Program-made: the position numbers and the translations under genes
Assembly (NCBI GenBank): GCA_016866355.1
Contig: VGMN01000008.1
Location: forward strand, 30,066 to 94,065
DNA: 64,000 nt
DNA from: Bacteroidota bacterium
Lineage (GTDB): Bacteria > Bacteroidota > Bacteroidia > Chitinophagales > Chitinophagaceae
Direction of reading: 5' to 3'
The notes under the pieces: generated by a model
Databases searched by the model: none
The model's input: only the letters and a program-made list of their open reading frames with translations
What the model was told of the DNA's origin: nothing
Shown: positions 1 through 64,000 of the stretch, piece after piece
How the letters are laid out: each line of letters opens with the position of its first letter
How positions within the stretch are numbered: the first letter of the stretch is position 1

Positions 1-689
1 ATCACTGCTATTCCTAAAACGCCATATCGGAGCTTGTTTTCCTTCCAGGCAAATGAATTAAACTTAAAAGAAAGGAGGGGGCGCTGAGATAGCATTAGTC
101 CGGATAAAACCAAAATCACACTATATAAGAAAAATGAATTGAGTAATAAAGCAGGAACCCATGCTTGGTTTGTCTGCCAGTAAACAAGTGGAAGTGAAGC
201 CACAAAAAGACCGGCAGCAGGCACCGGCAAGCCCTTAAAATAGGAAGTGGGATTGGTTGTTTGATGTACGTTAAATCTTGCCAAACGCCAAGCCGCAGCT
301 GCAGGTACTAAAAAAGCTGGCCACAACACTACAACAGATTGATCTAAGCCCTGCTCTCCTTGTGCCCAGGACAATCTTAAAAATTGATACAATATCAAGG
401 AAGGAGCAACTCCAAAACTTACTACATCTGAAAGTGAATCTAATTCACGACCCAATGCAGAACTTGCTTTAAGCAATCGTGCCAACAGTCCGTCTGCATA
501 ATCAACAACAGCACCGGCCAAGATAAAAACAGAGGCCAGCCAAATCTGCTCGGGAACATCATAATAAAGTTGTCCATTATTATCCGCCGTCATGATGATG
601 CCAGGTTGCAAGGCAGCCACGCAAGCCATACATCCAAAAACAAGATTCAACAGCGTAAATAGATTAGGAATTTGCTTTACCATACTCAT
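1..689 (-). CDS. pssA: CDP-diacylglycerol--serine O-phosphatidyltransferase (partial, C-terminus beyond window)
   Basis: This integral membrane enzyme makes phosphatidylserine from CDP-diacylglycerol and serine, the first committed step to phosphatidylethanolamine. The CDP-alcohol phosphatidyltransferase signature is complete (DGLLAR, eight residues, then GRELDSLSD at about residues 68-90), matching DGxxAR-x8-GxxxDxxxD. Several hydrophobic segments follow. I chose the ATG at 687-689 because the protein then opens MSMVKQIPNLFTLLN, typical of the family. This ATG overlaps the TGA of pepP in an ATGA arrangement, which suggests translational coupling. About 229 codons are present and the end is cut by the window edge. 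The family assignment is firm; phosphatidylserine rather than phosphatidylglycerolphosphate synthase is inferred from the overall pattern. Confidence 0.88.
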   Translation of the reverse strand, partial: MSMVKQIPNLFTLLNLVFGCMACVAALQPGIIMTADNNGQLYYDVPEQIWLASVFILAGAVVDYADGLLARLLKASSALGRELDSLSDVVSFGVAPSLILYQFLRLSWAQGEQGLDQSVVVLWPAFLVPAAAAWRLARFNVHQTTNPTSYFKGLPVPAAGLFVASLPLVYWQTNQAWVPALLLNSFFLYSVILVLSGLMLSQRPLLSFKFNSFAWKENKLRYGVLGIAV

Positions 690-1975
690 TTTTTCATCAA
701 CGCTTCAATTTCATCAGCCTCAATTGGAATATTTTTCATCAAATCCTTATTGCCTGACTTGGTTATCCAAACATTATTTTCAATTCTAACTCCCATTTGC
801 TCTTCTTCAATGTAAATGCCCGGCTCTATAGTAAACACCATGCCCGCTTTAATAGGTTCTGTTCGCGTTCCCAGGTCATGCACATCAATACCCAGGTGAT
901 GAGAAATACCATGATAGAGATACTTGCGATAGGCTCTATTCTCGGGGTCTTCATTTTTTACTTCAGCCTTTCTTAATAACCCTAGTTTTAAAAATTGCTG
1001 CGTAGCCTCCTCTCCAATTTTATCTGTATACTTAACAATAGAAATCCCCGGCCTTAAAATACTCTTTGCATAATTATGCAAATGCAAACAAGCATCATAT
1101 ACATTTTTTTGACGACGGGTAAATTTTCCACTCACTGGAATTGTTCGAGTAAGATCTGCACAATATCCCCCATACTCAGCACCAAAATCCATCAATAATA
1201 ATTCTCCGGCTTTACAGGCTTGGTTATTGTCTATATAGTGTAAGGTTCTTGCACGATCACCACTGGCAATAATACTATGATAAGCAGGTCCGGTGGCACG
1301 TTGGTTTAAAAAGGTATGCCAGATCTCCGCTTCAATCTGATATTCCATCACACCTGGCTTTACAAATCCAAGTAAGTGTCGGAAAGTTTGCTCAGTAATA
1401 TGTATGGCTTTTTCAAGTACCGCTACCTCCAGTGGTGTTTTGATAGCGCGCAATTCACGCATAATTTTTGCAGCGCGAGCATACTGATGTAAGGGGTAAC
1501 GCTGCTTCATTTCCTCAATGAAACGATATTCACGCGTTCTGATTAAACTAGCCTTACGATCATTCTCATTACTATCCAAACAAATGGTATCTGCCAAATG
1601 CACCCAGGTTTGTAACAAGGCATCGAAGCTATCCAACCATACAATCGTTTGAATCCCACTAATGGCTTGGGCCTCTTTAATACGTAATTGTCTGCCATCC
1701 CATTTTTCTTTTAATTCATTAGGACGAACAAGCACCAACACCTCACGAAATTTTGGATCTGGATTATCCGGAAACAATATCACCATGGTTTCTTCCTGCT
1801 CAATACCAGAAAGCCAGTATAGATCACTATTTTGCTTGAATGGATGCAGTGCATCTCCATTGGAAGGAAAGGCGTCATTGCTAACAAAAATGGCCAGTGT
1901 CCGAGAAGGGAGCGCTTTAGCAAATCGTTGTCTGTTCTCCGTAAATAAAGCCGGATTGAGTGGATGATATTTCAT
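686..1975 (-). CDS. pepP: Xaa-Pro aminopeptidase (M24B metallopeptidase)
   Basis: This cytoplasmic dinuclear-metal peptidase removes an N-terminal residue preceding proline. Its 429 residues fit the family: an N-terminal creatinase-like domain (about 1-170) and a C-terminal pita-bread fold. All five expected metal ligands are visible: D263 (MDFG), D274 (CADLTR), H359 (HGISHHLG), E384 (TIEPG) and E399 (VRIEN). It lies 60 bases after the deoxynucleoside kinase gene and its stop overlaps the pssA start, so the minus-strand order trpS, kinase, pepP, pssA may be one transcription unit. Confidence 0.93.
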   Translation of the reverse strand: MKYHPLNPALFTENRQRFAKALPSRTLAIFVSNDAFPSNGDALHPFKQNSDLYWLSGIEQEETMVILFPDNPDPKFREVLVLVRPNELKEKWDGRQLRIKEAQAISGIQTIVWLDSFDALLQTWVHLADTICLDSNENDRKASLIRTREYRFIEEMKQRYPLHQYARAAKIMRELRAIKTPLEVAVLEKAIHITEQTFRHLLGFVKPGVMEYQIEAEIWHTFLNQRATGPAYHSIIASGDRARTLHYIDNNQACKAGELLLMDFGAEYGGYCADLTRTIPVSGKFTRRQKNVYDACLHLHNYAKSILRPGISIVKYTDKIGEEATQQFLKLGLLRKAEVKNEDPENRAYRKYLYHGISHHLGIDVHDLGTRTEPIKAGMVFTIEPGIYIEEEQMGVRIENNVWITKSGNKDLMKNIPIEADEIEALMKK

Positions 1976-2035
1976 TACAAAAAATTAATCAAGACAGAAA
2001 AGCGCTTTTGCCAGCAAAAAAAACTACTATAAGCG

Positions 2036-2671
2036 CTAGAACAAGCCGTAAAGCGCACTATCCACTTTGCTGATAATTTCTCCTAAATCTTCCTCACGTT
2101 CAGCAAACTTGATCTTATCTACATCTATTACCAAGAGCTTACCTTCTTTATAGTTAGCAATCCACTTGTTGTAAAACTCATTCAACTTTTTTAAATAGTC
2201 CAACCGTATGTTCTCCTCGTAATCGCGTCCTCTTTTTTGTATTTGCCCAACTAATGTTGGCACAGAAGCCTGTAAATAAATCAACAGGTCAGGGGGCTGC
2301 ACCAGGGTTTTTAGCGTTTGAAAAAAATTGTAATAATTATCAAAATCACGCTTACTCATCAGCCCCATCTCATGCAAATTGGGAGCAAAGATGTTGGCAT
2401 CCTCATAGATGGTACGATCTTGAATAACGGTTTCAGTTCCTTGTTGAATTTCCACCAACTGCTTCAGCCTGCTATTCAAAAAGTATACTTGCAAATTGAA
2501 ACTCCAACGTGGCATGTCCTCATAAAAATCCATGAGGTAGGGGTTGTGATCTACATCTTCAAAATGGGGAATCCATTTGTAATGTTTACTCAGTAACTCC
2601 GTGAGGGTTGTTTTACCCGCTCCAATGTTACCAGCTATTGCAATATGTTTGGGTTTCTTTGCCTTTGCCAT
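2036..2671 (-). CDS. Deoxynucleoside kinase family protein
   Basis: This enzyme phosphorylates deoxynucleosides for salvage into dNTP pools. The P-loop GNIGAGKTTLT sits at residues 14-24 and a DRTIYED motif, the DRS/DRT signature of dNK/dGK/dAK enzymes, lies near 105-111. A lid region with RGRDYEENI is near 158. At 211 residues it has the usual length. It is 48 bases downstream of trpS on the same strand. Which nucleoside it prefers cannot be read from the sequence; Bacteroidota homologs are often called deoxyadenosine or deoxyguanosine kinases. Confidence 0.88.
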   Translation of the reverse strand: MAKAKKPKHIAIAGNIGAGKTTLTELLSKHYKWIPHFEDVDHNPYLMDFYEDMPRWSFNLQVYFLNSRLKQLVEIQQGTETVIQDRTIYEDANIFAPNLHEMGLMSKRDFDNYYNFFQTLKTLVQPPDLLIYLQASVPTLVGQIQKRGRDYEENIRLDYLKKLNEFYNKWIANYKEGKLLVIDVDKIKFAEREEDLGEIISKVDSALYGLF

Positions 2672-2719
2672 GCCGAGGGGCCGAAGCCAATTTTTAGGTG
2701 GGGTTAAAAGTAGGAAAAA

Positions 2720-3724
2720 TCAATAATAGTTGAGCCCCATTGCTTTTCTTACCATCGCCATGGTAGTGGTGGCACTGGCACGAGCCTTTTCAGCACCTTG
2801 CTTCATGATTTTTTCTAAATAGCTTTTATCCTTTTGCAACTGGGCTGCCTTATCTCTGATAGGAGCTATGAATTGAATCAGTTCCTCAGCCAATTGCTTC
2901 TTCATATCGCCATACCGAATGGTGCAGCCCCGATAAGCCTCTTCGAATGAATGAATGGTGGCAGATTCGCTTACCAATTGCATTAATAAAAAAAGATTCT
3001 CGATATAATCAGGCTTTGGCGTATTAGGTGCGGTGGGGCCCGCATCGGTTTTTGCTTTCATGACTTTTTTACGAATCGTATCATCGTCATCAGCCAAATA
3101 CAAAGTGGCCAGGTTATTTTCGCTTTTACTCATCTTACCAGTGCCATTCAAGCTAGGCACTTTTACCAACTCACTGCCAAAATTAAATGCCTTTGGCTCC
3201 GGAAATACTTCGCCATATCGATGGTTGAATCGTTGGACAAAGTTTCTGGCCATCTCCAGATGTTGCTCCTGGTCTTTTCCAACAGGAACCAAGGAAGCCC
3301 TGTGAAGAATAATATCAGCAGTTTGTAAAACGGGATACGTTAGCAACCCTGCATTTACATTTTCTGGGTGCAACCGAGCTTTGTCTTTGAATGTAACCGT
3401 TTTTTCAAGTTCGCCCTTATAGGCCAACATATTCAAATAGAGATAAAGCTCAGCCGTTTCAGGAACATGACTCTGGCAATACAACGCCAAAAGGTCTGGA
3501 TTAAGCCCACAAGCAATATTCTCTGCCAAAACACGATGCACATTTTCTTTAAGGGTAGCTGTGTCAGGATGTGTGGTCAACGAATGTAAATCCGCCACCA
3601 TAAAAAAGCAGGGATAGGTCTCCTGCATTTTTACGTAATTACGAAGTGCCCCAAAATAATTTCCAAGGTGCAAATACCCTGTGGGGCGTATACCGCTCAT
3701 CACAATTTGCTTCTGCTTGTCCAT
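2720..3724 (-). CDS. trpS: Tryptophanyl-tRNA synthetase
   Basis: This class I aminoacyl-tRNA synthetase charges tRNA-Trp. The HIGH-like motif is YLHLGNYFG near residue 18 and the KMSKS loop is exact (GTGKMSKSENN, about residue 197). I placed the start at the ATG at 3722-3724 (MDKQKQIVMSG), six residues inside the longest possible frame, because the family begins just before the MSGIRPTG strand. That gives 334 residues, normal for bacterial TrpS. A -7-like box, TATCTTCG on the minus strand (3731-3738), lies only a few bases upstream. The divergent neighbour is an ABC ATPase gene. Confidence 0.95.
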   Translation of the reverse strand: MDKQKQIVMSGIRPTGYLHLGNYFGALRNYVKMQETYPCFFMVADLHSLTTHPDTATLKENVHRVLAENIACGLNPDLLALYCQSHVPETAELYLYLNMLAYKGELEKTVTFKDKARLHPENVNAGLLTYPVLQTADIILHRASLVPVGKDQEQHLEMARNFVQRFNHRYGEVFPEPKAFNFGSELVKVPSLNGTGKMSKSENNLATLYLADDDDTIRKKVMKAKTDAGPTAPNTPKPDYIENLFLLMQLVSESATIHSFEEAYRGCTIRYGDMKKQLAEELIQFIAPIRDKAAQLQKDKSYLEKIMKQGAEKARASATTTMAMVRKAMGLNYY

Positions 3725-3753
3725 TGAGGGCGAAGATAGCAAAAGGGATCAGT

Positions 3754-3761
3754 TATCTTTG
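3754..3761 (+). promoter_or_regulatory. Bacteroidota -7 promoter element inside a short dyad
   Basis: TATCTTTG matches the TAnnTTTG consensus and lies 22 bases before the ABC ATPase ATG at 3784. It sits within an inverted repeat, GGATCA (3746-3751) and TGATCC (3760-3765). No TTTG is seen at the usual -33 spacing. Confidence 0.5.
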
Positions 3762-3783
3762 ATCCACGTTACAAAAACAACAT

Positions 3784-4500
3784 ATGGCAGCCAGCATTAT
3801 TCACTTAGAAGAAATCAAGAAAAGCTACTTCATGGGCAAGCACGAGTTGCCTGTATTAAAAGGGTTGTCATTGGATATTTTGAAGAACGAATATGTGGCA
3901 CTCATGGGCCCCTCCGGTTCCGGAAAAAGTACACTCATGAATATCATTGGTTGTTTAGACACGCCCACCGCAGGTCGGTACGTTCTTAACAACAATGATG
4001 TAAGTCAAATGGAGGACGATGCACTAGCCACTGTGAGAAATAAAGAAATTGGCTTTGTGTTTCAGCAATTCAATTTGCTACCCCGTTTAACAGCCGCAGA
4101 AAATGTAGCCCTGCCCTTGGTCTATGCAGGCATGAAAAAGAAAGAGAGATTGGAAAAGGCCATGCAAATGCTAGAGCTGGTAAAACTCACCGATCGCAGT
4201 CATCACCGACCCAATGAATTATCGGGTGGTCAGTGTCAGCGTGTGGCCATAGCCAGAGCCCTGGTAAACGATCCCTCAATTATTTTGGCAGACGAACCTA
4301 CGGGAAATTTGGATAGCCGCACTTCTGGTGAAATCATGGAAATTTTTGAGGAAATCTATCAAAATGGAAATACCATTGTGATTGTCACACACGAAGAGGA
4401 TATTGCCAATCACTCCAGACGTATCGTACGTATGCGAGATGGCGTGATAGAAACTGACAAGCTTAACCCCTTGTTTGCAAAGCCGGCCGTCACTGCTTAA
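3784..4500 (+). CDS. ABC transporter ATP-binding protein (MacB/LolD type)
   Basis: This is a cytoplasmic ATPase subunit that would power an FtsX-fold permease. Walker A is GPSGSGKST (about residues 42-50), the signature is [15 protein letters not shown] (about 143-157) and Walker B is IILADEPTG. Length is 238 residues. MacB-like ATPases usually sit beside permease and membrane-fusion genes, but no permease adjoins this one, so its partner must lie elsewhere. The short C-terminal tail after the D-loop is typical of the LolD/MacB/FtsE group. The substrate is unknown. Confidence 0.88.
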
Positions 4501-4546
4501 TTTTTTTAGGGTCTAACTGAACCTTCGGCCCTAGCCATTGTTACAG

Positions 4547-4554
4547 TACTTTTG
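4547..4554 (+). promoter_or_regulatory. Bacteroidota -7 promoter element upstream of the adenosyltransferase
   Basis: TACTTTTG fits TAnnTTTG exactly and lies 22 bases before the ATG at 4577. No clear -33 TTTG is present. Confidence 0.5.
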
Positions 4555-4576
4555 CACTCCCTAAAGAAATAGTGAA

Positions 4577-5143
4577 ATGGCATTTAGAATTTATACCAAA
4601 ACAGGAGATAACGGCACCACTTCATTGATTGGTGGAACCAAGGTTCCCAAATCACATCTTCGTATCGAGGCCTATGGAACAGTCGATGAATTAAACTCCT
4701 ATTTGGGGCTTTGCCATGATCTCATACAGGATACAGCCACTAAAAAAATATTGGCCGAAATCCAGGATCGCTTATTCACGGTGGGGTCCTGCTTGGCCTG
4801 CGATCCAGAAAAAGAACCTGGACTTGCCTTACCTGATCTGATACAAGACGATGTGTTGTTACTTGAAAAAGAAATAGACCGAATGACGGCCGCTTTGTCT
4901 GAAATGAAAAGTTTTATTCTTCCAGCCGGTCATCCTACCGTTTCTCATCTCCATGTTTTACGTTGTATTTGCAGAAGAACAGAGCGATGCTGTGTTCGTA
5001 TGGGCTACGAAGGAATTCAAGTAGAGCCCTTAGTAATTATCTACCTAAATAGGTTGAGTGATTATTTATTTGTGTTGGCCAGGTTTGTAGGTCAACAAGT
5101 AGGTGCAGTCGAAGTTCCATGGAAACCTCGTATCAAGGGTTAA
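4577..5143 (+). CDS. Cob(I)yrinic acid a,c-diamide adenosyltransferase (PduO type)
   Basis: This enzyme transfers the adenosyl group of ATP to cob(I)alamin, making adenosylcobalamin. The ATP-binding N-terminus TKTGDNGTTSLIGG (residues 7-20) is intact, as are the YGTVDELNSYLG segment and the C-terminal RCICRRTERCCV motif of PduO-type enzymes. Length is 188 residues. The gene stands apart from cobalamin synthesis or propanediol genes, so it probably serves general coenzyme supply. An adenosylcobalamin user, class II ribonucleotide reductase, is encoded at 31.5-34.9 kb. The stop overlaps the stop of the convergent LolD-like gene by three bases. Confidence 0.93.
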   Translation: MAFRIYTKTGDNGTTSLIGGTKVPKSHLRIEAYGTVDELNSYLGLCHDLIQDTATKKILAEIQDRLFTVGSCLACDPEKEPGLALPDLIQDDVLLLEKEIDRMTAALSEMKSFILPAGHPTVSHLHVLRCICRRTERCCVRMGYEGIQVEPLVIIYLNRLSDYLFVLARFVGQQVGAVEVPWKPRIKG

Positions 5144-5802
5144 CCTACAAATTTTCCATCTTTCATAGTAAGAATACGGTCACTTTGTGCCGCTAATTCC
5201 TGGTTGTGCGTTACAATCAAAAAAGTTTGCCCGAGTTCTTTTTTCAACGAATGAAATAAGGAATGTAGTTCGCTGGCATGAACACCATCCAGGTTACCGG
5301 TTGGCTCATCAGCCAGGACTACAGCGGGTTGATTTATCAAGGCCCTTGCTACAGCAACCCGTTGTTGCTCTCCTCCAGATAACTCACCGGGTTTATGCGT
5401 AAGACGGTCTTTTAATCCCAGCTTTTCCAGTAATTCAGTGGCTGCTTTTTTTACTGCTGCTTTTTTTTGTCCGGCAATCCAAGCGGGGATACTGACATTT
5501 TCTAAGGCTGTAAACTCTGGAAGCAAGTGATGAAACTGAAAAACAAAACCAATTTTTTGATTTCGGAATTTAGCCAGGGCAGACCCGGAAAGTAAACTAA
5601 GATCTACCCCATCTACTTCAACCAAACCCTGATCCGCTTTATCCAGGGTTCCTAATATGTGTAAAAGCGTACTCTTCCCACACCCGGATGGACCCACAAT
5701 GGTCACTAACTGGCCCTTATCGAGTACCAAATCCAATCCGCGGAGCACCTCCACAGACCCATATTTCTTATAAACACCGGTAGCCTTTAACAAGGGTAAC
5801 AA
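5140..5802 (-). CDS. lolD: LolD-like ABC transporter ATP-binding protein
   Basis: This is the ATPase of a lipoprotein-releasing type ABC system. Walker A is GPSGCGKST (about residues 37-45), the signature LSGGEQQRVAVARAL (about 140-154) and Walker [14 protein letters not shown]. Length is 220 residues. The FQFHHLLPEFTALENV segment after the Q-loop is characteristic of LolD. A LolC/E-type permease is encoded far away, at 43.1-44.3 kb on the same strand; pairing the two is inference. The gene converges on the adenosyltransferase gene with overlapping stops. Confidence 0.85.
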   Translation of the reverse strand: MLPLLKATGVYKKYGSVEVLRGLDLVLDKGQLVTIVGPSGCGKSTLLHILGTLDKADQGLVEVDGVDLSLLSGSALAKFRNQKIGFVFQFHHLLPEFTALENVSIPAWIAGQKKAAVKKAATELLEKLGLKDRLTHKPGELSGGEQQRVAVARALINQPAVVLADEPTGNLDGVHASELHSLFHSLKKELGQTFLIVTHNQELAAQSDRILTMKDGKFVG

Positions 5803-5856
5803 TTGTGACCCGAAACTATCAAAATCCCCCCAAATCAGGATCTTGTAGAATGGTTA

Positions 5857-5887
5857 TTTGGAAAATAACCTAATCCGATTACATTTG
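5857..5887 (+). promoter_or_regulatory. Canonical Bacteroidota promoter for the DUF2795-type gene
   Basis: TTTG (5857-5860), 19 bases, then TACATTTG (5880-5887) is a full match to the Bacteroidota primary sigma consensus TTTG-N19/21-TAnnTTTG. It lies 15 bases before the ATG at 5903, which rules out a longer reading from a TTG at 5858. Confidence 0.75.
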
Positions 5888-5902
5888 CGCAAAAATCGGA
5901 CT

Positions 5903-6124
5903 ATGTTTTGGACACTTGAGTTGGCCTCGTTTTTGGAAGATGCCCCTTGGCCTGCTACAAAAGATGAGTTGATTGATTATTCAATCCGATCTGGCGCTCC
6001 GATCGAGGTAGTAGAAAATCTCCAAGAATTGGAGGACGAAGGTGATGTCTATGAAACCATCGAGGACATCTGGCCAGATTACCCCACACAGGATGATTTC
6101 TTATTTAACGAGGACGAGTACTAA
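5903..6124 (+). CDS. Small acidic DUF2795-type protein
   Basis: This 73-residue acidic protein has unknown function. I recognise the pattern MFWTLELASFLEDAPWPATK, followed by ELIDYSIRSGAP and an ENLQELEDEGDVYE stretch, as the small protein commonly annotated as DUF2795 in Bacteroidota. The C-terminus is very acidic (WPDYPTQDDFLFNEDEY). The start at 5903 is chosen over an in-frame TTG at 5858 because a full promoter lies between them. No catalytic motif is seen. The gene stands alone between divergent or convergent neighbours. Confidence 0.82.
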   Translation: MFWTLELASFLEDAPWPATKDELIDYSIRSGAPIEVVENLQELEDEGDVYETIEDIWPDYPTQDDFLFNEDEY

Positions 6125-6139
6125 ACCTACTTGGAAAAA

Positions 6140-6955
6140 TTACTTTTCCATTTTTTCAATTACCGTTTGCGTTACACCAGTAAAACTAAATCCACCATCG
6201 TGGAATAAATTTTGCATGGTTACAAACTTGGTCATATCACTAAACAAAGTGATACAATAGTTAGCGCAATCATCTGCACCCGCATTGCCAAGTGGACTCA
6301 TCGCTTCTGCATAATTCATAAATCCATCAAAGCCTTTAACCCCACTTCCCGCAGTGGTACGAGTCGGAGATTGGGAAACAGTATTCACCCTAACTTTTCT
6401 TTTAACGCCATAGTGATAACCAAAGCTACGTGTTACACTTTCCAATAATGCTTTAGCATCAGCCATCTCATTATAGTCAGGAAACACACGTTGTGCAGCT
6501 ATATAACTTAAGGCTACCACACTACCCCATTCATTCAAGGCATCTAAATCCCAGGCGGTACGTAATACCCGATGTAAACTCATGGCAGAAATATCCAAGG
6601 TTTTACCGTTCCACTCGTAATTCATTTCTGTGTAGTGCTTTCCTTTACGCACGTTCAAACTCATACCAATTGAATGCAGCACAAAATCAATCTTACCTCC
6701 AAAATGCTGCATAGATTGCTCAAACAGATTTTTGAGATCGTCCATATTGGTTACATCTGCACCAATTACGGGGGCATTTCCACAGACGGCTGACAACTTA
6801 TTTATCTCTCCCATTCGCAATGCAACCGGGGCATTTGTCAAAACCAATTGTGCTCCTTCTTCCTGACAACGAAGCGCTGTTCTCCACGCAATAGAGCGTT
6901 CATCAAGTGCACCAAATATGATTCCTTTTTTTCCTTTTAGCAATTGGTTGGACAT
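6140..6955 (-). CDS. fabI: Enoyl-[acyl-carrier-protein] reductase (NADH)
   Basis: FabI reduces enoyl-ACP in the last step of each fatty acid elongation cycle. It is a short-chain dehydrogenase-fold enzyme of 271 residues with the divergent nucleotide-binding start GIIFGALDERSIAWR (residues 11-25). The catalytic Tyr-x6-Lys pair is Y161 and K168 (YNEMADAK), with the additional FabI tyrosine at Y151. A ketoacyl-ACP synthase III gene starts divergently 90 bases away, so two fatty acid synthesis genes share this intergenic region. Confidence 0.95.
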   Translation of the reverse strand: MSNQLLKGKKGIIFGALDERSIAWRTALRCQEEGAQLVLTNAPVALRMGEINKLSAVCGNAPVIGADVTNMDDLKNLFEQSMQHFGGKIDFVLHSIGMSLNVRKGKHYTEMNYEWNGKTLDISAMSLHRVLRTAWDLDALNEWGSVVALSYIAAQRVFPDYNEMADAKALLESVTRSFGYHYGVKRKVRVNTVSQSPTRTTAGSGVKGFDGFMNYAEAMSPLGNAGADDCANYCITLFSDMTKFVTMQNLFHDGGFSFTGVTQTVIEKMEK

Positions 6956-7044
6956 AGGTTGAATTTGAGCCCTAAATTAAGAAGATATTTGTTTGCGAAG
7001 TTGACTAACAGCTGTTCTTACAAAAGGGTGTTATATTTACAAGT

Positions 7045-8121
7045 ATGGCAAGTCAAACGGTAATCACAGGCACCGGTTGTTATATTCCACCGGTTATCAA
7101 AACAAATCAGGAATTTGTTGCACAAACTTTCTATGCGGAGGATCAAAAGAAGATTGAGGCTGACGGTAATGAGATCGTAGAAAAATTTCAAGAAATTACG
7201 GGTATTGAAGAAAGACGCTATGCCGAGGAAAAAGTAAATGCCTCCGATATGGCCGTGGCTGCCGCTAAATTGGCTTTAGAGGAAAGTGGCATTAACCCTG
7301 AGGAATTAGATCAGCTGATCGTTGCACACAATTTTGGAGATGTGGTAAAGCACACTATACAAACTGATATACTTCCTGCACTAGCTTCACGAGTTAAACA
7401 TGAGCTGGGTATACAAAATCCTTCCTGTGTGGCCTACGATATTTTATTTGGATGTCCTGGTTGGCTTCAAGGCGTAATTCAAGCAGATGCCTTTATCAAA
7501 GCAGGGGTGGCTAAAAAAGCCTTGGTGATTGGAACAGAAACCTTGAGCCGGGTAGTGGACCATTTTGACAGAGATAGTATGATCTTTTCTGATGGAGCGG
7601 GTGCGGCTATATTAGAATCAAAACCCAGTGAACAAGATGGACCTGGTGTCCTTGCTTCCTCTGTTCAAAGCCATTGCACCGAGGAAGCCTATTATCTTTT
7701 TCTGGGAAAGAGTAATTTACCAGAAGCAGATCCGAGTGTGCGTTATATCAAAATGAAAGGCCGAAAAGTTTATGAATACGCCATGCAACATGTGCCGGCC
7801 GCTATGAAAGATTGCCTTGATAAAGCAGGTGTTCCTATCAGTGCTGTAAAAAAAGTATTTATTCACCAGGCCAATGAAAAAATGGATGAGGGAATCATCA
7901 AAAGATTGTTCCGTTTGTATGGGCTCAAAGATATCCCGGCACACATTGTGCCTATGAGTATACACAAACTTGGTAACAGCTCAGTGGCCACCATTCCTAC
8001 CCTTTTAGATCTGGTTAGAAAAGGAAATTGGGCTGAGCATTCACTCGAAAAGGGGGATATTATACTCTTTGCATCCGTGGGTGCTGGTATGAACATCAAT
8101 GCGGTTTGTTACCGAATGTAA
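7045..8121 (+). CDS. 3-oxoacyl-ACP synthase III family protein (FabH-like)
   Basis: This thiolase-fold condensing enzyme of 358 residues has the KAS III catalytic triad: C137 (FGCPGW), H274 (IHQAN) and N311 (LGNSS). KAS III enzymes join acetyl-CoA or another acyl-CoA to malonyl-ACP to start fatty acid chains. The active-site context GCPGWLQGV differs from the classic ACAGF of housekeeping FabH, so a specialised starter-unit or secondary role is possible. A weak -7-like TATATTTA precedes the start. The divergent neighbour is fabI. Confidence 0.85.
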   Translation: MASQTVITGTGCYIPPVIKTNQEFVAQTFYAEDQKKIEADGNEIVEKFQEITGIEERRYAEEKVNASDMAVAAAKLALEESGINPEELDQLIVAHNFGDVVKHTIQTDILPALASRVKHELGIQNPSCVAYDILFGCPGWLQGVIQADAFIKAGVAKKALVIGTETLSRVVDHFDRDSMIFSDGAGAAILESKPSEQDGPGVLASSVQSHCTEEAYYLFLGKSNLPEADPSVRYIKMKGRKVYEYAMQHVPAAMKDCLDKAGVPISAVKKVFIHQANEKMDEGIIKRLFRLYGLKDIPAHIVPMSIHKLGNSSVATIPTLLDLVRKGNWAEHSLEKGDIILFASVGAGMNINAVCYRM

Positions 8122-8169
8122 ACAAGCCCCTTTCCATTATCTTCGCAACTAGTAAATTTTGGTTCGAAG

Positions 8170-10590
8170 ATGACGCTCTCCTACAAATGGCTCTGCGACT
8201 ACCTGCCTGAAAAACCAGCTCCTGAAAAGCTGAGTCAACTGCTTACTTCCGTTGGGTTGGAGGTAGAAAGTATGCAGCCTTATGAAGAGGTTAAAGGCGG
8301 ACTCAAAGGTTTGATTATTGGAGAAGTAGTAAGCACAGCCAAACATCCCAACGCAGATAAATTAACACTCACAAAAGTTAATATTGGACAATCACCATCA
8401 CTCTCGATTGTTTGTGGTGCTCCCAATGTTGCCGCTGGCCAAAAAGTTGTAGTAGCACCCGTAGGCACTACCATTTACCCTACCCAAGGCCAACCCTTAA
8501 CGATGCGAGTAGCAAAAATTCGCGGAGAGGAAAGTCAAGGAATGATTTGTGCGGAAGATGAAATTGGATTGGGCGAAAGTCACGCAGGTATTTTAGTACT
8601 GGATGCAACAGCAATTCCAGGCACTCCTGCTTCGGAATATTTCAATTTATACGATGATATCATTTATGAAATTGGGCTAACCCCCAACCGAATGGATGCC
8701 ATGAGTCACTGGGGTGTAGCAAGAGATGTTTGCGCCTATATCAATCATCACGAAAATAAAAATCTTACTCCGATACTCCCTGCAATTGCTTCGCTGGAAA
8801 AGGGCGGCAAACAAGACAGGTTTCAGGTTACTATTGAAAACAAAAAAGCTTGTCCGCGTTATTCAGGTATTGCAATCACCGGAATTAAAGTAGGACCGTC
8901 CCCCACTTGGTTACAGAAAAGATTAAAGGCAGTTGGCGTTCGTCCCATTAATAATATTGTAGATATCACCAATTATATTCAGCATGAAACAGGGCAACCC
9001 CTTCATGCGTTTGATGCAACAGCTATTGCAGGAAATCAAATTATTGTAAAAAACTTACCCGCCGGCACTGAATTTGTTACGCTGGATGGCACTACAAGAA
9101 AATTACATGAAGAAGATTTGATGATTTGCAATGCAAAAGAAGGCATGTGCATCGCTGGTGTTTTTGGTGGCCTTCACAGTGGCGTAAAAGAATCTACACG
9201 CTCCCTATTCATTGAAAGTGCATTTTTTGAAGGGATCTCGATCCGTAAAACTTCATTCAGACATGGACTTCGAACAGACGCAGCCACTCGATTTGAAAAA
9301 GGAACTGATATAGAAGCCACAGTCCGTGTATTAGAAAGAGCTACTCAATTAATCCAAGAGATAGCGGGTGGTGAGGTAGCAGGATCACTAATTGATTGCT
9401 ATCCGAGTCCACAACCTAAAAAAACGGTGACGGTACGCTGGTCCATGCTCGCTAAACTCAGTGGAAAAGTATACACACCGGTTACTGTAAAAAAATTGTT
9501 GACCAGCTTGGGTTTTGAATGGGCCATGGAAGATGGAGACGGATTTACCGTATTGGTGCCTACCCATAAAACAGATATTAGTTTACAAGCTGATATTGTG
9601 GAGGAGATCATTCGTGTTGACGGACTTGATAATATTGAGACCCCTACTCAAATTAAATTATCACCTGCTATTGATCCTGAAAATTGGAAAGCAACCTTGA
9701 AAGAAAAAACCGCTAACCAATTAGCAGGAATGGGATTTCAGGAAATGATGACTAATTCTATTACCAATGCTGCCTATTACAACAATAGCCAGGGATTAGT
9801 AACCATGATCAATAGTTTGAGCGCTGAATTGAATTGCTTACGTCCCCGTTTGCTTGAAACTGCATTGGAAGTGGTGGCACATAACCTCAATCACCGAAAT
9901 TTAAATCTTCGGTTATTTGAATTTGGGAAAATATACAACCGAAAAGATAGTGACCAATTTGAGGAAGCAGAAAGATGTTGTATAGTGATCACCGGTCAAA
10001 AACAAGAAAGTAGTTGGAGACAAGGGGCTACTGCATCAGATTTCTATGCCCTGAAAGGAGCCGTTGAAGCCCTATTAAAAGGATTAGGACTCAACAACAG
10101 TGAGCAAAAGATGGAACCCACTGCAGCCATTGGCTATGGCATTAACTGGACGCACGCAAAACAAATCCTTGGGTATGGAGGTGAAGTTGCTCCTGCAATA
10201 CTTGAGAAGATGGGAATCAAACAACCAGTTTTCTACGCTGAGCTAAATTGGAATTTAATAGCAACACAATCCAACCAACAGCGTCGCACTATCCGTGAAA
10301 TTCCTCGTTTTCCCGCTGTACAACGGGACCTGGCATTGATTGCTCCCCGTAGTTTAACCTGGGAGCAGATTCAATCTGCTGTGCATAAGATCCAACTTGA
10401 ATGCCTGCAGGATATCAAACTCTTTGATATATTCGAGAGTGATAAGCTAGGCGTTGATAAAAAATCTATGGCAGTGAATTTCACATTTCAACATGTAGAG
10501 AGAACCTTAACTGACAAAGAGATTGAAGAATGGATGAATAAAATACTGGCTACCCTAGAAAAAGACCTTAGTATAAACTTGAGAAAATGA
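8170..10590 (+). CDS. pheT: Phenylalanyl-tRNA synthetase beta subunit
   Basis: This is the large subunit of the alpha2-beta2 enzyme that charges tRNA-Phe. Its 806 residues carry the tRNA-binding EMAP-like domain (about 40-150, HPNADKLTLTKVNIG and CGAPNVAAGQKVVVA), the B3/B4 editing domain, B5, a catalytic-like core, and a C-terminal ferredoxin-fold anticodon-binding domain (FPAVQRDLALIAP onward). The alpha subunit gene pheS is not in the window. The stop overlaps the start of the next small gene by four bases (ATGA), so translation is probably coupled into the coiled-coil and zapA genes. Confidence 0.96.
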   Translation: MTLSYKWLCDYLPEKPAPEKLSQLLTSVGLEVESMQPYEEVKGGLKGLIIGEVVSTAKHPNADKLTLTKVNIGQSPSLSIVCGAPNVAAGQKVVVAPVGTTIYPTQGQPLTMRVAKIRGEESQGMICAEDEIGLGESHAGILVLDATAIPGTPASEYFNLYDDIIYEIGLTPNRMDAMSHWGVARDVCAYINHHENKNLTPILPAIASLEKGGKQDRFQVTIENKKACPRYSGIAITGIKVGPSPTWLQKRLKAVGVRPINNIVDITNYIQHETGQPLHAFDATAIAGNQIIVKNLPAGTEFVTLDGTTRKLHEEDLMICNAKEGMCIAGVFGGLHSGVKESTRSLFIESAFFEGISIRKTSFRHGLRTDAATRFEKGTDIEATVRVLERATQLIQEIAGGEVAGSLIDCYPSPQPKKTVTVRWSMLAKLSGKVYTPVTVKKLLTSLGFEWAMEDGDGFTVLVPTHKTDISLQADIVEEIIRVDGLDNIETPTQIKLSPAIDPENWKATLKEKTANQLAGMGFQEMMTNSITNAAYYNNSQGLVTMINSLSAELNCLRPRLLETALEVVAHNLNHRNLNLRLFEFGKIYNRKDSDQFEEAERCCIVITGQKQESSWRQGATASDFYALKGAVEALLKGLGLNNSEQKMEPTAAIGYGINWTHAKQILGYGGEVAPAILEKMGIKQPVFYAELNWNLIATQSNQQRRTIREIPRFPAVQRDLALIAPRSLTWEQIQSAVHKIQLECLQDIKLFDIFESDKLGVDKKSMAVNFTFQHVERTLTDKEIEEWMNKILATLEKDLSINLRK

Positions 10591-10874
10591 GCACGCTGCA
10601 AATAGATTTAGAACGCATTCAACAAAAGTTGCAACAATTAGTGCAATACCAGCAAAAGCTGCGTGCAGAGAATCAGGTTTTACGGGAACAAGTAGCTAAA
10701 AGCGTTGAAGAAAAAGAAATCCTTGCGGCACAAATTTCACAACTGCAAGAACAAATTGGACTTCTTAAATTGAATAACGGAACGTTGGAAAGTCAGGATA
10801 AAAAAGAAATGGAGAAAAAAATCAATCAGTATATCCGTGAGATTGATCGTTGTATTGCTCAATTAGGAGAATAA
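10587..10874 (+). CDS. Small coiled-coil protein upstream of zapA
   Basis: This 95-residue protein is almost entirely predicted coiled coil: leucine, isoleucine and glutamine recur with heptad spacing from residue 5 to about 70 (ERIQQKLQQLVQYQQ, AQISQLQEQIGLLKL). The start overlaps the pheT stop by four bases and the stop is three bases before zapA, so it is co-translated with both. Size, coiled-coil character and context resemble ZapB, the ZapA partner of proteobacteria. That role is inference only, and I recognise no named family. Confidence 0.8.
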   Translation: MSTLQIDLERIQQKLQQLVQYQQKLRAENQVLREQVAKSVEEKEILAAQISQLQEQIGLLKLNNGTLESQDKKEMEKKINQYIREIDRCIAQLGE

Positions 10875-10877
10875 CCT

Positions 10878-11174
10878 ATGGCAGAACTTATACCACTATC
10901 CGCACAAATTGGAGACAGGGCCTACCGCATCAAGGTGGAACCCAAGGACGAAGCCTTGGTTAGAAAAACGCTCCAACAAATCAATGATAAAATTATGGAG
11001 CTGAAATCACTGTATGTAGGTAAGGACATGCAAGATTATGTATCCATGACCATGATCTGGTATGCTACACAACAGCCTACCACAACAGCCGCTGTTGGAG
11101 CAGTAGAAGATCCCACTATCAGACAAGGGTTAGCAATCTTGGAAGGGCTGATTGAAAACGGCCTCCAACAATAA
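10878..11174 (+). CDS. zapA: Cell division protein ZapA
   Basis: ZapA binds and bundles FtsZ protofilaments at the division ring. The 98-residue protein has the ZapA globular start (IPLSAQIGDRAYRIKVEPKDEALVRKTLQQIN) and a C-terminal helix that would dimerise. It follows the coiled-coil gene by three bases. In many Bacteroidota zapA precedes rny; here a minus-strand thioredoxin gene lies between them. Confidence 0.86.
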   Translation: MAELIPLSAQIGDRAYRIKVEPKDEALVRKTLQQINDKIMELKSLYVGKDMQDYVSMTMIWYATQQPTTTAAVGAVEDPTIRQGLAILEGLIENGLQQ

Positions 11175-11181
11175 CACCCTC

Positions 11182-12354
11182 CTATTTTCCTTCCAGGAGT
11201 TCTTCCATTTTTTTAGCTAAGGCCTCTCCACGTAAATTTTTAGCAATGATTTTTCCAGTAGGATCTAAAAGAAGATTCTGAGGAATAGCACGAATGCCAT
11301 ACTGTTTGGAAACAGCATTATCCCAATATTTAAGGTCACTTAGATGTGACCAGGTTAGATTATCATCATGGATGGCCTTCATCCATTTGTCTTTTTGTCC
11401 GGCACGATCCAATGAAATACCAAGTATATGAAAGTTTTTATCCTTGTATTGGTTGAATACTTTCACTACGTTCGGATTCTCTTGACGGCAAGGACCACAC
11501 CAGCTAGCCCAAAAGTCAATCAACAGATAACGGCCTTTGAAGGAGGATAATTGAACAGGCTGCTCTAACGTATCGTTTTGTGTAAACTCAGGGGCCATCC
11601 GACCAATACCAGTCAGTTTTGCTGTTTCAAGTTGTTCTTTAAAACTTTTTACTGTTGGGTACTCCTGTACTGCAGCAGGTAGGGCGTTGAAAAGAGGCTC
11701 AACCTTATCAGGATTAATATCCCATCCGGCATATTGCTGAAGTGCATAAAATGCAGCTGGAGAACTTGGATTTTTTTGAATGTAGCCGGACAATACATTT
11801 TCTTTTAAATCGGATTCTAACACATCAATCTGCGCTTCCACCCGGTCTCTGGCTTCAGTATCTTTCTTTGCGTTGGCCTTAGCATAATCCTGATATAAAA
11901 CTTTCATCTTGTCATCGTAGGGTTTACGTAAAGCTTGAAGAGCCAGGTAAGCTTCATGGTGTTTGGACCCCTTGATGCTAACGTTACTAAAAGAGTCGGT
12001 GGAATTAATTCTAATCCGTCCGTCACCAGCATAAACATTGAAGGCATCACGGGATTGATTACTGGTAGACCCTCCGGCAAGTGGGGTAAATTGCTTTGCA
12101 GAGCCCGCGTTTGCATATTTCACACGAAAGGCTAATAGTTCTGGCTCCACCATTTTTAATGTGAACGTGTAAGCATTATCTATCACTTTACAACTATCCT
12201 TGACAGAGGTTCCATTAACACGGTGGTACAAATAAACCCACTCAGGCTCAGGCTGGACATTTTTAAAACTTCCCTTGATAGACAAAGGCTTAGCATTATC
12301 CTGACCAAACAGGGAAAATGGGAAGGCCAAACAGGCCAAAAGTAGGTTACGCAT
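11182..12354 (-). CDS. TlpA-like thioredoxin-fold protein with N-terminal DUF4369-like domain
   Basis: This is a probable periplasmic thiol-disulfide oxidoreductase. The start at 12352-12354 gives the signal peptide MRNLLLACLAFPFSLFGQ; the longer frame upstream would bury it. After the signal comes a beta-rich domain like DUF4369 (IKGSFKNVQPEPEWVYLY), a helical middle, then a C-terminal AhpC/TSA-thioredoxin domain with the redox motif WCGPC (FWASWCGPCRQENP). Length is 390 residues. Relatives such as ResA and TlpA reduce cytochrome c apoproteins; this protein's target is unknown. It lies antisense between zapA and rny. Confidence 0.88.
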   Translation of the reverse strand: MRNLLLACLAFPFSLFGQDNAKPLSIKGSFKNVQPEPEWVYLYHRVNGTSVKDSCKVIDNAYTFTLKMVEPELLAFRVKYANAGSAKQFTPLAGGSTSNQSRDAFNVYAGDGRIRINSTDSFSNVSIKGSKHHEAYLALQALRKPYDDKMKVLYQDYAKANAKKDTEARDRVEAQIDVLESDLKENVLSGYIQKNPSSPAAFYALQQYAGWDINPDKVEPLFNALPAAVQEYPTVKSFKEQLETAKLTGIGRMAPEFTQNDTLEQPVQLSSFKGRYLLIDFWASWCGPCRQENPNVVKVFNQYKDKNFHILGISLDRAGQKDKWMKAIHDDNLTWSHLSDLKYWDNAVSKQYGIRAIPQNLLLDPTGKIIAKNLRGEALAKKMEELLEGK

Positions 12355-12391
12355 GGGGTAAATTGAGGGCTCTAATATACGCATCTTTTCA

Positions 12392-12417
12392 TACCTTTGT
12401 AGACCACACATTTGTGG
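12392..12417 (+). promoter_or_regulatory. -7 element and short dyad upstream of rny
   Basis: TACCTTTG (12392-12399) matches TAnnTTTG, 54 bases before the rny ATG. Immediately after it is an inverted repeat CCACA-CATT-TGTGG (12404-12417), which would be at the 5' end of the rny transcript. No -33 TTTG at normal spacing is seen. Confidence 0.45.
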
Positions 12418-12452
12418 AACAAGCATTGTGAAACAACTAAATCAAAAATTCA

Positions 12453-14018
12453 ATGGATCTCAATATATTGTACGCCCTTATTGGCGTAATCGCAGGGGGG
12501 GCTGGCCTCTTGGCGGGAAAAGTCTTCTTTGCAAAGGGGAGTCGTAAGCAAGTAGAAGAGGCTGAAATTCAAGCACAAACAATTTTAAAAGAGGCTGAAC
12601 TAAGGGCTGAAACAGTTCGGAAAGAAAAAGAACTAGAGGCCAAAGAAAGGTTTGTCCAGCTAAAGGCTGCTCATGAAAGAGAGGTACTGGATCGTAACAA
12701 AAAGGTGATCGATTCGGAAAACCGCGTTCGTCAGAAGGAGCAATCCATCAGCCAAAAAGAAAATAACCTGGATAAGCAAATCAAGGAAAATGAAACGCTG
12801 AAGGAAAACCTGAACCGCCAATTGGAACAAACCAATATGAAACGGGCGGAGTTGGAAAAAAATCAGGAAGAACATGTTCGTCGGCTAGAAAAAATTGCCA
12901 ATCTGTCTGCAGATGATGCACGGGCTCAATTAATTGAAAGCTTGCGTAGCGAAACACAAACCAAGGCACTGGTTTTACAACAGGAGATTATTGAGGATGC
13001 CAAACAAAAGGCACAGAAGGAAGCTCGTAAAATAATTATTCAAACCATTCAACGTACGGCCGCAGAGCAAGCCATCGAAAACTCCATTACTGTTTTTAAT
13101 CTGGAGAGTGACGAAATCAAAGGCCAGATCATTGGAAGAGAAGGTAGAAATATCCGTGCTATTGAGGCGGCTACCGGAGTGGATCTTATTGTGGATGATA
13201 CCCCTGAGGCCATTCTTTTATCAAGCTTTGATCCATTGCGTCGTGAGATTGCCCGCTTGAGCTTGCAACGTTTAGTGACTGATGGACGTATCCACCCTGC
13301 CCGTATTGAGGAAGTGGTGGAAAAAACACGTAAGCAAATTGAAGAGCAGGTAATGGAAATTGGTGAACGCACAGTAATTGAACTGGGTATTCATGGTTTA
13401 CACAAAGAATTGATTAGGATGGTGGGAAGAATGCGCTTCCGTTCGTCCTACGGACAAAACTTATTGATGCATAGCCGCGAAACCGCCAATCTGTGTGCCA
13501 CCATGGCTGCGGAATTAGGACTTAATCCCAAGCTAGCAAAACGCGCCGGGCTTTTGCACGATATTGGAAAAGTACCTGATGAGGAAAGTGAATTAAGCCA
13601 CGCACTATTAGGTGCCAAGCTGGCTGAGAAATATGGTGAAAATCCTGCGGTGGTTAACGCAATTGGTGCCCACCACGATGAGATGGAAATGCAATATGTA
13701 ATTTCCCCCATTATCCAGGCCTGTGATGCTATTTCCGGTGCCCGTCCAGGTGCCAGAAGGGAGATCATGCAGCAATACCTGCAACGTATCAAGGATCTGG
13801 AAAACCTGGCTATGTCCTACACTGGCGTAGAAAAAGCTTATGCCATCCAGGCCGGCCGAGAGTTACGCGTAATTGTTGAGGCTGAGAAGGTAAGCGATCA
13901 AGAATCAGACAAACTTTCCTTTGAAATTGCGCAAAAAATTCAAACAGAGATGACCTTCCCTGGCCAGATTAAGGTGACGGTTATCCGGGAAAAAAGAGCA
14001 GTAAATGTTGCCCGATAG
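12453..14018 (+). CDS. rny: Ribonuclease Y
   Basis: RNase Y is a membrane-anchored endoribonuclease that starts mRNA turnover. The 521 residues show an N-terminal membrane segment (about 3-24), a long charged coiled coil (about 30-195), a KH RNA-binding domain ([22 protein letters not shown], about 220-245) and an HD phosphohydrolase domain whose metal motif is [13 protein letters not shown] (about 367-379). All domains are complete. It is followed 42 bases later by rplS, whose promoter begins inside the end of rny. Confidence 0.96.
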
Positions 14019-14038
14019 GGTGATTTTCACTACCTTTG
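14008..14038 (+). promoter_or_regulatory. Bacteroidota promoter for rplS
   Basis: TTG (14008-14010), 20 bases, then TACCTTTG (14031-14038). The -33 part lies within the last codons of rny. The element is 22 bases before the rplS ATG, giving a short leader. Confidence 0.6.
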
Positions 14039-14060
14039 TTCTCCTTTAAAACTTTTACAC

Positions 14061-14432
14061 ATGAACGCCATTGCCTTTGTACACGAGCAGCTGACGGCAA
14101 AAAAGGAATTCCCGGCTTTCAAGCCTGGAGATAATATCACCGTCAATTACAAGATCATTGAGGGTAACAAGGAGCGTATCCAGTCCTTCAAAGGTGATGT
14201 GACCAAGAAGCAGGGCACTGGTAACACTGCCAGCTTTACGGTACGTAAGATCTCTGACGGAGTTGGTGTAGAAAGAGTATTCCCCTTCTACTCCCCTAAT
14301 ATTGAATCAATCGAATTGAATAAAACAGGTCAGGTACGTCGTGCTAAACTGTTCTACCAGCGTAAGCGTAGCGGTAAAAGTGCTCGTATCCGTGAAAAGA
14401 GAATGGCAGTGGCAGAAACTGCAGAAGCTTAA
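14061..14432 (+). CDS. rplS: 50S ribosomal protein L19
   Basis: L19 sits at the interface of the 30S and 50S subunits. The 123-residue protein has the family core [42 protein letters not shown] and the basic tail [22 protein letters not shown]. It has its own promoter and is closed by a strong hairpin terminator, so it is probably transcribed alone as well as from rny read-through. Confidence 0.97.
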
Positions 14433-14454
14433 TCCAATCCAACTTGTTAAATTG

Positions 14455-14484
14455 AATCCCGTTCCACAACAAACGGGATTTTTT
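14455..14484 (+). terminator. Rho-independent terminator after rplS
   Basis: A perfect nine-base-pair stem, AATCCCGTT (14455-14463) and AACGGGATT (14472-14480), with an eight-base loop is followed by a T run to 14484. It starts 22 bases after the rplS stop. Confidence 0.9.
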
Positions 14485-14535
14485 ATGCCGGTTAATAAAC
14501 AGCTGTCTTATCTTTACAACTACAATTTTAGTTTT

Positions 14536-14745
14536 ATGATGAACCCCATTCTGCTAGGCATGCTTGGAACCAACGAAATCATCATCATTCTGGTTATCGT
14601 GCTTTTATTATTTGGAGGTCGCAAGATCCCTGAGTTGATGAAAGGGCTTGGAAAAGGCGTGCGTGAATTCAATGATGCCAAGAATAATGTGAAAAAGGAA
14701 ATCGAGGACAGCGCCAATGATGTAACGCGTTCTGTTAAGGAATAA
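14536..14745 (+). CDS. tatA: Sec-independent (twin-arginine) translocase subunit TatA/E
   Basis: TatA forms the channel component that moves folded proteins across the inner membrane. The 69-residue protein has the single N-terminal membrane helix (NEIIIILVIVLLLFG), the hinge with FGGRKIPELMKGLGKG, and the amphipathic helix GVREFNDAKNNV, all in family order. I start at the ATG at 14536, because the upstream part of the frame runs through rplS and its terminator. A -7-like TATCTTTA lies at about 14508-14515. tatC is not in the window. Confidence 0.93.
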   Translation: MMNPILLGMLGTNEIIIILVIVLLLFGGRKIPELMKGLGKGVREFNDAKNNVKKEIEDSANDVTRSVKE

Positions 14746-14760
14746 TTCCTTTTGAATTGT

Positions 14761-15729
14761 ATGCCCTTATTGGTTAATCTAGGACCAATGCTCGCCTTGG
14801 TTTTCCTGTTATCCTATTGCAACTTTACCAGTCAGGCTCAAACCGGTCCCAGAGGTTTTAGTCAATTATTTGATAGCACCAGCTGGAATACCTCCACAGG
14901 TGTCAGGCTAAATCCGCAAGCCATCAGTTTTGTTGAAAGCTATATGCAACGGGTGGGTCCTGGTATGCGAAAAATGAAAGATTGGGGGCTGCCTTACTTT
15001 ACTATGATGGATGAAGTGTTAGCTGCAAACAATTTACCCGGGCAACTAAAATACCTGGCTGTTATTGAATCCGGATTACGTTCAACGGCAGTTTCCTGGG
15101 CAGGCGCAGTGGGTCCATGGCAATTTATGCCCGCTACTGGTACAAGATATGGTTTAAAAATTTCTGCACAGAAAGATGAACGGATGGATTATATCAAAAG
15201 CACCAAAGCCGCTGCACGCTATCTTACTGATCTTTACAAACAATTTCAAGATTGGCTCTTAGTTATTGCTGCCTACAATGGTGGAGAAGGATCTGTTAAT
15301 CGTGCCATTAGACTAAGTGGTAGCAGGGATTTTTGGAAGCTTCAACGCTATTTACCTGCGGAGTCCATGAATCATGTCAAAAAGTTCATTGCCACCCATT
15401 ATGTTTTTGAAGGCGAGGGCGGAGCAACCACACTTACCAAAGCAGAATCACAGGCACAAGCCGAACGGCTGACACAACCCTTATCGGTAGCCGAACAAGA
15501 GGGAACAACCACCTTGTTATTAGAAGGTCGTTATAAAAAAGAAGCCATTTTGAAATACACGGGTGTAGATCCTGCAGCATTCAAACGTTACAACCCTTCG
15601 TTTGATGAAACAATCTCAATGCGCGGAAATTATTTGCTACGGCTATCAGTTCCCTGTATGCAAGCTTTTGAAGAAAATAAGGGATCCATTTTAGAGGAAA
15701 GCCTACAGCTGCTACTCAGAAGAAATTAA
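14761..15729 (+). CDS. Lytic transglycosylase (MltD-like, SLT domain)
   Basis: This exported enzyme cleaves peptidoglycan between MurNAc and GlcNAc. A signal sequence ends near SYCNFTSQAQ. The SLT domain carries the catalytic glutamate in VIESGLRSTAVS, followed by AGAVGPWQFMPATG and AAYNGGEGSVNRAI, the three hallmark blocks. The C-terminal 80 residues (GRYKKEAILKYTGV onward) resemble a degenerate LysM-like peptidoglycan-binding region, which is a weak inference. I start at the ATG at 14761, fifteen bases after tatA. The stop overlaps the stop of the convergent acidic-protein gene. Confidence 0.88.
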   Translation: MPLLVNLGPMLALVFLLSYCNFTSQAQTGPRGFSQLFDSTSWNTSTGVRLNPQAISFVESYMQRVGPGMRKMKDWGLPYFTMMDEVLAANNLPGQLKYLAVIESGLRSTAVSWAGAVGPWQFMPATGTRYGLKISAQKDERMDYIKSTKAAARYLTDLYKQFQDWLLVIAAYNGGEGSVNRAIRLSGSRDFWKLQRYLPAESMNHVKKFIATHYVFEGEGGATTLTKAESQAQAERLTQPLSVAEQEGTTTLLLEGRYKKEAILKYTGVDPAAFKRYNPSFDETISMRGNYLLRLSVPCMQAFEENKGSILEESLQLLLRRN

Positions 15730-16049
15730 AAATCATCCTCCTCGTCCAACTCCTTATCGTTGAAGAGATCATCATCAAATTCATCCTCTTCAATTTTAAA
15801 ATCGTCTTCCTCCTCTCCTTTTTTTGCAGGACCTTTTTTCCCTTTTGATTTGGGTAAATCGAATTCATCAAAATCAGGATCCCAATTATCGTCCTCTTGT
15901 TTTTCCCAATCATCTTGCGCTACATCATCTTCTTCCTCATCGTACTGTTGACTCTTTTTAGGTTTAGAAGAATCTTTTGCAGCAGCAAAACCGGAAATTT
16001 TTTCGGTTGTAGTAGCAAGCTTTTTTGCCTTTTCTGATTTTATGGCCAT
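15726..16049 (-). CDS. Acidic low-complexity protein, function unknown
   Basis: This 107-residue protein is basic at the N-terminus (MAIKSEKAKKLATTTEKI) and then extremely rich in Asp and Glu, with a central lysine-glycine patch (KSKGKKGPAKKGE). It looks intrinsically disordered, with no signal peptide or membrane segment. I do not recognise a family. It follows purA by 70 bases on the same strand, so it may be read from the purA transcript. The composition is unusual for this window, but codon usage and an uninterrupted frame with an ATG support a real gene. Confidence 0.7.
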   Translation of the reverse strand: MAIKSEKAKKLATTTEKISGFAAAKDSSKPKKSQQYDEEEDDVAQDDWEKQEDDNWDPDFDEFDLPKSKGKKGPAKKGEEEDDFKIEEDEFDDDLFNDKELDEEDDF

Positions 16050-16119
16050 AGCAGAATCGGATTAGTATTGTAAATTTTCAGCGAAGTTTTTAAATCGCCA
16101 AATTTTTAAAATTCTTTTT

Positions 16120-17388
16120 TTAGGGTGTAACCGTAACTAATTGATTACGCCCTGGGCCGTTGGAGATATATTTCACATTCACGCCCAGGTATGTATTAAT
16201 AAAATTTACATACGTTTTCATAGCGTCGGGGAGTGATGCGTACGTTTTACAGGTGCTGGTATTTACACTCCAGCCAGGAAACTTTTCTAAAAAAGGAGTT
16301 GGTTTTGTTCGTTCTAATTGATAGGGAATTTCTGCCGTTTTCTTACCCTCCACCTCATAAGCAGTACAAACAGATAACGTAGCAAATGAATCTAATACAT
16401 CTGCTTTTGTCATTACAATTTGTGTTACACCATTGATCATACAAGCATAGCGAAGTGCTACCAGATCAATCCAGCCGCAACGACGAGGTCTGCCCGTAGT
16501 GGCGCCAAACTCATTACCAATTTTGCGTAGTTCCTCACCGATAGCATCTTCCAACTCAGTTGGAAAGGGCCCGCTTCCAACACGGGTACAATACGCTTTA
16601 GTTACCCCAATCACTTCGCCAATTTCTCGAGGAGCAATACCCAATCCATTACAAACACCCGCAGCAATGGTGTTGGAGGAAGTAACAAAAGGAAAGGTTC
16701 CAAAATCAATATCTAACATACTGCCTTGTGCCCCTTCTGCCAGTACTTTGTTTCCGGCTTTTATCTTCTCGTTGATAAAATATTCTCCATTTACAATATT
16801 GAGCTGCCGCAAAAATTCGATGGCTTCAAAAAATTCTTCCTCCCAAGCACTGATGTCTTCTTGGAATCCAAAACTATCCAGCAAACGCTGATGTTTTAAG
16901 CGGAGCTTAATATATTGAGTGGTGAAATTTTTATCGAGCAAGTCACCCACGCGTAATCCATTGCGCCCTGTTTTGTCCATGTATGCAGGGCCAATTCCTT
17001 TTAGTGTGGAACCAATTTTTTGGTTTCCTTTTGAAAGCTCTGCAGTTTTATCTAGCGCACGGTGTGTAGGAACAATTATATGTGTACGATCCGCGATAAA
17101 TAGATTTTTTTTCACATCCACGCCAAATGCAGCCACACTTTCACATTCGCGCTTGAGCGTTACCGGATCCAGCACTACCCCATTCCCAATTAAATTGACA
17201 ATGCCAGGATGAAAAATCCCAGATGGAATTTGGTGCAATACTAATTTTTTGTCATTGACATAAAGGGTATGTCCAGCGTTAGGTCCGCCCTGAAACCGAG
17301 CAACAACCTGATAGTCTTTTGCGAAGAAATCGACAATCTTACCCTTTCCTTCATCGCCCCATTGGAGGCCCAAGATAACATCGACCAT
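16120..17388 (-). CDS. purA: Adenylosuccinate synthetase
   Basis: PurA joins IMP and aspartate using GTP, the first step from IMP to AMP. The 422-residue protein begins with the P-loop-like GLQWGDEGKGK (residues 7-17), has the catalytic His in PNAGHTLYV (about 39-45), GIGPAYMDKTGR, the IMP-binding GVCNGLGIAPREIG and the GATTGRPRRCGW loop. All family blocks are present in order. It lies 30 bases downstream of the large adhesin gene on the same strand. Confidence 0.97.
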   Translation of the reverse strand: MVDVILGLQWGDEGKGKIVDFFAKDYQVVARFQGGPNAGHTLYVNDKKLVLHQIPSGIFHPGIVNLIGNGVVLDPVTLKRECESVAAFGVDVKKNLFIADRTHIIVPTHRALDKTAELSKGNQKIGSTLKGIGPAYMDKTGRNGLRVGDLLDKNFTTQYIKLRLKHQRLLDSFGFQEDISAWEEEFFEAIEFLRQLNIVNGEYFINEKIKAGNKVLAEGAQGSMLDIDFGTFPFVTSSNTIAAGVCNGLGIAPREIGEVIGVTKAYCTRVGSGPFPTELEDAIGEELRKIGNEFGATTGRPRRCGWIDLVALRYACMINGVTQIVMTKADVLDSFATLSVCTAYEVEGKKTAEIPYQLERTKPTPFLEKFPGWSVNTSTCKTYASLPDAMKTYVNFINTYLGVNVKYISNGPGRNQLVTVTP

Positions 17389-17418
17389 GTTGTAAAAGTA
17401 TGCGTCGCGAAAATAGGC

Positions 17419-20400
17419 CTATTTAATCAGCATTACCGAACCTTTTTTAGTAATGATTCGATCGTCCTTTGTAATGCCCTCAATCATCCAGATATAAATT
17501 CCCTCTGGTTGCAATTGACCCCCAATAGTGCCATCCCAACCCTCCATCATTTTACGAGTCTGAAACACTACCTGACCCCATCGGTTGAAGATGCGGAAGT
17601 AATTATAGCTTTTCATTCCTACCGGGAAGGGAGTGAACTTATCGTTTTTACCATCCCCATTGGGTGTAAAACCTGTGGGCACATAAATATCCGGGCCTTT
17701 GTAAACACGAATAGTAACATAGGCTTCTCCTTTGCAGCCTGCATTGGTGAAGGCTACTACTTTATATCGAACATCTGAACCAATAGCTCCGATGGTTACG
17801 GTTGGATCCTTAACCAGGGCATTACTAAGCCCCACCGCAGGAGTCCAGGTATAAGAAGTTACTGCCGGATCATTGGGAACAGCAAGCAATACAAATTGAT
17901 CACCAGGGTATCCGATGGTGTCGGCCGGAAATGTTTTAACCTGTATGGGAGGCGTAACAGCAATCCGAACCGTGTCGGTTATTAAAGCTGCACAACCGTT
18001 GGCATCTGATAAAACAGATAGCACATAGAAAATATCACGATCAGGTGTTGAAATAGCATTGGGTAATGAAGGATTATTCAAATAAGTGGAAGGCGTCCAC
18101 TGATAAACGGTTCCTCCTGAACCTTGTAAGGTAACAGTTTGTCCATAGCAGATCACACGGTCAGGGCCTGCATCAGGTATAGGAGCAGGATTGACCCGTA
18201 CTACTACCGTATCTTGATCAACACATCGGCCTAATGTGATAGTTACTACATACTGTGTTGTGCTGACTGGCGAAGCAACCGGGTTGAATATATTAACCGC
18301 ACTGAGACCAGTAGCAGGAGTCCAATCATATTGCAAACCATTAGAAACGGCTGTTAATTGCGTGGATCTGCTTTCACAAATGACAGCATCATTTTGAGGC
18401 GTGAAAGTGAGATTGTTTGTCAAACCAACCGTAACAGTTTGTGTGGTCAAGCAATTCAACGCATCTTTCACTTTTACGGAATAAGTACCTGGTGCAAGGT
18501 TATATGTATTTGTGGTTTGCCAGCTAACGCCGCCATCGATGGAATAGTTAAAGCTGCCATTGCCACCCGTTGCTGTAATAGTTAATCCACCATCATTTCC
18601 TCCATTACAGGAAGCATTGGTAGTGGTGGTGATTGCAGTAAGTGCTGCAGGTTCCGTTATAACAATGGGAGCCGTTCTTGTGCAGTTGTTAGCATCTTTA
18701 ATAGTAAGTGTATAATTACCGGCAGGCAAATTAAAGGCCGTAGCCGGTTGCCAGTTTACTGCATCCACACTAAATTGATAAGGAGCCACACCGCCACTGG
18801 CCGTGATAGTTAGTTGTCCGTTGGATTGTCCATTACAGATTACTGGCACCGTATTGGTTATAGCGCTAATTACTGAAGGTTCTGTTACCACCACCGAAGT
18901 AGTACCTGTGCAACCATTACTTTCTCTGAAACGTATAGTATGAGTTCCGGCGGGGACTCCTGTAAATTGATTACTACTTTGCCATGTTACTCCATCCAAT
19001 GAATACTGATAAGGAGCGGCACCCACTGTTGGTGTGACAACAGAAAGTGTACCTGTGCTGGCGCCGTTACAGAGTGCAGCGGTAGAAGTTGCCGTTGTGG
19101 TGAGTGCAGGACCAGGTGATACCGCAACAATGGAGGCAGTACTCACACAACCCAATGCATCCCGTATTAAAATTGAGTGATTTCCTGCGGAGAGTCCATT
19201 GAAAGTATAAGGAGCGGCACCAGTAAAAAATGCACCCCCGTCAATTGAAAATTCATAGGGAGCTGTGCCATTGGTGGGCGTAACAGTTAATGTACCATTG
19301 ATGGCACCTTCGCAACTAGTAGCTGCCGAAGCAAAACTGGAAGCCAATGGAGGACCAGCTGCCACAACCAAGGTCCTGGTTAATTGACAACCCAAATTAT
19401 CTCTTATTACAATAGTGTGACTTCCTGGTGCAACATTGCTAAAGGTGAACGGGTTAGAACCTGTTTGAATAGTTCCACCATCTAATTGAAAAGTAAAAGG
19501 AGCTGTTCCAGTTGTGGCATTAACAGTAATACTTCCATTAGTAGCTGTAGGACAAGAGCTGGCTGCAGTAGTTGTAGTTGCTGCAACACCTGACCCTACT
19601 GCTACATTCACAGTTTGTGGTCCGGAAGAACAGCCTGTAGCCAAATCAGTAACAATTACGGTGTGATTACCCGATACTACATTATTAAAAGTGAATGGCA
19701 GTGTTCCTTGAACAGCGGGGTTAGCATCCAATTTAAAAGTATGAGGACCGGCGCCCGCAGCAGCTGAAATGGTAATAGAACCATTATTGACTCCCGTACA
19801 AGCAGTAGGCGCTGCACCAATCGTTGCAGCTAATTGTCCTGCTGAAGCAATGGTAACGGGTATGCTGATAGTACAAACACCCGGAGCATCTCTTACAGTG
19901 ACTGTGTAAGCCCCTGCTGCCAAGCTATTAAATACGTTACTACTTTGCCAATTGGTTCCGTTAATCGAATATTGATATGGAGCGGTACCACCTGATGGAG
20001 CACCAATAGTTATCACACCATTGGCATTTCCACAAGAAGCGGCACTGGGAGTAGCGGTAGCCGCAAGTCCGGCTGCGCGGTTCACTCGCACTGTATCGGT
20101 TCCAAAAATTTCTACTGTGGGATCATCAAACTTTTCATACACTGATCTGATCACATAATTAGTAACGGCACCAGCAGGAGGACAGATATTGGGAAAAGAC
20201 ACTTCCAAATTTCCATTACCCAGGTTTACTGTAGCAGCTGGCAATACAGTTGCCACAATTGCTCCGGTATTATTTACCAGTTCAACTCGTTTCAATAAGG
20301 AGGGTCCATCATTTGGCACAAAGCGCCAGCTTTCATTCATGTTAAGCCCGCCCCATGATGGTCCTAATGCTGTGCGGCCGGGAGCCATCATGCCTGACGT

Positions 20401-21123
20401 ACGATCCCAGTTCTGAATACCAACAATGGCACGACCACTATTCCAAGTGGCACAGGTTTGTTTACTGAAAAGCAACACCTCTATCACGTTCAATGATTCG
20501 TACAAAACTATCTGGTGTGTGTTTTGTGTTAAACTAGTGCAAGAAAATAGCCGAACCTCATTATAACTGAGAATCCATCTGCGATGCGGCGCGGTACCAA
20601 ACGCTTGATACTGGATACGTTGATTAGGTTGACTGGTGGTAGGATACAAATCATGATTAGGCCCCATGATTGTTGCTCTGTCATAACTACCACTGGGTAA
20701 ATCTGCAGGAATACTCCAAGCAGCATATTGACTTGCGCGTGAAGCATCAAAAGTTAAATATCCATTGGTACTTGCGGCAAGTGTAGTATAGGTAGCCCCA
20801 TAAAATGAAAAGGGAAATCCCATGGTGATTAGGGGAGTATAGGTATCGTCAACAGTTAAATTCGTAGGTGTTCCCTGTGGATCATTCGGAGCAACATACA
20901 CAGGAAAACAACCTGGTGTTGTGCTGGTTGGATTAATAGTATAAGAATTGGATTGCTTTTTGATATCAGGCAATCGGCCTTTTAACGTAAAACAAAAGTT
21001 AGCAGGGCAGCTTGGCACCAGGGTATCCCGCGTGCAATTAAGTGTAAAGCTTTGTGCTGCAGAAAAAAAGCAAGAACCAGTCAATACAAGTAAAACAAAA
21101 AGACGCTGGGCTTGATGAATCAT
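17419..21123 (-). CDS. Large SprB-repeat adhesin with type IX (type B) sorting domain
   Basis: This is a predicted cell-surface protein exported by the type IX secretion system. From the ATG at 21121-21123, a signal peptide ends near FFSAAQS. Numbering from the longest frame, domains are: a unique N-terminal beta domain (about 29-350) shared with the adhesin at 24.4-26.6 kb; seven SprB-like repeats of about 78 residues (354-905), each with Cys-Asn-Gly, a GGTAPYQYSINGG-type core and an AGTYTVTVKDAxxC end; three Ig/PKD-like units with WTPATGLS motifs (906-1147); and a gliding-motility type C-terminal domain (FTPNGDGKND, then FNRWGQVVF and WDGT, 1148-1237). The exact role (gliding, adhesion or matrix) is not readable. 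Confidence 0.9.
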   Translation of the reverse strand: MIHQAQRLFVLLVLTGSCFFSAAQSFTLNCTRDTLVPSCPANFCFTLKGRLPDIKKQSNSYTINPTSTTPGCFPVYVAPNDPQGTPTNLTVDDTYTPLITMGFPFSFYGATYTTLAASTNGYLTFDASRASQYAAWSIPADLPSGSYDRATIMGPNHDLYPTTSQPNQRIQYQAFGTAPHRRWILSYNEVRLFSCTSLTQNTHQIVLYESLNVIEVLLFSKQTCATWNSGRAIVGIQNWDRTSGMMAPGRTALGPSWGGLNMNESWRFVPNDGPSLLKRVELVNNTGAIVATVLPAATVNLGNGNLEVSFPNICPPAGAVTNYVIRSVYEKFDDPTVEIFGTDTVRVNRAAGLAATATPSAASCGNANGVITIGAPSGGTAPYQYSINGTNWQSSNVFNSLAAGAYTVTVRDAPGVCTISIPVTIASAGQLAATIGAAPTACTGVNNGSITISAAAGAGPHTFKLDANPAVQGTLPFTFNNVVSGNHTVIVTDLATGCSSGPQTVNVAVGSGVAATTTTAASSCPTATNGSITVNATTGTAPFTFQLDGGTIQTGSNPFTFSNVAPGSHTIVIRDNLGCQLTRTLVVAAGPPLASSFASAATSCEGAINGTLTVTPTNGTAPYEFSIDGGAFFTGAAPYTFNGLSAGNHSILIRDALGCVSTASIVAVSPGPALTTTATSTAALCNGASTGTLSVVTPTVGAAPYQYSLDGVTWQSSNQFTGVPAGTHTIRFRESNGCTGTTSVVVTEPSVISAITNTVPVICNGQSNGQLTITASGGVAPYQFSVDAVNWQPATAFNLPAGNYTLTIKDANNCTRTAPIVITEPAALTAITTTTNASCNGGNDGGLTITATGGNGSFNYSIDGGVSWQTTNTYNLAPGTYSVKVKDALNCLTTQTVTVGLTNNLTFTPQNDAVICESRSTQLTAVSNGLQYDWTPATGLSAVNIFNPVASPVSTTQYVVTITLGRCVDQDTVVVRVNPAPIPDAGPDRVICYGQTVTLQGSGGTVYQWTPSTYLNNPSLPNAISTPDRDIFYVLSVLSDANGCAALITDTVRIAVTPPIQVKTFPADTIGYPGDQFVLLAVPNDPAVTSYTWTPAVGLSNALVKDPTVTIGAIGSDVRYKVVAFTNAGCKGEAYVTIRVYKGPDIYVPTGFTPNGDGKNDKFTPFPVGMKSYNYFRIFNRWGQVVFQTRKMMEGWDGTIGGQLQPEGIYIWMIEGITKDDRIITKKGSVMLIK
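18418..20073 (-). repeat. Seven tandem SprB-like protein repeats
   Basis: The region encodes seven units of 75-82 residues. Conserved features are a Cys near position 12, a central GxAPYxYSxDGxxWQ core and a terminal G-T/N-Y/H-T-V/I-x-V/I-x-D with a Cys. Units 2-4 are more alike (they use NPFTFSNVAPGSHTI-like text), while 1 and 5-7 share the WQSSN wording, suggesting two duplication bursts. The DNA copies are diverged, so this is an old protein repeat, not a DNA tandem array. Confidence 0.85.
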
Positions 21124-21180
21124 CAGTAACAATTTGCGCAGTAGTATTTTAGCTGAACAAGGTAAGAAAAATGAAGGAAA

Positions 21181-23433
21181 TTAAGAAGGTATATCCTCCA
21201 TGTCGTAACGCTCAACGGACTCTACCCCTGATAAGCCCAATAAGGCCTGGACTAATCTTTCAAGTTCTTCTTTATCATGTACATACAAACGGATGTTTCC
21301 CATAAATAAACCTTCTTTAGCCTCAATGGTTAAGGCAGCTATATTGATCTTGAGTTCACCGCTGATCAAATTGGTAATCATACTCACTACTCCTACATCA
21401 TCCAAGCCCACAATCTTGATACCCGTCAAGAATGAAATCTCTTTATTCTTAGCCCACTTTGTTTTCACCACACGATGGCCATAACTCGCCAACAGTTTTG
21501 CTGCATTGGGACAATTAGTTCTGTGAATCGTGAGTCCTTTACCAGTGGTTACAAACCCAAACACGTCATCTCCAGGAATAGGCTTACAACAATTTGCCAA
21601 GTTGTAAACTACTTTATCACTACGCTCACCAAAAATGATAAGTTCGGTATCTTTTTTGGGAAGCAAATGATGCGGAACAATATCAGATTTGTCTGTTGGT
21701 GCAGCAACAGGCTTTATAGGTTTTGGCGCTTCAATTTTATCACCACTAACCTTGAACAAACGCAACTCTTTTAAATCAATTGTTTTGACCGCAATCTGAT
21801 ATAACAAATCCAAACTAGAACCAATCTTATACCACTGCATTAATTCGTCCAGATTATGCTGTGAAAGTGCGGCACCCATGCCTTCCAATTTTCGCTGTAG
21901 CATATATTTTCCTTCGTCAGCTACTTTTCGCTTGTCTTCTTTTAATGCATCCCGTATACGTCCTTTTGCCTTAGAGGTAACTACAAAACCAAGCCAATCC
22001 TCCGAAGCTTTTTGCTTATTGCTGGTTATAATTTCAACCTGATCGCCACTTTGTAATTTGTGGCTGATGGGAACCAACTTGTGATTGACTTTTGCTCCAA
22101 TTGTTTTCACACCAATGGCACTATGAATAGAAAATGCAAAGTCCAGCGCAGTAGAACCTACGGGCAACATTTTTACATCCCCTTTAGGTGTGTAGACATA
22201 AATTTCCTCCGCCAGAAAACTGGTTTTGAAATCTTGGAGAAAATCAACACCATCGGTTTCTTGGTTTGAGATTACTTCCCGTATTTGCTGGAACCATTTA
22301 TCGAATCTACTTTCATCCTGCGTACCCTCTTTGTATTTCCAATGTGCCGCTAATCCTTTTTCCGCAATTTCATTCATCCGTTGCGAACGAATCTGCACCT
22401 CCACCCATTTCCCTTGTGGACCCATCACGGTAGTGTGTAAGGCTTCATACCCATTGGCTTTGGGATTACTCAGCCAATCGCGTAATCGCTCCGGAGAGGG
22501 ACTGTACTCATCAGTGATCAATGAATAAACCTTCCAACATTCTTCTTTTTCTTTTTCAGGTGTAGAATCAAGAATTACACGAATGGCAAACAAATCATAG
22601 ACCTCGTCAAATTCCACGCCCTTCTTCTTCATTTTATTCCAAATGGAGTGAATGCTTTTAGGGCGTCCGTAAATATCACCCTTGATAGAAGCCTGCTCAA
22701 TTTTTTCTTTGATAGGACGAATAAAATCATTGATATAGCGAGTGCGATCTTTTTTTGTTTCTGCCAACTTTTTAGCAATATCCCGATACGCATCAGGTTC
22801 CATATATTTCATGGAAAGATCCTCCAGCTCTGTCTTGATATTATATAGTCCCATTCGATGAGCTAGTGGCGCGTAAATAAAAATAGTCTCCGATGCAATT
22901 TTTAATTGCTTCTCCCGCTTCATTACATCCAGCGTTCGCATGTTATGCAATCGATCAGAGAGCTTGATCAGAATAACACGGGGATCGTCTGTTAAGGTGA
23001 GTAGGATTTTTTTAAAATTCTCTGCTTGCTGCGAAGCATTTACATCAATAACATTATCAATTTTTGTCAGTCCGTCTACAATTCGCGTGATTTCTTCACC
23101 AAACTCGCGTTTAATATCATCTAGAGTAATGTCAGTATCCTCCACGGTATCATGCAAGAGCGCACAAATAGTAGAACGAACGCCTAACCCAATTTCCTCC
23201 ACACAAATTTTTGCTACAGCAATAGGATGTAAAATATAAGGCTCCCCCGTTTTCCGTCGCATGGTTACATGGGCATCTGCGGCCATTTCAAAAGCTATAC
23301 GGAGTAATTTTTTATCGCCGGGCTTTAGACGAGACTTTAGTAAACGAAGCAGGGAACGGTATTCCCGAAGGATGAGTTTTTTCTCTTCCTCGCCACTTAG
23401 ATTATACTTGGCTAATGTAGCTACAGCTTCCAT
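21181..23433 (-). CDS. Bifunctional (p)ppGpp synthetase/hydrolase (Rel/SpoT)
   Basis: This enzyme makes and breaks the stringent-response alarmone. The 750-residue protein has an HD hydrolase domain with metal residues H69, H94-D95 (LLHDTVEDTD) and D160 (LSDRLHNMRTL), a synthetase domain (YGRPKSIHSIWNKM, FDEVYDLFAIRVI, KANGYEALHTTV), a TGS domain (VYTPKGDVKMLPVGSTALDF), a zinc-finger-like or helical region with CCKPIPGDD and a C-terminal ACT domain. Both catalytic halves look intact. It sits between two T9SS adhesin loci, all on the minus strand, with no obvious co-transcription beyond the 48-base gap. Confidence 0.96.
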   Translation of the reverse strand: MEAVATLAKYNLSGEEEKKLILREYRSLLRLLKSRLKPGDKKLLRIAFEMAADAHVTMRRKTGEPYILHPIAVAKICVEEIGLGVRSTICALLHDTVEDTDITLDDIKREFGEEITRIVDGLTKIDNVIDVNASQQAENFKKILLTLTDDPRVILIKLSDRLHNMRTLDVMKREKQLKIASETIFIYAPLAHRMGLYNIKTELEDLSMKYMEPDAYRDIAKKLAETKKDRTRYINDFIRPIKEKIEQASIKGDIYGRPKSIHSIWNKMKKKGVEFDEVYDLFAIRVILDSTPEKEKEECWKVYSLITDEYSPSPERLRDWLSNPKANGYEALHTTVMGPQGKWVEVQIRSQRMNEIAEKGLAAHWKYKEGTQDESRFDKWFQQIREVISNQETDGVDFLQDFKTSFLAEEIYVYTPKGDVKMLPVGSTALDFAFSIHSAIGVKTIGAKVNHKLVPISHKLQSGDQVEIITSNKQKASEDWLGFVVTSKAKGRIRDALKEDKRKVADEGKYMLQRKLEGMGAALSQHNLDELMQWYKIGSSLDLLYQIAVKTIDLKELRLFKVSGDKIEAPKPIKPVAAPTDKSDIVPHHLLPKKDTELIIFGERSDKVVYNLANCCKPIPGDDVFGFVTTGKGLTIHRTNCPNAAKLLASYGHRVVKTKWAKNKEISFLTGIKIVGLDDVGVVSMITNLISGELKINIAALTIEAKEGLFMGNIRLYVHDKEELERLVQALLGLSGVESVERYDMEDIPS

Positions 23434-23490
23434 GGGTTACGAATTTACAAATTAATACCCAGTGAAACTAGCCTGTTGTTTACTGGCTGC

Positions 23491-24384
23491 TTACTTTAGA
23501 AATTGATAGCGAAGCAATACTTCATGTGCGTTAGGACCTTTGTCAAACACACTTAAAGGAGATGAATAAATATCAAATGAATACCCTAGCATTAGTTTTT
23601 TCTGTACGTTGACACCAGCGGAGAGCATCCAACTTTGTCTGGCACGTAAAGACAGTCCCCACCAAAAAAGTTCACGATGCTCAATTCTGGCACCAGCTTG
23701 CAACTCAGTTGGTGCATTAGGTAAATAGATGACCAAAAAGTTAGGCGTTACGGTTGTATTAGCATCTACTTTCCATTGGTAAGAACCATGTAAATAGAAA
23801 TGACGATACAAGCGAGCTTCCTCAATACGAGAGAGACTACCTGAATAAAAGTTTAGCGCAGACTGAATAAGTTGGCTAACCGACATACCCAGTTGCCATT
23901 TTTTGGCAGTGTACGCTAGTCCTACACCCGCGTCTCCTTTGAAACGATTGGCAGCTCCACCCATCACCGGGTCACTTCCCAACGCATCAATCAACATGGC
24001 TTTATCAATGGCAAATTGCTGAAAGCGAGCTTCCAACCCTACAGAAAAAGTTCCTCCACTATTGGTGGGGATATGATAGGCATAGGAAGTTTGAATTCCT
24101 CTGCGACTGGTTGGCCCCGTAACATCGCTATACAAATAGGCGCCCACTCCAAGATTCGCTTTTTCTAAAAAAGTAGATCCATACACTAACGCAGTAACCG
24201 GGCTTCCGGCAATCCCACTCCACATACTACGATAGGAAGCACCCATGGTTGTTTTCTTTGAAACACCCGCCACAGCGGGATTATGCAAGTTGCCTTGCAA
24301 ATCATAAAGGGAGGAGGTCATTAACTGCTGACCCAAGATGGGACCACTCATGGTCAAGAAAAGTATAGTAAGAATTTTTTTCAT
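23491..24384 (-). CDS. PorP/SprF family type IX secretion membrane protein
   Basis: This 297-residue outer-membrane beta-barrel has a signal peptide (MKKILTILFLTMSGPILGQQ) and the PorP/SprF opening pattern, in which LMTSSLYDLQGNLHNPAVAG is followed by a GASYRSMWSGIAGSP block. SprF-type proteins are needed for surface display of their neighbouring type-B cargo in Flavobacterium. It follows the 738-residue SprB-repeat adhesin by 19 bases, the classic cargo-plus-PorP/SprF pair. The partner relation is inferred from this order. Confidence 0.92.
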   Translation of the reverse strand: MKKILTILFLTMSGPILGQQLMTSSLYDLQGNLHNPAVAGVSKKTTMGASYRSMWSGIAGSPVTALVYGSTFLEKANLGVGAYLYSDVTGPTSRRGIQTSYAYHIPTNSGGTFSVGLEARFQQFAIDKAMLIDALGSDPVMGGAANRFKGDAGVGLAYTAKKWQLGMSVSQLIQSALNFYSGSLSRIEEARLYRHFYLHGSYQWKVDANTTVTPNFLVIYLPNAPTELQAGARIEHRELFWWGLSLRARQSWMLSAGVNVQKKLMLGYSFDIYSSPLSVFDKGPNAHEVLLRYQFLK

Positions 24385-24403
24385 ATCAGTCAGTTGTAAT
24401 TAA

Positions 24404-26620
24404 TCAACGAAGAATGGTTACGTTACCCGTTCTGGATTCCACTTTATTATTGATCAATTGGAAACTGATCACGTAATAGTACGTGCCATCAGGAAGTGGC
24501 TTTCCACTATACGTTCCATCCCATGTATTTTTATAGTTCAAGTCTTCAAAAACTTTTGCTCCGTATCGGTTAAAGACCTGTGCCCTTGCCTTAATCAAAC
24601 AGTTTCCATTAGTAATTAACCAACGATCATTCACCCCATCTCCATTTGGAGTAAAGGCATTCATTGGTTTGATACAATATGGCACAACGGTGATGGTCAT
24701 ATCGTCGGTAGCGATACAACCCAGGTTGGTGGTAACACGCAATGCATACGTTGTGGTGATAGCAGGTGTAGCAGCAGGATTTAAAATGGCTGGATTATTT
24801 AAACCGGTAGAGGGAGACCACAAGTACGATCCAGCAGAACCGGTGGCTTGCATAGCATACACATCACCGGCAATGATGATAGCATCAGGCCCGGCGTTGG
24901 CAGTAGCTCCCGGGAATATGGTGATGTTCATACTCTGACGGGTGGTACAAGTACCTAAACGTGCTTCCAATGTGTAAGCCGTTGTTGCAGCAGGAGCAAA
25001 TACCGGTGTAGCAATAGCAGGGTTACTGACCCCTGTTGTGGGTGTCCAACTGAAAATAGTGGCATTGGTATTTACAGTTGGAGTAAATGAATTTCCAAAA
25101 CAGATGCTAGTTCCATTGATAGGATCTAGCGTTAAAGTATTTGTGAAAGTGATAGTGATAGCTGTTGTTGAGGTACAGGTAGTAACAGGATTTCTTGTAA
25201 CCACACTATAATTACCCCCCGCTAATCCCGTAAAAGTATTGGAGGATTGCCATGTAGTCCCTCCATTTATGCTGTATTCATAGGGAGGATTGCCTCCACC
25301 TGTTGCAGTGATAGTTATGGTTCCAGGCGTGGTGCAATTAGCGTCTGTTTTTGCAATAGTTTGCGATAAATTATTAGTCAACGCCAAGGTTACGGGTTGT
25401 GGCCCAGAGGTACAGTTGTTGACATCTTTCACTAAGACATTATAAGTGCCGCCCCCTAAACCAGTGAACACGTTAGAGGCTTGCCACGTAGTACCACCAT
25501 TGATACTATACTGATAAGGAGCCGTTCCCCCTAGTGCCGTTACAGTGATAGTTCCATTAGGGGCACAGTTAGGATCTGTTTTAGCTGCTGTTGCACTGGG
25601 GCCAACTTTTTTTACAAAAACAGTGTCGGTGAAGTTGACATCATTTGCCGGGTTGTTGCAATCTCCATAAGTTACTTGTACAACATAGGCTGTACTATCC
25701 GCAGTAGGACAGATATTTTGAAAGTTCAAATTCAAAACACCAGGTGTGGTGGCAGAACTAGTATCACCAGTAGCAACCTGTGTACCATTCACAAATAATT
25801 TAGCAGACTTGAATCGGGGGGTGCCGCCACTAGGTAAAAAACGATAGCACTCATTCATGCCAGTGCTACCCCACTGTGTTGCATTTTTTCCAGGCGCAGC
25901 AACAGCCTGTGTACGCGTACCATCTTGCATTCCTAAAATAGTGTTACCGCCATTCCAAGCGGTACAGAAAGGCTTGTCTTGAATATACACCTCAACGATA
26001 CCTGTGCCCTCATACAGTACCATTTGGTGTGTAGCCCTTTGTGTAGTGCAGCTAGAGCCAAAGTAAGGAACATCATTGTAGCTGGCTATGAAACGACGCT
26101 TTGGTGCGGCACCCTCAATTCGCCATTCAATTTTTTTATTAGCGGAAGAAAGTCCCGGATCAATGTCATGATAAGGGCCAAAGATCATGTTAGCTGTATA
26201 AACTGTGTTGGGAATAGCACCAGTTGTGCTGCTAATAGAATAGCCACTACCAAAACCAGCACGACTGATATCGAAAGTGATGGCAGAATTGGAGCCCATT
26301 AATAGTGAGGTAAAACTATTGTTGTAAAAACAAAAACTAAAAGGAATTGCAATTACCTGACTCCAGGTATCATCAATATAAATGGAGCTTACTACATTAC
26401 CCGTAGGAGTGGTGTAGGCAAATGGCACATAAGAAGGTGTGGTAACTAAATAGCCACTGGTTTGCTTGATGTGCGGCACTTGTACGCTTATGGGTGTACA
26501 GGAAGTGCCACAGGGCAATTGAATAACCCGGTTAGCAATAGTAAAAGTTGTGGCAGGGTTCTGGGCATGCGTTGCTGAAATTACAAACAAGAGTAAAAGC
26601 CCTGTTAAAATTTTTCTCAT
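24404..26620 (-). CDS. SprB-repeat adhesin with type IX (type B) sorting domain
   Basis: This second predicted T9SS cargo has 738 residues. Its signal peptide ends at THAQ (residue 20). Domains are an N-terminal beta domain (27-335) similar to that of the 1237-residue adhesin (compare the HDLYP and HDIDP, NTHQIVLYE and ATHQMVLYE, FPNICP and FQNICP motifs), two SprB repeats (341-417 and 418-495), two Ig/PKD-like units (496-647) and a type-B C-terminal domain (AFTPNGDGVNDRW, FNRYGAKVF, WDGTYSGKPLPDGTY). The gene is the first of a probable two-gene operon with the PorP/SprF gene. Confidence 0.92.
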   Translation of the reverse strand: MRKILTGLLLLFVISATHAQNPATTFTIANRVIQLPCGTSCTPISVQVPHIKQTSGYLVTTPSYVPFAYTTPTGNVVSSIYIDDTWSQVIAIPFSFCFYNNSFTSLLMGSNSAITFDISRAGFGSGYSISSTTGAIPNTVYTANMIFGPYHDIDPGLSSANKKIEWRIEGAAPKRRFIASYNDVPYFGSSCTTQRATHQMVLYEGTGIVEVYIQDKPFCTAWNGGNTILGMQDGTRTQAVAAPGKNATQWGSTGMNECYRFLPSGGTPRFKSAKLFVNGTQVATGDTSSATTPGVLNLNFQNICPTADSTAYVVQVTYGDCNNPANDVNFTDTVFVKKVGPSATAAKTDPNCAPNGTITVTALGGTAPYQYSINGGTTWQASNVFTGLGGGTYNVLVKDVNNCTSGPQPVTLALTNNLSQTIAKTDANCTTPGTITITATGGGNPPYEYSINGGTTWQSSNTFTGLAGGNYSVVTRNPVTTCTSTTAITITFTNTLTLDPINGTSICFGNSFTPTVNTNATIFSWTPTTGVSNPAIATPVFAPAATTAYTLEARLGTCTTRQSMNITIFPGATANAGPDAIIIAGDVYAMQATGSAGSYLWSPSTGLNNPAILNPAATPAITTTYALRVTTNLGCIATDDMTITVVPYCIKPMNAFTPNGDGVNDRWLITNGNCLIKARAQVFNRYGAKVFEDLNYKNTWDGTYSGKPLPDGTYYYVISFQLINNKVESRTGNVTILR

Positions 26621-26818
26621 CGGCAGTTGGTTTAGTAATGAGCAGCCCGTATTTATTTTTTTGGGACGAACAGCACCTTGTGTTCAAATCTAAGTTTTTT
26701 AGCGGTTTTTGTGAAAAAAAGACCCTAATAGCCTGTGTTTTTTACGCAACAATTTGGGATTTTATGCGAGGGAAACTGAAAAAAAGGCTTACATTTGCAA
26801 CCCCTTAACCAAGGGTAC
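26621..26818. other. Intergenic region, divergent between adhesin gene and tRNA-Leu
   Basis: About 200 bases, AT-rich with several T and A runs. The only clear element is a -7 box near the tRNA. No supported ORF or promoter was found for the adhesin operon on the minus strand. Confidence 0.5.
26790..26797 (+). promoter_or_regulatory. -7 promoter element upstream of tRNA-Leu
   Basis: TACATTTG matches TAnnTTTG and lies 21 bases before the tRNA 5' end. No TTTG at -33 spacing is evident. Confidence 0.55.
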
Positions 26819-26900
26819 CCGGATGTGGTGAAATTGGTAGACACGTCAGACTTAGGATCTGATGCCGCAAGGTTTGGGGGTTCGAGTCCCTCCATCCGGA
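26819..26900 (+). tRNA. tRNA-Leu (anticodon UAG)
   Basis: An 82-base cloverleaf. The acceptor arm is CCGGATG (26819-26825) pairing with CATCCGG (26893-26899), with discriminator A at 26900. The anticodon arm is TCAGA-CTTAGGA-TCTGA with anticodon TAG at 26853-26855, decoding CUA/CUN leucine. A long variable arm (TGCCGCAAGG) marks class II, as expected for Leu, and the T-loop TTCGAGT is present. CCA is not encoded. The trigger factor gene begins 23 bases later. Confidence 0.95.
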
Positions 26901-26923
26901 CTTAGTACCGCTTAAATTGTTCT

Positions 26924-28306
26924 ATGGCAACCATCTCCCGATCTAACATCGGCAACCTGCACGACAAAATCACCGTCAAACTAGACAAAACCGATTACCT
27001 CCCCACTTTCGAAAAAGCACTGAAAGAATATGGCCGTAAAGCTAATATTCCAGGATTTCGTAAAGGGATGGTTCCTGCCGGACTAATCAAAAAAATGTAC
27101 GGCCCCTCTTTATTTACTGACGAGGTGCTAAAAACAGTGGATCGTGAACTAATTGGTTGGTTGCAAACTGAAAAAGTGAACATTTTTGCACAACCGTTGC
27201 CACTTGAAACTGACTTACAACAATTAGACGTCAATAATCCATTAGATTATGTATTCCATTTTGAAATTGGGCTGAAGCCACCTTTTAAATTGCCTGATTT
27301 AGCCAAGGCAAAAACTACTCGCTATGTAGTCACTGTAACAGAGGAAATGATTGATAGTGAAGTAACGCGTTTGCAGAACCGCTATGGCAACATGAAAGAC
27401 CAAGAGACGGTGGAGAGCGAGGAGAATGTGATCAATGTAAATTTTACTGAGTCCGATGCGCAGGGAAATCCAATTGAAGGCGGAGCTACCAAAGAAAACT
27501 CCTTGTTAGTTAAATATTTCGCTGAGAAAAAAAGAGCAGGCTGGATGGGAAAGAAAGTGGGAGATCAACTCACTTTGTCTTTGAAAGAAGCTTTTGAGGA
27601 AAAAGAAAGAGAGTGGATCATAAGTGACATGGGCCTTGACAAAGCCGATCCGGCATCAGCAAACAAATATTTTACTATTAGTCTCACTAAAGTAGGACTG
27701 CTAGAAAAAAAAGAGTTGAATGAAGAATTCTTCAACCAGCTTTATCCCGGTAAAGAAGTAAAAACCTTGGAAGAATTTCGTGGTAAAATCAAAGAAGAAA
27801 TTGAAGCTTATTGGGCAGGTCAAGCAACCAATCAGTTACATGACCAGCTTTACCACCAATTGTTAGACACTGCAAAAATGGATTTCCCAGAGAGCTTCTT
27901 GAAAAAGTGGTTGAAAACGCAGGGAGAAACCCCCAAAACAGATGAGGAAGTAGAAGCAGATTTTCCAAAGTTTACCAGTCAGCTTAAATGGACACTTATT
28001 TCTGAACAGATTGTAAAAGAAAATAATATTCAGGTTGACCCCGAAGAGATTCGCGGATTTGCTAAAAATCAACTCTTCAGTTACATGGGCGGTGCCGGAT
28101 TAGCAGATGATCAACCCTGGGTAAACAACTACACTGAACGGATGATGAAGGATCGTAAGTTCGTAGAAGACGCCTACCATCGTATCCAAACGCAGAAGAT
28201 ATTTGAGTGGGGAGCAGCCTTACTAAAGCCCAGTGACAAGCCTATTGAGGCAGAGGCTTTTACCAAAATGGTCGAGGGCATCAGCACCATCATCATTGAT
28301 CCCTAG
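26924..28306 (+). CDS. tig: Trigger factor
   Basis: Trigger factor is the ribosome-docked chaperone that meets nascent chains. The 460-residue protein has the ribosome-binding N-terminal domain with its signature loop as GFRKGMVP (NIPGFRKGMVPAGLIKKMYG, about 40-60), a middle PPIase-like domain and a long helical C-terminal domain. As in other Bacteroidota the FKBP-like part is diverged. It leads a plus-strand cluster of tig, clpP1, clpP2 and clpX. Two small stem sequences follow the stop (AGGCT/AGCCT at 28305-28318 and GACA/TGTC at 28319-28329) without a T run. Confidence 0.93.
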   Translation: MATISRSNIGNLHDKITVKLDKTDYLPTFEKALKEYGRKANIPGFRKGMVPAGLIKKMYGPSLFTDEVLKTVDRELIGWLQTEKVNIFAQPLPLETDLQQLDVNNPLDYVFHFEIGLKPPFKLPDLAKAKTTRYVVTVTEEMIDSEVTRLQNRYGNMKDQETVESEENVINVNFTESDAQGNPIEGGATKENSLLVKYFAEKKRAGWMGKKVGDQLTLSLKEAFEEKEREWIISDMGLDKADPASANKYFTISLTKVGLLEKKELNEEFFNQLYPGKEVKTLEEFRGKIKEEIEAYWAGQATNQLHDQLYHQLLDTAKMDFPESFLKKWLKTQGETPKTDEEVEADFPKFTSQLKWTLISEQIVKENNIQVDPEEIRGFAKNQLFSYMGGAGLADDQPWVNNYTERMMKDRKFVEDAYHRIQTQKIFEWGAALLKPSDKPIEAEAFTKMVEGISTIIIDP

Positions 28307-28335
28307 GCTTAAAAGCCTGACAGCCTGTCTACAAT

Positions 28336-28366
28336 TTTGCTGACCCACCTTTTGGTCGGATATTTG
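28336..28366 (+). promoter_or_regulatory. Probable promoter for the clpP1-clpP2-clpX operon
   Basis: TTTG (28336-28339), 19 bases, then GATATTTG (28359-28366), one mismatch from TAnnTTTG. It ends 25 bases before the clpP1 ATG at 28392. Confidence 0.5.
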
Positions 28367-28391
28367 CTGTTTGTATTTCAAATTCAATACT

Positions 28392-29084
28392 ATGAGCATC
28401 CGATCCGAGTTCGAGAAGTATGCCGTAAAGCACCGGGGCATTTCCAGTAACACTCTCCATCAGTATGCCAATCACCTGGTAACAGGTATGACGCCTAATA
28501 TCATTGAGGAGCGTTCACTGAATGTGGCCGTAATGGATGTATACAGCCGATTGATGATGGACCGCATCATCTTTTTGGGATATCCCATCAATGACGAAGT
28601 GGCCAATATCATAACCGCACAGTTATTATTTCTGGATTCTGCAGACCGTTCCCGCGATATCAATATGTATATCAACAGCCCGGGCGGAAGTGTTTATGCA
28701 GGGTTAGGCGTTTATGATACCATGCAGTATGTGAGTCCTGATATTGCCACTATCTGTATTGGGGTAGCTGCTTCTATGGCATGTGTGTTACTGGGAGCGG
28801 GAACCAAAGGAAAGCGTGCAGCACTCAAGCACTCTCGCATCATGATGCATCAGCCCAGTGGTGCTATTGGTGGACAAGCCAGCGATATTGAAATAACCGT
28901 TAAGGAAATTCGCAAACTCAAAAAAGAGTTATACGAAGTAGTACATGCGCACACTGGCAAATCCGTTGAGCAAATTGAAAAAGATTTTGATCGTGATAAT
29001 TGGATGACCGCCATCGAAGCCAAAGAATATGGCCTAGTAGATGAAGTATTGGTAACCAATCCACGTAAACAAAAGAAAGATTAA
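28392..29084 (+). CDS. clpP: ATP-dependent Clp protease proteolytic subunit, first copy
   Basis: ClpP is the serine peptidase ring of the Clp proteases. The start ATG at 28392 (MSIRSEFEKYAVKHRG) is preferred to a codon seven residues upstream because the promoter lies before it. In this 230-residue form the catalytic triad is S128 (GVAASMA), H153 (MMHQPSG) and D202 (DFDRDNW). The handle and head regions (YINSPGGSVYAGLGVYDTM) are normal. A second ClpP gene begins four bases after its stop, then clpX, so mixed rings are possible. Confidence 0.95.
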   Translation: MSIRSEFEKYAVKHRGISSNTLHQYANHLVTGMTPNIIEERSLNVAVMDVYSRLMMDRIIFLGYPINDEVANIITAQLLFLDSADRSRDINMYINSPGGSVYAGLGVYDTMQYVSPDIATICIGVAASMACVLLGAGTKGKRAALKHSRIMMHQPSGAIGGQASDIEITVKEIRKLKKELYEVVHAHTGKSVEQIEKDFDRDNWMTAIEAKEYGLVDEVLVTNPRKQKKD

Positions 29085-29088
29085 TCCC

Positions 29089-29718
29089 ATGAATAGAGAA
29101 ACCTATTATTCCACCAATTGGAAAATGGAGGACGAAGAAGAGAAGGAAGAACAACCCAAGTCAGATATTGGTATGTTTAGCAAAAAACTTGAACGCTATT
29201 TTTTTGAAAAGCGTGCAGTTTATCTATGGGGTGTTGTAGATGACAAGAGTGCCAAAGATGTAGTAAGCAAACTCCTATTATTGGAAGCAGACAAACCGGG
29301 TACCGAGATAAAATTTTATATCAATAGTCCCGGAGGTGTAGTAACCAGTGGTATGGTGATTTATGATAGCATGCAACTAATCAGTAGTCCCGTTAGCACT
29401 ATTTGTATGGGATTAGCCGCTTCTATGGGCAGCGTTTTGCTCAGTGGCGGTGTCAAAGGAAAGCGATATATCTATCCCCATGGCGAAGTAATGATTCACC
29501 AACCCTCGTTGGGTGGCTTTATCAGAGGTGTGAGTGCAGATTTGGAGATCCAAGCTGAGCAAACACGCCGTGTAAAAGAAATTGGAGCGGGTATACTCGC
29601 TAAAAACTGCGGAAAAAGTGTGGAACAAATTATGAAAGACTTTGACCGTGATTACTGGATGGATGCCAAACAAGCAATTGAGTATGGCATCGCGGACAAG
29701 TTGGTTGAAAAAATATAA
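29089..29718 (+). CDS. clpP: ATP-dependent Clp protease proteolytic subunit, second copy
   Basis: This 209-residue paralog also has a full triad, S112 (GLAASMG), H137 (VMIHQPS) and D188 (DFDRDYW), so it should be active. Its N-terminus differs from the first copy: a very acidic stretch ([15 protein letters not shown]) precedes the ClpP fold, where axial-loop residues that control pore gating would normally lie. It starts four bases after clpP1 and ends two bases before clpX, so all three are surely co-transcribed. Confidence 0.94.
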
Positions 29719-29720
29719 CC

Positions 29721-30962
29721 ATGGCAAAGAACACCCTGCATTGTGCTTTTTGTGGACGTAGTCGGGACGAAGTAAAAATTTTGATAGCCGGACAGGAAGG
29801 GCATATCTGCGAAAACTGTGTTGAGCATGCCCGTGAAATCATTGGTCAGGAACTGACGGCCAAGGAGGAAAAAGCAAAATCCTCTTTCAAGTTAACGGTC
29901 AAGAAGCCAATTGAAATAAAAAAGTTTTTGGACGAATATGTGATTGGACAAGATGATGCCAAAAAAGTTTTATCCGTAGCCGTTTACAATCACTACAAGC
30001 GTCTACAACAAAAAAATGCAGAGTCCAAAGAAGCAGAGATTGAAATTGAAAAAAGTAATATTGTAATGGTGGGCGAAACAGGCACCGGTAAAACCCTGTT
30101 GGCCAAAAGTATTGCTAGACTATTAAATGTTCCGTTTGCTATTGTAGATGCCACCGTTTTTACCGAGGCTGGCTATGTAGGAGAAGATGTAGAAAGTATC
30201 TTAACAAGATTACTACAGGTATGTAATTACGACGTAGCCGCTGCCGAACGTGGTATAGTATACATCGATGAGATAGACAAGATTGCACGCAAGGGGGATA
30301 ACCCTTCCATCACAAGAGATGTAAGCGGTGAAGGTGTCCAACAAGGGATGCTCAAATTATTGGAGGGCACAGATGTGCTGGTACCCCCGCAAGGTGGTCG
30401 CAAACATCCTGAGCAAAAGTTAATTAAGATAAATACACAGAATATTCTTTTTATCTGTGGAGGCGCTTTTGATGGAATCGATAAGGTTATTGCACGACGT
30501 GTCCAAACCAATACCATCGGCTTTAATGTGGACAAAGAATTACAAGAAAGTCGTCAAAAAAATCTCTTACGCTTTGTCAATGCTACGGATCTAAAACAAT
30601 TTGGGCTTATCCCTGAATTATTAGGAAGACTACCCGTGGTCACACACCTGGATCCGCTGGATGCTCCTACCCTTCGGTTGATTTTGACCACTCCTAAGAA
30701 TGCATTAATCAAACAATATACCCGTTTATTTGAAATGGAAGGCATCAAACTAACCATCGAAGAAGGTGTATTGGACTTTATGGTAAATAAAGCCATGGAA
30801 TACAAATTGGGCGCCCGCGGTTTGCGCAGCATCTGTGAAAGTATTTTAACTGACGCGATGTATGAATTGCCCTCGGCCGCTGTCAAACAATTCCATTTGA
30901 ATCTAGATTACACACAACGTCACTTTGAAAAAAGTACCATCAATTTTTTAAAAGTCGCTTAA
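29721..30962 (+). CDS. clpX: ATP-dependent Clp protease ATP-binding subunit ClpX
   Basis: ClpX is the AAA+ unfoldase that feeds substrates to ClpP. The 413-residue protein has a C4 zinc-binding domain (C8, C11, C30, C33), Walker A GETGTGKT (about 113-120), Walker B VYIDEIDK, the pore-1 loop region (GYVGEDVES) and sensor 2 (GARGLRS). The ClpP-docking loop region lies near IGFNVD. It directly follows the two ClpP genes. Confidence 0.96.
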
Positions 30963-30972
30963 TAAGCAACCT

Positions 30973-31116
30973 ATGCAAGAACTTATCGATAAACTCAAAG
31001 CAGAAGCGGGACTTACTGACCAACAAGCAACACAAGTATTATTAATCTTAAAGGATTACGTTGCTGAAAAATACCCGATGCTAGCTGGCATGGCAAAGAA
31101 TTTCTTTGGGAAATAA
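30973..31116 (+). CDS. 47-residue small protein downstream of clpX
   Basis: An uninterrupted ATG-to-TAA frame of 47 codons starts 11 bases after the clpX stop. It encodes MQELIDKLKAEAGLTDQQAT, then a helix with VLLILKDYVAEKYPMLAGMA, ending KNFFGK. It reads as two amphipathic helices with helix-capping GLTDQQA, a pattern seen in small conserved Bacteroidota proteins of unknown function. Co-transcription with clpX is likely. A direct role in Clp proteolysis, for example as an adaptor, is speculation from position only. Confidence 0.68.
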   Translation: MQELIDKLKAEAGLTDQQATQVLLILKDYVAEKYPMLAGMAKNFFGK

Positions 31117-31128
31117 CCTTCGCAATTA

Positions 31129-31194
31129 CATTTCAACGAATCATACTTTCCTCGTCATAGTCTGTTGCTCATTTCAGCGGATCATACACTCCTC
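31129..31194. repeat. Pair of imperfect 25-base direct repeats
   Basis: Copies at 31129-31153 and 31170-31194 share the pattern CATTTCA-R-CG-R-ATCATAC-NN-TCCTC (21 of 25 bases equal), with a 41-base period. The pair is framed by CTTCGCA (31118-31124) and its complement TGCGAAG (31195-31201). Confidence 0.65.
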
Positions 31195-31308
31195 TGCGAA
31201 GAAATAAAAAATTGAGATAATAAGAATCCTACATAAAAGGAAGGACCTTGCTTCAAATTTAAAACCTTAGCTGATTTTAATTTCTTTATTCCTTGGCCTG
31301 TTTTTTTC

Positions 31309-31478
31309 ATGCATACTAACGAGGCATCGGTAAAATAAACGACGGCTTTGCCGAAAGTGGGTTGATGATGAGCCCATAGAAGCCGGCGCTGTTTGAGGCC
31401 CGAAGGGCCGAGTTCGCCGGCTTCGGGCGAAACATAAACCCACTTAGTTTATTTTATCGCAGCCAAGGGAGTATGCAT
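31309..31478. repeat. Nested palindromic element (REP- or MITE-like)
   Basis: Five matched arm pairs nest inside each other: ATGCATACT (31309-31317) with AGTATGCAT (31470-31478); TAAAATAAAC (31331-31340) with GTTTATTTTA (31447-31456); AAGTGGGTT (31355-31363) with AACCCACTT (31437-31445); GAAGCCGGCG (31379-31388) with CGCCGGCTTC (31415-31424); and GGCCC-GAA-GGGCC (31397-31409). A side hairpin CGGC-TTT-GCCG sits in the left arm at 31342-31352. The central part is GC-rich, unlike the surrounding AT-rich spacer. No coding frame fits. A mobile or REP-type repeat is most likely, though a structured RNA is possible. Confidence 0.75.
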
Positions 31479-31507
31479 AAAAAATCCCGTCGATGAAGAC
31501 AGGATTT
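31479..31507 (-). terminator. Rho-independent terminator after nrdJ
   Basis: On the minus strand, AAATCCTGTC pairs with GACGGGATTT (one G-T wobble) around a six-base loop and is followed by six Ts (A run at 31479-31484). It begins 26 bases after the nrdJ stop. The T run directly abuts the outer arm of the palindromic element. Confidence 0.85.
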
Positions 31508-31532
31508 GAAATAAAGCAATCGTTAGTTAAAA

Positions 31533-34500
31533 TCAACCACACCCACCCTGGTTGCCACAGTTATTACACTTGTAGCAAGCACCGCTACGCATCATGATGT
31601 TACCACATACATTACAAGCCGGCGCATCGCTTTGCATATTCTTAGCCACGGCGTTCATAGCATCAAATGCAGATTCTACTTTTTCAACCTTTGCAGCCTT
31701 AGGCGCTGTTGATTTAGCAGCCGGAGTGGCACCTGGCGTAATTCGTACGCTGGAAAGCTCAGGCTCCTTTGCATATTCTAAAGGATTGGAGGGAACTTCA
31801 TCCCAATCATCCGCACCTGTGTTAAGCACTTCTGGCTTGTCTAATACATGCACCAGATCCGTACGTCCGAGATACTCATAACCAAGCACACGGAAAATAA
31901 AGTCAACGATAGAAGTTGTGGTTTTGATATTCGGGTGCTCAACAAATCCAGACGGATCAAAGCGAGTGAATGCAAACTTGTCTACGAACTCTTCGAGCGG
32001 TACCCCATATTGTAGTCCAATCGAAACGGCAATCGCAAAACAGTTCATCATACTACGCATGGTAGCACCTTCTTTGGCCATGTCCACGAAAATTTCACCC
32101 AAGGTTCCATCGGCGTATTCTCCGGTACGGAGGAATACCGCTTGGCCACTGATCTTAGCTTTTTGCGTAAATCCACGACGCTTAGCAGGAAGTGTACGAC
32201 GCTCAACAATCTTTGCCAAACGACGCTTCAACTTGGTATCGGGTGAAGACTGTACACGTTTTTGTACTTCATCAAGCAACTCTTCAACAGTCAGTTGACC
32301 TAGATCAACAATATTTGTTCCCGCAAGATCAGCGGCAGGTGCTGCTGTTTCAGCAGTAGCTCCAGCGTCTGTTTTCTTTTTCTTATCGCTCTTGTTGCTG
32401 AGTGGCTGAGAAAGTTTAGAACCATCACGATAAAGTGCGTTCGCCTTTAAACCCAATTTCCAGCTGAGGTAATACGCATCGGCAATATCTTCAACCGCTG
32501 CTTCATTTGGTAGGTTGATGGTTTTAGAGATAGCACCACTGATGAAAGGCTGTGTAGCACCCATCATACGGATGTGACCGTGTGCATGAATATAACGCTG
32601 TCCTTTTTGACCACATTTATTGGCGCAATCAAACACAGGCAGGTGTTCTTCCTTAAGACCAGGAGCACCTTCGAGCATCATAGTACCGCACACGTAGTCG
32701 TTTGCAGCTTCAATTTGTTCGTCACTAAATCCTAATGCTTCGAGTAGACTCCATTCAAAATCATTGTACTGCTCAGGAGTAAATCCAAGACGCTGCAAGC
32801 ACTCCTCGCCAAGCGTGTATTTGTTGAATACAAATGCAATTTCAAATGCAGTCAGCGCTGCCGCATCCAAACGCTTGATCTCATCGGCAATAAATCCTTT
32901 CTCACTTAGAGATTGGTGATTGATAAATGGAGCACCAGCAAAAGAAGCCGCACCAACGGCGTATTTGATAATACTATCTGTTTCTTTCTCCGTGTAACCG
33001 AGATTCTTCAAGGCAGTAGGAACAGACTGGTTGATGATTTTAAAGTAGCCACCACCTGATAATTTTTTAAACTTCACCAAGGCAAAGTCAGGTTCAACTC
33101 CTGTAGTATCGCAATCCATTACCAATCCGATGGTACCGGTTGGAGCAATTACAGTTGCCTGCGCATTGCGGTAACCATACTTCTCTCCATATTCTACTGC
33201 CTCATCCCATGCTTTGCAAGCCGCTTTCAATAAATAATCAGGGCAATATTTTGCTTTCAATCCTTGTGGCTTCAAACTTAATCCTTCGTAATCGTCAGCA
33301 TCGTAAGCGGCCAAGCGGTGATTGCGCATTACACGCATCATTTGCTTTTTATTTTCCTCATAGCGAGGGAAAGCACCCAAGATTTTGGCCATCTCTGCAG
33401 AAGTGCGGTATGAAATACCCGTCATGATAGCCGTCAATGCACCGGCAATAGCGCGGGCTTCTTCACTGTCATAAGGAATACCGCTAACCATTAGCATGGT
33501 TCCAAGGTTGGCATACCCTAATCCCAATGTGCGATATTCATAACTGAGTTGTGCTACTTCCTTAGAAGGGAATTGCGCCATCAACACAGAAACTTCCAAT
33601 ACCACTGTCCACAAGCGAACATTGTATTCATAACCCTCTACGTCAAATGTATTAGTAGTGGAATCATAGAATTTCATCAGATTAGCAGAAGCCAAGTTAC
33701 AAGCCGTATTGTCCAGGAACATATATTCTGAACAAGGGTTTGAGGCACGGATAGGACCTCCTTCAGGACAAGTATGCCACTCATTGATGGTGGTATTGTA
33801 CTGGGTACCAGGGTCGGCACAACGCCATGCCGCATAGGCAATCTGATTCCACAACTCACGAGCTGGTACTTTCTTCATCACACGACCATCTTGTCGTGCT
33901 GTTAATTCCCAATCCTCGTCTTTTGCTAGTTTTTCAAAAAATGAATTTGGGATACGAATGGAGTTATTAGAATTCTGACCGCTCACCGTACGATAAGCCT
34001 CATCCTCATAACCGGAAGGATAACCAGCTGCAATCAGCGCACCCACTTTCTTTTCTTCTTCTACTTTCCAGTTGATGAACTGTACAATCTCCGGGTGATC
34101 CAGATCCAAACAAACCATCTTAGCAGCACGACGCGTAGTTCCACCACTCTTGATTGCACCAGCAGCGCGGTCACCGATTTTTAGGAAACTCATCAAACCA
34201 GAGCTACTTCCACCACCACTTAATTTTTCACCTTCCCCACGAAGATTTGAGTAGTTGGTACCTACACCTGATCCGTATTTGAAAATACGTGCCTCACGAA
34301 CCCAGAGATCCATAATACCACCCTCATTTACCAGGTCATCGTCCACACTCAATATGAAGCAGGCGTGAGGCTGCGGACGCTCATAGGCATTTTGAGACTT
34401 TTTTAATTGACCATCTACTGGATCTACATAATAGTGCCCCTGTGGTTTTCCAGCAATACCATAGCTCTCAAAGAGGCCCGTATTAAACCATTGAGGGCTG

Positions 34501-34907
34501 TTAGGCACACACATTTGGTCCAAGATGGAATAAGCGAGTTCCTCATAGAACACTTGTGCATCATTGGAAGAGGCAAAGTATCCATACCGTTCACCCCACA
34601 CTCTCCAGCAATTGGCCATACGATGCGCTACTTGCTTTGCAGAGGTTTCACGTCCTGTTGTTCCATCAGGTTGCGGAACACCAGCCTTGCGGAAATATTT
34701 TTGTGCTAAAATATCGGTAGCAATCTGACTCCATTGTTTGGGGACCTCTACGTTGGTCATTTCAAAAACAACTTCACCGGAAGGATTACGAATCACTGAT
34801 GTGCGATAGTCATACTCAAACTGATCAAACACATTCACATCATCACGGGTGAAGCGGCGACGGAACTGCAATCCGCTGGTAGCGTTTGCTTGCTTCTTGC
34901 TGGGCAT
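31533..34907 (-). CDS. nrdJ: Vitamin B12-dependent (class II) ribonucleoside-diphosphate reductase
   Basis: NrdJ reduces ribonucleotides to deoxyribonucleotides using adenosylcobalamin to generate the active-site thiyl radical, so it needs no oxygen or small subunit. In the 1124-residue protein the NxCxE catalytic triad is N388-C390-E392 (NPCSE). C183 (HACFILS) is one redox cysteine. The C-terminus ends in a cysteine cluster (CNVCGN, CYKCNNCGNQGGCG), the zinc-ribbon-like tail of long NrdJ forms that carries the reducing thiols. Coenzyme would come from the adenosyltransferase at 4.6 kb. A hairpin lies in its leader. Confidence 0.96.
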   Translation of the reverse strand: MPSKKQANATSGLQFRRRFTRDDVNVFDQFEYDYRTSVIRNPSGEVVFEMTNVEVPKQWSQIATDILAQKYFRKAGVPQPDGTTGRETSAKQVAHRMANCWRVWGERYGYFASSNDAQVFYEELAYSILDQMCVPNSPQWFNTGLFESYGIAGKPQGHYYVDPVDGQLKKSQNAYERPQPHACFILSVDDDLVNEGGIMDLWVREARIFKYGSGVGTNYSNLRGEGEKLSGGGSSSGLMSFLKIGDRAAGAIKSGGTTRRAAKMVCLDLDHPEIVQFINWKVEEEKKVGALIAAGYPSGYEDEAYRTVSGQNSNNSIRIPNSFFEKLAKDEDWELTARQDGRVMKKVPARELWNQIAYAAWRCADPGTQYNTTINEWHTCPEGGPIRASNPCSEYMFLDNTACNLASANLMKFYDSTTNTFDVEGYEYNVRLWTVVLEVSVLMAQFPSKEVAQLSYEYRTLGLGYANLGTMLMVSGIPYDSEEARAIAGALTAIMTGISYRTSAEMAKILGAFPRYEENKKQMMRVMRNHRLAAYDADDYEGLSLKPQGLKAKYCPDYLLKAACKAWDEAVEYGEKYGYRNAQATVIAPTGTIGLVMDCDTTGVEPDFALVKFKKLSGGGYFKIINQSVPTALKNLGYTEKETDSIIKYAVGAASFAGAPFINHQSLSEKGFIADEIKRLDAAALTAFEIAFVFNKYTLGEECLQRLGFTPEQYNDFEWSLLEALGFSDEQIEAANDYVCGTMMLEGAPGLKEEHLPVFDCANKCGQKGQRYIHAHGHIRMMGATQPFISGAISKTINLPNEAAVEDIADAYYLSWKLGLKANALYRDGSKLSQPLSNKSDKKKKTDAGATAETAAPAADLAGTNIVDLGQLTVEELLDEVQKRVQSSPDTKLKRRLAKIVERRTLPAKRRGFTQKAKISGQAVFLRTGEYADGTLGEIFVDMAKEGATMRSMMNCFAIAVSIGLQYGVPLEEFVDKFAFTRFDPSGFVEHPNIKTTTSIVDFIFRVLGYEYLGRTDLVHVLDKPEVLNTGADDWDEVPSNPLEYAKEPELSSVRITPGATPAAKSTAPKAAKVEKVESAFDAMNAVAKNMQSDAPACNVCGNIMMRSGACYKCNNCGNQGGCG

Positions 34908-35205
34908 ACTCGAAAAGAATTTATTGGGTTTTGGTCGGGTTTCGAAAAAGTGACCGCCCTTTTAGGCGGTCTTAAACGAAAGTATTTTTTAACCAGACAA
35001 AAACAAAGATTCAAATATTCACATGTTGTGGAAAATAGACCAATGACCCTGCGTAACCCTTACCTGTGGCGGATTTGATGATTTTATCACATATGCATTA
35101 TATTTTTTTAGGATTTTTTTTTGGAAATATCAGCCCCAATTTGTAATAAAAAAAAAGTGCCGTGAAGCAAACATTTTTTCGCACCTTTGAACTTCACATC
35201 CCCCA
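34908..35205. other. Divergent intergenic region between nrdJ and the GGGP synthase gene
   Basis: 298 bases. It holds the nrdJ leader hairpin (34940-34981) and, further up, a possible minus-strand promoter, TTG-N21-AATATTTG, ending near 35000. On the plus side CACCTTTG (35182-35189) is a near -7 match, flanked by GTGAAG (35162-35167) and CTTCAC (35192-35197). No cobalamin riboswitch signature was recognised. Confidence 0.5.
34940..34981 (-). promoter_or_regulatory. Hairpin in the nrdJ leader, possible attenuator
   Basis: On the minus strand GACCGCC and GGCGGTC (34965-34971 and 34952-34958) form a perfect seven-base-pair stem with a six-base loop, followed by ACTTTTT. An outer pair TTTCG/CGAAA (34977-34981 and 34940-34944) can extend it. 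It ends about 35 bases before the nrdJ ATG, inside the presumed leader. Confidence 0.5.
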
Positions 35206-35958
35206 ATGAAAAATCAACTTTATCAACAACTTTGTGCGGCACGCAGTCAACAAAAAAAATCATTTGCCGTACTGATCGATCCGGATAAGATGGACCCTCA
35301 ACAACTGGAAAAGTTGATTGCGTTGGGAAAAACAGCCCAAGTTGATTACTGGTTTGTTGGCGGGAGCCTGGTAGTGTCCAATCATCTTGAACAAATGGTA
35401 GTTGATCTTAAAACAAAAAGTAATATCCCCATTATTTTATTCCCAGGCAGCCCCTCGCAGATTACCCCCCAGGCAGATGCCTTGCTCTACCTATCCCTGA
35501 TTTCGGGACGTAATCCCGAGTTATTAATCGGCCAGCACGTACTCTCTGCACCAGCCGTCAAACAAAGCGGACTTGAAATTTTATCTACAGGTTATATGGT
35601 TATTGATGGGGGCGCACCCACCACGGTTTCTTATATCAGCAATGCCGCTCCAATACCCTCCAATAAGAATGAAATTGCCATTTGCACCGCCCTTGCTGGA
35701 GAAATGCTGGGGATGAAATTGATTTACATGGATGCTGGGAGTGGCGCACAAAAACCAATTCCAACGGCAATGATTCAGGCTGTTGCCTCACAAATAGCAG
35801 TACCACTGATTGTGGGAGGCGGTATTACCACTCCTGAAAAAGCAGCTGAAAATTGTAGAGCAGGTGCCAATCTGGTTGTGGTGGGGAATGCTATTGAAAA
35901 AGACCCCGGATTGATTACCGAAATAGGTGCAGCTATTAAAGACTCATCATCTCTTTAA
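35206..35958 (+). CDS. Geranylgeranylglyceryl phosphate synthase family protein (PcrB/GGGPS)
   Basis: GGGPS enzymes join sn-glycerol-1-phosphate to a prenyl diphosphate, the first ether bond of archaeal-type lipids. The 250-residue TIM barrel shows the family marks: FAVLIDPDKMD (magnesium and substrate strand), FVGGSLVVSN, PIILFPGSPSQI, YMDAGSGAQKPI and the phosphate-binding loops PLIVGGGITTPE and AGANLVVVGNAIEKDP. Bacteroidota are known to carry group II GGGPS homologs; their product in the cell is not settled. The gene stands alone and overlaps the convergent response-regulator gene by 23 bases. Confidence 0.88.
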   Translation: MKNQLYQQLCAARSQQKKSFAVLIDPDKMDPQQLEKLIALGKTAQVDYWFVGGSLVVSNHLEQMVVDLKTKSNIPIILFPGSPSQITPQADALLYLSLISGRNPELLIGQHVLSAPAVKQSGLEILSTGYMVIDGGAPTTVSYISNAAPIPSNKNEIAICTALAGEMLGMKLIYMDAGSGAQKPIPTAMIQAVASQIAVPLIVGGGITTPEKAAENCRAGANLVVVGNAIEKDPGLITEIGAAIKDSSSL

Positions 35959-36673
35959 AACGTAGGGTTTGTCTGCGACTCACTTCAATTTTGTCGCCCC
36001 CTTTTAATTCCAACAACAGACCTCCATTGAAATAAGGTTCAATTTTTTCAATCATTCGAAGGTTTATAATATGTTTACGATTGGTTCTAAAAAATAATTT
36101 AGGATCTAGTCGATCCTCCAATGCATTAAGTGATTTTAAAATCATGGGCTTGTTGGCTCCAAAGAATACACGTGCGTAATTGCCTACACTTTCAAAGAAT
36201 CTAATTTCATTCAACTTCACAAACCAACAACGATTTCCATCCTTGACAAAAACCTGGTCATTCTCGGAGAGCACGCCATTGAGTAAACCGTCTCCCTCTA
36301 CTGGACCCATGCGGGCGGCCTCCAATTGTTGTACTTTTTGAACGGCATCTGCCAATCGCATCGGATCAATAGGCTTCATCAAATAATCTAAGGCATTAAC
36401 CTCAAAAGCTTTCAATGCATACTCATGATGTGCTGTTGTAAAAATTACTTGCGGAGAACGATCCAACTCTGCTAATAAATCAAAACCCGTTTTACCCGGC
36501 ATCTGTATATCTAAAAAAACCAAATCGGGTTTCAAGGAATCAATCTTGTCAAGGGCTTCCGTAACATTAGCAGCTTCTTCCACCACTTCAATAGAAGGAT
36601 GCTCTTTGAGTAAATTCCGGAGTTCCACCCTAGCTAATCGTTCGTCATCAATTAATAAAGTTCTAATACTCAT
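35936..36673 (-). CDS. LytTR-family response regulator
   Basis: A two-component output protein of 245 residues. The receiver domain has D9-D10, the phospho-acceptor D55 (LVFLDIQMPG) and the switch lysine in LMKPID (about 101). The C-terminal LytTR DNA-binding domain spans about 140-245 (VKDGNRCWFVKLNEIRFFESVGNYARV, FRTNRKHIINL). It lies six bases after the sensor kinase gene, so the two form a LytS/LytR-type pair. Target genes cannot be read. Its last 23 bases overlap the end of the convergent GGGPS gene. Confidence 0.92.
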   Translation of the reverse strand: MSIRTLLIDDERLARVELRNLLKEHPSIEVVEEAANVTEALDKIDSLKPDLVFLDIQMPGKTGFDLLAELDRSPQVIFTTAHHEYALKAFEVNALDYLMKPIDPMRLADAVQKVQQLEAARMGPVEGDGLLNGVLSENDQVFVKDGNRCWFVKLNEIRFFESVGNYARVFFGANKPMILKSLNALEDRLDPKLFFRTNRKHIINLRMIEKIEPYFNGGLLLELKGGDKIEVSRRQTLRFKEMMSL

Positions 36674-36679
36674 AATTGC

Positions 36680-37741
36680 CTATTGAAGAGGAATAGTTAC
36701 GGAGCACAATACCATATCTTTTTCCTGTTGCCGAATAAAAAGACGAGCCGTGGCACCAAATAAAATTTTTAACCGATTTTGTGTACTGCTTAACCCAAAT
36801 CCAGCGGTAACAACCGCACTATTCAAGTATCCGCTATTGGCTACTTCCAAGACATGGGAGCCCTCTCTTTTAAAAGAGTAAATACGAACCCAGCCACCAT
36901 CAACACGCGTATTGATCCCGTGTTTAATGGCATTTTCAACCAAGGTCTGCACCATCATTGGCGGCACTGTTAAGTCAAGCGTGTCATCGGCAATATCTAA
37001 TTCCACCTGTAGCCGATTTTCAAAACGAATGCTTTCCAATGCCAAATAGTTCCGAATAATATCCATTTCCTGTCGCAAAGGAACCAACTGGGACTTTTCT
37101 GTTTGCATACTGCTTCGTAACAAATTGCTCAGCTCCGTAATAGCCCGACGCGCTCGCTCAGGATTCAAATCCACCAATGCCCGAATACTATTTAGCGAGT
37201 TGAAAATAAAATGAGGATTGATATGCGCTTTCAATGTTTTCAACTCCAACTCTCGAACAGCCGATTCTAATTTGAGTGTGTCCAATTGCCTTCTACGATT
37301 ATCTGCGTAATAATGAAAGAAATAGTAAAGCAACATCCACGAAAAAACAAAGAGCCCATTGTCAATAAAAATGGCCAACCATTTTTGGAAAAAACTTAAA
37401 GAATACGCATCAGGACTTAAAAATAAATCGAATAATTCCAAGGCTAATAAAATGATAAGTCCATAGATAGCGGAACTTACCAGTATGCTAAAAAATAATC
37501 CTGGCCATGCCTTCTCAAGCGGTTGTTGTAGCCAGCCTCTTTTCTTAACAACCAATCTGGCAATATGCGTGATCAGCAGTCCCAGAATACAAATGATGAG
37601 AATTCTTGCTGATAAAACTCTAGCCTCAAGTCTTACATTAAATACGTTGGCAAACAAAACAGTCAGGGCACCCACAAGTCCCCAGCCACCGAGTTGCAGC
37701 AACCAATAAAGCCTTTCACGCGATTGTAATAAGTTAATCAC
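36680..37741 (-). CDS. LytS-type sensor histidine kinase
   Basis: A membrane sensor of 353 residues with four hydrophobic segments (about 12-32, 45-63, 79-105 and 120-142), no large periplasmic domain, and a His_kinase (LytS-type) domain. The phospho-acceptor is H177 in HINPHFIFNSLNSI, and the ATP-binding N box is VENAIKHGI. It is followed six bases later by its LytTR response regulator. The short loops suggest it senses a membrane-embedded or very small signal. Confidence 0.91.
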   Translation of the reverse strand: MINLLQSRERLYWLLQLGGWGLVGALTVLFANVFNVRLEARVLSARILIICILGLLITHIARLVVKKRGWLQQPLEKAWPGLFFSILVSSAIYGLIILLALELFDLFLSPDAYSLSFFQKWLAIFIDNGLFVFSWMLLYYFFHYYADNRRRQLDTLKLESAVRELELKTLKAHINPHFIFNSLNSIRALVDLNPERARRAITELSNLLRSSMQTEKSQLVPLRQEMDIIRNYLALESIRFENRLQVELDIADDTLDLTVPPMMVQTLVENAIKHGINTRVDGGWVRIYSFKREGSHVLEVANSGYLNSAVVTAGFGLSSTQNRLKILFGATARLFIRQQEKDMVLCSVTIPLQ

Positions 37742-37855
37742 CGGTTAAAGTTACACCGCGCTCCCAAGAAAGAAGTGAAATTTGTACCAGTGGTTAGCAG
37801 GGATTTTCAACGGATTTAGCGCAACTATCCTGACATTTGTTTGTTATATTTACCC

Positions 37856-39796
37856 ATGAACCGTACCCCTATGTCCATAACACCTGGCCCCCTTCTCAGC
37901 ACCATCGATTCCCCTGCAGACCTGAAAAAACTCCCCAAGGAAAAACTCCATCAAGTTTGTGATGAGCTGCGCCAGTATATAATCGATGTGGTTAGTGTGC
38001 ATGGCGGTCATTTTGGAGCCAGCTTGGGTGTGGTGGAATTGACTACCGCGCTACATTATGTTTACAATACTCCTTATGACCAATTAGTATGGGATGTAGG
38101 ACATCAAGCCTATGGTCATAAAATATTAACTGGCAGACGCGATAATTTCCCTACCAATCGTAAATACAAAGGACTCAGTGGTTTTCCTAAAAGAAGCGAA
38201 AGTGAATACGATACGTTTGGTGTAGGTCACTCCTCTACTTCCATTTCTGCTGCATTGGGAATGGCAATGGCTGCAAAATATAAGGGCGAACAAGACCGCA
38301 AAGTGGTTGCCGTTATCGGAGATGGAGCAATGACAGCAGGGTTGGCCTTTGAAGGTATGAACCATGCAGGGGTAGCCGATGCAGACATGCTGATCATCCT
38401 CAATGATAATTGTATGGGTATTGACCCCAATGTGGGCGCTTTGAAAGAATACCTGACAGATATTTCTCTCTCTCCCACTTATAATAAAATGAAGGACGAT
38501 ATCTGGAAGTTGATGGGAAAACTACCCGTTGGAAAAAACTTCAGTCGTTCAATGGCGCATAAGTTAACAGAGGGGGTAAAAGGAGTGATCAGTAGTAGTT
38601 CCAACTTATTTGAAGCACTTAAAATTCGATATTTCGGACCCATTGATGGTCATAATATTTCTCATTTGGTAGACACTTTGCGTGATCTCAGGAATATACC
38701 GGGACCAAAAATTCTTCACATCATCACTACCAAAGGAAAAGGATACGCACTTGCTGAAAAAGATCAAACTAAGTGGCATGCACCAGGACTTTTTGATAAA
38801 GTAACGGGGGAGATCATGCAAAAAAAGAAGGAAGGACCGCAGGCGCCAAAATACCAAGATGTGTTTGGTCACACCATGATTGAGTTGGCGGAACAAAATC
38901 AAAAGATTTTTGGGATTACCCCTGCAATGCCCTCCGGTTCGTCACTAAAATTCATGATGGAAAAAATGCCACATCGTGCTTTTGATGTGGGGATTGCCGA
39001 ACAACATGCTGTAACGGTGAGTGCGGGTATGGCTACGCAAGGGATGCGCGTATTTTGCAATATTTACTCTTCTTTCATGCAGCGTGCCTATGATTCCGTG
39101 GTTCATGATGTAGCTATACAAAAACTGCCAGTGGTCTTTTGTTTGGATCGTGCAGGTGTAGTGGGTGACGATGGCCCTACCCATCATGGCTGTTATGATA
39201 TTGCTTACTTCCGTTGCATTCCTAATATGATCATCAGTGCCCCTATGAACGAAAGTGAATTGCGCAACTTGATGTTTACCGCACAATTGGAAAGCACAAC
39301 CAATCCCTTTGTGATTCGCTACCCCAGAGGTGAAGGTGTAACGCCAGATTGGAAAACACCATTCAATGAAATTAAAATTGGAACTGGCAGAAAATTAAAA
39401 GAGGGTGAAGAGATTGCATTACTCACACTTGGGCATCCCGGGAATTTTGCCTCCGCCGCCATTCGTGCATTAATCAATGACGGTATTAGTCCGGCACATT
39501 GTGATATGCGCTTTGTAAAACCCCTGGACGAAGCCTTGCTACATGAAGTATGTCAGCGATATCTCAAGTTAATTACGGTAGAAGATGGCACTGTGAAAGG
39601 AGGATTTGGTTCTGCCATTTTAGAATTCATGGCTGCTAATGGCTATAAAAATGATTTACGCATGCTGGGTATACCTGACCGATTGGTAGAACATGGCAGC
39701 CCGGCAGAATTACATCGAGAATGTGGGTATGATGCCAACGCCATTGTCAATGCGGTCCGTGAAATGGCCGGTGTAGTAGTAAAAATGGGAGAATAG
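37856..39796 (+). CDS. dxs: 1-deoxy-D-xylulose-5-phosphate synthase
   Basis: DXS condenses pyruvate and glyceraldehyde-3-phosphate, the entry to the MEP isoprenoid pathway. Thiamine diphosphate motifs are intact: HGGHFGASLGVVELT near the start, GDGAMTAGLAFEG, and the GIAEQHAVTVSAGMA block with the catalytic glutamate. I chose the ATG at 37856; a second ATG at 37871 is also possible. GACATTTG (37832-37839) is a near -7 match upstream. Prenyl units from this pathway would also feed the GGGPS encoded 2 kb upstream, a metabolic link but not an operon. Confidence 0.96.
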   Translation: MNRTPMSITPGPLLSTIDSPADLKKLPKEKLHQVCDELRQYIIDVVSVHGGHFGASLGVVELTTALHYVYNTPYDQLVWDVGHQAYGHKILTGRRDNFPTNRKYKGLSGFPKRSESEYDTFGVGHSSTSISAALGMAMAAKYKGEQDRKVVAVIGDGAMTAGLAFEGMNHAGVADADMLIILNDNCMGIDPNVGALKEYLTDISLSPTYNKMKDDIWKLMGKLPVGKNFSRSMAHKLTEGVKGVISSSSNLFEALKIRYFGPIDGHNISHLVDTLRDLRNIPGPKILHIITTKGKGYALAEKDQTKWHAPGLFDKVTGEIMQKKKEGPQAPKYQDVFGHTMIELAEQNQKIFGITPAMPSGSSLKFMMEKMPHRAFDVGIAEQHAVTVSAGMATQGMRVFCNIYSSFMQRAYDSVVHDVAIQKLPVVFCLDRAGVVGDDGPTHHGCYDIAYFRCIPNMIISAPMNESELRNLMFTAQLESTTNPFVIRYPRGEGVTPDWKTPFNEIKIGTGRKLKEGEEIALLTLGHPGNFASAAIRALINDGISPAHCDMRFVKPLDEALLHEVCQRYLKLITVEDGTVKGGFGSAILEFMAANGYKNDLRMLGIPDRLVEHGSPAELHRECGYDANAIVNAVREMAGVVVKMGE

Positions 39797-39799
39797 ACG

Positions 39800-40600
39800 C
39801 TAGTTCAATGTGGGATCTACCATGTTGATGGCATTAGCTTCTGCTTCTGCCGCACCTTCTTCGTCGTACTCAATAATGAAATTATTTTTCCCCTCTCCGA
39901 TAAGTATGCGCAAATAGTGCATCTGGATTAACTCCAACACAGACAAGAAAAGGAATATGGCATGCACCCTGTTTTCGCAGGTCTCAAAAATCTTTTCAAA
40001 AGAAACAGTTTTTTCAGCACGCGCAATCGATAACATTTGCTTTCTGCTGTTCTCCATGGTGTAGTTGTACCTAACAACCGTATGAACAGGTTTATTAACA
40101 CGATCACTATATTTCTGCATGGCTTTTTCAAAAGCCTTCATCAATTTGAATAGTGTCACCTGCGTAATTTCAGTGCCCTCACTTGCTTCCTCCCCTATGG
40201 CAGACAACTCGCGTTGGATATTACCGCGTTTTACCAACAATAATCGATTGGCTTCCATTTCTGCCATTTGCGCAGAAGCTTCTTTGAATCGCTTGTACTC
40301 CAAAATCTTATTGACCAACTCGTCGCGGGGATCAATTTCATTTCCTTGCTCATCTAATTCTTTACGAGGCAACAGCATTTTAGCCTTAATCCGCATTAGC
40401 GTAGAAATAAAAAGAATGAACTCACTACTGAGTTCCACATTCAAATCCTCTTGCTGGTGGATATAATCCAAAAAGTCGTTGGTAATTCGGGTGATGGGAA
40501 TATTATAGATGTCAAGTTCGTCCCGTTCAATAAAAAATAATAAAAGATCAAAAGGACCTTCAAACTGTGGAAGACGAATCTGGTAGGAATATTGCTGCAC
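39800..40600 (-). CDS. scpA: Segregation and condensation protein A
   Basis: ScpA is the kleisin subunit that bridges SMC heads in the chromosome condensin. The 266-residue protein opens with the diagnostic YQIRLPQFEGPFDLLLFFIE stretch and then DELDIYNIPITRITNDFLDY, and has a winged-helix C-terminus (AIFLFLSVLELIQMHYLRI). The partner genes scpB and smc are not in the window. It converges with dxs (three bases between stops). Confidence 0.94.
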   Translation of the reverse strand: MQQYSYQIRLPQFEGPFDLLLFFIERDELDIYNIPITRITNDFLDYIHQQEDLNVELSSEFILFISTLMRIKAKMLLPRKELDEQGNEIDPRDELVNKILEYKRFKEASAQMAEMEANRLLLVKRGNIQRELSAIGEEASEGTEITQVTLFKLMKAFEKAMQKYSDRVNKPVHTVVRYNYTMENSRKQMLSIARAEKTVSFEKIFETCENRVHAIFLFLSVLELIQMHYLRILIGEGKNNFIIEYDEEGAAEAEANAINMVDPTLN

Positions 40601-40660
40601 AGATTACTGGTTGTTATTGTTTAATTAAGTTTTAGACAAATTTACAGAACTTTGCGGCCT

Positions 40661-41554
40661 ATGTCTAAGAAATTAATCAGCTGGTTACTTTTTATTGCTT
40701 TGTGCCTAATCTGGGGCAGTTCATTCAAATTAATGAAGGACAGTACGGCAGCCCTCACGGGTTCACAAATTGCTTCCCTCCGCATTTTTGCTGCGGCATT
40801 GGTATGCTTACCTTTTGCATTATTTCAATTAAAAAATATTGAAACTAATCGACTACCACTGGTTGCACTCAGTGCAGTAATAGGAAATTTACTACCGGCT
40901 TTTTTATTTGCTATTGCACTAACCCGCATAGATGGTTCTCTGGGAGGAATTCTAAACTCTTTAACTCCCATCTGTGTGGTATTAATTGGGATCTTGTTTT
41001 ATGGAGATCGCATCGCCGGCCAAAAAATGATAGGACTCGTAATTGGCTTTACCGGGTTGGTGCTACTTACATTAGTACCTGTTTTTACAGGCCAACGTGT
41101 AATCAGCTTAGATAATATGAGTTATTTATTACTGCCTGTGGTGGCTACTTTATTTTACGGTGTGAATGTGAATATGGTCAGTCATCGGTTAAAGGATATT
41201 AATCCCATTAACTTGGCTACAGTTTCTGTTGCCTTTATGATAATTCCTGCATCGCTACTTCTTTGGCAGTTAGATTTTTTTACCATTGACCTCACCAATG
41301 CAGCAAACCGGGAAGCCATTATTGCTACTGCTGCATTAGGCGTGTTGGGAAGTGCCGTTGCTACTGTATTATTTTATTCCTTAGTACAACTAGCAGGTGG
41401 GTTATTTGCCTCACTAGTTACCTATGGTATACCCTTTGTAGCTCTTTTTTGGGGGTTTCTGGATCATGAGGCTATCACCATCCTTGAGATCGGATGCTTA
41501 CTGTTGATCTTAGCAGGTGTATATCTGGCTAATAGCAGCCCCTCGCATAAATAG
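40661..41554 (+). CDS. EamA/DMT-superfamily transporter
   Basis: This 297-residue inner-membrane permease has about ten hydrophobic helices in two EamA repeats. The first carries LCLIWGSSFKLMKDS, the second begins near LLLPVVATLFYGVN. It belongs to the drug/metabolite exporter family; the substrate is not predictable. The ATG at 40661 is used rather than a TTG nine bases upstream. GAACTTTG, a near -7 match, lies just before it. Confidence 0.88.
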   Translation: MSKKLISWLLFIALCLIWGSSFKLMKDSTAALTGSQIASLRIFAAALVCLPFALFQLKNIETNRLPLVALSAVIGNLLPAFLFAIALTRIDGSLGGILNSLTPICVVLIGILFYGDRIAGQKMIGLVIGFTGLVLLTLVPVFTGQRVISLDNMSYLLLPVVATLFYGVNVNMVSHRLKDINPINLATVSVAFMIIPASLLLWQLDFFTIDLTNAANREAIIATAALGVLGSAVATVLFYSLVQLAGGLFASLVTYGIPFVALFWGFLDHEAITILEIGCLLLILAGVYLANSSPSHK

Positions 41555-41576
41555 TTAGATGGGTACTTAGACGCAT

Positions 41577-42140
41577 TTAAACGGACATGATTTCTTTTTC
41601 TTTGGCAGTCAAATGTGTTTCCACCAAGGAAATATGTTTATCCGTTAATCGCTGAATACCATTTTCTGCATCCTTACACACATCTTCACTAAGCCCGTTT
41701 TTCTGTATTTTTTTTACTTGTTCAATCGCATCTCGGCGAATATTACGCACGGCTACTTTACAATTTTCGCCCTCAGCTTGGCATTTTTTTACCAACTCCC
41801 GACGACGTTCTTCTGTGAGTGGAGGCATAAAAATGCGTATCAACACGCCGTCATTTTGGGGAGTAACACCCATGTTGGCAGCAATGATTGCCCGTTCAAT
41901 AGGCTGCACCATATTTTTTTCCCAGGGTTGGATACTTAGGGTACGTGCATCCATTACACTGATATTGGCAACCTGGTTGATAGGTACAGGAGCTCCGTAG
42001 TAATCAACCATCAATCCATCAAACATTTGAGGGTTTGCCTTGCCGGCGCGAATCTTGATCAGCTCTGCTTCCAGATGACCAATAGCTTTTTTCATTTGAT
42101 CCTGCGCATGCGCAGCAATCGATTGAACATCTTCTGACAT
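41577..42140 (-). CDS. frr: Ribosome recycling factor
   Basis: RRF splits post-termination ribosomes with EF-G. The 187-residue protein has the expected blocks: LEAELIKIRAGKANPQMFDG, VDYYGAPVPINQVANISV, DARTLSIQPW, PPLTEERRRELVKKC and the C-terminal helix VRNIRRDAIEQVKK. A TAATTTTG box (minus strand, 42146-42153) sits five bases before the start, hinting at a nearly leaderless message. Confidence 0.97.
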   Translation of the reverse strand: MSEDVQSIAAHAQDQMKKAIGHLEAELIKIRAGKANPQMFDGLMVDYYGAPVPINQVANISVMDARTLSIQPWEKNMVQPIERAIIAANMGVTPQNDGVLIRIFMPPLTEERRRELVKKCQAEGENCKVAVRNIRRDAIEQVKKIQKNGLSEDVCKDAENGIQRLTDKHISLVETHLTAKEKEIMSV

Positions 42141-42145
42141 GGTTG

Positions 42146-42153
42146 CAAAATTA
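42146..42153 (-). promoter_or_regulatory. -7 promoter element for frr
   Basis: On the minus strand TAATTTTG matches TAnnTTTG. It is only five bases from the frr ATG. The plus-strand -7 element of the transketolase gene lies 52 bases away, making a divergent promoter pair. Confidence 0.45.
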
Positions 42154-42204
42154 TGAAGTTTTACACACTATTCCCCGAACCTCAACGGAATGAAAAAAAG
42201 AATT

Positions 42205-42212
42205 TACGTTTG
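42205..42212 (+). promoter_or_regulatory. -7 promoter element for the transketolase subunit gene
   Basis: TACGTTTG matches TAnnTTTG, 14 bases before the ATG at 42227. No -33 TTTG at normal spacing. Confidence 0.5.
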
Positions 42213-42226
42213 CAAAAACCAATTAC

Positions 42227-43069
42227 ATGGCTACCACCGCTGATTTAAAAAATATTGCCACTCAAATTCGTCGAGATATTGTTCGCATGGTACATGCGGT
42301 AAATAGTGGCCACCCGGGTGGTTCCTTAGGTTGCGCTGATTTTTTTACCGCGCTCTACTTCAAAATAATGAAGCACCAACCTTCTTTTAACATGGATGCC
42401 TCCGATGAGGATCTATTTATTTTATCCAACGGACATATTTCTCCTGTATTCTATTCTACACTTGCACGGGCCGGCTATTTTGATACCAAAGAACTGGCCA
42501 CTTTTCGAAAAATAAATTCTCGTTTGCAAGGACATCCGGCCACGCATGAGCATTTACCAGGTATTCGTATTGCATCAGGTTCATTAGGACAAGGGCTGAG
42601 TGTAGCTGCCGGTGCTGCATTAACAAAAAAATTAAATGGGAAAAAAGACCTGGTTTTTTCCTTGCATGGAGATGGAGAACTGAATGAAGGACAGATCTGG
42701 GAAGCTGCCTTATTTGCAGCGCACCATAAAATTGATAATCTAATTGCAACCATCGACTGGAATGGTCAACAGATTGATGGTCCCACTGATAAAGTGATGA
42801 ACCTGGGAGATCTTGAAGCTAAATTTGGATCTTTTGACTGGACCGTTCTTCATATGGATGGCAATGATATGGACAGTACTGTTGCTACATTGGAAAAAGC
42901 AAAATCGTTGACAGGAAAAGGAAAACCCATTGTAATTCTGATGCGTACTGCCATGGGTAAAGGAGTTGACTTCATGGAAGGAACCCATGAATGGCATGGT
43001 ATTGCCCCCAATGATGAACAATTGGCTAAAGCACTGGCACAATTACCCGAAACACTGGGTGATTATTAA
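42227..43069 (+). CDS. Transketolase N-terminal subunit
   Basis: This is the thiamine-binding half of a two-subunit transketolase (pentose phosphate pathway). The 280 residues hold the TPP pyrophosphate and metal motif GDGELNEGQIWEAALFAAHH with IDWNGQQIDG, and the histidines of SGHPGGSLG and GHPATHEH. It ends naturally where single-chain enzymes continue into the pyrimidine-binding domain. Split transketolases usually have the C-terminal gene next door. Here the next gene (43087) is on the other strand and unrelated, so the partner must be elsewhere. Confidence 0.9.
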   Translation: MATTADLKNIATQIRRDIVRMVHAVNSGHPGGSLGCADFFTALYFKIMKHQPSFNMDASDEDLFILSNGHISPVFYSTLARAGYFDTKELATFRKINSRLQGHPATHEHLPGIRIASGSLGQGLSVAAGAALTKKLNGKKDLVFSLHGDGELNEGQIWEAALFAAHHKIDNLIATIDWNGQQIDGPTDKVMNLGDLEAKFGSFDWTVLHMDGNDMDSTVATLEKAKSLTGKGKPIVILMRTAMGKGVDFMEGTHEWHGIAPNDEQLAKALAQLPETLGDY

Positions 43070-43086
43070 TGCGAAGACTTGGAGCT

Positions 43087-44310
43087 TTACATTTCCCGTA
43101 AACTAATTTGGTAAGTGGACGCCCTGGCAGCCGGTATCCAGGAAGCAGCAAGGGCAATGATCAAAACTGTACCCGCTACTAAAAAGAAATCCTCAGCCTT
43201 TACGGCAACTGGATAATAATCGATTAAAAAACTTCCTCCCTCCAACGGAATCAAGTGATAAGTAAGTTGCAGCCAGGCCAGTGCATACGCAATTATCATT
43301 CCTATCCCACTCCCCAGCAGGGACAACAAAATTCCCTCTGTCAAAAAAATTCGTTGGACCCACTGCTTGTTGGCACCCAGTGCTTGTAATACTTGAATAT
43401 CCTTTTGTTTTTCGAGCACCAACATAGTGAGTGCTCCAATCATTGTAAAGGCCGCCACAATAAGGATAAGTGATAACACACCATACACAATCCATCGTTC
43501 GGTACGCATCACTTTAAATAATGTTTTATTCTGTTCATATCGATCTTCTACTACAACCTGATCACCCATTATAGCTTTTAATTGAGAACGAACAGTAGCC
43601 GCATGAGCGTCGGCATTTACACCCAGTTCCACCCCCCCGGCTTGTTCAGCAGTTAATCCTAATTGCTCCCGCATAAAATCAAGTGAAGTAATGGCATACT
43701 GATCATCAAAATCTTGTTGTATTAAAAAACTGGCAGCCGTTTGTGCTGTATCTACGCGAATGGATGCTGACCAATCCACTTGCAACCCTTCTGTTTGCTT
43801 CGGTAAATACACCGTAATGGGTGCAAGATTTCTATCAGCCAACACCGCAAGCGAAGACTCCACTCCTGCACCTAAAACTAGCAAGGGGCTGGTTGCAGTA
43901 CCTACAGTAAATTGGCCACTTACCAAATGCTGTGCTACGCCACTTACAGCTGTGTAAGCCGTATCCACTCCTTTCAAGTTAACCAAGGCTTGATTTTGGC
44001 CAGCTTGCAGCATGGCTCTTTCCTCAAGCACCAATGAAACAGCTTCTACTCCTTCAATTGCATGCAAAGACTTTAATTGAGCCGCCGTAATGGTGAGTAC
44101 TTTTCCTTGTGCCGGCACCAATCGCCAATCCGGATAAAAGGAGGAATAAAGTGACTTAACCATTCCCTCAAATCCATTGAAAACACTTAGCACTAGAATA
44201 AGGGCAGCTGTACCAATAGCCATTGCAAGTACAGAAATTCGTGCAATCCAATTAATGGCTTGGGTAGATTTTGGTGCTTTAAAATATCGCCAGGCAAATA
44301 ATAGATGCAT
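43087..44310 (-). CDS. LolC/LolE-type ABC transporter permease (FtsX family)
   Basis: This 407-residue permease has one N-terminal membrane helix (about 22-45), a large periplasmic domain and three C-terminal helices (about 275-300, 322-345 and 368-390), the FtsX fold. The opening FAWRYFKAPKSTQAINWIARIS is typical of lipoprotein-releasing LolC/E proteins. It follows rbfA by nine bases. A LolD-like ATPase at 5.1-5.8 kb could be its motor, which is inference. Confidence 0.88.
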   Translation of the reverse strand: MHLLFAWRYFKAPKSTQAINWIARISVLAMAIGTAALILVLSVFNGFEGMVKSLYSSFYPDWRLVPAQGKVLTITAAQLKSLHAIEGVEAVSLVLEERAMLQAGQNQALVNLKGVDTAYTAVSGVAQHLVSGQFTVGTATSPLLVLGAGVESSLAVLADRNLAPITVYLPKQTEGLQVDWSASIRVDTAQTAASFLIQQDFDDQYAITSLDFMREQLGLTAEQAGGVELGVNADAHAATVRSQLKAIMGDQVVVEDRYEQNKTLFKVMRTERWIVYGVLSLILIVAAFTMIGALTMLVLEKQKDIQVLQALGANKQWVQRIFLTEGILLSLLGSGIGMIIAYALAWLQLTYHLIPLEGGSFLIDYYPVAVKAEDFFLVAGTVLIIALAASWIPAARASTYQISLREM

Positions 44311-44319
44311 GAACGGATT

Positions 44320-44706
44320 TTAAGAGGCGGAGGGATCCTCAGGAGTTGTAGGACGTTCCTCGTGAATCTTTTTAAACAATTCTTCCATCTTGAAAACATG
44401 ATCCAGTGTATCGTCCCTAAAAAATTTCAATACAGGTATACTACGTAGCTGATGCCTGACTTCAGCCGCTAATTCTTTTTTGATCTCATGATGCCGGTCC
44501 TCAATTTTTTGGAGAGCCGCCTCCGGATTCTTAACCTGAAAAAAGCTGAGGTAAAATCGAGCCTCCAGCAAATCAGGAGTTACTTTCACATCAGCGATGG
44601 AAACCATCCCGCCCTCCAGCATATTCAAACCCAAACGCTGAAAAATACTGTTCATTTCCTCGTTTAGTAAACCCGCTATTTGTTTCTGTCTTTTTCCTTC
44701 TTCCAT
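44320..44706 (-). CDS. rbfA: Ribosome-binding factor A
   Basis: RbfA helps mature the 30S subunit and 16S rRNA 5' end. The start at 44704-44706 (MEEGKRQKQIAGLLNEEM) matches the family and gives 128 residues; upstream codons in frame are unlikely. The KH-like core is EGGMVSIADVKVTPDLLEARFYLSFF with the HEIKKELAAEVRHQLRSIPVLKFF block. It leads a two-gene unit with the LolC/E-type permease. Confidence 0.93.
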   Translation of the reverse strand: MEEGKRQKQIAGLLNEEMNSIFQRLGLNMLEGGMVSIADVKVTPDLLEARFYLSFFQVKNPEAALQKIEDRHHEIKKELAAEVRHQLRSIPVLKFFRDDTLDHVFKMEELFKKIHEERPTTPEDPSAS

Positions 44707-44764
44707 AAAACCGCTTTCTATCCCTGTAAAAGTAGTTACTTTGTTGCGATCAGCGTTCAAAGAT

Positions 44765-46567
44765 ATGCGTGCGTATTACCGAATTTTTGGCTATCTAAGC
44801 CAGTATAAGGGGACTGTGTTGCTATATGCACTTTTTATATTGGGTAGCATCTTTTTCTCGATTGTATCCATCGGGATGCTCATGCCCTTTCTCCAATTGA
44901 TATTCACTGGAGAGGGATCGGCTATTACACAGAGTAATAATCAACTGATCCAATCCATCAATGCGTACCTGTATCAGAGCATAGCCACCACTGGCAAGGC
45001 ACATACCCTGGGACTCATTTGTTTGTTGATGACAGGATTTATCATTGGTAAAAATTTATTTCTGTACCTAGCCTATTATGTGCTCAACCCCTTGAAACAT
45101 AAACTGGTAAATCGATTAAGAGAAGAGGTTTACGAAAAAGTGTTACAACTTCCCATCGGTTACTTCACCGAAAAGAAAAAAGGAGACTTGATTAGCCGAA
45201 TGACTAATGATGTCTATGAAGTTGAAGTTTCCCTAATTGGCGCTTTAGAGGGATGGATCCGCGACCCTTTGACTATCCTGATCACTTTATCCGTTCTGTT
45301 TTTGATCAGCCCACAGCTTACGTTTTTCATACTGTTACTAATTCCTGTATTAGGCTTGGTCATTGGAAGAATCACCCGCTCATTGAAAAAAATTTCTGAG
45401 GAAGTTGCCATACGTTTTGGAGAAACATTGTCTGTGTTGGACGAAACCCTGTCTGGATTAAGAGTAGTAAAAGCATTTAGGATTGAGCCCTTGCTGACAT
45501 CTAAATTCAAAGAAAGCAATCGTCGATTATTAGCTTCTCGAAATCGCATTGGTTATAGAAGGGATCTGGCTTCTCCTTTATCGGAGATCATGGGAGTAGC
45601 AGTTTTTACAGGCGTGCTTTATTATGGCGGTAAATTAGTATTGCAGCAGCAATTATTGGAAGCCGCTGCTTTCATTGGATTCCTGGGTATATTTTACAAT
45701 ATCATCAATCCTGCCAAAGCACTTTCAACTTCTTTTAGCAATATGAGAAAAGGAAGTGCGGCTATCAATCGTATTGAAGAGATCCTGAATGCCCCATTGG
45801 TTGTAGAGGAGGCCAAGGATGCTATTACGTTAACAGGATTTAGCGAAGGCATTGAATTCAAAAATGTAAGTTTCTCCTATGGTGATAAAGTAGTGGTTGA
45901 AAATATTAGCTTTACCATACCAAAAGGAAAAACAGTTGCCTTAGTGGGTTCCTCTGGAGCTGGCAAATCTACCCTTGCCGATTTATTACCTCGCTTTCAT
46001 GATGTAACCAGCGGAGAAATATTAATTGATGGGCAAAATATAAAATCATTCACCTTAGCATCGCTGCGTAAGCAGATGAGTATTGTTACCCAGGAACCCA
46101 TTCTTTTTAATGATTCGATTGCTGGCAATATTGCCATGGGTGATTCCGCTGCCACTACTCCGGATATTGAACAAGCTGCCCGTATTGCCAATGCACATGA
46201 TTTTATTTTACAAAAAGAAGAAGGCTATGCTACTAACATCGGAGACCGCGGCGCCAAATTAAGTGGGGGCGAACGTCAGCGCATAACCATTGCTCGAGCA
46301 TTGGTAAAAAATCCTGCCATCTTAATTCTGGATGAAGCCACTTCCTCGCTGGATACTGAAAGTGAACGATTGGTACAAGAAGCCATTAACAATATGATGC
46401 AACAAAGAACCAGTCTTGTTATTGCCCATCGGCTTTCCACCATTAGACATGCAGATGAGATTTTAGTGCTGCAACAAGGAAAAATCGTAGAAAGAGGCCG
46501 TCACGAAGAATTGATAGCTCGAAACGGATTTTATAAAAAACTGGTGGACCTGCAAGAAGTTCGTTAA
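44765..46567 (+). CDS. ABC exporter (MsbA-like, fused permease and ATPase)
   Basis: This half-transporter of 600 residues has an N-terminal six-helix ABC exporter domain (about 1-310) and a C-terminal ATPase with Walker A GSSGAGKST, signature KLSGGERQRITIARAL and Walker B ILILDEATSSLD. MsbA flips lipid A core; similar proteins export peptides or drugs, so the lipid role is likely but not proven. I start at the ATG at 44765 (MRAYYRIFGYLSQYKGT). It is divergent from rbfA with 58 bases between. Confidence 0.9.
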   Translation: MRAYYRIFGYLSQYKGTVLLYALFILGSIFFSIVSIGMLMPFLQLIFTGEGSAITQSNNQLIQSINAYLYQSIATTGKAHTLGLICLLMTGFIIGKNLFLYLAYYVLNPLKHKLVNRLREEVYEKVLQLPIGYFTEKKKGDLISRMTNDVYEVEVSLIGALEGWIRDPLTILITLSVLFLISPQLTFFILLLIPVLGLVIGRITRSLKKISEEVAIRFGETLSVLDETLSGLRVVKAFRIEPLLTSKFKESNRRLLASRNRIGYRRDLASPLSEIMGVAVFTGVLYYGGKLVLQQQLLEAAAFIGFLGIFYNIINPAKALSTSFSNMRKGSAAINRIEEILNAPLVVEEAKDAITLTGFSEGIEFKNVSFSYGDKVVVENISFTIPKGKTVALVGSSGAGKSTLADLLPRFHDVTSGEILIDGQNIKSFTLASLRKQMSIVTQEPILFNDSIAGNIAMGDSAATTPDIEQAARIANAHDFILQKEEGYATNIGDRGAKLSGGERQRITIARALVKNPAILILDEATSSLDTESERLVQEAINNMMQQRTSLVIAHRLSTIRHADEILVLQQGKIVERGRHEELIARNGFYKKLVDLQEVR

Positions 46568-46576
46568 ACTCCTTTC

Positions 46577-47719
46577 TTAACGAAGTGCCTCACGCGCAAT
46601 CACTAATTTCTGAATTTCACTGGTACCTTCTCCAATGGTACAAAGCTTTGCATCGCGGTAAAATTTTTCTACCGGAAAATCTTTGGTATAGCCATACCCA
46701 CCAAAAATTTGCACCGCATCTGTGGCTACGCGAACCGCTACCTCACTGGCATAGTATTTTGCCATGGCCGCTTCCTGCGTCATAGGTAAATGCTGTTCTT
46801 TTTTAAAACAAGCTTGCTGAATTAAAAGATCGGCTGCTTCAATTTCAGTAGCCATGTCAGCTAATTTGAATGCAATTCCTTGGAACTGGGCAATGGGTTT
46901 ATCAAATTGCTGTCTTTCCTGCGCGTATTTCTTAGCCGCTTCATAGGCGCCTTTAGCAATTCCCAGGGAAAGTGCCGCAATGGAGATTCTTCCCCCATCC
47001 AATATTTTCATAGCTTGTTTAAATCCTTCCCCCACTTCACCTAATCGATTTGAATCAGGAATCACACAATTATCAAAAATCAACTCAGCTGTTTCACTGG
47101 CGCGCATGCCTAATTTATTTTCTTTTTTTCCAGCACTGAAACCAGGTGTATCTCGCGGCACTACAAATGCCGTAGCATTATTTTTTGCACGTGGCTCCCC
47201 CGTTCTACACAGCACCACGGCAATATCGCTCGAAATACCATGCGTAATCCAATTCTTAGTGCCGTTCAATACCCAATTGCCCTCTTGATTTTTTGTAGCT
47301 GTGCAACGCATATTACCAGCGTCACTACCAGTATTGGCTTCTGTTAAACCCCAGGCACCAATCCATTGCCCACTGGCCAATAAAGGAAGCCAATTCTTTT
47401 TTTGTTCCTCATTACCAAAATACAGAATGTGGCCTGTGCAAAGAGAATTGTGAGCCGCTACACTCAGCCCCACTGATCCACACACTTTTGCTATTTCTTC
47501 AATGGCTACTTTATATTCAAAATAAGAAAGTCCGGCACCACCAAATTCTTCAGGGACTAAAATTCCCATCAAACCTAATTTACCCAGCTCTTGTAAAGTT
47601 TGTTTTGGAAAAAATTGTTGTTCGTCCCACTCCATAACATGTGGAGCAATATGTGACAACGCAAACTCACGGGCTGCTGAAGCTACCTGCTGCGTCAAAT
47701 CCTGCGTTTGAAAGTTCAT
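46577..47719 (-). CDS. Acyl-CoA dehydrogenase
   Basis: This FAD enzyme introduces the alpha-beta double bond in fatty acyl-CoA oxidation. The 380-residue protein has family signatures [15 protein letters not shown] (FAD and substrate region) and [22 protein letters not shown], and near the C-terminus [16 protein letters not shown], where the catalytic glutamate of short- and medium-chain enzymes is found. Chain-length preference is not readable. It converges with the ABC exporter gene. A hairpin with a T run lies 16 bases before its start. Confidence 0.93.
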
Positions 47720-47734
47720 ACATCTTGATTTTTA

Positions 47735-47766
47735 AAAAAGATGCCACCCTGCTGAGAGTGGCATCC
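47735..47766 (-). promoter_or_regulatory. Hairpin with T run in the leader of the acyl-CoA dehydrogenase gene
   Basis: On the minus strand GATGCCAC (47759-47766) pairs perfectly with GTGGCATC (47741-47748) around a ten-base loop and is followed by TTTTTT. It ends only 16 bases before the gene's ATG. It could be a second terminator for the upstream gene or an attenuator of this one. Confidence 0.55.
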
Positions 47767-47820
47767 GCTATCATAAACAAAAGCAATTGTCAGAGGCCAC
47801 TGCAATATAAGAAAGAATTT

Positions 47821-47843
47821 AAAAAAAACTAACAACTGTTAGT
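47821..47843 (-). terminator. Probable terminator after the MBL-fold gene
   Basis: On the minus strand ACTAAC-AGTT-GTTAGT is followed by eight Ts. The stem is AT-rich and short, but it lies 21 bases after the stop, the expected place. Confidence 0.5.
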
Positions 47844-47863
47844 GGAAATAAATACGGGGGCTG

Positions 47864-48640
47864 CTACAGCGTTAACACCAACCCATCATATGAAAGATGG
47901 ATGTGCGGAGGCAGCTCAGCTTCCACCTCGGCGTGCTTGCCCAATTGATGCGAGATATGCGTCAAATAACCTGCGGGGATTTCAAGTTGATCTATCAACA
48001 AAAGGGCCTGCTCTAAGGTAAAATGGGATAAATGATTTTGCTTTCGGAGCGCATTCAACACAATTATTTTACTGCCCTTGATTTTTTCTTGCTGATCCGG
48101 CTCTATCCGGTTTGCATCTGTGATATAAGTGAAGGACCCAAATCTAAAACCCAGCACGGGCATTCGATGATGCCAAACCTGTATGGGAGTAACAGGGATA
48201 TCGCCAATATAAAAGGGTTCTTCCGTAATGGTATTCAAATTAAGCTCCGGAATACCTGGGTACTTTGTATCAGAAAATGCATAATAGAAATCTCTACGCA
48301 ATGCTTCCTCTGTGAGAGCGTCTGCATAGATATCCATGTGACGTTTACTAAAATAATTGAAAGCTCGGATATCGTCCAGACCTGCCATATGATCCTTGTG
48401 TGGATGCGTAAACACTACTGCATCCAGTTTTTTCACTTGTTTACGTAACATTTGGTATCGAAAATCCGGACCCGAATCCACCACAAGACGGGTGGTAGCA
48501 GATTCTACCATGATACTGGAGCGAAGTCGCTTATCCTTTGTATCGTTGGAATGACAAACCGGACATTCACAGGCAATCATGGGAACACCTCCGCTGGTTC
48601 CGGTACCTAAAAATGTAATCCGCAACGGAGGACAATTCAT
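47864..48640 (-). CDS. MBL-fold metallo-hydrolase (PhnP-like)
   Basis: A 258-residue metallo-beta-lactamase-fold hydrolase. The metal motif is THPHKDHMAG (HxHxDH, about 76-85), with further ligands in ITDAN and THISHQ. The start LGTGTSGGVPMIACECPVC, with paired cysteines, is shared with PhnP phosphodiesterases and related proteins. No phosphonate genes are nearby, so a specific PhnP role is unlikely. It follows the 93-residue unknown gene by nine bases and is probably in one unit with it and porX. Confidence 0.85.
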   Translation of the reverse strand: MNCPPLRITFLGTGTSGGVPMIACECPVCHSNDTKDKRLRSSIMVESATTRLVVDSGPDFRYQMLRKQVKKLDAVVFTHPHKDHMAGLDDIRAFNYFSKRHMDIYADALTEEALRRDFYYAFSDTKYPGIPELNLNTITEEPFYIGDIPVTPIQVWHHRMPVLGFRFGSFTYITDANRIEPDQQEKIKGSKIIVLNALRKQNHLSHFTLEQALLLIDQLEIPAGYLTHISHQLGKHAEVEAELPPHIHLSYDGLVLTL

Positions 48641-48649
48641 GTATTTAAA

Positions 48650-48931
48650 TTACGTAGGTTTCTCCGCACTTTCAACACGAGAGAGTACCTCCTGGTGTAA
48701 GCGGGCAGATTCCTCGGACAAATGTCCCGGATCAATTTGAAGTTGAGGAATCAAATCAATCAACGTGTTGATCCGTCCTTCAGTGGGTAAAAACTTATTG
48801 AGGACAACCACTTTTTTGGATTCCAGAATACAATAACCACTTTGAAAGGTACCTCGCTCATAGCGTAGCACATATCCGGCCTGCTCAGGAATGGCCTCTA
48901 ATTTATCAAGCGTTGTTTGCGTGTATTTCAT
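48650..48931 (-). CDS. Conserved-looking small protein, function unknown
   Basis: A 93-residue protein with a beta-strand pattern (AGYVLRYERGTFQSGYCILES, KKVVVLNKFLPTEGRI) and a C-terminal helix. No signal peptide and no recognised domain. It lies 44 bases after porX and nine bases before the MBL gene on the same strand, so it may be co-transcribed with them. I do not know its function. Confidence 0.75.
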   Translation of the reverse strand: MKYTQTTLDKLEAIPEQAGYVLRYERGTFQSGYCILESKKVVVLNKFLPTEGRINTLIDLIPQLQIDPGHLSEESARLHQEVLSRVESAEKPT

Positions 48932-48975
48932 AGTTGAATTGCGAATGTAACATTCCTATTCCTACTTGCAAACTG

Positions 48976-50532
48976 TTAGCGGGATTGGAGTGTAATTATC
49001 GGAACTATCATCTCCTCCAAACTAACACCTCCGTGCTGAAAAGTGTTTCGATAATAATTAGCATAGTGATTGTAATTATTGGGGTAGCATAAAAACAAAT
49101 CCCCTTTAGCAAAGATGTAGGAGGAATTAATGGTGGGCGAAGGCAGACCTGCCTGACGCGGCTCCCGAAAAGCCAGTACCTCCCGGGGTTCGTATTGCAA
49201 ATTACGTCCATGCTTATACCGAAGGTTGGTGGTAGTTTGCTTGTCCCCAATTACACGAGCCGGGGTTTTAACACGAACGCTTCCATGATCGGTAGCCACT
49301 ACTAAGGTGAGAGGCTTATCGGCTACCCGACGGAGTGCCTGGTGTAAGGGCGAATGTTCAAACCAAGAACGAGTAACACTACGATAACTTTTTTCATCGC
49401 CCGCTAATTCCTTGAGTACTTCCATTTCGGTACGCGCGTGACTAAGCATATCCACAAAATTGTAAACAATCACATTGAGGTCATTGCTCATCAAATTATG
49501 AATCTGCTGCTGTAGTTCCTGACCAGATTGATTATTGACCACTTTGGTATAAGTAAACCGAATGTCTCCCAACCCGGCATCCTTCAACTGTGCGCGCAGC
49601 AATTCTTCTTCATGGAGATTTTTACCTCCCTCCTCTTCATCATTCTTCCAACAATGCGGAAACTTTTTTTCAATGTCTGCAGGTAGCAATCCGGCAAAAA
49701 GTGCATTACGAGCATACTGGGTAGCCGTAGGTAAAATGCTATAAAAGCTATCCTCTTCTGTCAATCTAAAACTGGCGGCTAATACCGGTTCAATTGCTTT
49801 CCATTGATCAAAACGCAGATTATCTATCAAAATAAAAAAAACAGGAGTCCCCTTTTTCAGCAAGGGAAATACTTTCCGCTTCAGCAAAGTATGGCTCATG
49901 GTAGGTGTGCTAGCAGAGGGCACCTGAATCCAACTTGCATAATGCCGTGAAATAAATTTGAAAAATTCAGTATTGGCCTCTGTCTTTTGAGATTGTAATA
50001 CTTCTTCCATTTCGGGACTATCTGTACGCTGCATCTCCAGCTCCCAGTAGACTAATTTTTTATAAATATCGCGCCACTCTTTATGATCGGGGTCACTATT
50101 GAGTGCGGTAAATAAATGTCTAAATTGTTGTTGATAGGCCGAGGTAGTTTTTTCAGCTACTAATCGCTTGTTATCGATAATTTTTTTAAGACTCAACAAT
50201 ACCTGGTTGGGGTTTACCGGTTTTATCAGATAATCGCTGATCTGAGAACCGATGGCATCGTCCATCAAATTTTCCGTTTCGTTTTTAGTAATCAACACCA
50301 CGGGAATGGATCGATTGATCTCTTTGATCTTGGCCAGTGTCTCCAACCCGGTGATACCTGGCATGCTTTCATCTATCAATACCACATCTACCGGGTGTTC
50401 ACGAACGTAATCGATGGCCTCAAATCCATTGGTAAAGGTTTGAACCGAGTAGCCCTTGTTCTCCAAAAACAATTGCTGGGAGCGTAAGCTTTCAATTTCG
50501 TCGTCCACCCAAATTATACGGGCTAGTGCCAT
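48976..50532 (-). CDS. porX: PorX: response regulator with PglZ domain, T9SS regulator
   Basis: PorX controls type IX secretion in Bacteroidota. The 518-residue protein has an N-terminal receiver with D54 as phospho-acceptor (VLIDESMPG) and K104 (LIKPVNP), a helical linker (about 120-205) and a C-terminal PglZ, alkaline phosphatase-superfamily domain. Metal-site strands are visible at ILIDNLRFDQW, the nucleophile region PTATQYARNA and VVATDHGSVRV. Its partner kinase PorY is not nearby. It is the main T9SS regulator visible in the window, with two cargo adhesins at 17.4-26.6 kb. Confidence 0.93.
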   Translation of the reverse strand: MALARIIWVDDEIESLRSQQLFLENKGYSVQTFTNGFEAIDYVREHPVDVVLIDESMPGITGLETLAKIKEINRSIPVVLITKNETENLMDDAIGSQISDYLIKPVNPNQVLLSLKKIIDNKRLVAEKTTSAYQQQFRHLFTALNSDPDHKEWRDIYKKLVYWELEMQRTDSPEMEEVLQSQKTEANTEFFKFISRHYASWIQVPSASTPTMSHTLLKRKVFPLLKKGTPVFFILIDNLRFDQWKAIEPVLAASFRLTEEDSFYSILPTATQYARNALFAGLLPADIEKKFPHCWKNDEEEGGKNLHEEELLRAQLKDAGLGDIRFTYTKVVNNQSGQELQQQIHNLMSNDLNVIVYNFVDMLSHARTEMEVLKELAGDEKSYRSVTRSWFEHSPLHQALRRVADKPLTLVVATDHGSVRVKTPARVIGDKQTTTNLRYKHGRNLQYEPREVLAFREPRQAGLPSPTINSSYIFAKGDLFLCYPNNYNHYANYYRNTFQHGGVSLEEMIVPIITLQSR

Positions 50533-50537
50533 AAGTC

Positions 50538-50545
50538 CAAATTTA
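50538..50545 (-). promoter_or_regulatory. -7 promoter element for porX
   Basis: On the minus strand TAAATTTG matches TAnnTTTG. It ends five bases before the porX ATG, so a transcript from it would be leaderless or nearly so. Confidence 0.45.
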
Positions 50546-50566
50546 GCTTATTAAAGGTCTCCTTCG

Positions 50567-50574
50567 TATTTTTG
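50567..50574 (+). promoter_or_regulatory. -7 promoter element for the HD-domain gene
   Basis: TATTTTTG matches TAnnTTTG and precedes the ATG at 50602 by 27 bases; a near -33 TTTA is 21 bases upstream. It overlaps a TTG at 50572 that would otherwise be an alternative start. Confidence 0.55.
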
Positions 50575-50601
50575 AAGGCTACCTTGCAGGCTTTAACAAA
50601 A

Positions 50602-51855
50602 ATGAAAACAAATCCCGCTATCAGAAAAATCATCAACGATCCTGTTTATGGTTTTATTACGGTGGATCACCCTTTGGTTCTAGCGGTTGTGTCCCATCCC
50701 TACTACCAGCGACTCCGCAACATCCATCAAATGGCATTTGCCCATTTGGTATATCCGGGTGCCATGCATTCAAGAATGCATCATTCATTGGGTGCTTACC
50801 ACTTAATGGGAATTGCCTTGCATGAATTGAAGAGTAAGGGAATTGAAATCACACCGGAGGAAGAATTGGGCGCCAAACTGGCTATTCTACTTCACGATGG
50901 TGGGCATGGACCATTTTCTCATGCATTGGAAAAAGAATTGATTCCCGGTGTACACCATGAGCAATTGTCCCTGTTGATTATGGAAAAACTCAATGAGGAG
51001 TTCCAAGGAAAATTAAATGTGGCTATTGCCATTTTTACTGACCAATATCCCAAAAAATTTCTTCACCAATTAGTATCCGGACAACTGGATGTAGACCGGA
51101 TGGACTACTTAAACCGAGATAGTTTTTTCACCGGTGTAGCCGAGGGTGTTATTGGTTATGACAGGATTTTAAAAATGCTAACTGTTCACGAAGGACAATT
51201 GATGGTAGAGGAAAAAGCAATTTTTTCTATCGAAAAGTTTTTGATCAGCCGCAGACTCATGTATTGGCAGGTATACTTGCATAAAACAGTTGTCAGTGTA
51301 GAAATGACCTTGGTACACGCGTTACGAAGAGCACAGGAATTAATTAGCAAGGGGATTGCCGTGAGAGCTGCCACCGATGCGCTGGACTTTTTTTTACAAA
51401 ATCGCCAAGCTGCGCAAACAATCAAGCAGCATTTAGACCTGTTTTGCCGTCTTGATGATCACGATGTCATGGCCAGCATAAAAAACTGGTGTAACCATTC
51501 GGATCGGGTGCTGGCTGAATTAAGCAGGTTGATTGTAAACAGACAACTACTCAAAATTCGCTTTACCCCTGATTCAACTGCTATCTCAACGTTGGAAGCA
51601 CTTCGAAAAGAGACTGCCACACAGCTAGGGATTACAGAACAAGAGGCTGCTTATTTTGTGTTTACGGGAGAGGCCCGCAACACTACCTACAATCCGAAAG
51701 ATGAAAGAATACATATTCTTTTTAAAGACGGACAGGTAAAAGATATCTCCGCAGTAGATAATGCATTGATAAATTATGGAAGTAGTCTTTCGTACGGAGA
51801 AATAAAAAAACAATTTGTGTGTTATCCCGCAACCCTCAAAAAAATTGCTCACTGA
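50602..51855 (+). CDS. HD-domain phosphohydrolase (dGTPase-like)
   Basis: A cytoplasmic HD-superfamily hydrolase of 417 residues. The conserved order is INDPVYGFI, RLRNIHQMAFAHLVYPGAMHSR, HHSLGAYHLM, then the HD pair in LLHDGGHGPFSHALE and a late aspartate in DRMDYLNRDSFFTGV. This pattern is that of dNTP triphosphohydrolase-like HD proteins found in many bacteria; the substrate is unproven. The start follows the promoter at 50567. lpxD begins one base after its stop, so the two are co-transcribed. Confidence 0.88.
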   Translation: MKTNPAIRKIINDPVYGFITVDHPLVLAVVSHPYYQRLRNIHQMAFAHLVYPGAMHSRMHHSLGAYHLMGIALHELKSKGIEITPEEELGAKLAILLHDGGHGPFSHALEKELIPGVHHEQLSLLIMEKLNEEFQGKLNVAIAIFTDQYPKKFLHQLVSGQLDVDRMDYLNRDSFFTGVAEGVIGYDRILKMLTVHEGQLMVEEKAIFSIEKFLISRRLMYWQVYLHKTVVSVEMTLVHALRRAQELISKGIAVRAATDALDFFLQNRQAAQTIKQHLDLFCRLDDHDVMASIKNWCNHSDRVLAELSRLIVNRQLLKIRFTPDSTAISTLEALRKETATQLGITEQEAAYFVFTGEARNTTYNPKDERIHILFKDGQVKDISAVDNALINYGSSLSYGEIKKQFVCYPATLKKIAH

Positions 51856-51856
51856 T

Positions 51857-52900
51857 ATGATGGCTTTTACTGCTGCGCAGATTGCTCAATTAATTGAGGG
51901 TAAAGTAGAGGGGGACCCAATGGCATCCGTGCATGCCTTTGGAAAGATTGAAGAAGCTAGTGCCGGGCAGCTTTCTTTTTTAGCCAATCCCAAGTACGAA
52001 GAATTTTTCTATAACACCCAAGCATCGGTAGTAATTGTAAATGAAAATTTTCAACCGAGAGAAAAGAAAGACAAAACCTTGATTCGCGTTCCCGATGCTT
52101 ATTCGGCCTTTGCCACCTTGCTTTCCAAATACCAGGAACTACGCCAACAGCAACTCACTGGTATTGAACAACCCAGTTTTGTAGCCGCTACCGCAGAACT
52201 AGGAAATGAAATTTATCTCGGCGCATTTAGTTATGTGGGCGAACGCGCCAAAGTAGGAGACCAGACAAAAATCTATCCCAATTGTTATATCGGCGATGAT
52301 GTGGTAATAGGAAAAAGATGTGTGCTGCACCCGGGAGTTAAAATTTATCACCAATGCGTGTTGGGTAATGATGTAATTATTCATGCGGGTACCGTACTTG
52401 GAGGTGATGGTTTTGGTTTTGCCCCGCAAGCTGATGGTAGCTTAAAAAAAGTTCCGCAGATTGGAAATGTAGTAGTAGAAGATCAAGTGGAAATTGGTGC
52501 CAATACTACCATCGATAGAGCCACCATTGGCTCCACTATAATTCGCAAGGGTGCCAAATTGGATAACCTTATCCAAGTAGCCCATAATGTTGAAATCGGA
52601 AGCAGCACCGTCATTGCGGCCCAGGCCGGAATTAGCGGAAGTACCAAAATTGGAAAAGGAGTTATGATTGGAGGTCAGGCCGGCATTGTAGGTCACATAA
52701 CCCTTGGTGATGGATCAAAAGTAAATGCACAAAGCGGGGTTAGTAAATCCCTTGAACCAGGTAAGGCTGTTACCGGTACTCCCGCCTATGATTATACCCA
52801 GTCCCTTCGCAGTCAGGCTGTCAGCCGGAAGCTGCCTGAGTTAGAAAAACGAATCCAGGAATTGGAGAAGATTATAAAAGATTTAAAATCAGATGGTTAG
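51857..52900 (+). CDS. lpxD: UDP-3-O-(3-hydroxyacyl)glucosamine N-acyltransferase
   Basis: LpxD adds the second acyl chain in lipid A synthesis. The 347-residue protein has an N-terminal uridine-binding domain (FTAAQIAQLIEGKVEGD, LSFLANPKYE) and a left-handed beta-helix of hexapeptide repeats (about 110-310) with the catalytic histidine in QVAHNVEIG. The C-terminal helix (LPELEKRIQELEKIIKDL) is typical. The ATG at 51857 lies one base past the HD gene stop. lpxC-fabZ follows. Confidence 0.95.
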   Translation: MMAFTAAQIAQLIEGKVEGDPMASVHAFGKIEEASAGQLSFLANPKYEEFFYNTQASVVIVNENFQPREKKDKTLIRVPDAYSAFATLLSKYQELRQQQLTGIEQPSFVAATAELGNEIYLGAFSYVGERAKVGDQTKIYPNCYIGDDVVIGKRCVLHPGVKIYHQCVLGNDVIIHAGTVLGGDGFGFAPQADGSLKKVPQIGNVVVEDQVEIGANTTIDRATIGSTIIRKGAKLDNLIQVAHNVEIGSSTVIAAQAGISGSTKIGKGVMIGGQAGIVGHITLGDGSKVNAQSGVSKSLEPGKAVTGTPAYDYTQSLRSQAVSRKLPELEKRIQELEKIIKDLKSDG

Positions 52901-52931
52901 AAGCCTAATTTTCGGTCCCTTTCACATTTGT

Positions 52932-52939
52932 TATCTTTG
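52932..52939 (+). promoter_or_regulatory. -7 promoter element for lpxC-fabZ
   Basis: TATCTTTG matches TAnnTTTG, 18 bases before the ATG at 52958. A TTTT run is near the -33 position. It excludes a TTG start at 52928. Confidence 0.55.
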
Positions 52940-52957
52940 CGGCACCAAAATCCGCTC

Positions 52958-54361
52958 ATGGCTACCCCCTTTAACCCCGACAAGCAACATACCATCGAAA
53001 AGTCAGTTACCATCTCAGGTACCGGACTACATACTGGCATATTAGCTGACCTTACGCTGCATCCCGCCAACCCTGGTTTTGGTTTGCAGTTTAAACGGAC
53101 AGACCTCCCTGAACAGCCAGTGATCAAAGCAGATTGTGATTTGGTTACGGATACCAGTCGTGGCACTACCCTTGAATCTAATGGAGCAAAAATCAGCACC
53201 GTTGAGCACGTATTGGCCGCATTGGTTGGAATGGGTATTGATAATTGTTTGCTGGAAGTCACCGGGCCTGAAATTCCTATTATGGACGGGAGCTCAGCCC
53301 CATTTGTGGAGTTGATTGAAAAAGCCGGCATACATGAACAGGATGCTGCCAAAATATGGTATAGCATCGATGAGAATATTTTTCATTACGACGAAAGCAA
53401 ACGTGTTGAGATGGTAGCCATGCCTGCATTGGACTATCAAATTACCACCTTAATCGATTTTAATTCGCCCGTATTGGGCACCCAACATGCCGGATTAAAA
53501 AAGATCACCGATTTCAAAGCAGAGGTTTCTTCTTGCCGTACTTTTTGTTTTTTACATGAGTTGGAAATGCTCCTTGAAAACAATCTGATCAAAGGAGGCG
53601 ATGTAAATAATGCTATTGTAATTGTTGACAAGCCCGTTAATGATAGTGAGCTTACTCGATTGAAAAAAATATTCAAGAAAGATAAAATTGAAGTTAAAAG
53701 CGAAGGCTATCTCAACAATCTGGACCTTCGTTTTCCCAATGAACCAGCCCGTCATAAGTTGTTAGATGTGGTGGGTGATTTAGCGCTAGTAGGCTATCCG
53801 ATCAAGGGGCGTATCATTGCCAATCGACCTGGACATAGCAGCAATGTTGAGTTTGCTAAAAAGATCAAACAGTATATCAAAAAGAATAAGCACACCAAGG
53901 ATGTACCTTATTACGACCCGGCGGTACCTCCTGTGCTGGATCAGCAATACATTGAACGTACCCTTCCACATCGCTATCCATTTGCCTTGGTTGATAAAGT
54001 AATTGAGCTCAGCGACACGCATATTGTTGGGGTTAAAAACGTAACCTTCAACGAATGGTTTTTCCAAGGGCATTTTCCTGGGAATCCCGTGATGCCTGGG
54101 GTACTGCAAATAGAGGCCCTGGCGCAATGTGGCGGCATTTTAGCCATCAATTTGAGCGGTGAAGGCAATTATGACACCTACTTCTTAAAAATTGATAATT
54201 GCAAGTTTAAACAGATGGTTCGCCCCGGCGATACACTGCTCTTAAAAATGGAGTTAAAGTCGCCCATCCGTCGTGGTATTGTAGAAATGCACGGCACTAT
54301 TTATGTGGGGGGAAAACTGTGCACAGAGGCCGATTTAGTGGCCCAAATTATGAAGCGATAA
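52958..54361 (+). CDS. Bifunctional LpxC deacetylase / FabZ dehydratase
   Basis: This fusion joins the lipid A deacetylase LpxC to the 3-hydroxyacyl-ACP dehydratase FabZ, an arrangement usual in Bacteroidota. The LpxC half (about 1-305) shows the zinc histidines in TVEHVLAALVG and LNEPARHKLLDVVGDLALVG, and MDGSSAPF. The FabZ half (about 325-467) has LPHRYPFALVD with the catalytic His and GNPVMPGVLQIEALAQ with the catalytic Glu. Start ATG 52958 gives 467 residues. lpxA, which often follows, is absent here; gyrB is next. Confidence 0.95.
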   Translation: MATPFNPDKQHTIEKSVTISGTGLHTGILADLTLHPANPGFGLQFKRTDLPEQPVIKADCDLVTDTSRGTTLESNGAKISTVEHVLAALVGMGIDNCLLEVTGPEIPIMDGSSAPFVELIEKAGIHEQDAAKIWYSIDENIFHYDESKRVEMVAMPALDYQITTLIDFNSPVLGTQHAGLKKITDFKAEVSSCRTFCFLHELEMLLENNLIKGGDVNNAIVIVDKPVNDSELTRLKKIFKKDKIEVKSEGYLNNLDLRFPNEPARHKLLDVVGDLALVGYPIKGRIIANRPGHSSNVEFAKKIKQYIKKNKHTKDVPYYDPAVPPVLDQQYIERTLPHRYPFALVDKVIELSDTHIVGVKNVTFNEWFFQGHFPGNPVMPGVLQIEALAQCGGILAINLSGEGNYDTYFLKIDNCKFKQMVRPGDTLLLKMELKSPIRRGIVEMHGTIYVGGKLCTEADLVAQIMKR

Positions 54362-54421
54362 GTGGGGAAAAAACCACCCAAAAAACAAGCCAGAAAAGAG
54401 GGTTTCCCAGAGGGGTTTCAG

Positions 54422-57234
<2,813 letters not shown>

Positions 57235-57245
<11 letters not shown>

Positions 57246-58452
57246 AGCAAGGTCTGTTTCCAAACAAGTAAATCGATTTTAAATAAGAACTATTGTAATG
57301 AATATCGAAGGTTAAAAATTCTGCTGCATTGCTTTGTATAGCCAGTGCATAGGGATGCGTCTGCTGTAAAATAGATTTTGTATACCGATGATTGGGCACT
57401 TGGATATATGGTTGCCCGTCAGCTGGCCATGGCCGATTATTACAAGGATCAAATTGAAGTGTACAATAACTAATTCCAACTTGTTGCATCCGGTCTCTGC
57501 CCCACCCGATCCATTTCTTTTTGTACACGCGTGCTACACCTTTTAAATGTGTTTTAGTAGCCCGTCCATCAAACAGCACGCCACGCTGTAAAACTTGATA
57601 ACTTATTTTTCTGCGGAGATCCGGACTACTATTTCTATCCAGGGGAATGGTTTCTTTGAAGGAAGCACGTGCTACGGCATGACAATCTCCGAAAACATTG
57701 GTGTTAAGCCAATTTAAAATATCCTCGATCTCACGCCAATTATCAAAAATGATAAGGAGTATCTCTTTCAGTTTTGATTCCTTTCCTTTTTCCATTCGAT
57801 TTTCTAAGGCTTGTAATAGTGCTGACTCCGGGTTAGAGAGCGATAGTTCCCAGTCTGCATTTAATACGCACCAGAAATAATCATCTTGCAAGGGTTGCTC
57901 CAGTTGCGGATCTGAAGCTGTCAACGCAGTGTCTCGGTGTAGCCAATTATTAGTTTCCTGATCAATTGCCACACGTGCCGAATTAAAACCTAATTGACGA
58001 GCAAATTCATAACTGGCATATTGGGTGGTTAACTGGAACACTTTTTCCTCGAGATAATCAATTAATACCGGGTGCTTAGTTTCAGCAGGTTGGTCTGCTA
58101 TACAACCCGCTTGCATCATATAGTTAGTTTGGATAACAGTAGCGGCTTGGATAAAAAAATGATCGTATACACTATCCAGTTTATTTAATACCCCTGCAAT
58201 TTTTACAACCGAGCGTAAGTCCTGATAATAGGGCTTGTCTTGTGTGACGGTTACTTGCTCTGCTTGAATCAAAGCAGCTACCTGCTGCTGAATGTCCCAT
58301 TTCAATTTTTCAAATTGCTGTACCCAGGGTTGTGTCTGGGAAAATAAAACGGGATCCTGCTGATAGCAATCGTAAATAGGTGGATAAAGTGATTGAGCCT
58401 CTGTGCTCCATAGCTGACCGATAAAAAATACCAGTATGTAAAATTTTTTCAT
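57235..58452 (-). CDS. Unknown exported protein, 405 residues
   Basis: A signal peptide (MKKFYILVFFIGQLWSTEAQS) is followed by a mainly helical N-terminal half with many Gln, Tyr and Trp residues, and a mixed C-terminal half with SYCTLQFDPCNNRPWP and YIQVPNHRYTKS. It has several cysteines. No T9SS C-terminal domain and no lipobox are seen, so it is probably periplasmic. I do not recognise a family. It overlaps the following probable barrel gene by 11 bases, and the pair may act together. Confidence 0.75.
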
Positions 58453-58600
58453 AGATAGGTTTTTATGAGTAAATGATTAACAGGAATAAAATTGGGGGGT
58501 GGGGCAAAAAAATACCCGTTGAAAATGGCGGTGATATCGGTTTTTTTTCTTCTCATCCGGAACACTTACCTTCACCACCTAAACACGAAAACTTTTTAAC

Positions 58601-58804
58601 ATGTCAGACATCAAAATCACCGCGTACAACGTAAAGACAAAAGAGAAAGGCTGCGTTATGCAGGATGCTGTTATCACCAAAACTGCCAAAGGTGCTTACA
58701 TGGCACAAGGAAATGATGGCAAGGGAAATAAATTAACTACGCTGATGAACCAAGAAAAAGCACTGGCGGCTATCAAGGCTGGTGTTGCCAAGCAAGGCTG
58801 GTAA
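58601..58804 (+). CDS. Small cytosolic protein of unknown function, 67 residues
   Basis: The protein MSDIKITAYNVKTKEKGCVM is followed by a QDAVITKTAKGAYMAQGNDG segment and ends ALAAIKAGVAKQGW. It is basic, lacks signal or membrane segments, and appears to be a beta-rich fold with a C-terminal helix. I recall similar small proteins in Chitinophagaceae, without function. It has its own terminator, so it is a single-gene unit. Confidence 0.78.
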   Translation: MSDIKITAYNVKTKEKGCVMQDAVITKTAKGAYMAQGNDGKGNKLTTLMNQEKALAAIKAGVAKQGW

Positions 58805-58822
58805 TTCTTTCAGCAATAAGAG

Positions 58823-58857
58823 AGAGGTGGGTGCCATGGGTGCTCACCTCTTTTTTT
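58823..58857 (+). terminator. Terminator after the 67-residue gene
   Basis: AGAGGTG (58823-58829) pairs with CACCTCT (58845-58851), with a T run to 58857. The stop of mfd (58844-58846, minus strand) lies in the descending stem. Confidence 0.85.
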
Positions 58858-61800
58858 GTACCCAATTGTTTAAGCTGCACAGGAAGCGATGCAGTACTTC
58901 CATTTCACTGACTTCATTCACCACTAATAAAAATAAACGACCCGTCTGTTTTAAATGAGCCTGACGTGTTTCAGTTTGCAAATATGAAAGTATAGCATGA
59001 AAAGTTGCTGATTCAAAATACGGAGAGTCTGGTCGATTAATAAAAAAACAACGAAGCGTTTGATCTTTCAAACTCATTTTCTCAAATCCTAATTCAATAG
59101 CCAGCTTCCGGCAGCGAACGGTTACAAACAAATCTTCTACCGGCTTTGGTAGGGGCCCAAAACGATCCGCAATTTCCTGGTGCATTTCGTCTAATTCCTC
59201 CTCCGTTTCACAAGCGTCTAATCGCTGATAAAGTGACAAGCGCTCGGTGATACTGGAAACATAGTTATCGGGTATTAGTATTTCTAAATCAGTATCAATG
59301 GTACAGTCCTGTACAAAATCATCTTGCTTGGCAATCTCCTCTTTGAATAGCTCCTTGAAATCACTTCGCTTTAATTCACGAATAGCTTCATTGAGAATTT
59401 TCTGATACATCTCAAATCCAATTTCTGCCATAAAGCCACTTTGTTCGCCCCCTAATAAATTACCGGCTCCTCTGATATCCAGATCTCGCATAGCAATTTG
59501 AAATCCACTTCCCAATTCACTGTGTTGCTCCAAGGTCTGTAATCGTTTTCTGGAATCGTTAGGTAAGGTACTCATTGGAGGTGCCAATAAATAACAGAAC
59601 GCTTTTTTATTACTTCTCCCCACCCGACCTCGCAACTGGTGCAAATCACTTAATCCAAATTGATGCGCATTATTGACAATGATGGTATTGACAGAAGGAA
59701 TATCCACCCCACTCTCCACGATATTGGTACAGACCAGTACATCGTAGCGACGGTCAATAAAATCAAGAATTCGTTCTTCCAACTCATGGCCCTCCATTTG
59801 GCCATGCGCATAGCCAATGGATAGATCAGGACAAAGCCCTTTTAGAATGGAAGCCATTTCAGCAAGACCGGCAATCCGGTTATAAATAAAGAATACTTGT
59901 CCGCCACGCTCTGTTTCAAAATAGATAGCCTCCCGAATCTGATCTTCATTGTAGACCATTACTTCGGTTTGGATAGGCTGTCGATTAGGCGGGGGGGTAT
60001 TAATAATACTCAAATCACGAGCACCCATCAATGAAAACTGTAACGTACGAGGGATGGGAGTAGCCGTTAAGGTTAAGCAATCGATAGTAGAACGTAGGGT
60101 TTTTATTTTCTCTTTATGTGCCACGCCAAATTTTTGTTCCTCGTCCACCACCAATAATCCTAAGTCCTTGTACACCGTCTCTTTTCCCAATAGTCCATGC
60201 GTACCTATAATGATATCAATCTTACCTGCCGCTAATTTTTGTAAGGTCTCTTTCTTCTGCTTAGCCGATTTAAATCGGTTGAGATAATCAACTGTTACCG
60301 GAAAATCCTTGAGTCGTTCTTTAAATGTTTTATAATGTTGAAAGGCAAGAATTGTTGTTGGCACCAAGACAGCAGCCTGTTTCCCCTCTACACAAGTCTT
60401 GAAAGCCGCCCGAATAGCCACTTCTGTTTTTCCAAACCCCACATCACCACAAACCAATCGGTCCATAGGTGAGGCAGATTCCATATCCTTCTTTACATCT
60501 GCGGTGGCTTTACTTTGATCCGGTGTATCCTCATAAATAAATGAAGCCTCTAATTCTGTTTGCAAAAAATTATCAGGCGCATGCGCAAACCCTTGTTGTG
60601 CCTTTCGGGTAGCATAAAGCTTAATCAGATCAAAGGCAATTTCCTTGACCTTTGACTTTGTTTTTTCTTTCAATCGAGTCCAAACATCACTACCCAACTT
60701 GTTCACTTTGGGTACGGCCCCCTCTTTGCCAGAATACTTTGCAATTTTATGGAGGCTGCTGATATTCACATAGAGAATATCCGAATCTTTATATACCAAT
60801 CGTACGGCCTCTTGCATACGACCATTTACTTCAATTTTTTGGAGCCCACTGAAAACACCCACTCCATGGTCAATATGTGTAACAAAGTCTCCGGGTTGTA
60901 ACTCCCGGAGCGTTCGTAATGTGAGCGCTTTATTTTTATTATAGGCCTGCTTGACTTTGTATTTGTGATATCGCTGAAAAATCTGGTGATCGGTATAACA
61001 AACACGCTTTAGATCATGATCAATAAATCCCGCTTGAATGGCGTGTGCTACAGGTTCAAAAACAATATTGGCTTTGAGATCATCAAAAATGGTTTGTAAT
61101 CGTTCCAGCTGACGTGGATTCTCTGAAAAAATATAAATACTATACTGTTTGGAAGCCCAGTTTCTGAGATCATTAATCAGTAAATCAAAATTTCTATTGA
61201 AAGATGGTTGTTCTTTGGTGGCAAACTCCAGTTCCAACAACAAACTATTCCCCGGTAAGGAAGCACCAGGTCCAAAAGAAATAAGATTACTAGCCAGCAA
61301 GGCATCGCGCATCAATTCAGGTGGTACCAGGTCAGTGGCTGCTACCTCTTTTTTTGCCCACCGTTCATCCCCTTCAGCTTCCTCTTTCAACTGCGTCCCC
61401 GGTCGTATATTTAAGAACGTGGTAAAACTTTCCCAAGTATCTTCCAGCCGATCCACACAAATTGAATAGTCCTCTATCCACACCACAGTATTGGAGGGAA
61501 GAAATTTTAATAAGGAAATTCCAGGACCGCTGGCCATCGATTGGTCCATTCGAGGAATCACCAACACCTGTGTTAATTTTCTTTCACTGAGCTGTGTTTC
61601 CGGATCAATTAATCGAATAGATTCAATTTCGTTACCAAATAATTCAATACGGTAAGGCTTATCATTACCAATGGAATAAATATCCAAGATACCCCCGCGC
61701 ATCGCAAACTGCCCGGGTTCATAGACAAAATCACTACGCTCAAAATGATACTCACTCAGTTTGAGTAAAAGCCCCGGAACATCCAACGTAGCCCCAACAG

Positions 61801-62266
61801 ACAATTCTATCAACCGATCGGCATAAGTAGCGGGTCCTACTACTTTTTCCAGCAAAGCCTCTGGATACGTAACCAATACTTTTTTTCTTAGCTCTCCAGC
61901 ACTTGCTTCTTTTTTTGAGAGACGCGTTAATGCCTCCGTACGTAACATCACATGCGAAGGGTTTAGCAATTTAAAGTTCTTGCTGTTTTTGTAGGAAGAA
62001 GGAAAATAAAAGAGATCCAATGCTCCCGTTATACTTTCCAATGTATTATGAAAATAAGCGGCCTCCTCTGCATCATTACAAATAATCAGATGGTTCATTT
62101 GTGATAAAGAAGGAGCTGCTAAGGAGGCGCCTACTAAAAAGGCAGGAGCCGAACCAACTAAACCGGTCAACAGTGTTTCTTGGGGGGCGGGCAATAAAAT
62201 CCTGTCCGCCAATTGATAAAGGCGGGGGTCTTGCTGTAACGTATTCAACAGATCCTTGGCACTCAT
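58844..62266 (-). CDS. mfd: Transcription-repair coupling factor
   Basis: Mfd removes RNA polymerase stalled at DNA damage and recruits UvrA. The 1140-residue protein has a UvrB-like N-terminal region (about 1-400), the RNA polymerase-interacting domain with GDFVTHIDHGVGVFSGL (about 460), a helicase core with Walker A VCGDVGFGKTEVAIRAAF (about 610), DEEQKFGV and the later helicase motifs, and a C-terminal TRCF domain (about 985 on). All domains are present. A TATCTTTG box on the minus strand (62277-62284) lies ten bases before the ATG. Confidence 0.96.
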   Translation of the reverse strand: MSAKDLLNTLQQDPRLYQLADRILLPAPQETLLTGLVGSAPAFLVGASLAAPSLSQMNHLIICNDAEEAAYFHNTLESITGALDLFYFPSSYKNSKNFKLLNPSHVMLRTEALTRLSKKEASAGELRKKVLVTYPEALLEKVVGPATYADRLIELSVGATLDVPGLLLKLSEYHFERSDFVYEPGQFAMRGGILDIYSIGNDKPYRIELFGNEIESIRLIDPETQLSERKLTQVLVIPRMDQSMASGPGISLLKFLPSNTVVWIEDYSICVDRLEDTWESFTTFLNIRPGTQLKEEAEGDERWAKKEVAATDLVPPELMRDALLASNLISFGPGASLPGNSLLLELEFATKEQPSFNRNFDLLINDLRNWASKQYSIYIFSENPRQLERLQTIFDDLKANIVFEPVAHAIQAGFIDHDLKRVCYTDHQIFQRYHKYKVKQAYNKNKALTLRTLRELQPGDFVTHIDHGVGVFSGLQKIEVNGRMQEAVRLVYKDSDILYVNISSLHKIAKYSGKEGAVPKVNKLGSDVWTRLKEKTKSKVKEIAFDLIKLYATRKAQQGFAHAPDNFLQTELEASFIYEDTPDQSKATADVKKDMESASPMDRLVCGDVGFGKTEVAIRAAFKTCVEGKQAAVLVPTTILAFQHYKTFKERLKDFPVTVDYLNRFKSAKQKKETLQKLAAGKIDIIIGTHGLLGKETVYKDLGLLVVDEEQKFGVAHKEKIKTLRSTIDCLTLTATPIPRTLQFSLMGARDLSIINTPPPNRQPIQTEVMVYNEDQIREAIYFETERGGQVFFIYNRIAGLAEMASILKGLCPDLSIGYAHGQMEGHELEERILDFIDRRYDVLVCTNIVESGVDIPSVNTIIVNNAHQFGLSDLHQLRGRVGRSNKKAFCYLLAPPMSTLPNDSRKRLQTLEQHSELGSGFQIAMRDLDIRGAGNLLGGEQSGFMAEIGFEMYQKILNEAIRELKRSDFKELFKEEIAKQDDFVQDCTIDTDLEILIPDNYVSSITERLSLYQRLDACETEEELDEMHQEIADRFGPLPKPVEDLFVTVRCRKLAIELGFEKMSLKDQTLRCFFINRPDSPYFESATFHAILSYLQTETRQAHLKQTGRLFLLVVNEVSEMEVLHRFLCSLNNWVQKKR

Positions 62267-62276
62267 TTCCGCGGCG

Positions 62277-62284
62277 CAAAGATA
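62277..62284 (-). promoter_or_regulatory. -7 promoter element for mfd
   Basis: On the minus strand TATCTTTG matches TAnnTTTG, ten bases before the mfd start. The same 48-base gap serves the divergent reductase gene, where TAACTTAG (62299-62306) is a one-mismatch -7. Confidence 0.5.
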
Positions 62285-62314
62285 ACGCCAAATTGTATTA
62301 ACTTAGTTATCACT

Positions 62315-63034
62315 ATGGCACTGCAACCTTGGATAACAGGCAACGTGATCCGTATTACTGATCACACACCCACCACCCGTCAATTTTGGATTGAAGTGCC
62401 CTCGCTAGCTGCCTTTGATTTCAAACCTGGACAATTTGTAACCTTAGATTTACCAATACATGAAAAACCCAACAAACGTTGGCGTAGTTACTCAATTGCT
62501 TCCCGACCAGATGGTACCAATGTTTTTGAGCTGATTATTGTGAAAGTAGAAAACGGTGCGGGTACTACTTATTTATTTGAGCAGGTTACTGTTGGCTCTA
62601 CCTTGACCTTACGCGGTCCGCAGGGCGTTTTTGTATTACCGGAACATATCGAGGATGATTTGTTTTTGATTTGCACCGGCACCGGAATTGCTCCATTTCG
62701 CAGTATGGTCACACATCTTTGGAAACATCAAATTCACACAGGTGCCGTTCATCTGGTATTTGGATGCCGAAAAAAAGAAGACCTTCTTTATTTTGATGAG
62801 CTCACGCAGCTTCAACAAGAGAATTCCTCCTTTCATTATCATCCTGTTTTATCCCGCGAAAGCTGGGAAGGAAAATCGGGCTATGTACATGCCGTCTATG
62901 AAGCACTATGCGAAAAAAAGCAACCTGCCCATTTTTTACTATGTGGCTGGAAAAATATGATTGACGAAGCCTATGCACGCATACAAGCAATGGGCTATGA
63001 CAAAAAAGCTATTCACCGGGAGATCTACGGATAA
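62315..63034 (+). CDS. Ferredoxin--NADP reductase-like FAD/NAD(P) oxidoreductase
   Basis: A 239-residue flavoprotein that moves electrons between NAD(P)H and a carrier. The FAD domain has WRSYSIASRPD (RxYS motif, about 50-60) and TYLFEQVTVGSTLTLRGPQG. The NAD(P) domain has LICTGTGIAPFRSM (about 118-131) and the C-terminal LLCGWKNMIDEA. No iron-sulphur domain is fused, so the electron partner is a separate protein, not identifiable here. It is divergent from mfd. Confidence 0.87.
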   Translation: MALQPWITGNVIRITDHTPTTRQFWIEVPSLAAFDFKPGQFVTLDLPIHEKPNKRWRSYSIASRPDGTNVFELIIVKVENGAGTTYLFEQVTVGSTLTLRGPQGVFVLPEHIEDDLFLICTGTGIAPFRSMVTHLWKHQIHTGAVHLVFGCRKKEDLLYFDELTQLQQENSSFHYHPVLSRESWEGKSGYVHAVYEALCEKKQPAHFLLCGWKNMIDEAYARIQAMGYDKKAIHREIYG

Positions 63035-63075
63035 TACTTTCTATAATCCGCTTTTACAATTGGCCATTCGAGACT

Positions 63076-63083
63076 TACCTTTG
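63076..63083 (+). promoter_or_regulatory. -7 promoter element for the tryptophanase-family gene
   Basis: TACCTTTG matches TAnnTTTG, 33 bases before the ATG; TTTT lies 20 bases upstream as a weak -33. Confidence 0.5.
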
Positions 63084-63116
63084 GGCACCCTTTCATAGGG
63101 AATCAAAAAACTTGCC

Positions 63117-64000
63117 ATGGCTATTAAGACTATCATTGAACCCTTTCGGATCAAATCCGTAGAACCCATTTATTTTAATACACAAAAAGAACGGGAAGCT
63201 ATACTGCAGCATGCAGATTACAATGTATTTGGAATTGCCTCCCGCGATGTACTGATTGATTTGTTAACTGATAGCGGGACTTCTGCCATGAGTAGCCGTC
63301 AGTGGGGAGGCATCATGGAGGGCGATGAATCCTATGCCGGTAGTCCCAGTTTCTATCGCTTTGAATCCATGGTCAAGCGAATCACGGGTATGCAGTATAT
63401 CATTCCCACACACCAAGGAAGAGCTTCAGAAAAAATTCTTTTTTCAGCCGTGGGAGGAAAAGGAAAGTATTTTATAAGTAACACGCTTTTTGATACCACT
63501 CGCGCCAATATTGAATTTTCCGGCTCCACAGGAATTGATTTACTCTGCGAAGAAGGAAAGGACCCTTTGAAAGCAGCTCCCTTTAAAGGCAACATGGATG
63601 TTGAAGCATTAGAACCCACCATCCAAAAAGTTGGAGCGGCTAATATACCAATGGTTATAATCACGGTAACTAATAATTCAGGTGGAGGTCAACCGGTCAG
63701 CATGGCTAACATGAAAGCAGCAGCTGCCATTTGTAAAAAACATAAGATTCCATTTTTCATAGACTGTTGCCGGTTTGCCGAAAATGCCTATTTCATTAAA
63801 AAGAGAGAAGCTGGCTACGAAAACAGAAGTATTGAATCCATTGCACAAGAAATGTTCTCCCTGGCAGATGGATGTAGCATGAGTGCCAAGAAAGATGCCT
63901 TTGCTAATATCGGAGGGTTCTTAGCACTCAATGACAGCCAACTTGCGTTGGAATGCAGAAACCTATTGATCATTACAGAAGGGTTCCCCACCTATGGTGG
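63117..64000 (+). CDS. Tryptophanase / beta-eliminating lyase (partial, C-terminus beyond window)
   Basis: A pyridoxal-phosphate enzyme that cleaves the side chain of tryptophan (to indole, pyruvate and ammonia) or tyrosine. The frame from the ATG at 63117 runs 294 codons to the window edge without a stop. Marks are EPFRIKSVEPI, LIDLLTDSGTSAMSS, IPTHQGRASE, GGGQPVSMANMKA, RFAENAYFIKKREAG and the PLP-lysine motif MSAKKDA with K259. D126 in FDTT occupies the position where tryptophanase has Asp and tyrosine phenol-lyase has Thr, so tryptophanase is favoured. Other blocks look closer to tyrosine phenol-lyase. Confidence 0.88.
   Translation, partial: MAIKTIIEPFRIKSVEPIYFNTQKEREAILQHADYNVFGIASRDVLIDLLTDSGTSAMSSRQWGGIMEGDESYAGSPSFYRFESMVKRITGMQYIIPTHQGRASEKILFSAVGGKGKYFISNTLFDTTRANIEFSGSTGIDLLCEEGKDPLKAAPFKGNMDVEALEPTIQKVGAANIPMVIITVTNNSGGGQPVSMANMKAAAAICKKHKIPFFIDCCRFAENAYFIKKREAGYENRSIESIAQEMFSLADGCSMSAKKDAFANIGGFLALNDSQLALECRNLLIITEGFPTYG

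Follow-up and report, generated by a model that had tools for sequence, protein, structure and literature searches.

A dispersed DNA repeat family with one copy found in a Chitinophagaceae genome: the nested palindrome between clpX and nrdJ

The clpX-nrdJ spacer and its palindrome

The window, by which we mean the whole stretch of 64,000 nucleotides that was analyzed, contains clpX on the + strand (29721-30962; models NF003745 and TIGR00382), followed on the same strand by a small ORF of 47 amino acids (30973-31116) that is kept in relatives and has no match in Pfam. The convergent neighbor on the - strand is nrdJ (31533-34907), identified by family models as encoding a class II (B12-dependent) ribonucleotide reductase. 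From the stop codon of the small ORF (31116) to nrdJ, the spacer measures 416 nt, and its convergent, intergenic character had been recognized correctly in the first-pass annotation of this DNA. It also contains a segment of 44 nt (31206-31249, + strand), outside the palindrome described below, that is 86% identical to the last part of a ParE-like gene at its 3' end. In the relative G023, the ParE-like gene is intact at the same place as a pair of ORFs (620-874 and 867-1166 of locus L075), the second of which matches PF05016 (ParE_toxin) with an E-value of 4.8e-15.

RNA fold prediction for the spacer yields a nested palindrome (31302-31484, without strand assignment) that comprises 68 pairs, and its left arm bears one side hairpin. 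The folding energy of -91.5 kcal/mol compares with a mean of -52.4 (sd 4.5) for shuffled sequences (z -8.75), and none of 200 shuffles equaled it; the opposite strand gave a z of -8.97, and calculation with DNA folding parameters one of -9.43. The nested arm pairs and side hairpin that had been read from the letters are thus present, and so is the unusual base composition of the element, whose centre (31350-31435) has a GC content of 0.62, compared with 0.35 in the left spacer and 0.43 in the window.

The outermost arms are formed by runs of T and A (31302-31307 with 31479-31484), and pairing thereby reaches slightly beyond 31309-31478, into the flanking T run and A run. They enclose the left outer arm ATGCATACT (31309-31317) and its right partner AGTATGCAT (31470-31478), the left arm GGC (31323-31325, paired with 31462-31464), and the left arm CGGTAAAATAAAC (31328-31340, paired with 31447-31459), all given as on the + strand. 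The right partner (31447-31464) of the arms in 31323-31340 is followed by CAGCC, which also stands at the right end of other members of the repeat family described below. The side hairpin CGGC-TTT-GCCG (31343-31353; pairs 31343-31346/31350-31353) follows within the left arm, and then the inner left arms (31355-31375), which pair with 31425-31445 in three blocks (31355-31363/31437-31445, 31365-31367/31433-31435, and 31372-31375/31425-31428). At the centre, the core stem GAAGCCGGCG (31379-31388, paired with 31415-31424) carries the loop strand TGTTTGAG (31390-31397), the apical hairpin GGCCC-GAA-GGGCC (31397-31409; pairs 31397-31401/31405-31409), and the second loop strand CGAGTTC (31409-31415), from which the right arms extend over 31415-31464. 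Two single pairs complete the fold. An alternative fold of the centre had also been proposed, and GCCCGAAG (31398-31405) is indeed complementary to CTTCGGGC (31421-31428); this fold reaches only -75.0 kcal/mol, however, 16.5 kcal/mol worse than the nested one, and its pair probabilities round to 0. The idea of a structured RNA with two states fails on this energy difference, and the near-absence of G-U pairs from the core stem, detailed below, also speaks against an RNA helix.

The right outer arm adjoins an A run, which on the strand of nrdJ is the T run downstream of that gene. To this extent, the earlier statement that the arm abuts the T run of the nrdJ terminator stands, but the terminator-like hairpin beside the palindrome was recognized by eye, and a simple scan of 30900-31700 listed 0 terminator-like sites.

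The element in its own genome and in close relatives

The genome from which the window derives (G000; 1.76 Mb in 36 contigs, 96% complete) contains one strong match, the element itself; the other four matches at E <= 10 are pieces of 14-19 nt. Among 57 other genomes in our first search of relatives, long homologues were present in two, both in the clpX-nrdJ spacer: G033 (query 2-191, 86% identity) and G006 (query 33-189, 88% identity). G017 contributed two short core pieces (E 6.5e-6 and 4.2e-5). The search for copies suggested in the first-pass annotation thus yielded none further in the genome itself, whereas relatives that share the gene order have retained the arms.

For a wider view of this spacer, we used the nrdJ end as a query, which found matches in 40 of the 41 genomes of the genus; 30 of these were taken as loci, to which L006 of G033 was added. 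Of the 30, the spacer was cut out in 23, and in the 7 where the small ORF was unrecognised, the 300 nt beside nrdJ were read. The covariance model R1 (see below), run with filters off on 31 nrdJ-side loci of the genus, gave four matches of 62-75 bits (G000, G006, G033, and G023), all of which are also training rows of the model, and nothing further above 13 bits. The G023 element so matched has different arms. Spacers of 60-96 nt in G003, G011, G017, G034 and others are devoid of the palindrome, yet the 96-nt spacers of G003 and G011 contain sequence that resembles the right flank of the window element; they represent either empty sites or deletion remnants. Because these palindrome-free spacers carry right-flank-like sequence, the proposed insertion of the element beside the nrdJ terminator is plausible only. 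Neither a target duplication nor a clean empty site was established for the window copy in the clpX-nrdJ spacer.

We compared the orthologues with the 71 pairs predicted in 31296-31500. In G033, 61 pairs are unchanged, 4 are changed on one side and 4 on both sides while still paired, and 2 are broken; in G006, 49 are unchanged, 2 are changed and paired, 6 are broken, and 14 are gapped because the left outer arm has been lost. As judged by eye, the terminator-side outer arms read ATGCATACT/AGTATGCAT in G000, GCTTGCATgAT/ATtATGCAAGC in G033, and GCCTTTTgCTG/CAGtAAAAGGC in G023; they differ between the species yet stay complementary in all three. This matching reflects either selection on pairing or copying within the palindrome.

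Further palindromes occur in the same spacer. A second nested palindrome with other arms is whole in G023 (L075) and present as a piece in G033 (L006); in G006 (L076), its left end seems, by eye, to be fused to the window-type element at a common AAAATAA. In the nrdJ spacer of G016 (L082), another large palindrome, whose centre is different, has outer arms of 19 nt next to the nrdJ terminator-like hairpin (also by eye); R1 gave no match above 13 bits for it.

A dispersed family with a conserved core

The palindrome belongs to a dispersed family of nested-hairpin DNA repeats, of which no further copy was found in its genome. The internal loop of the family, TGTTTGAG opposite CGAGTTY, is almost invariant. 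A search with the whole element by BLAST beyond the genus had returned short pieces at chance level only; the family surfaced afterwards, and solely through motif searches, which found the core centre at other places and in other genomes, and through a covariance model. A loose motif, TGTTTGAGN{3,32}CGAGTTTG, matched in 24 of 298 genomes of the order, and was dropped as evidence of spread since a reversed-pattern control also matched many genomes. The core consists of a stem, TGTTTGAG, a small hairpin, CGAGTTY, and the returning stem. In the window copy, which is itself a training sequence, we find a paired stem of 9, a G on the 5' side of the loop facing a Y, and both TGTYTGAG and CGAGTTY; the R1 match (31370-31431, + strand) scores 72.8 bits, this copy being L001, one of the 16 training rows. 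In an alignment of 22 copies (A1), TGTYTGAG and CGAGTT are conserved while the flanking stem varies, and exceptions to the loop letters are rare (e.g., L172, L173, L181, and L185). The apical hairpin varies in length across the family.

The alignments were assembled from 32 rows that had passed a stem filter. Left out were L046, L048, L054, and L055 (by eye, as likely chance matches), the doubtful L072, and the near-duplicates L125, L127, L131, L136, L139, L144, L146, and L149 from G204; L036, L056, L057, and a second L155 row were added. A1 is also without L134. The 16-row training set of R1 (A2) is without the single-base-bulge rows L051, L056, L057, and L064 and without two L157 rows similar to other Ramlibacter rows. 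Most training rows had passed the stem filter, and the later alignments A3 and A5 were fitted to R1, so that the pairing percentages given here lean upward.

The core stem is a helix with double changes across the family. In A2, 91.1% of the cells are paired, compared with 31-42% in slid structures, and 42 cells are changed on both sides compared with 12 in shuffles. A3, which comprises 30 R1 matches from 26 sources (25 distinct rows, the window included), has 96.0% paired cells (slid controls, 33.5-55.3%) and 109 cells changed on both sides against 35 in shuffles. Two of the five covariation measures in A3 are not clear of the shuffles: pairs with a both-sides change (10 versus 9.2, a value of 10 being reached in 171 of 500 shuffles) and further pair types (31 versus 27.3, with 23 of 500 shuffles reaching 31). 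A5, drawn from the second group of genomes introduced below, is paired in 93.0% of its cells (slid, 25.7-58.9%), with 53 changed on both sides versus 12 in shuffles.

A pattern of 26 letters from the window centre, run against 84,980 species genomes, matched five contigs: the Bacteroidota MAG records SXWI01000110.1 and CAIRNW010000319.1, and three contigs of a single Ramlibacter MAG, a member of the Pseudomonadota whose contigs have 65-67% GC. This MAG contains 6 copies by motif and 16 by R1 among its best 17 candidates scored, and three of its copies were used to train the model. R1 matched the core at E <= 1e-3 in 23 of the 395 genomes of Bacteroidota, G000 included. In the family of the Ramlibacter MAG (our second group), 123 of the 299 genomes had such a match, that MAG, a training source, included; by chance, about 0.4 genomes of 395 and 0.3 of 299 would be expected if the rough calibration holds. 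The best 13 candidates per genome were scored in the former set and the best 17 in the latter. Copy numbers reach at least 12 in G655, at least 9 in G075 and in G351, and at least 7 in G346. By eye, all 17 second-group loci inspected, out of 19, display long nested arms and the same loop letters, in most cases with a GC hairpin beside the core, and L218, L225, and L227 have a T/A-rich hairpin tail. In 11 of the 19 loci, there is another copy on the opposite strand at a distance of 205-258 bp, and these head-to-head pairs are all arranged with the left copy on the - and the right copy on the + strand (11/11). The presence of one core in two phyla likely reflects common descent or transfer, convergence on the loop letters being the alternative.

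Copies are mostly extragenic, 27 of the 30 examined lying outside ORFs of >= 100 amino acids. The flanking ORFs are convergent for 7 copies, tandem for 12, and divergent for 2, while 3 copies lie within ORFs and 6 have no call. The window core found no match in plasmid or phage collections, nor did two second-group copies in plasmid collections. In IMG/VR, a strict pattern matched 0 contigs and a short pattern 29, of which 12 are matched by R1 at E <= 0.001 and a further one at 0.0096; the comparison pattern, fully specified, is not a fair control for the short one. Such matches lie on contigs classed as viral (L265, L266, L269, L272, L275, L287, L290, and others), so that phages or prophages may be vehicles of the family. 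The G655 contig stretch L194 (1-20000) carries six copies and a contig-edge piece among genes; the seven of these genes scanned with PHROGs include one match to a phage head maturation protease and one to a tape measure protein.

Mobility, alternative explanations, and wider meaning

A record of movement comes from G204, in which one copy used as the query gave at least 51 BLAST pieces among the best 40 of 157 candidates scored. Here, the palindromic module stands in at least three different flanks. One of these contexts is bounded by the ends GGGTGCGGCTCC and GGAGCCGCACCC, both found in 8 of 30 loci at a distance of 301-342 bp; they form terminal inverted repeats with the module inside. An exact 8-bp target duplication surrounds 5 of the 8 two-ended elements (one offset by a base), another has a 9-bp duplication with one mismatch, and 2 are ambiguous. 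These duplications indicate movement of the module, if perhaps only as a passenger; since it also occurs in other flanks in G204, they may be those of a host transposon with the module as mere cargo. Tandem copies about 300 bp apart were seen in G346 (L208, 14719-15408) and G655 (L194, 277-925). The arms of the window copy exist but are not common to other copies.

BOX elements of Streptococcus are, like the present family, mosaics of modules around a stable fold. Among described repeats, REPs are 20-50 nt palindromes preceded by GTAG or CGTC, and REPs and REPINs are described as dispersed, mostly extragenic imperfect palindromes with conserved unpaired stem bases that form inverted pairs and mosaics (PMC8266576, PMC3733652). 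The present family has all of these latter traits. Unlike REPs so described, however, the element is 180 bp long, about four times longer, and by eye its foot has no abutting GTAG or CGTC tag; the CGTC at 31488-31491 is part of the terminator-like stem of nrdJ and also occurs in the palindrome-free G003. The conserved loop of the family lies near the tip. Many copies per genome, as in REPs, are found in some other genomes of the family but not in G000, with its single copy. MITEs are described as having no ORF, terminal inverted repeats, target duplications, and a stable stem-loop (PMC10969869); the window element shares the lack of an ORF and the stem-loop, and the G204 copies the inverted repeats and 8-bp duplications. 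It is the internal core, not the ends, that is common across genomes in our family, and the outer arms differ from genome to genome and partly from copy to copy, which is unlike MITEs. The nearest printed repeat that we saw in the literature found is the beta-proteobacterial repeat element BRE, reported to be about 90 bp long, GC-rich, and dispersed, as a rule in intergenic positions, in some cases with several elements per locus, and tandem with few or no bases between (PMC3110155). These elements are known from the Comamonadaceae (PMC3110155), the family to which Ramlibacter belongs in the NCBI taxonomy. By this description, our family resembles BRE in being dispersed, GC-rich, usually intergenic, and sometimes present several times per locus, and differs from it in that BRE has about 90 bp and the close tandem arrangement. 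In Rfam, no family matched over the element at its gathering score, the only match in the window being a tRNA (26819-26900); other loci, scanned with an E-value limit, gave scattered matches, all below the gathering scores. Examples are drum near the L012 copies (32.5 bits against a cut-off of 43), which was rejected as too low in score and not at the core, and Flavo-1 (34.3 bits against 42), away from the element. Our literature searches, which covered accessible article texts and included exact core spellings, listed no description of the core.

The REP-associated transposase for which a check elsewhere had been suggested in the first-pass annotation was not found: a search of G000 for PF01797, the REP transposase family, gave 0 matches. 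None of the 10 genomes searched in that round from the taxonomic family of the window has PF01797, not even G007 and G257, in each of which a pattern had found two copies; a single PF01797 gene is present in G075, which belongs to this taxonomic family too, and 5 of 6 further Bacteroidota genomes with copies have PF01797. In the second group, PF01797 is present in 17 of 20 high-copy genomes (of 21 with >= 10 R1 matches; G905 was left out) and in 16 of 20 no-match genomes (taken among those listed, of 176), and is absent from the high-copy genomes G990, G808, and G962, and from G337. We therefore rejected PF01797/RAYT as the mobilizer, as it is absent from the window genome and has no link to copy number. 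A classical REP mobilized by RAYT, or a REPIN, is thus a very improbable identity for the element, even though its dispersed imperfect palindromes, head-to-head pairs, and tandem and mosaic arrangements recall such elements; its length and untagged foot set it apart from them. The view of the element as a REP- or MITE-type mobile repeat, by contrast, fits at the level of the family, with dispersed copies and covarying arms in other genomes, and is only partly supported in the window genome, given its single copy, the missing PF01797, and the missing REP size and end tag.

Could the conserved fold instead act as RNA, in trans or as a passenger of transcripts, with the core and, in other members, interleaved hairpins 3' of it as the functional parts? 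Its covarying stems and conserved loop letters would be in keeping with this, as would interleaved inverted repeats of the form CTTGAT..GTTCTTTTTG..ATCAAG..CAAAAAGAAC, which lie 26-38 nt 3' of the core (e.g., in L165, L170, and L172); an H-type pseudoknot-like tail of this kind was scored in 15 of 30 Bacteroidota copies (32 were given, 2 being too short to score) compared with 42 of 600 shuffles. No such tail, however, is found in the window copy or in its G033 and G006 orthologues. An RNA helix is expected to tolerate G-U pairs better than other mismatches, but in the core stem G-U is rarer than mismatches: A3 has 210 Watson-Crick, 2 G-U, and 10 mismatch cells (n=222), and A5 has 226, 2, and 11 (n=239) without the poorly paired column 11, or 228, 16, and 24 (n=268) with it. 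This scarcity leans towards a constraint on DNA and hence a DNA palindrome. The Watson-Crick-only pattern holds more for the core stem than for whole arms, where the effect is weaker: in predicted whole folds, the G-U share is 9.8% for 20 Bacteroidota copies, compared with 16.9% for their shuffles, and 6.1% for 17 second-group copies, compared with 9.5%; it was 11% in five tRNAs, a number too small to serve as a control. Copies between tandem ORFs follow no orientation rule (7 antisense, 5 sense), Rfam gave no match at gathering score over the element, and promoter-like sites in 30900-31700 are at chance level (2 versus 1.9). We therefore regard a structured RNA as unlikely. A hairpin kept in cis to end or insulate convergent transcription of the clpX operon and nrdJ would fit the convergent genes, the adjacent terminator-like hairpin of nrdJ, the very stable fold, and the other palindromes in the same spacer of G023 and G016, but we judge it improbable: on the + strand, the stem is not followed 3' by the T run of an intrinsic terminator, the scan gave 0 terminator-like sites, several relatives manage with short palindrome-free spacers, and only 7 of the 30 family copies lie between convergent ORFs compared with 12 between tandem ones.

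The window element is, in our opinion, probably a fixed and slowly decaying relic of a non-autonomous REP/MITE-like repeat whose folded single strand would be recognized by a putative enzyme. This enzyme, which would not be of the PF01797 family, would act on the hairpin in its folded, single-stranded DNA form, as may arise in lagging-strand synthesis or upon extrusion, and the internal loop would be its recognition site. The window copy has presumably lost its mobility. Copying within the palindrome during replication may be what keeps its outer arms matched, and in its present place the element may, as a side effect, also stop or pause convergent transcription.

A broader reading, which we offer tentatively as a possibility, makes the window copy a member of an undescribed, cross-phylum superfamily of hairpin-borne mobile DNA. 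Its putative enzyme would read a mismatched 5x5 loop (TTTGA / GAGTT) near the tip of the folded single strand and leave the arms free to change as long as they pair; the core could thereby have spread among Bacteroidota and, within the Pseudomonadota, in the Ramlibacter lineage, while the copies of each genome look unrelated by sequence. Taken alone, the window copy is an ordinary relic; it is the family that deserves attention. In practical terms, the core covariance model finds copies that plain similarity search missed here, and copies break assemblies, as a copy lies within 300 bases of a contig end in 8 of the 20 stretches fetched around matches. Bacterial short interspersed repeats have mostly become known genus by genus, and REPs are tied to one transposase family. 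The same loop letters in two phyla, the covarying arms, and the missing tie to PF01797 suggest a second, unnamed way of spreading folded DNA.
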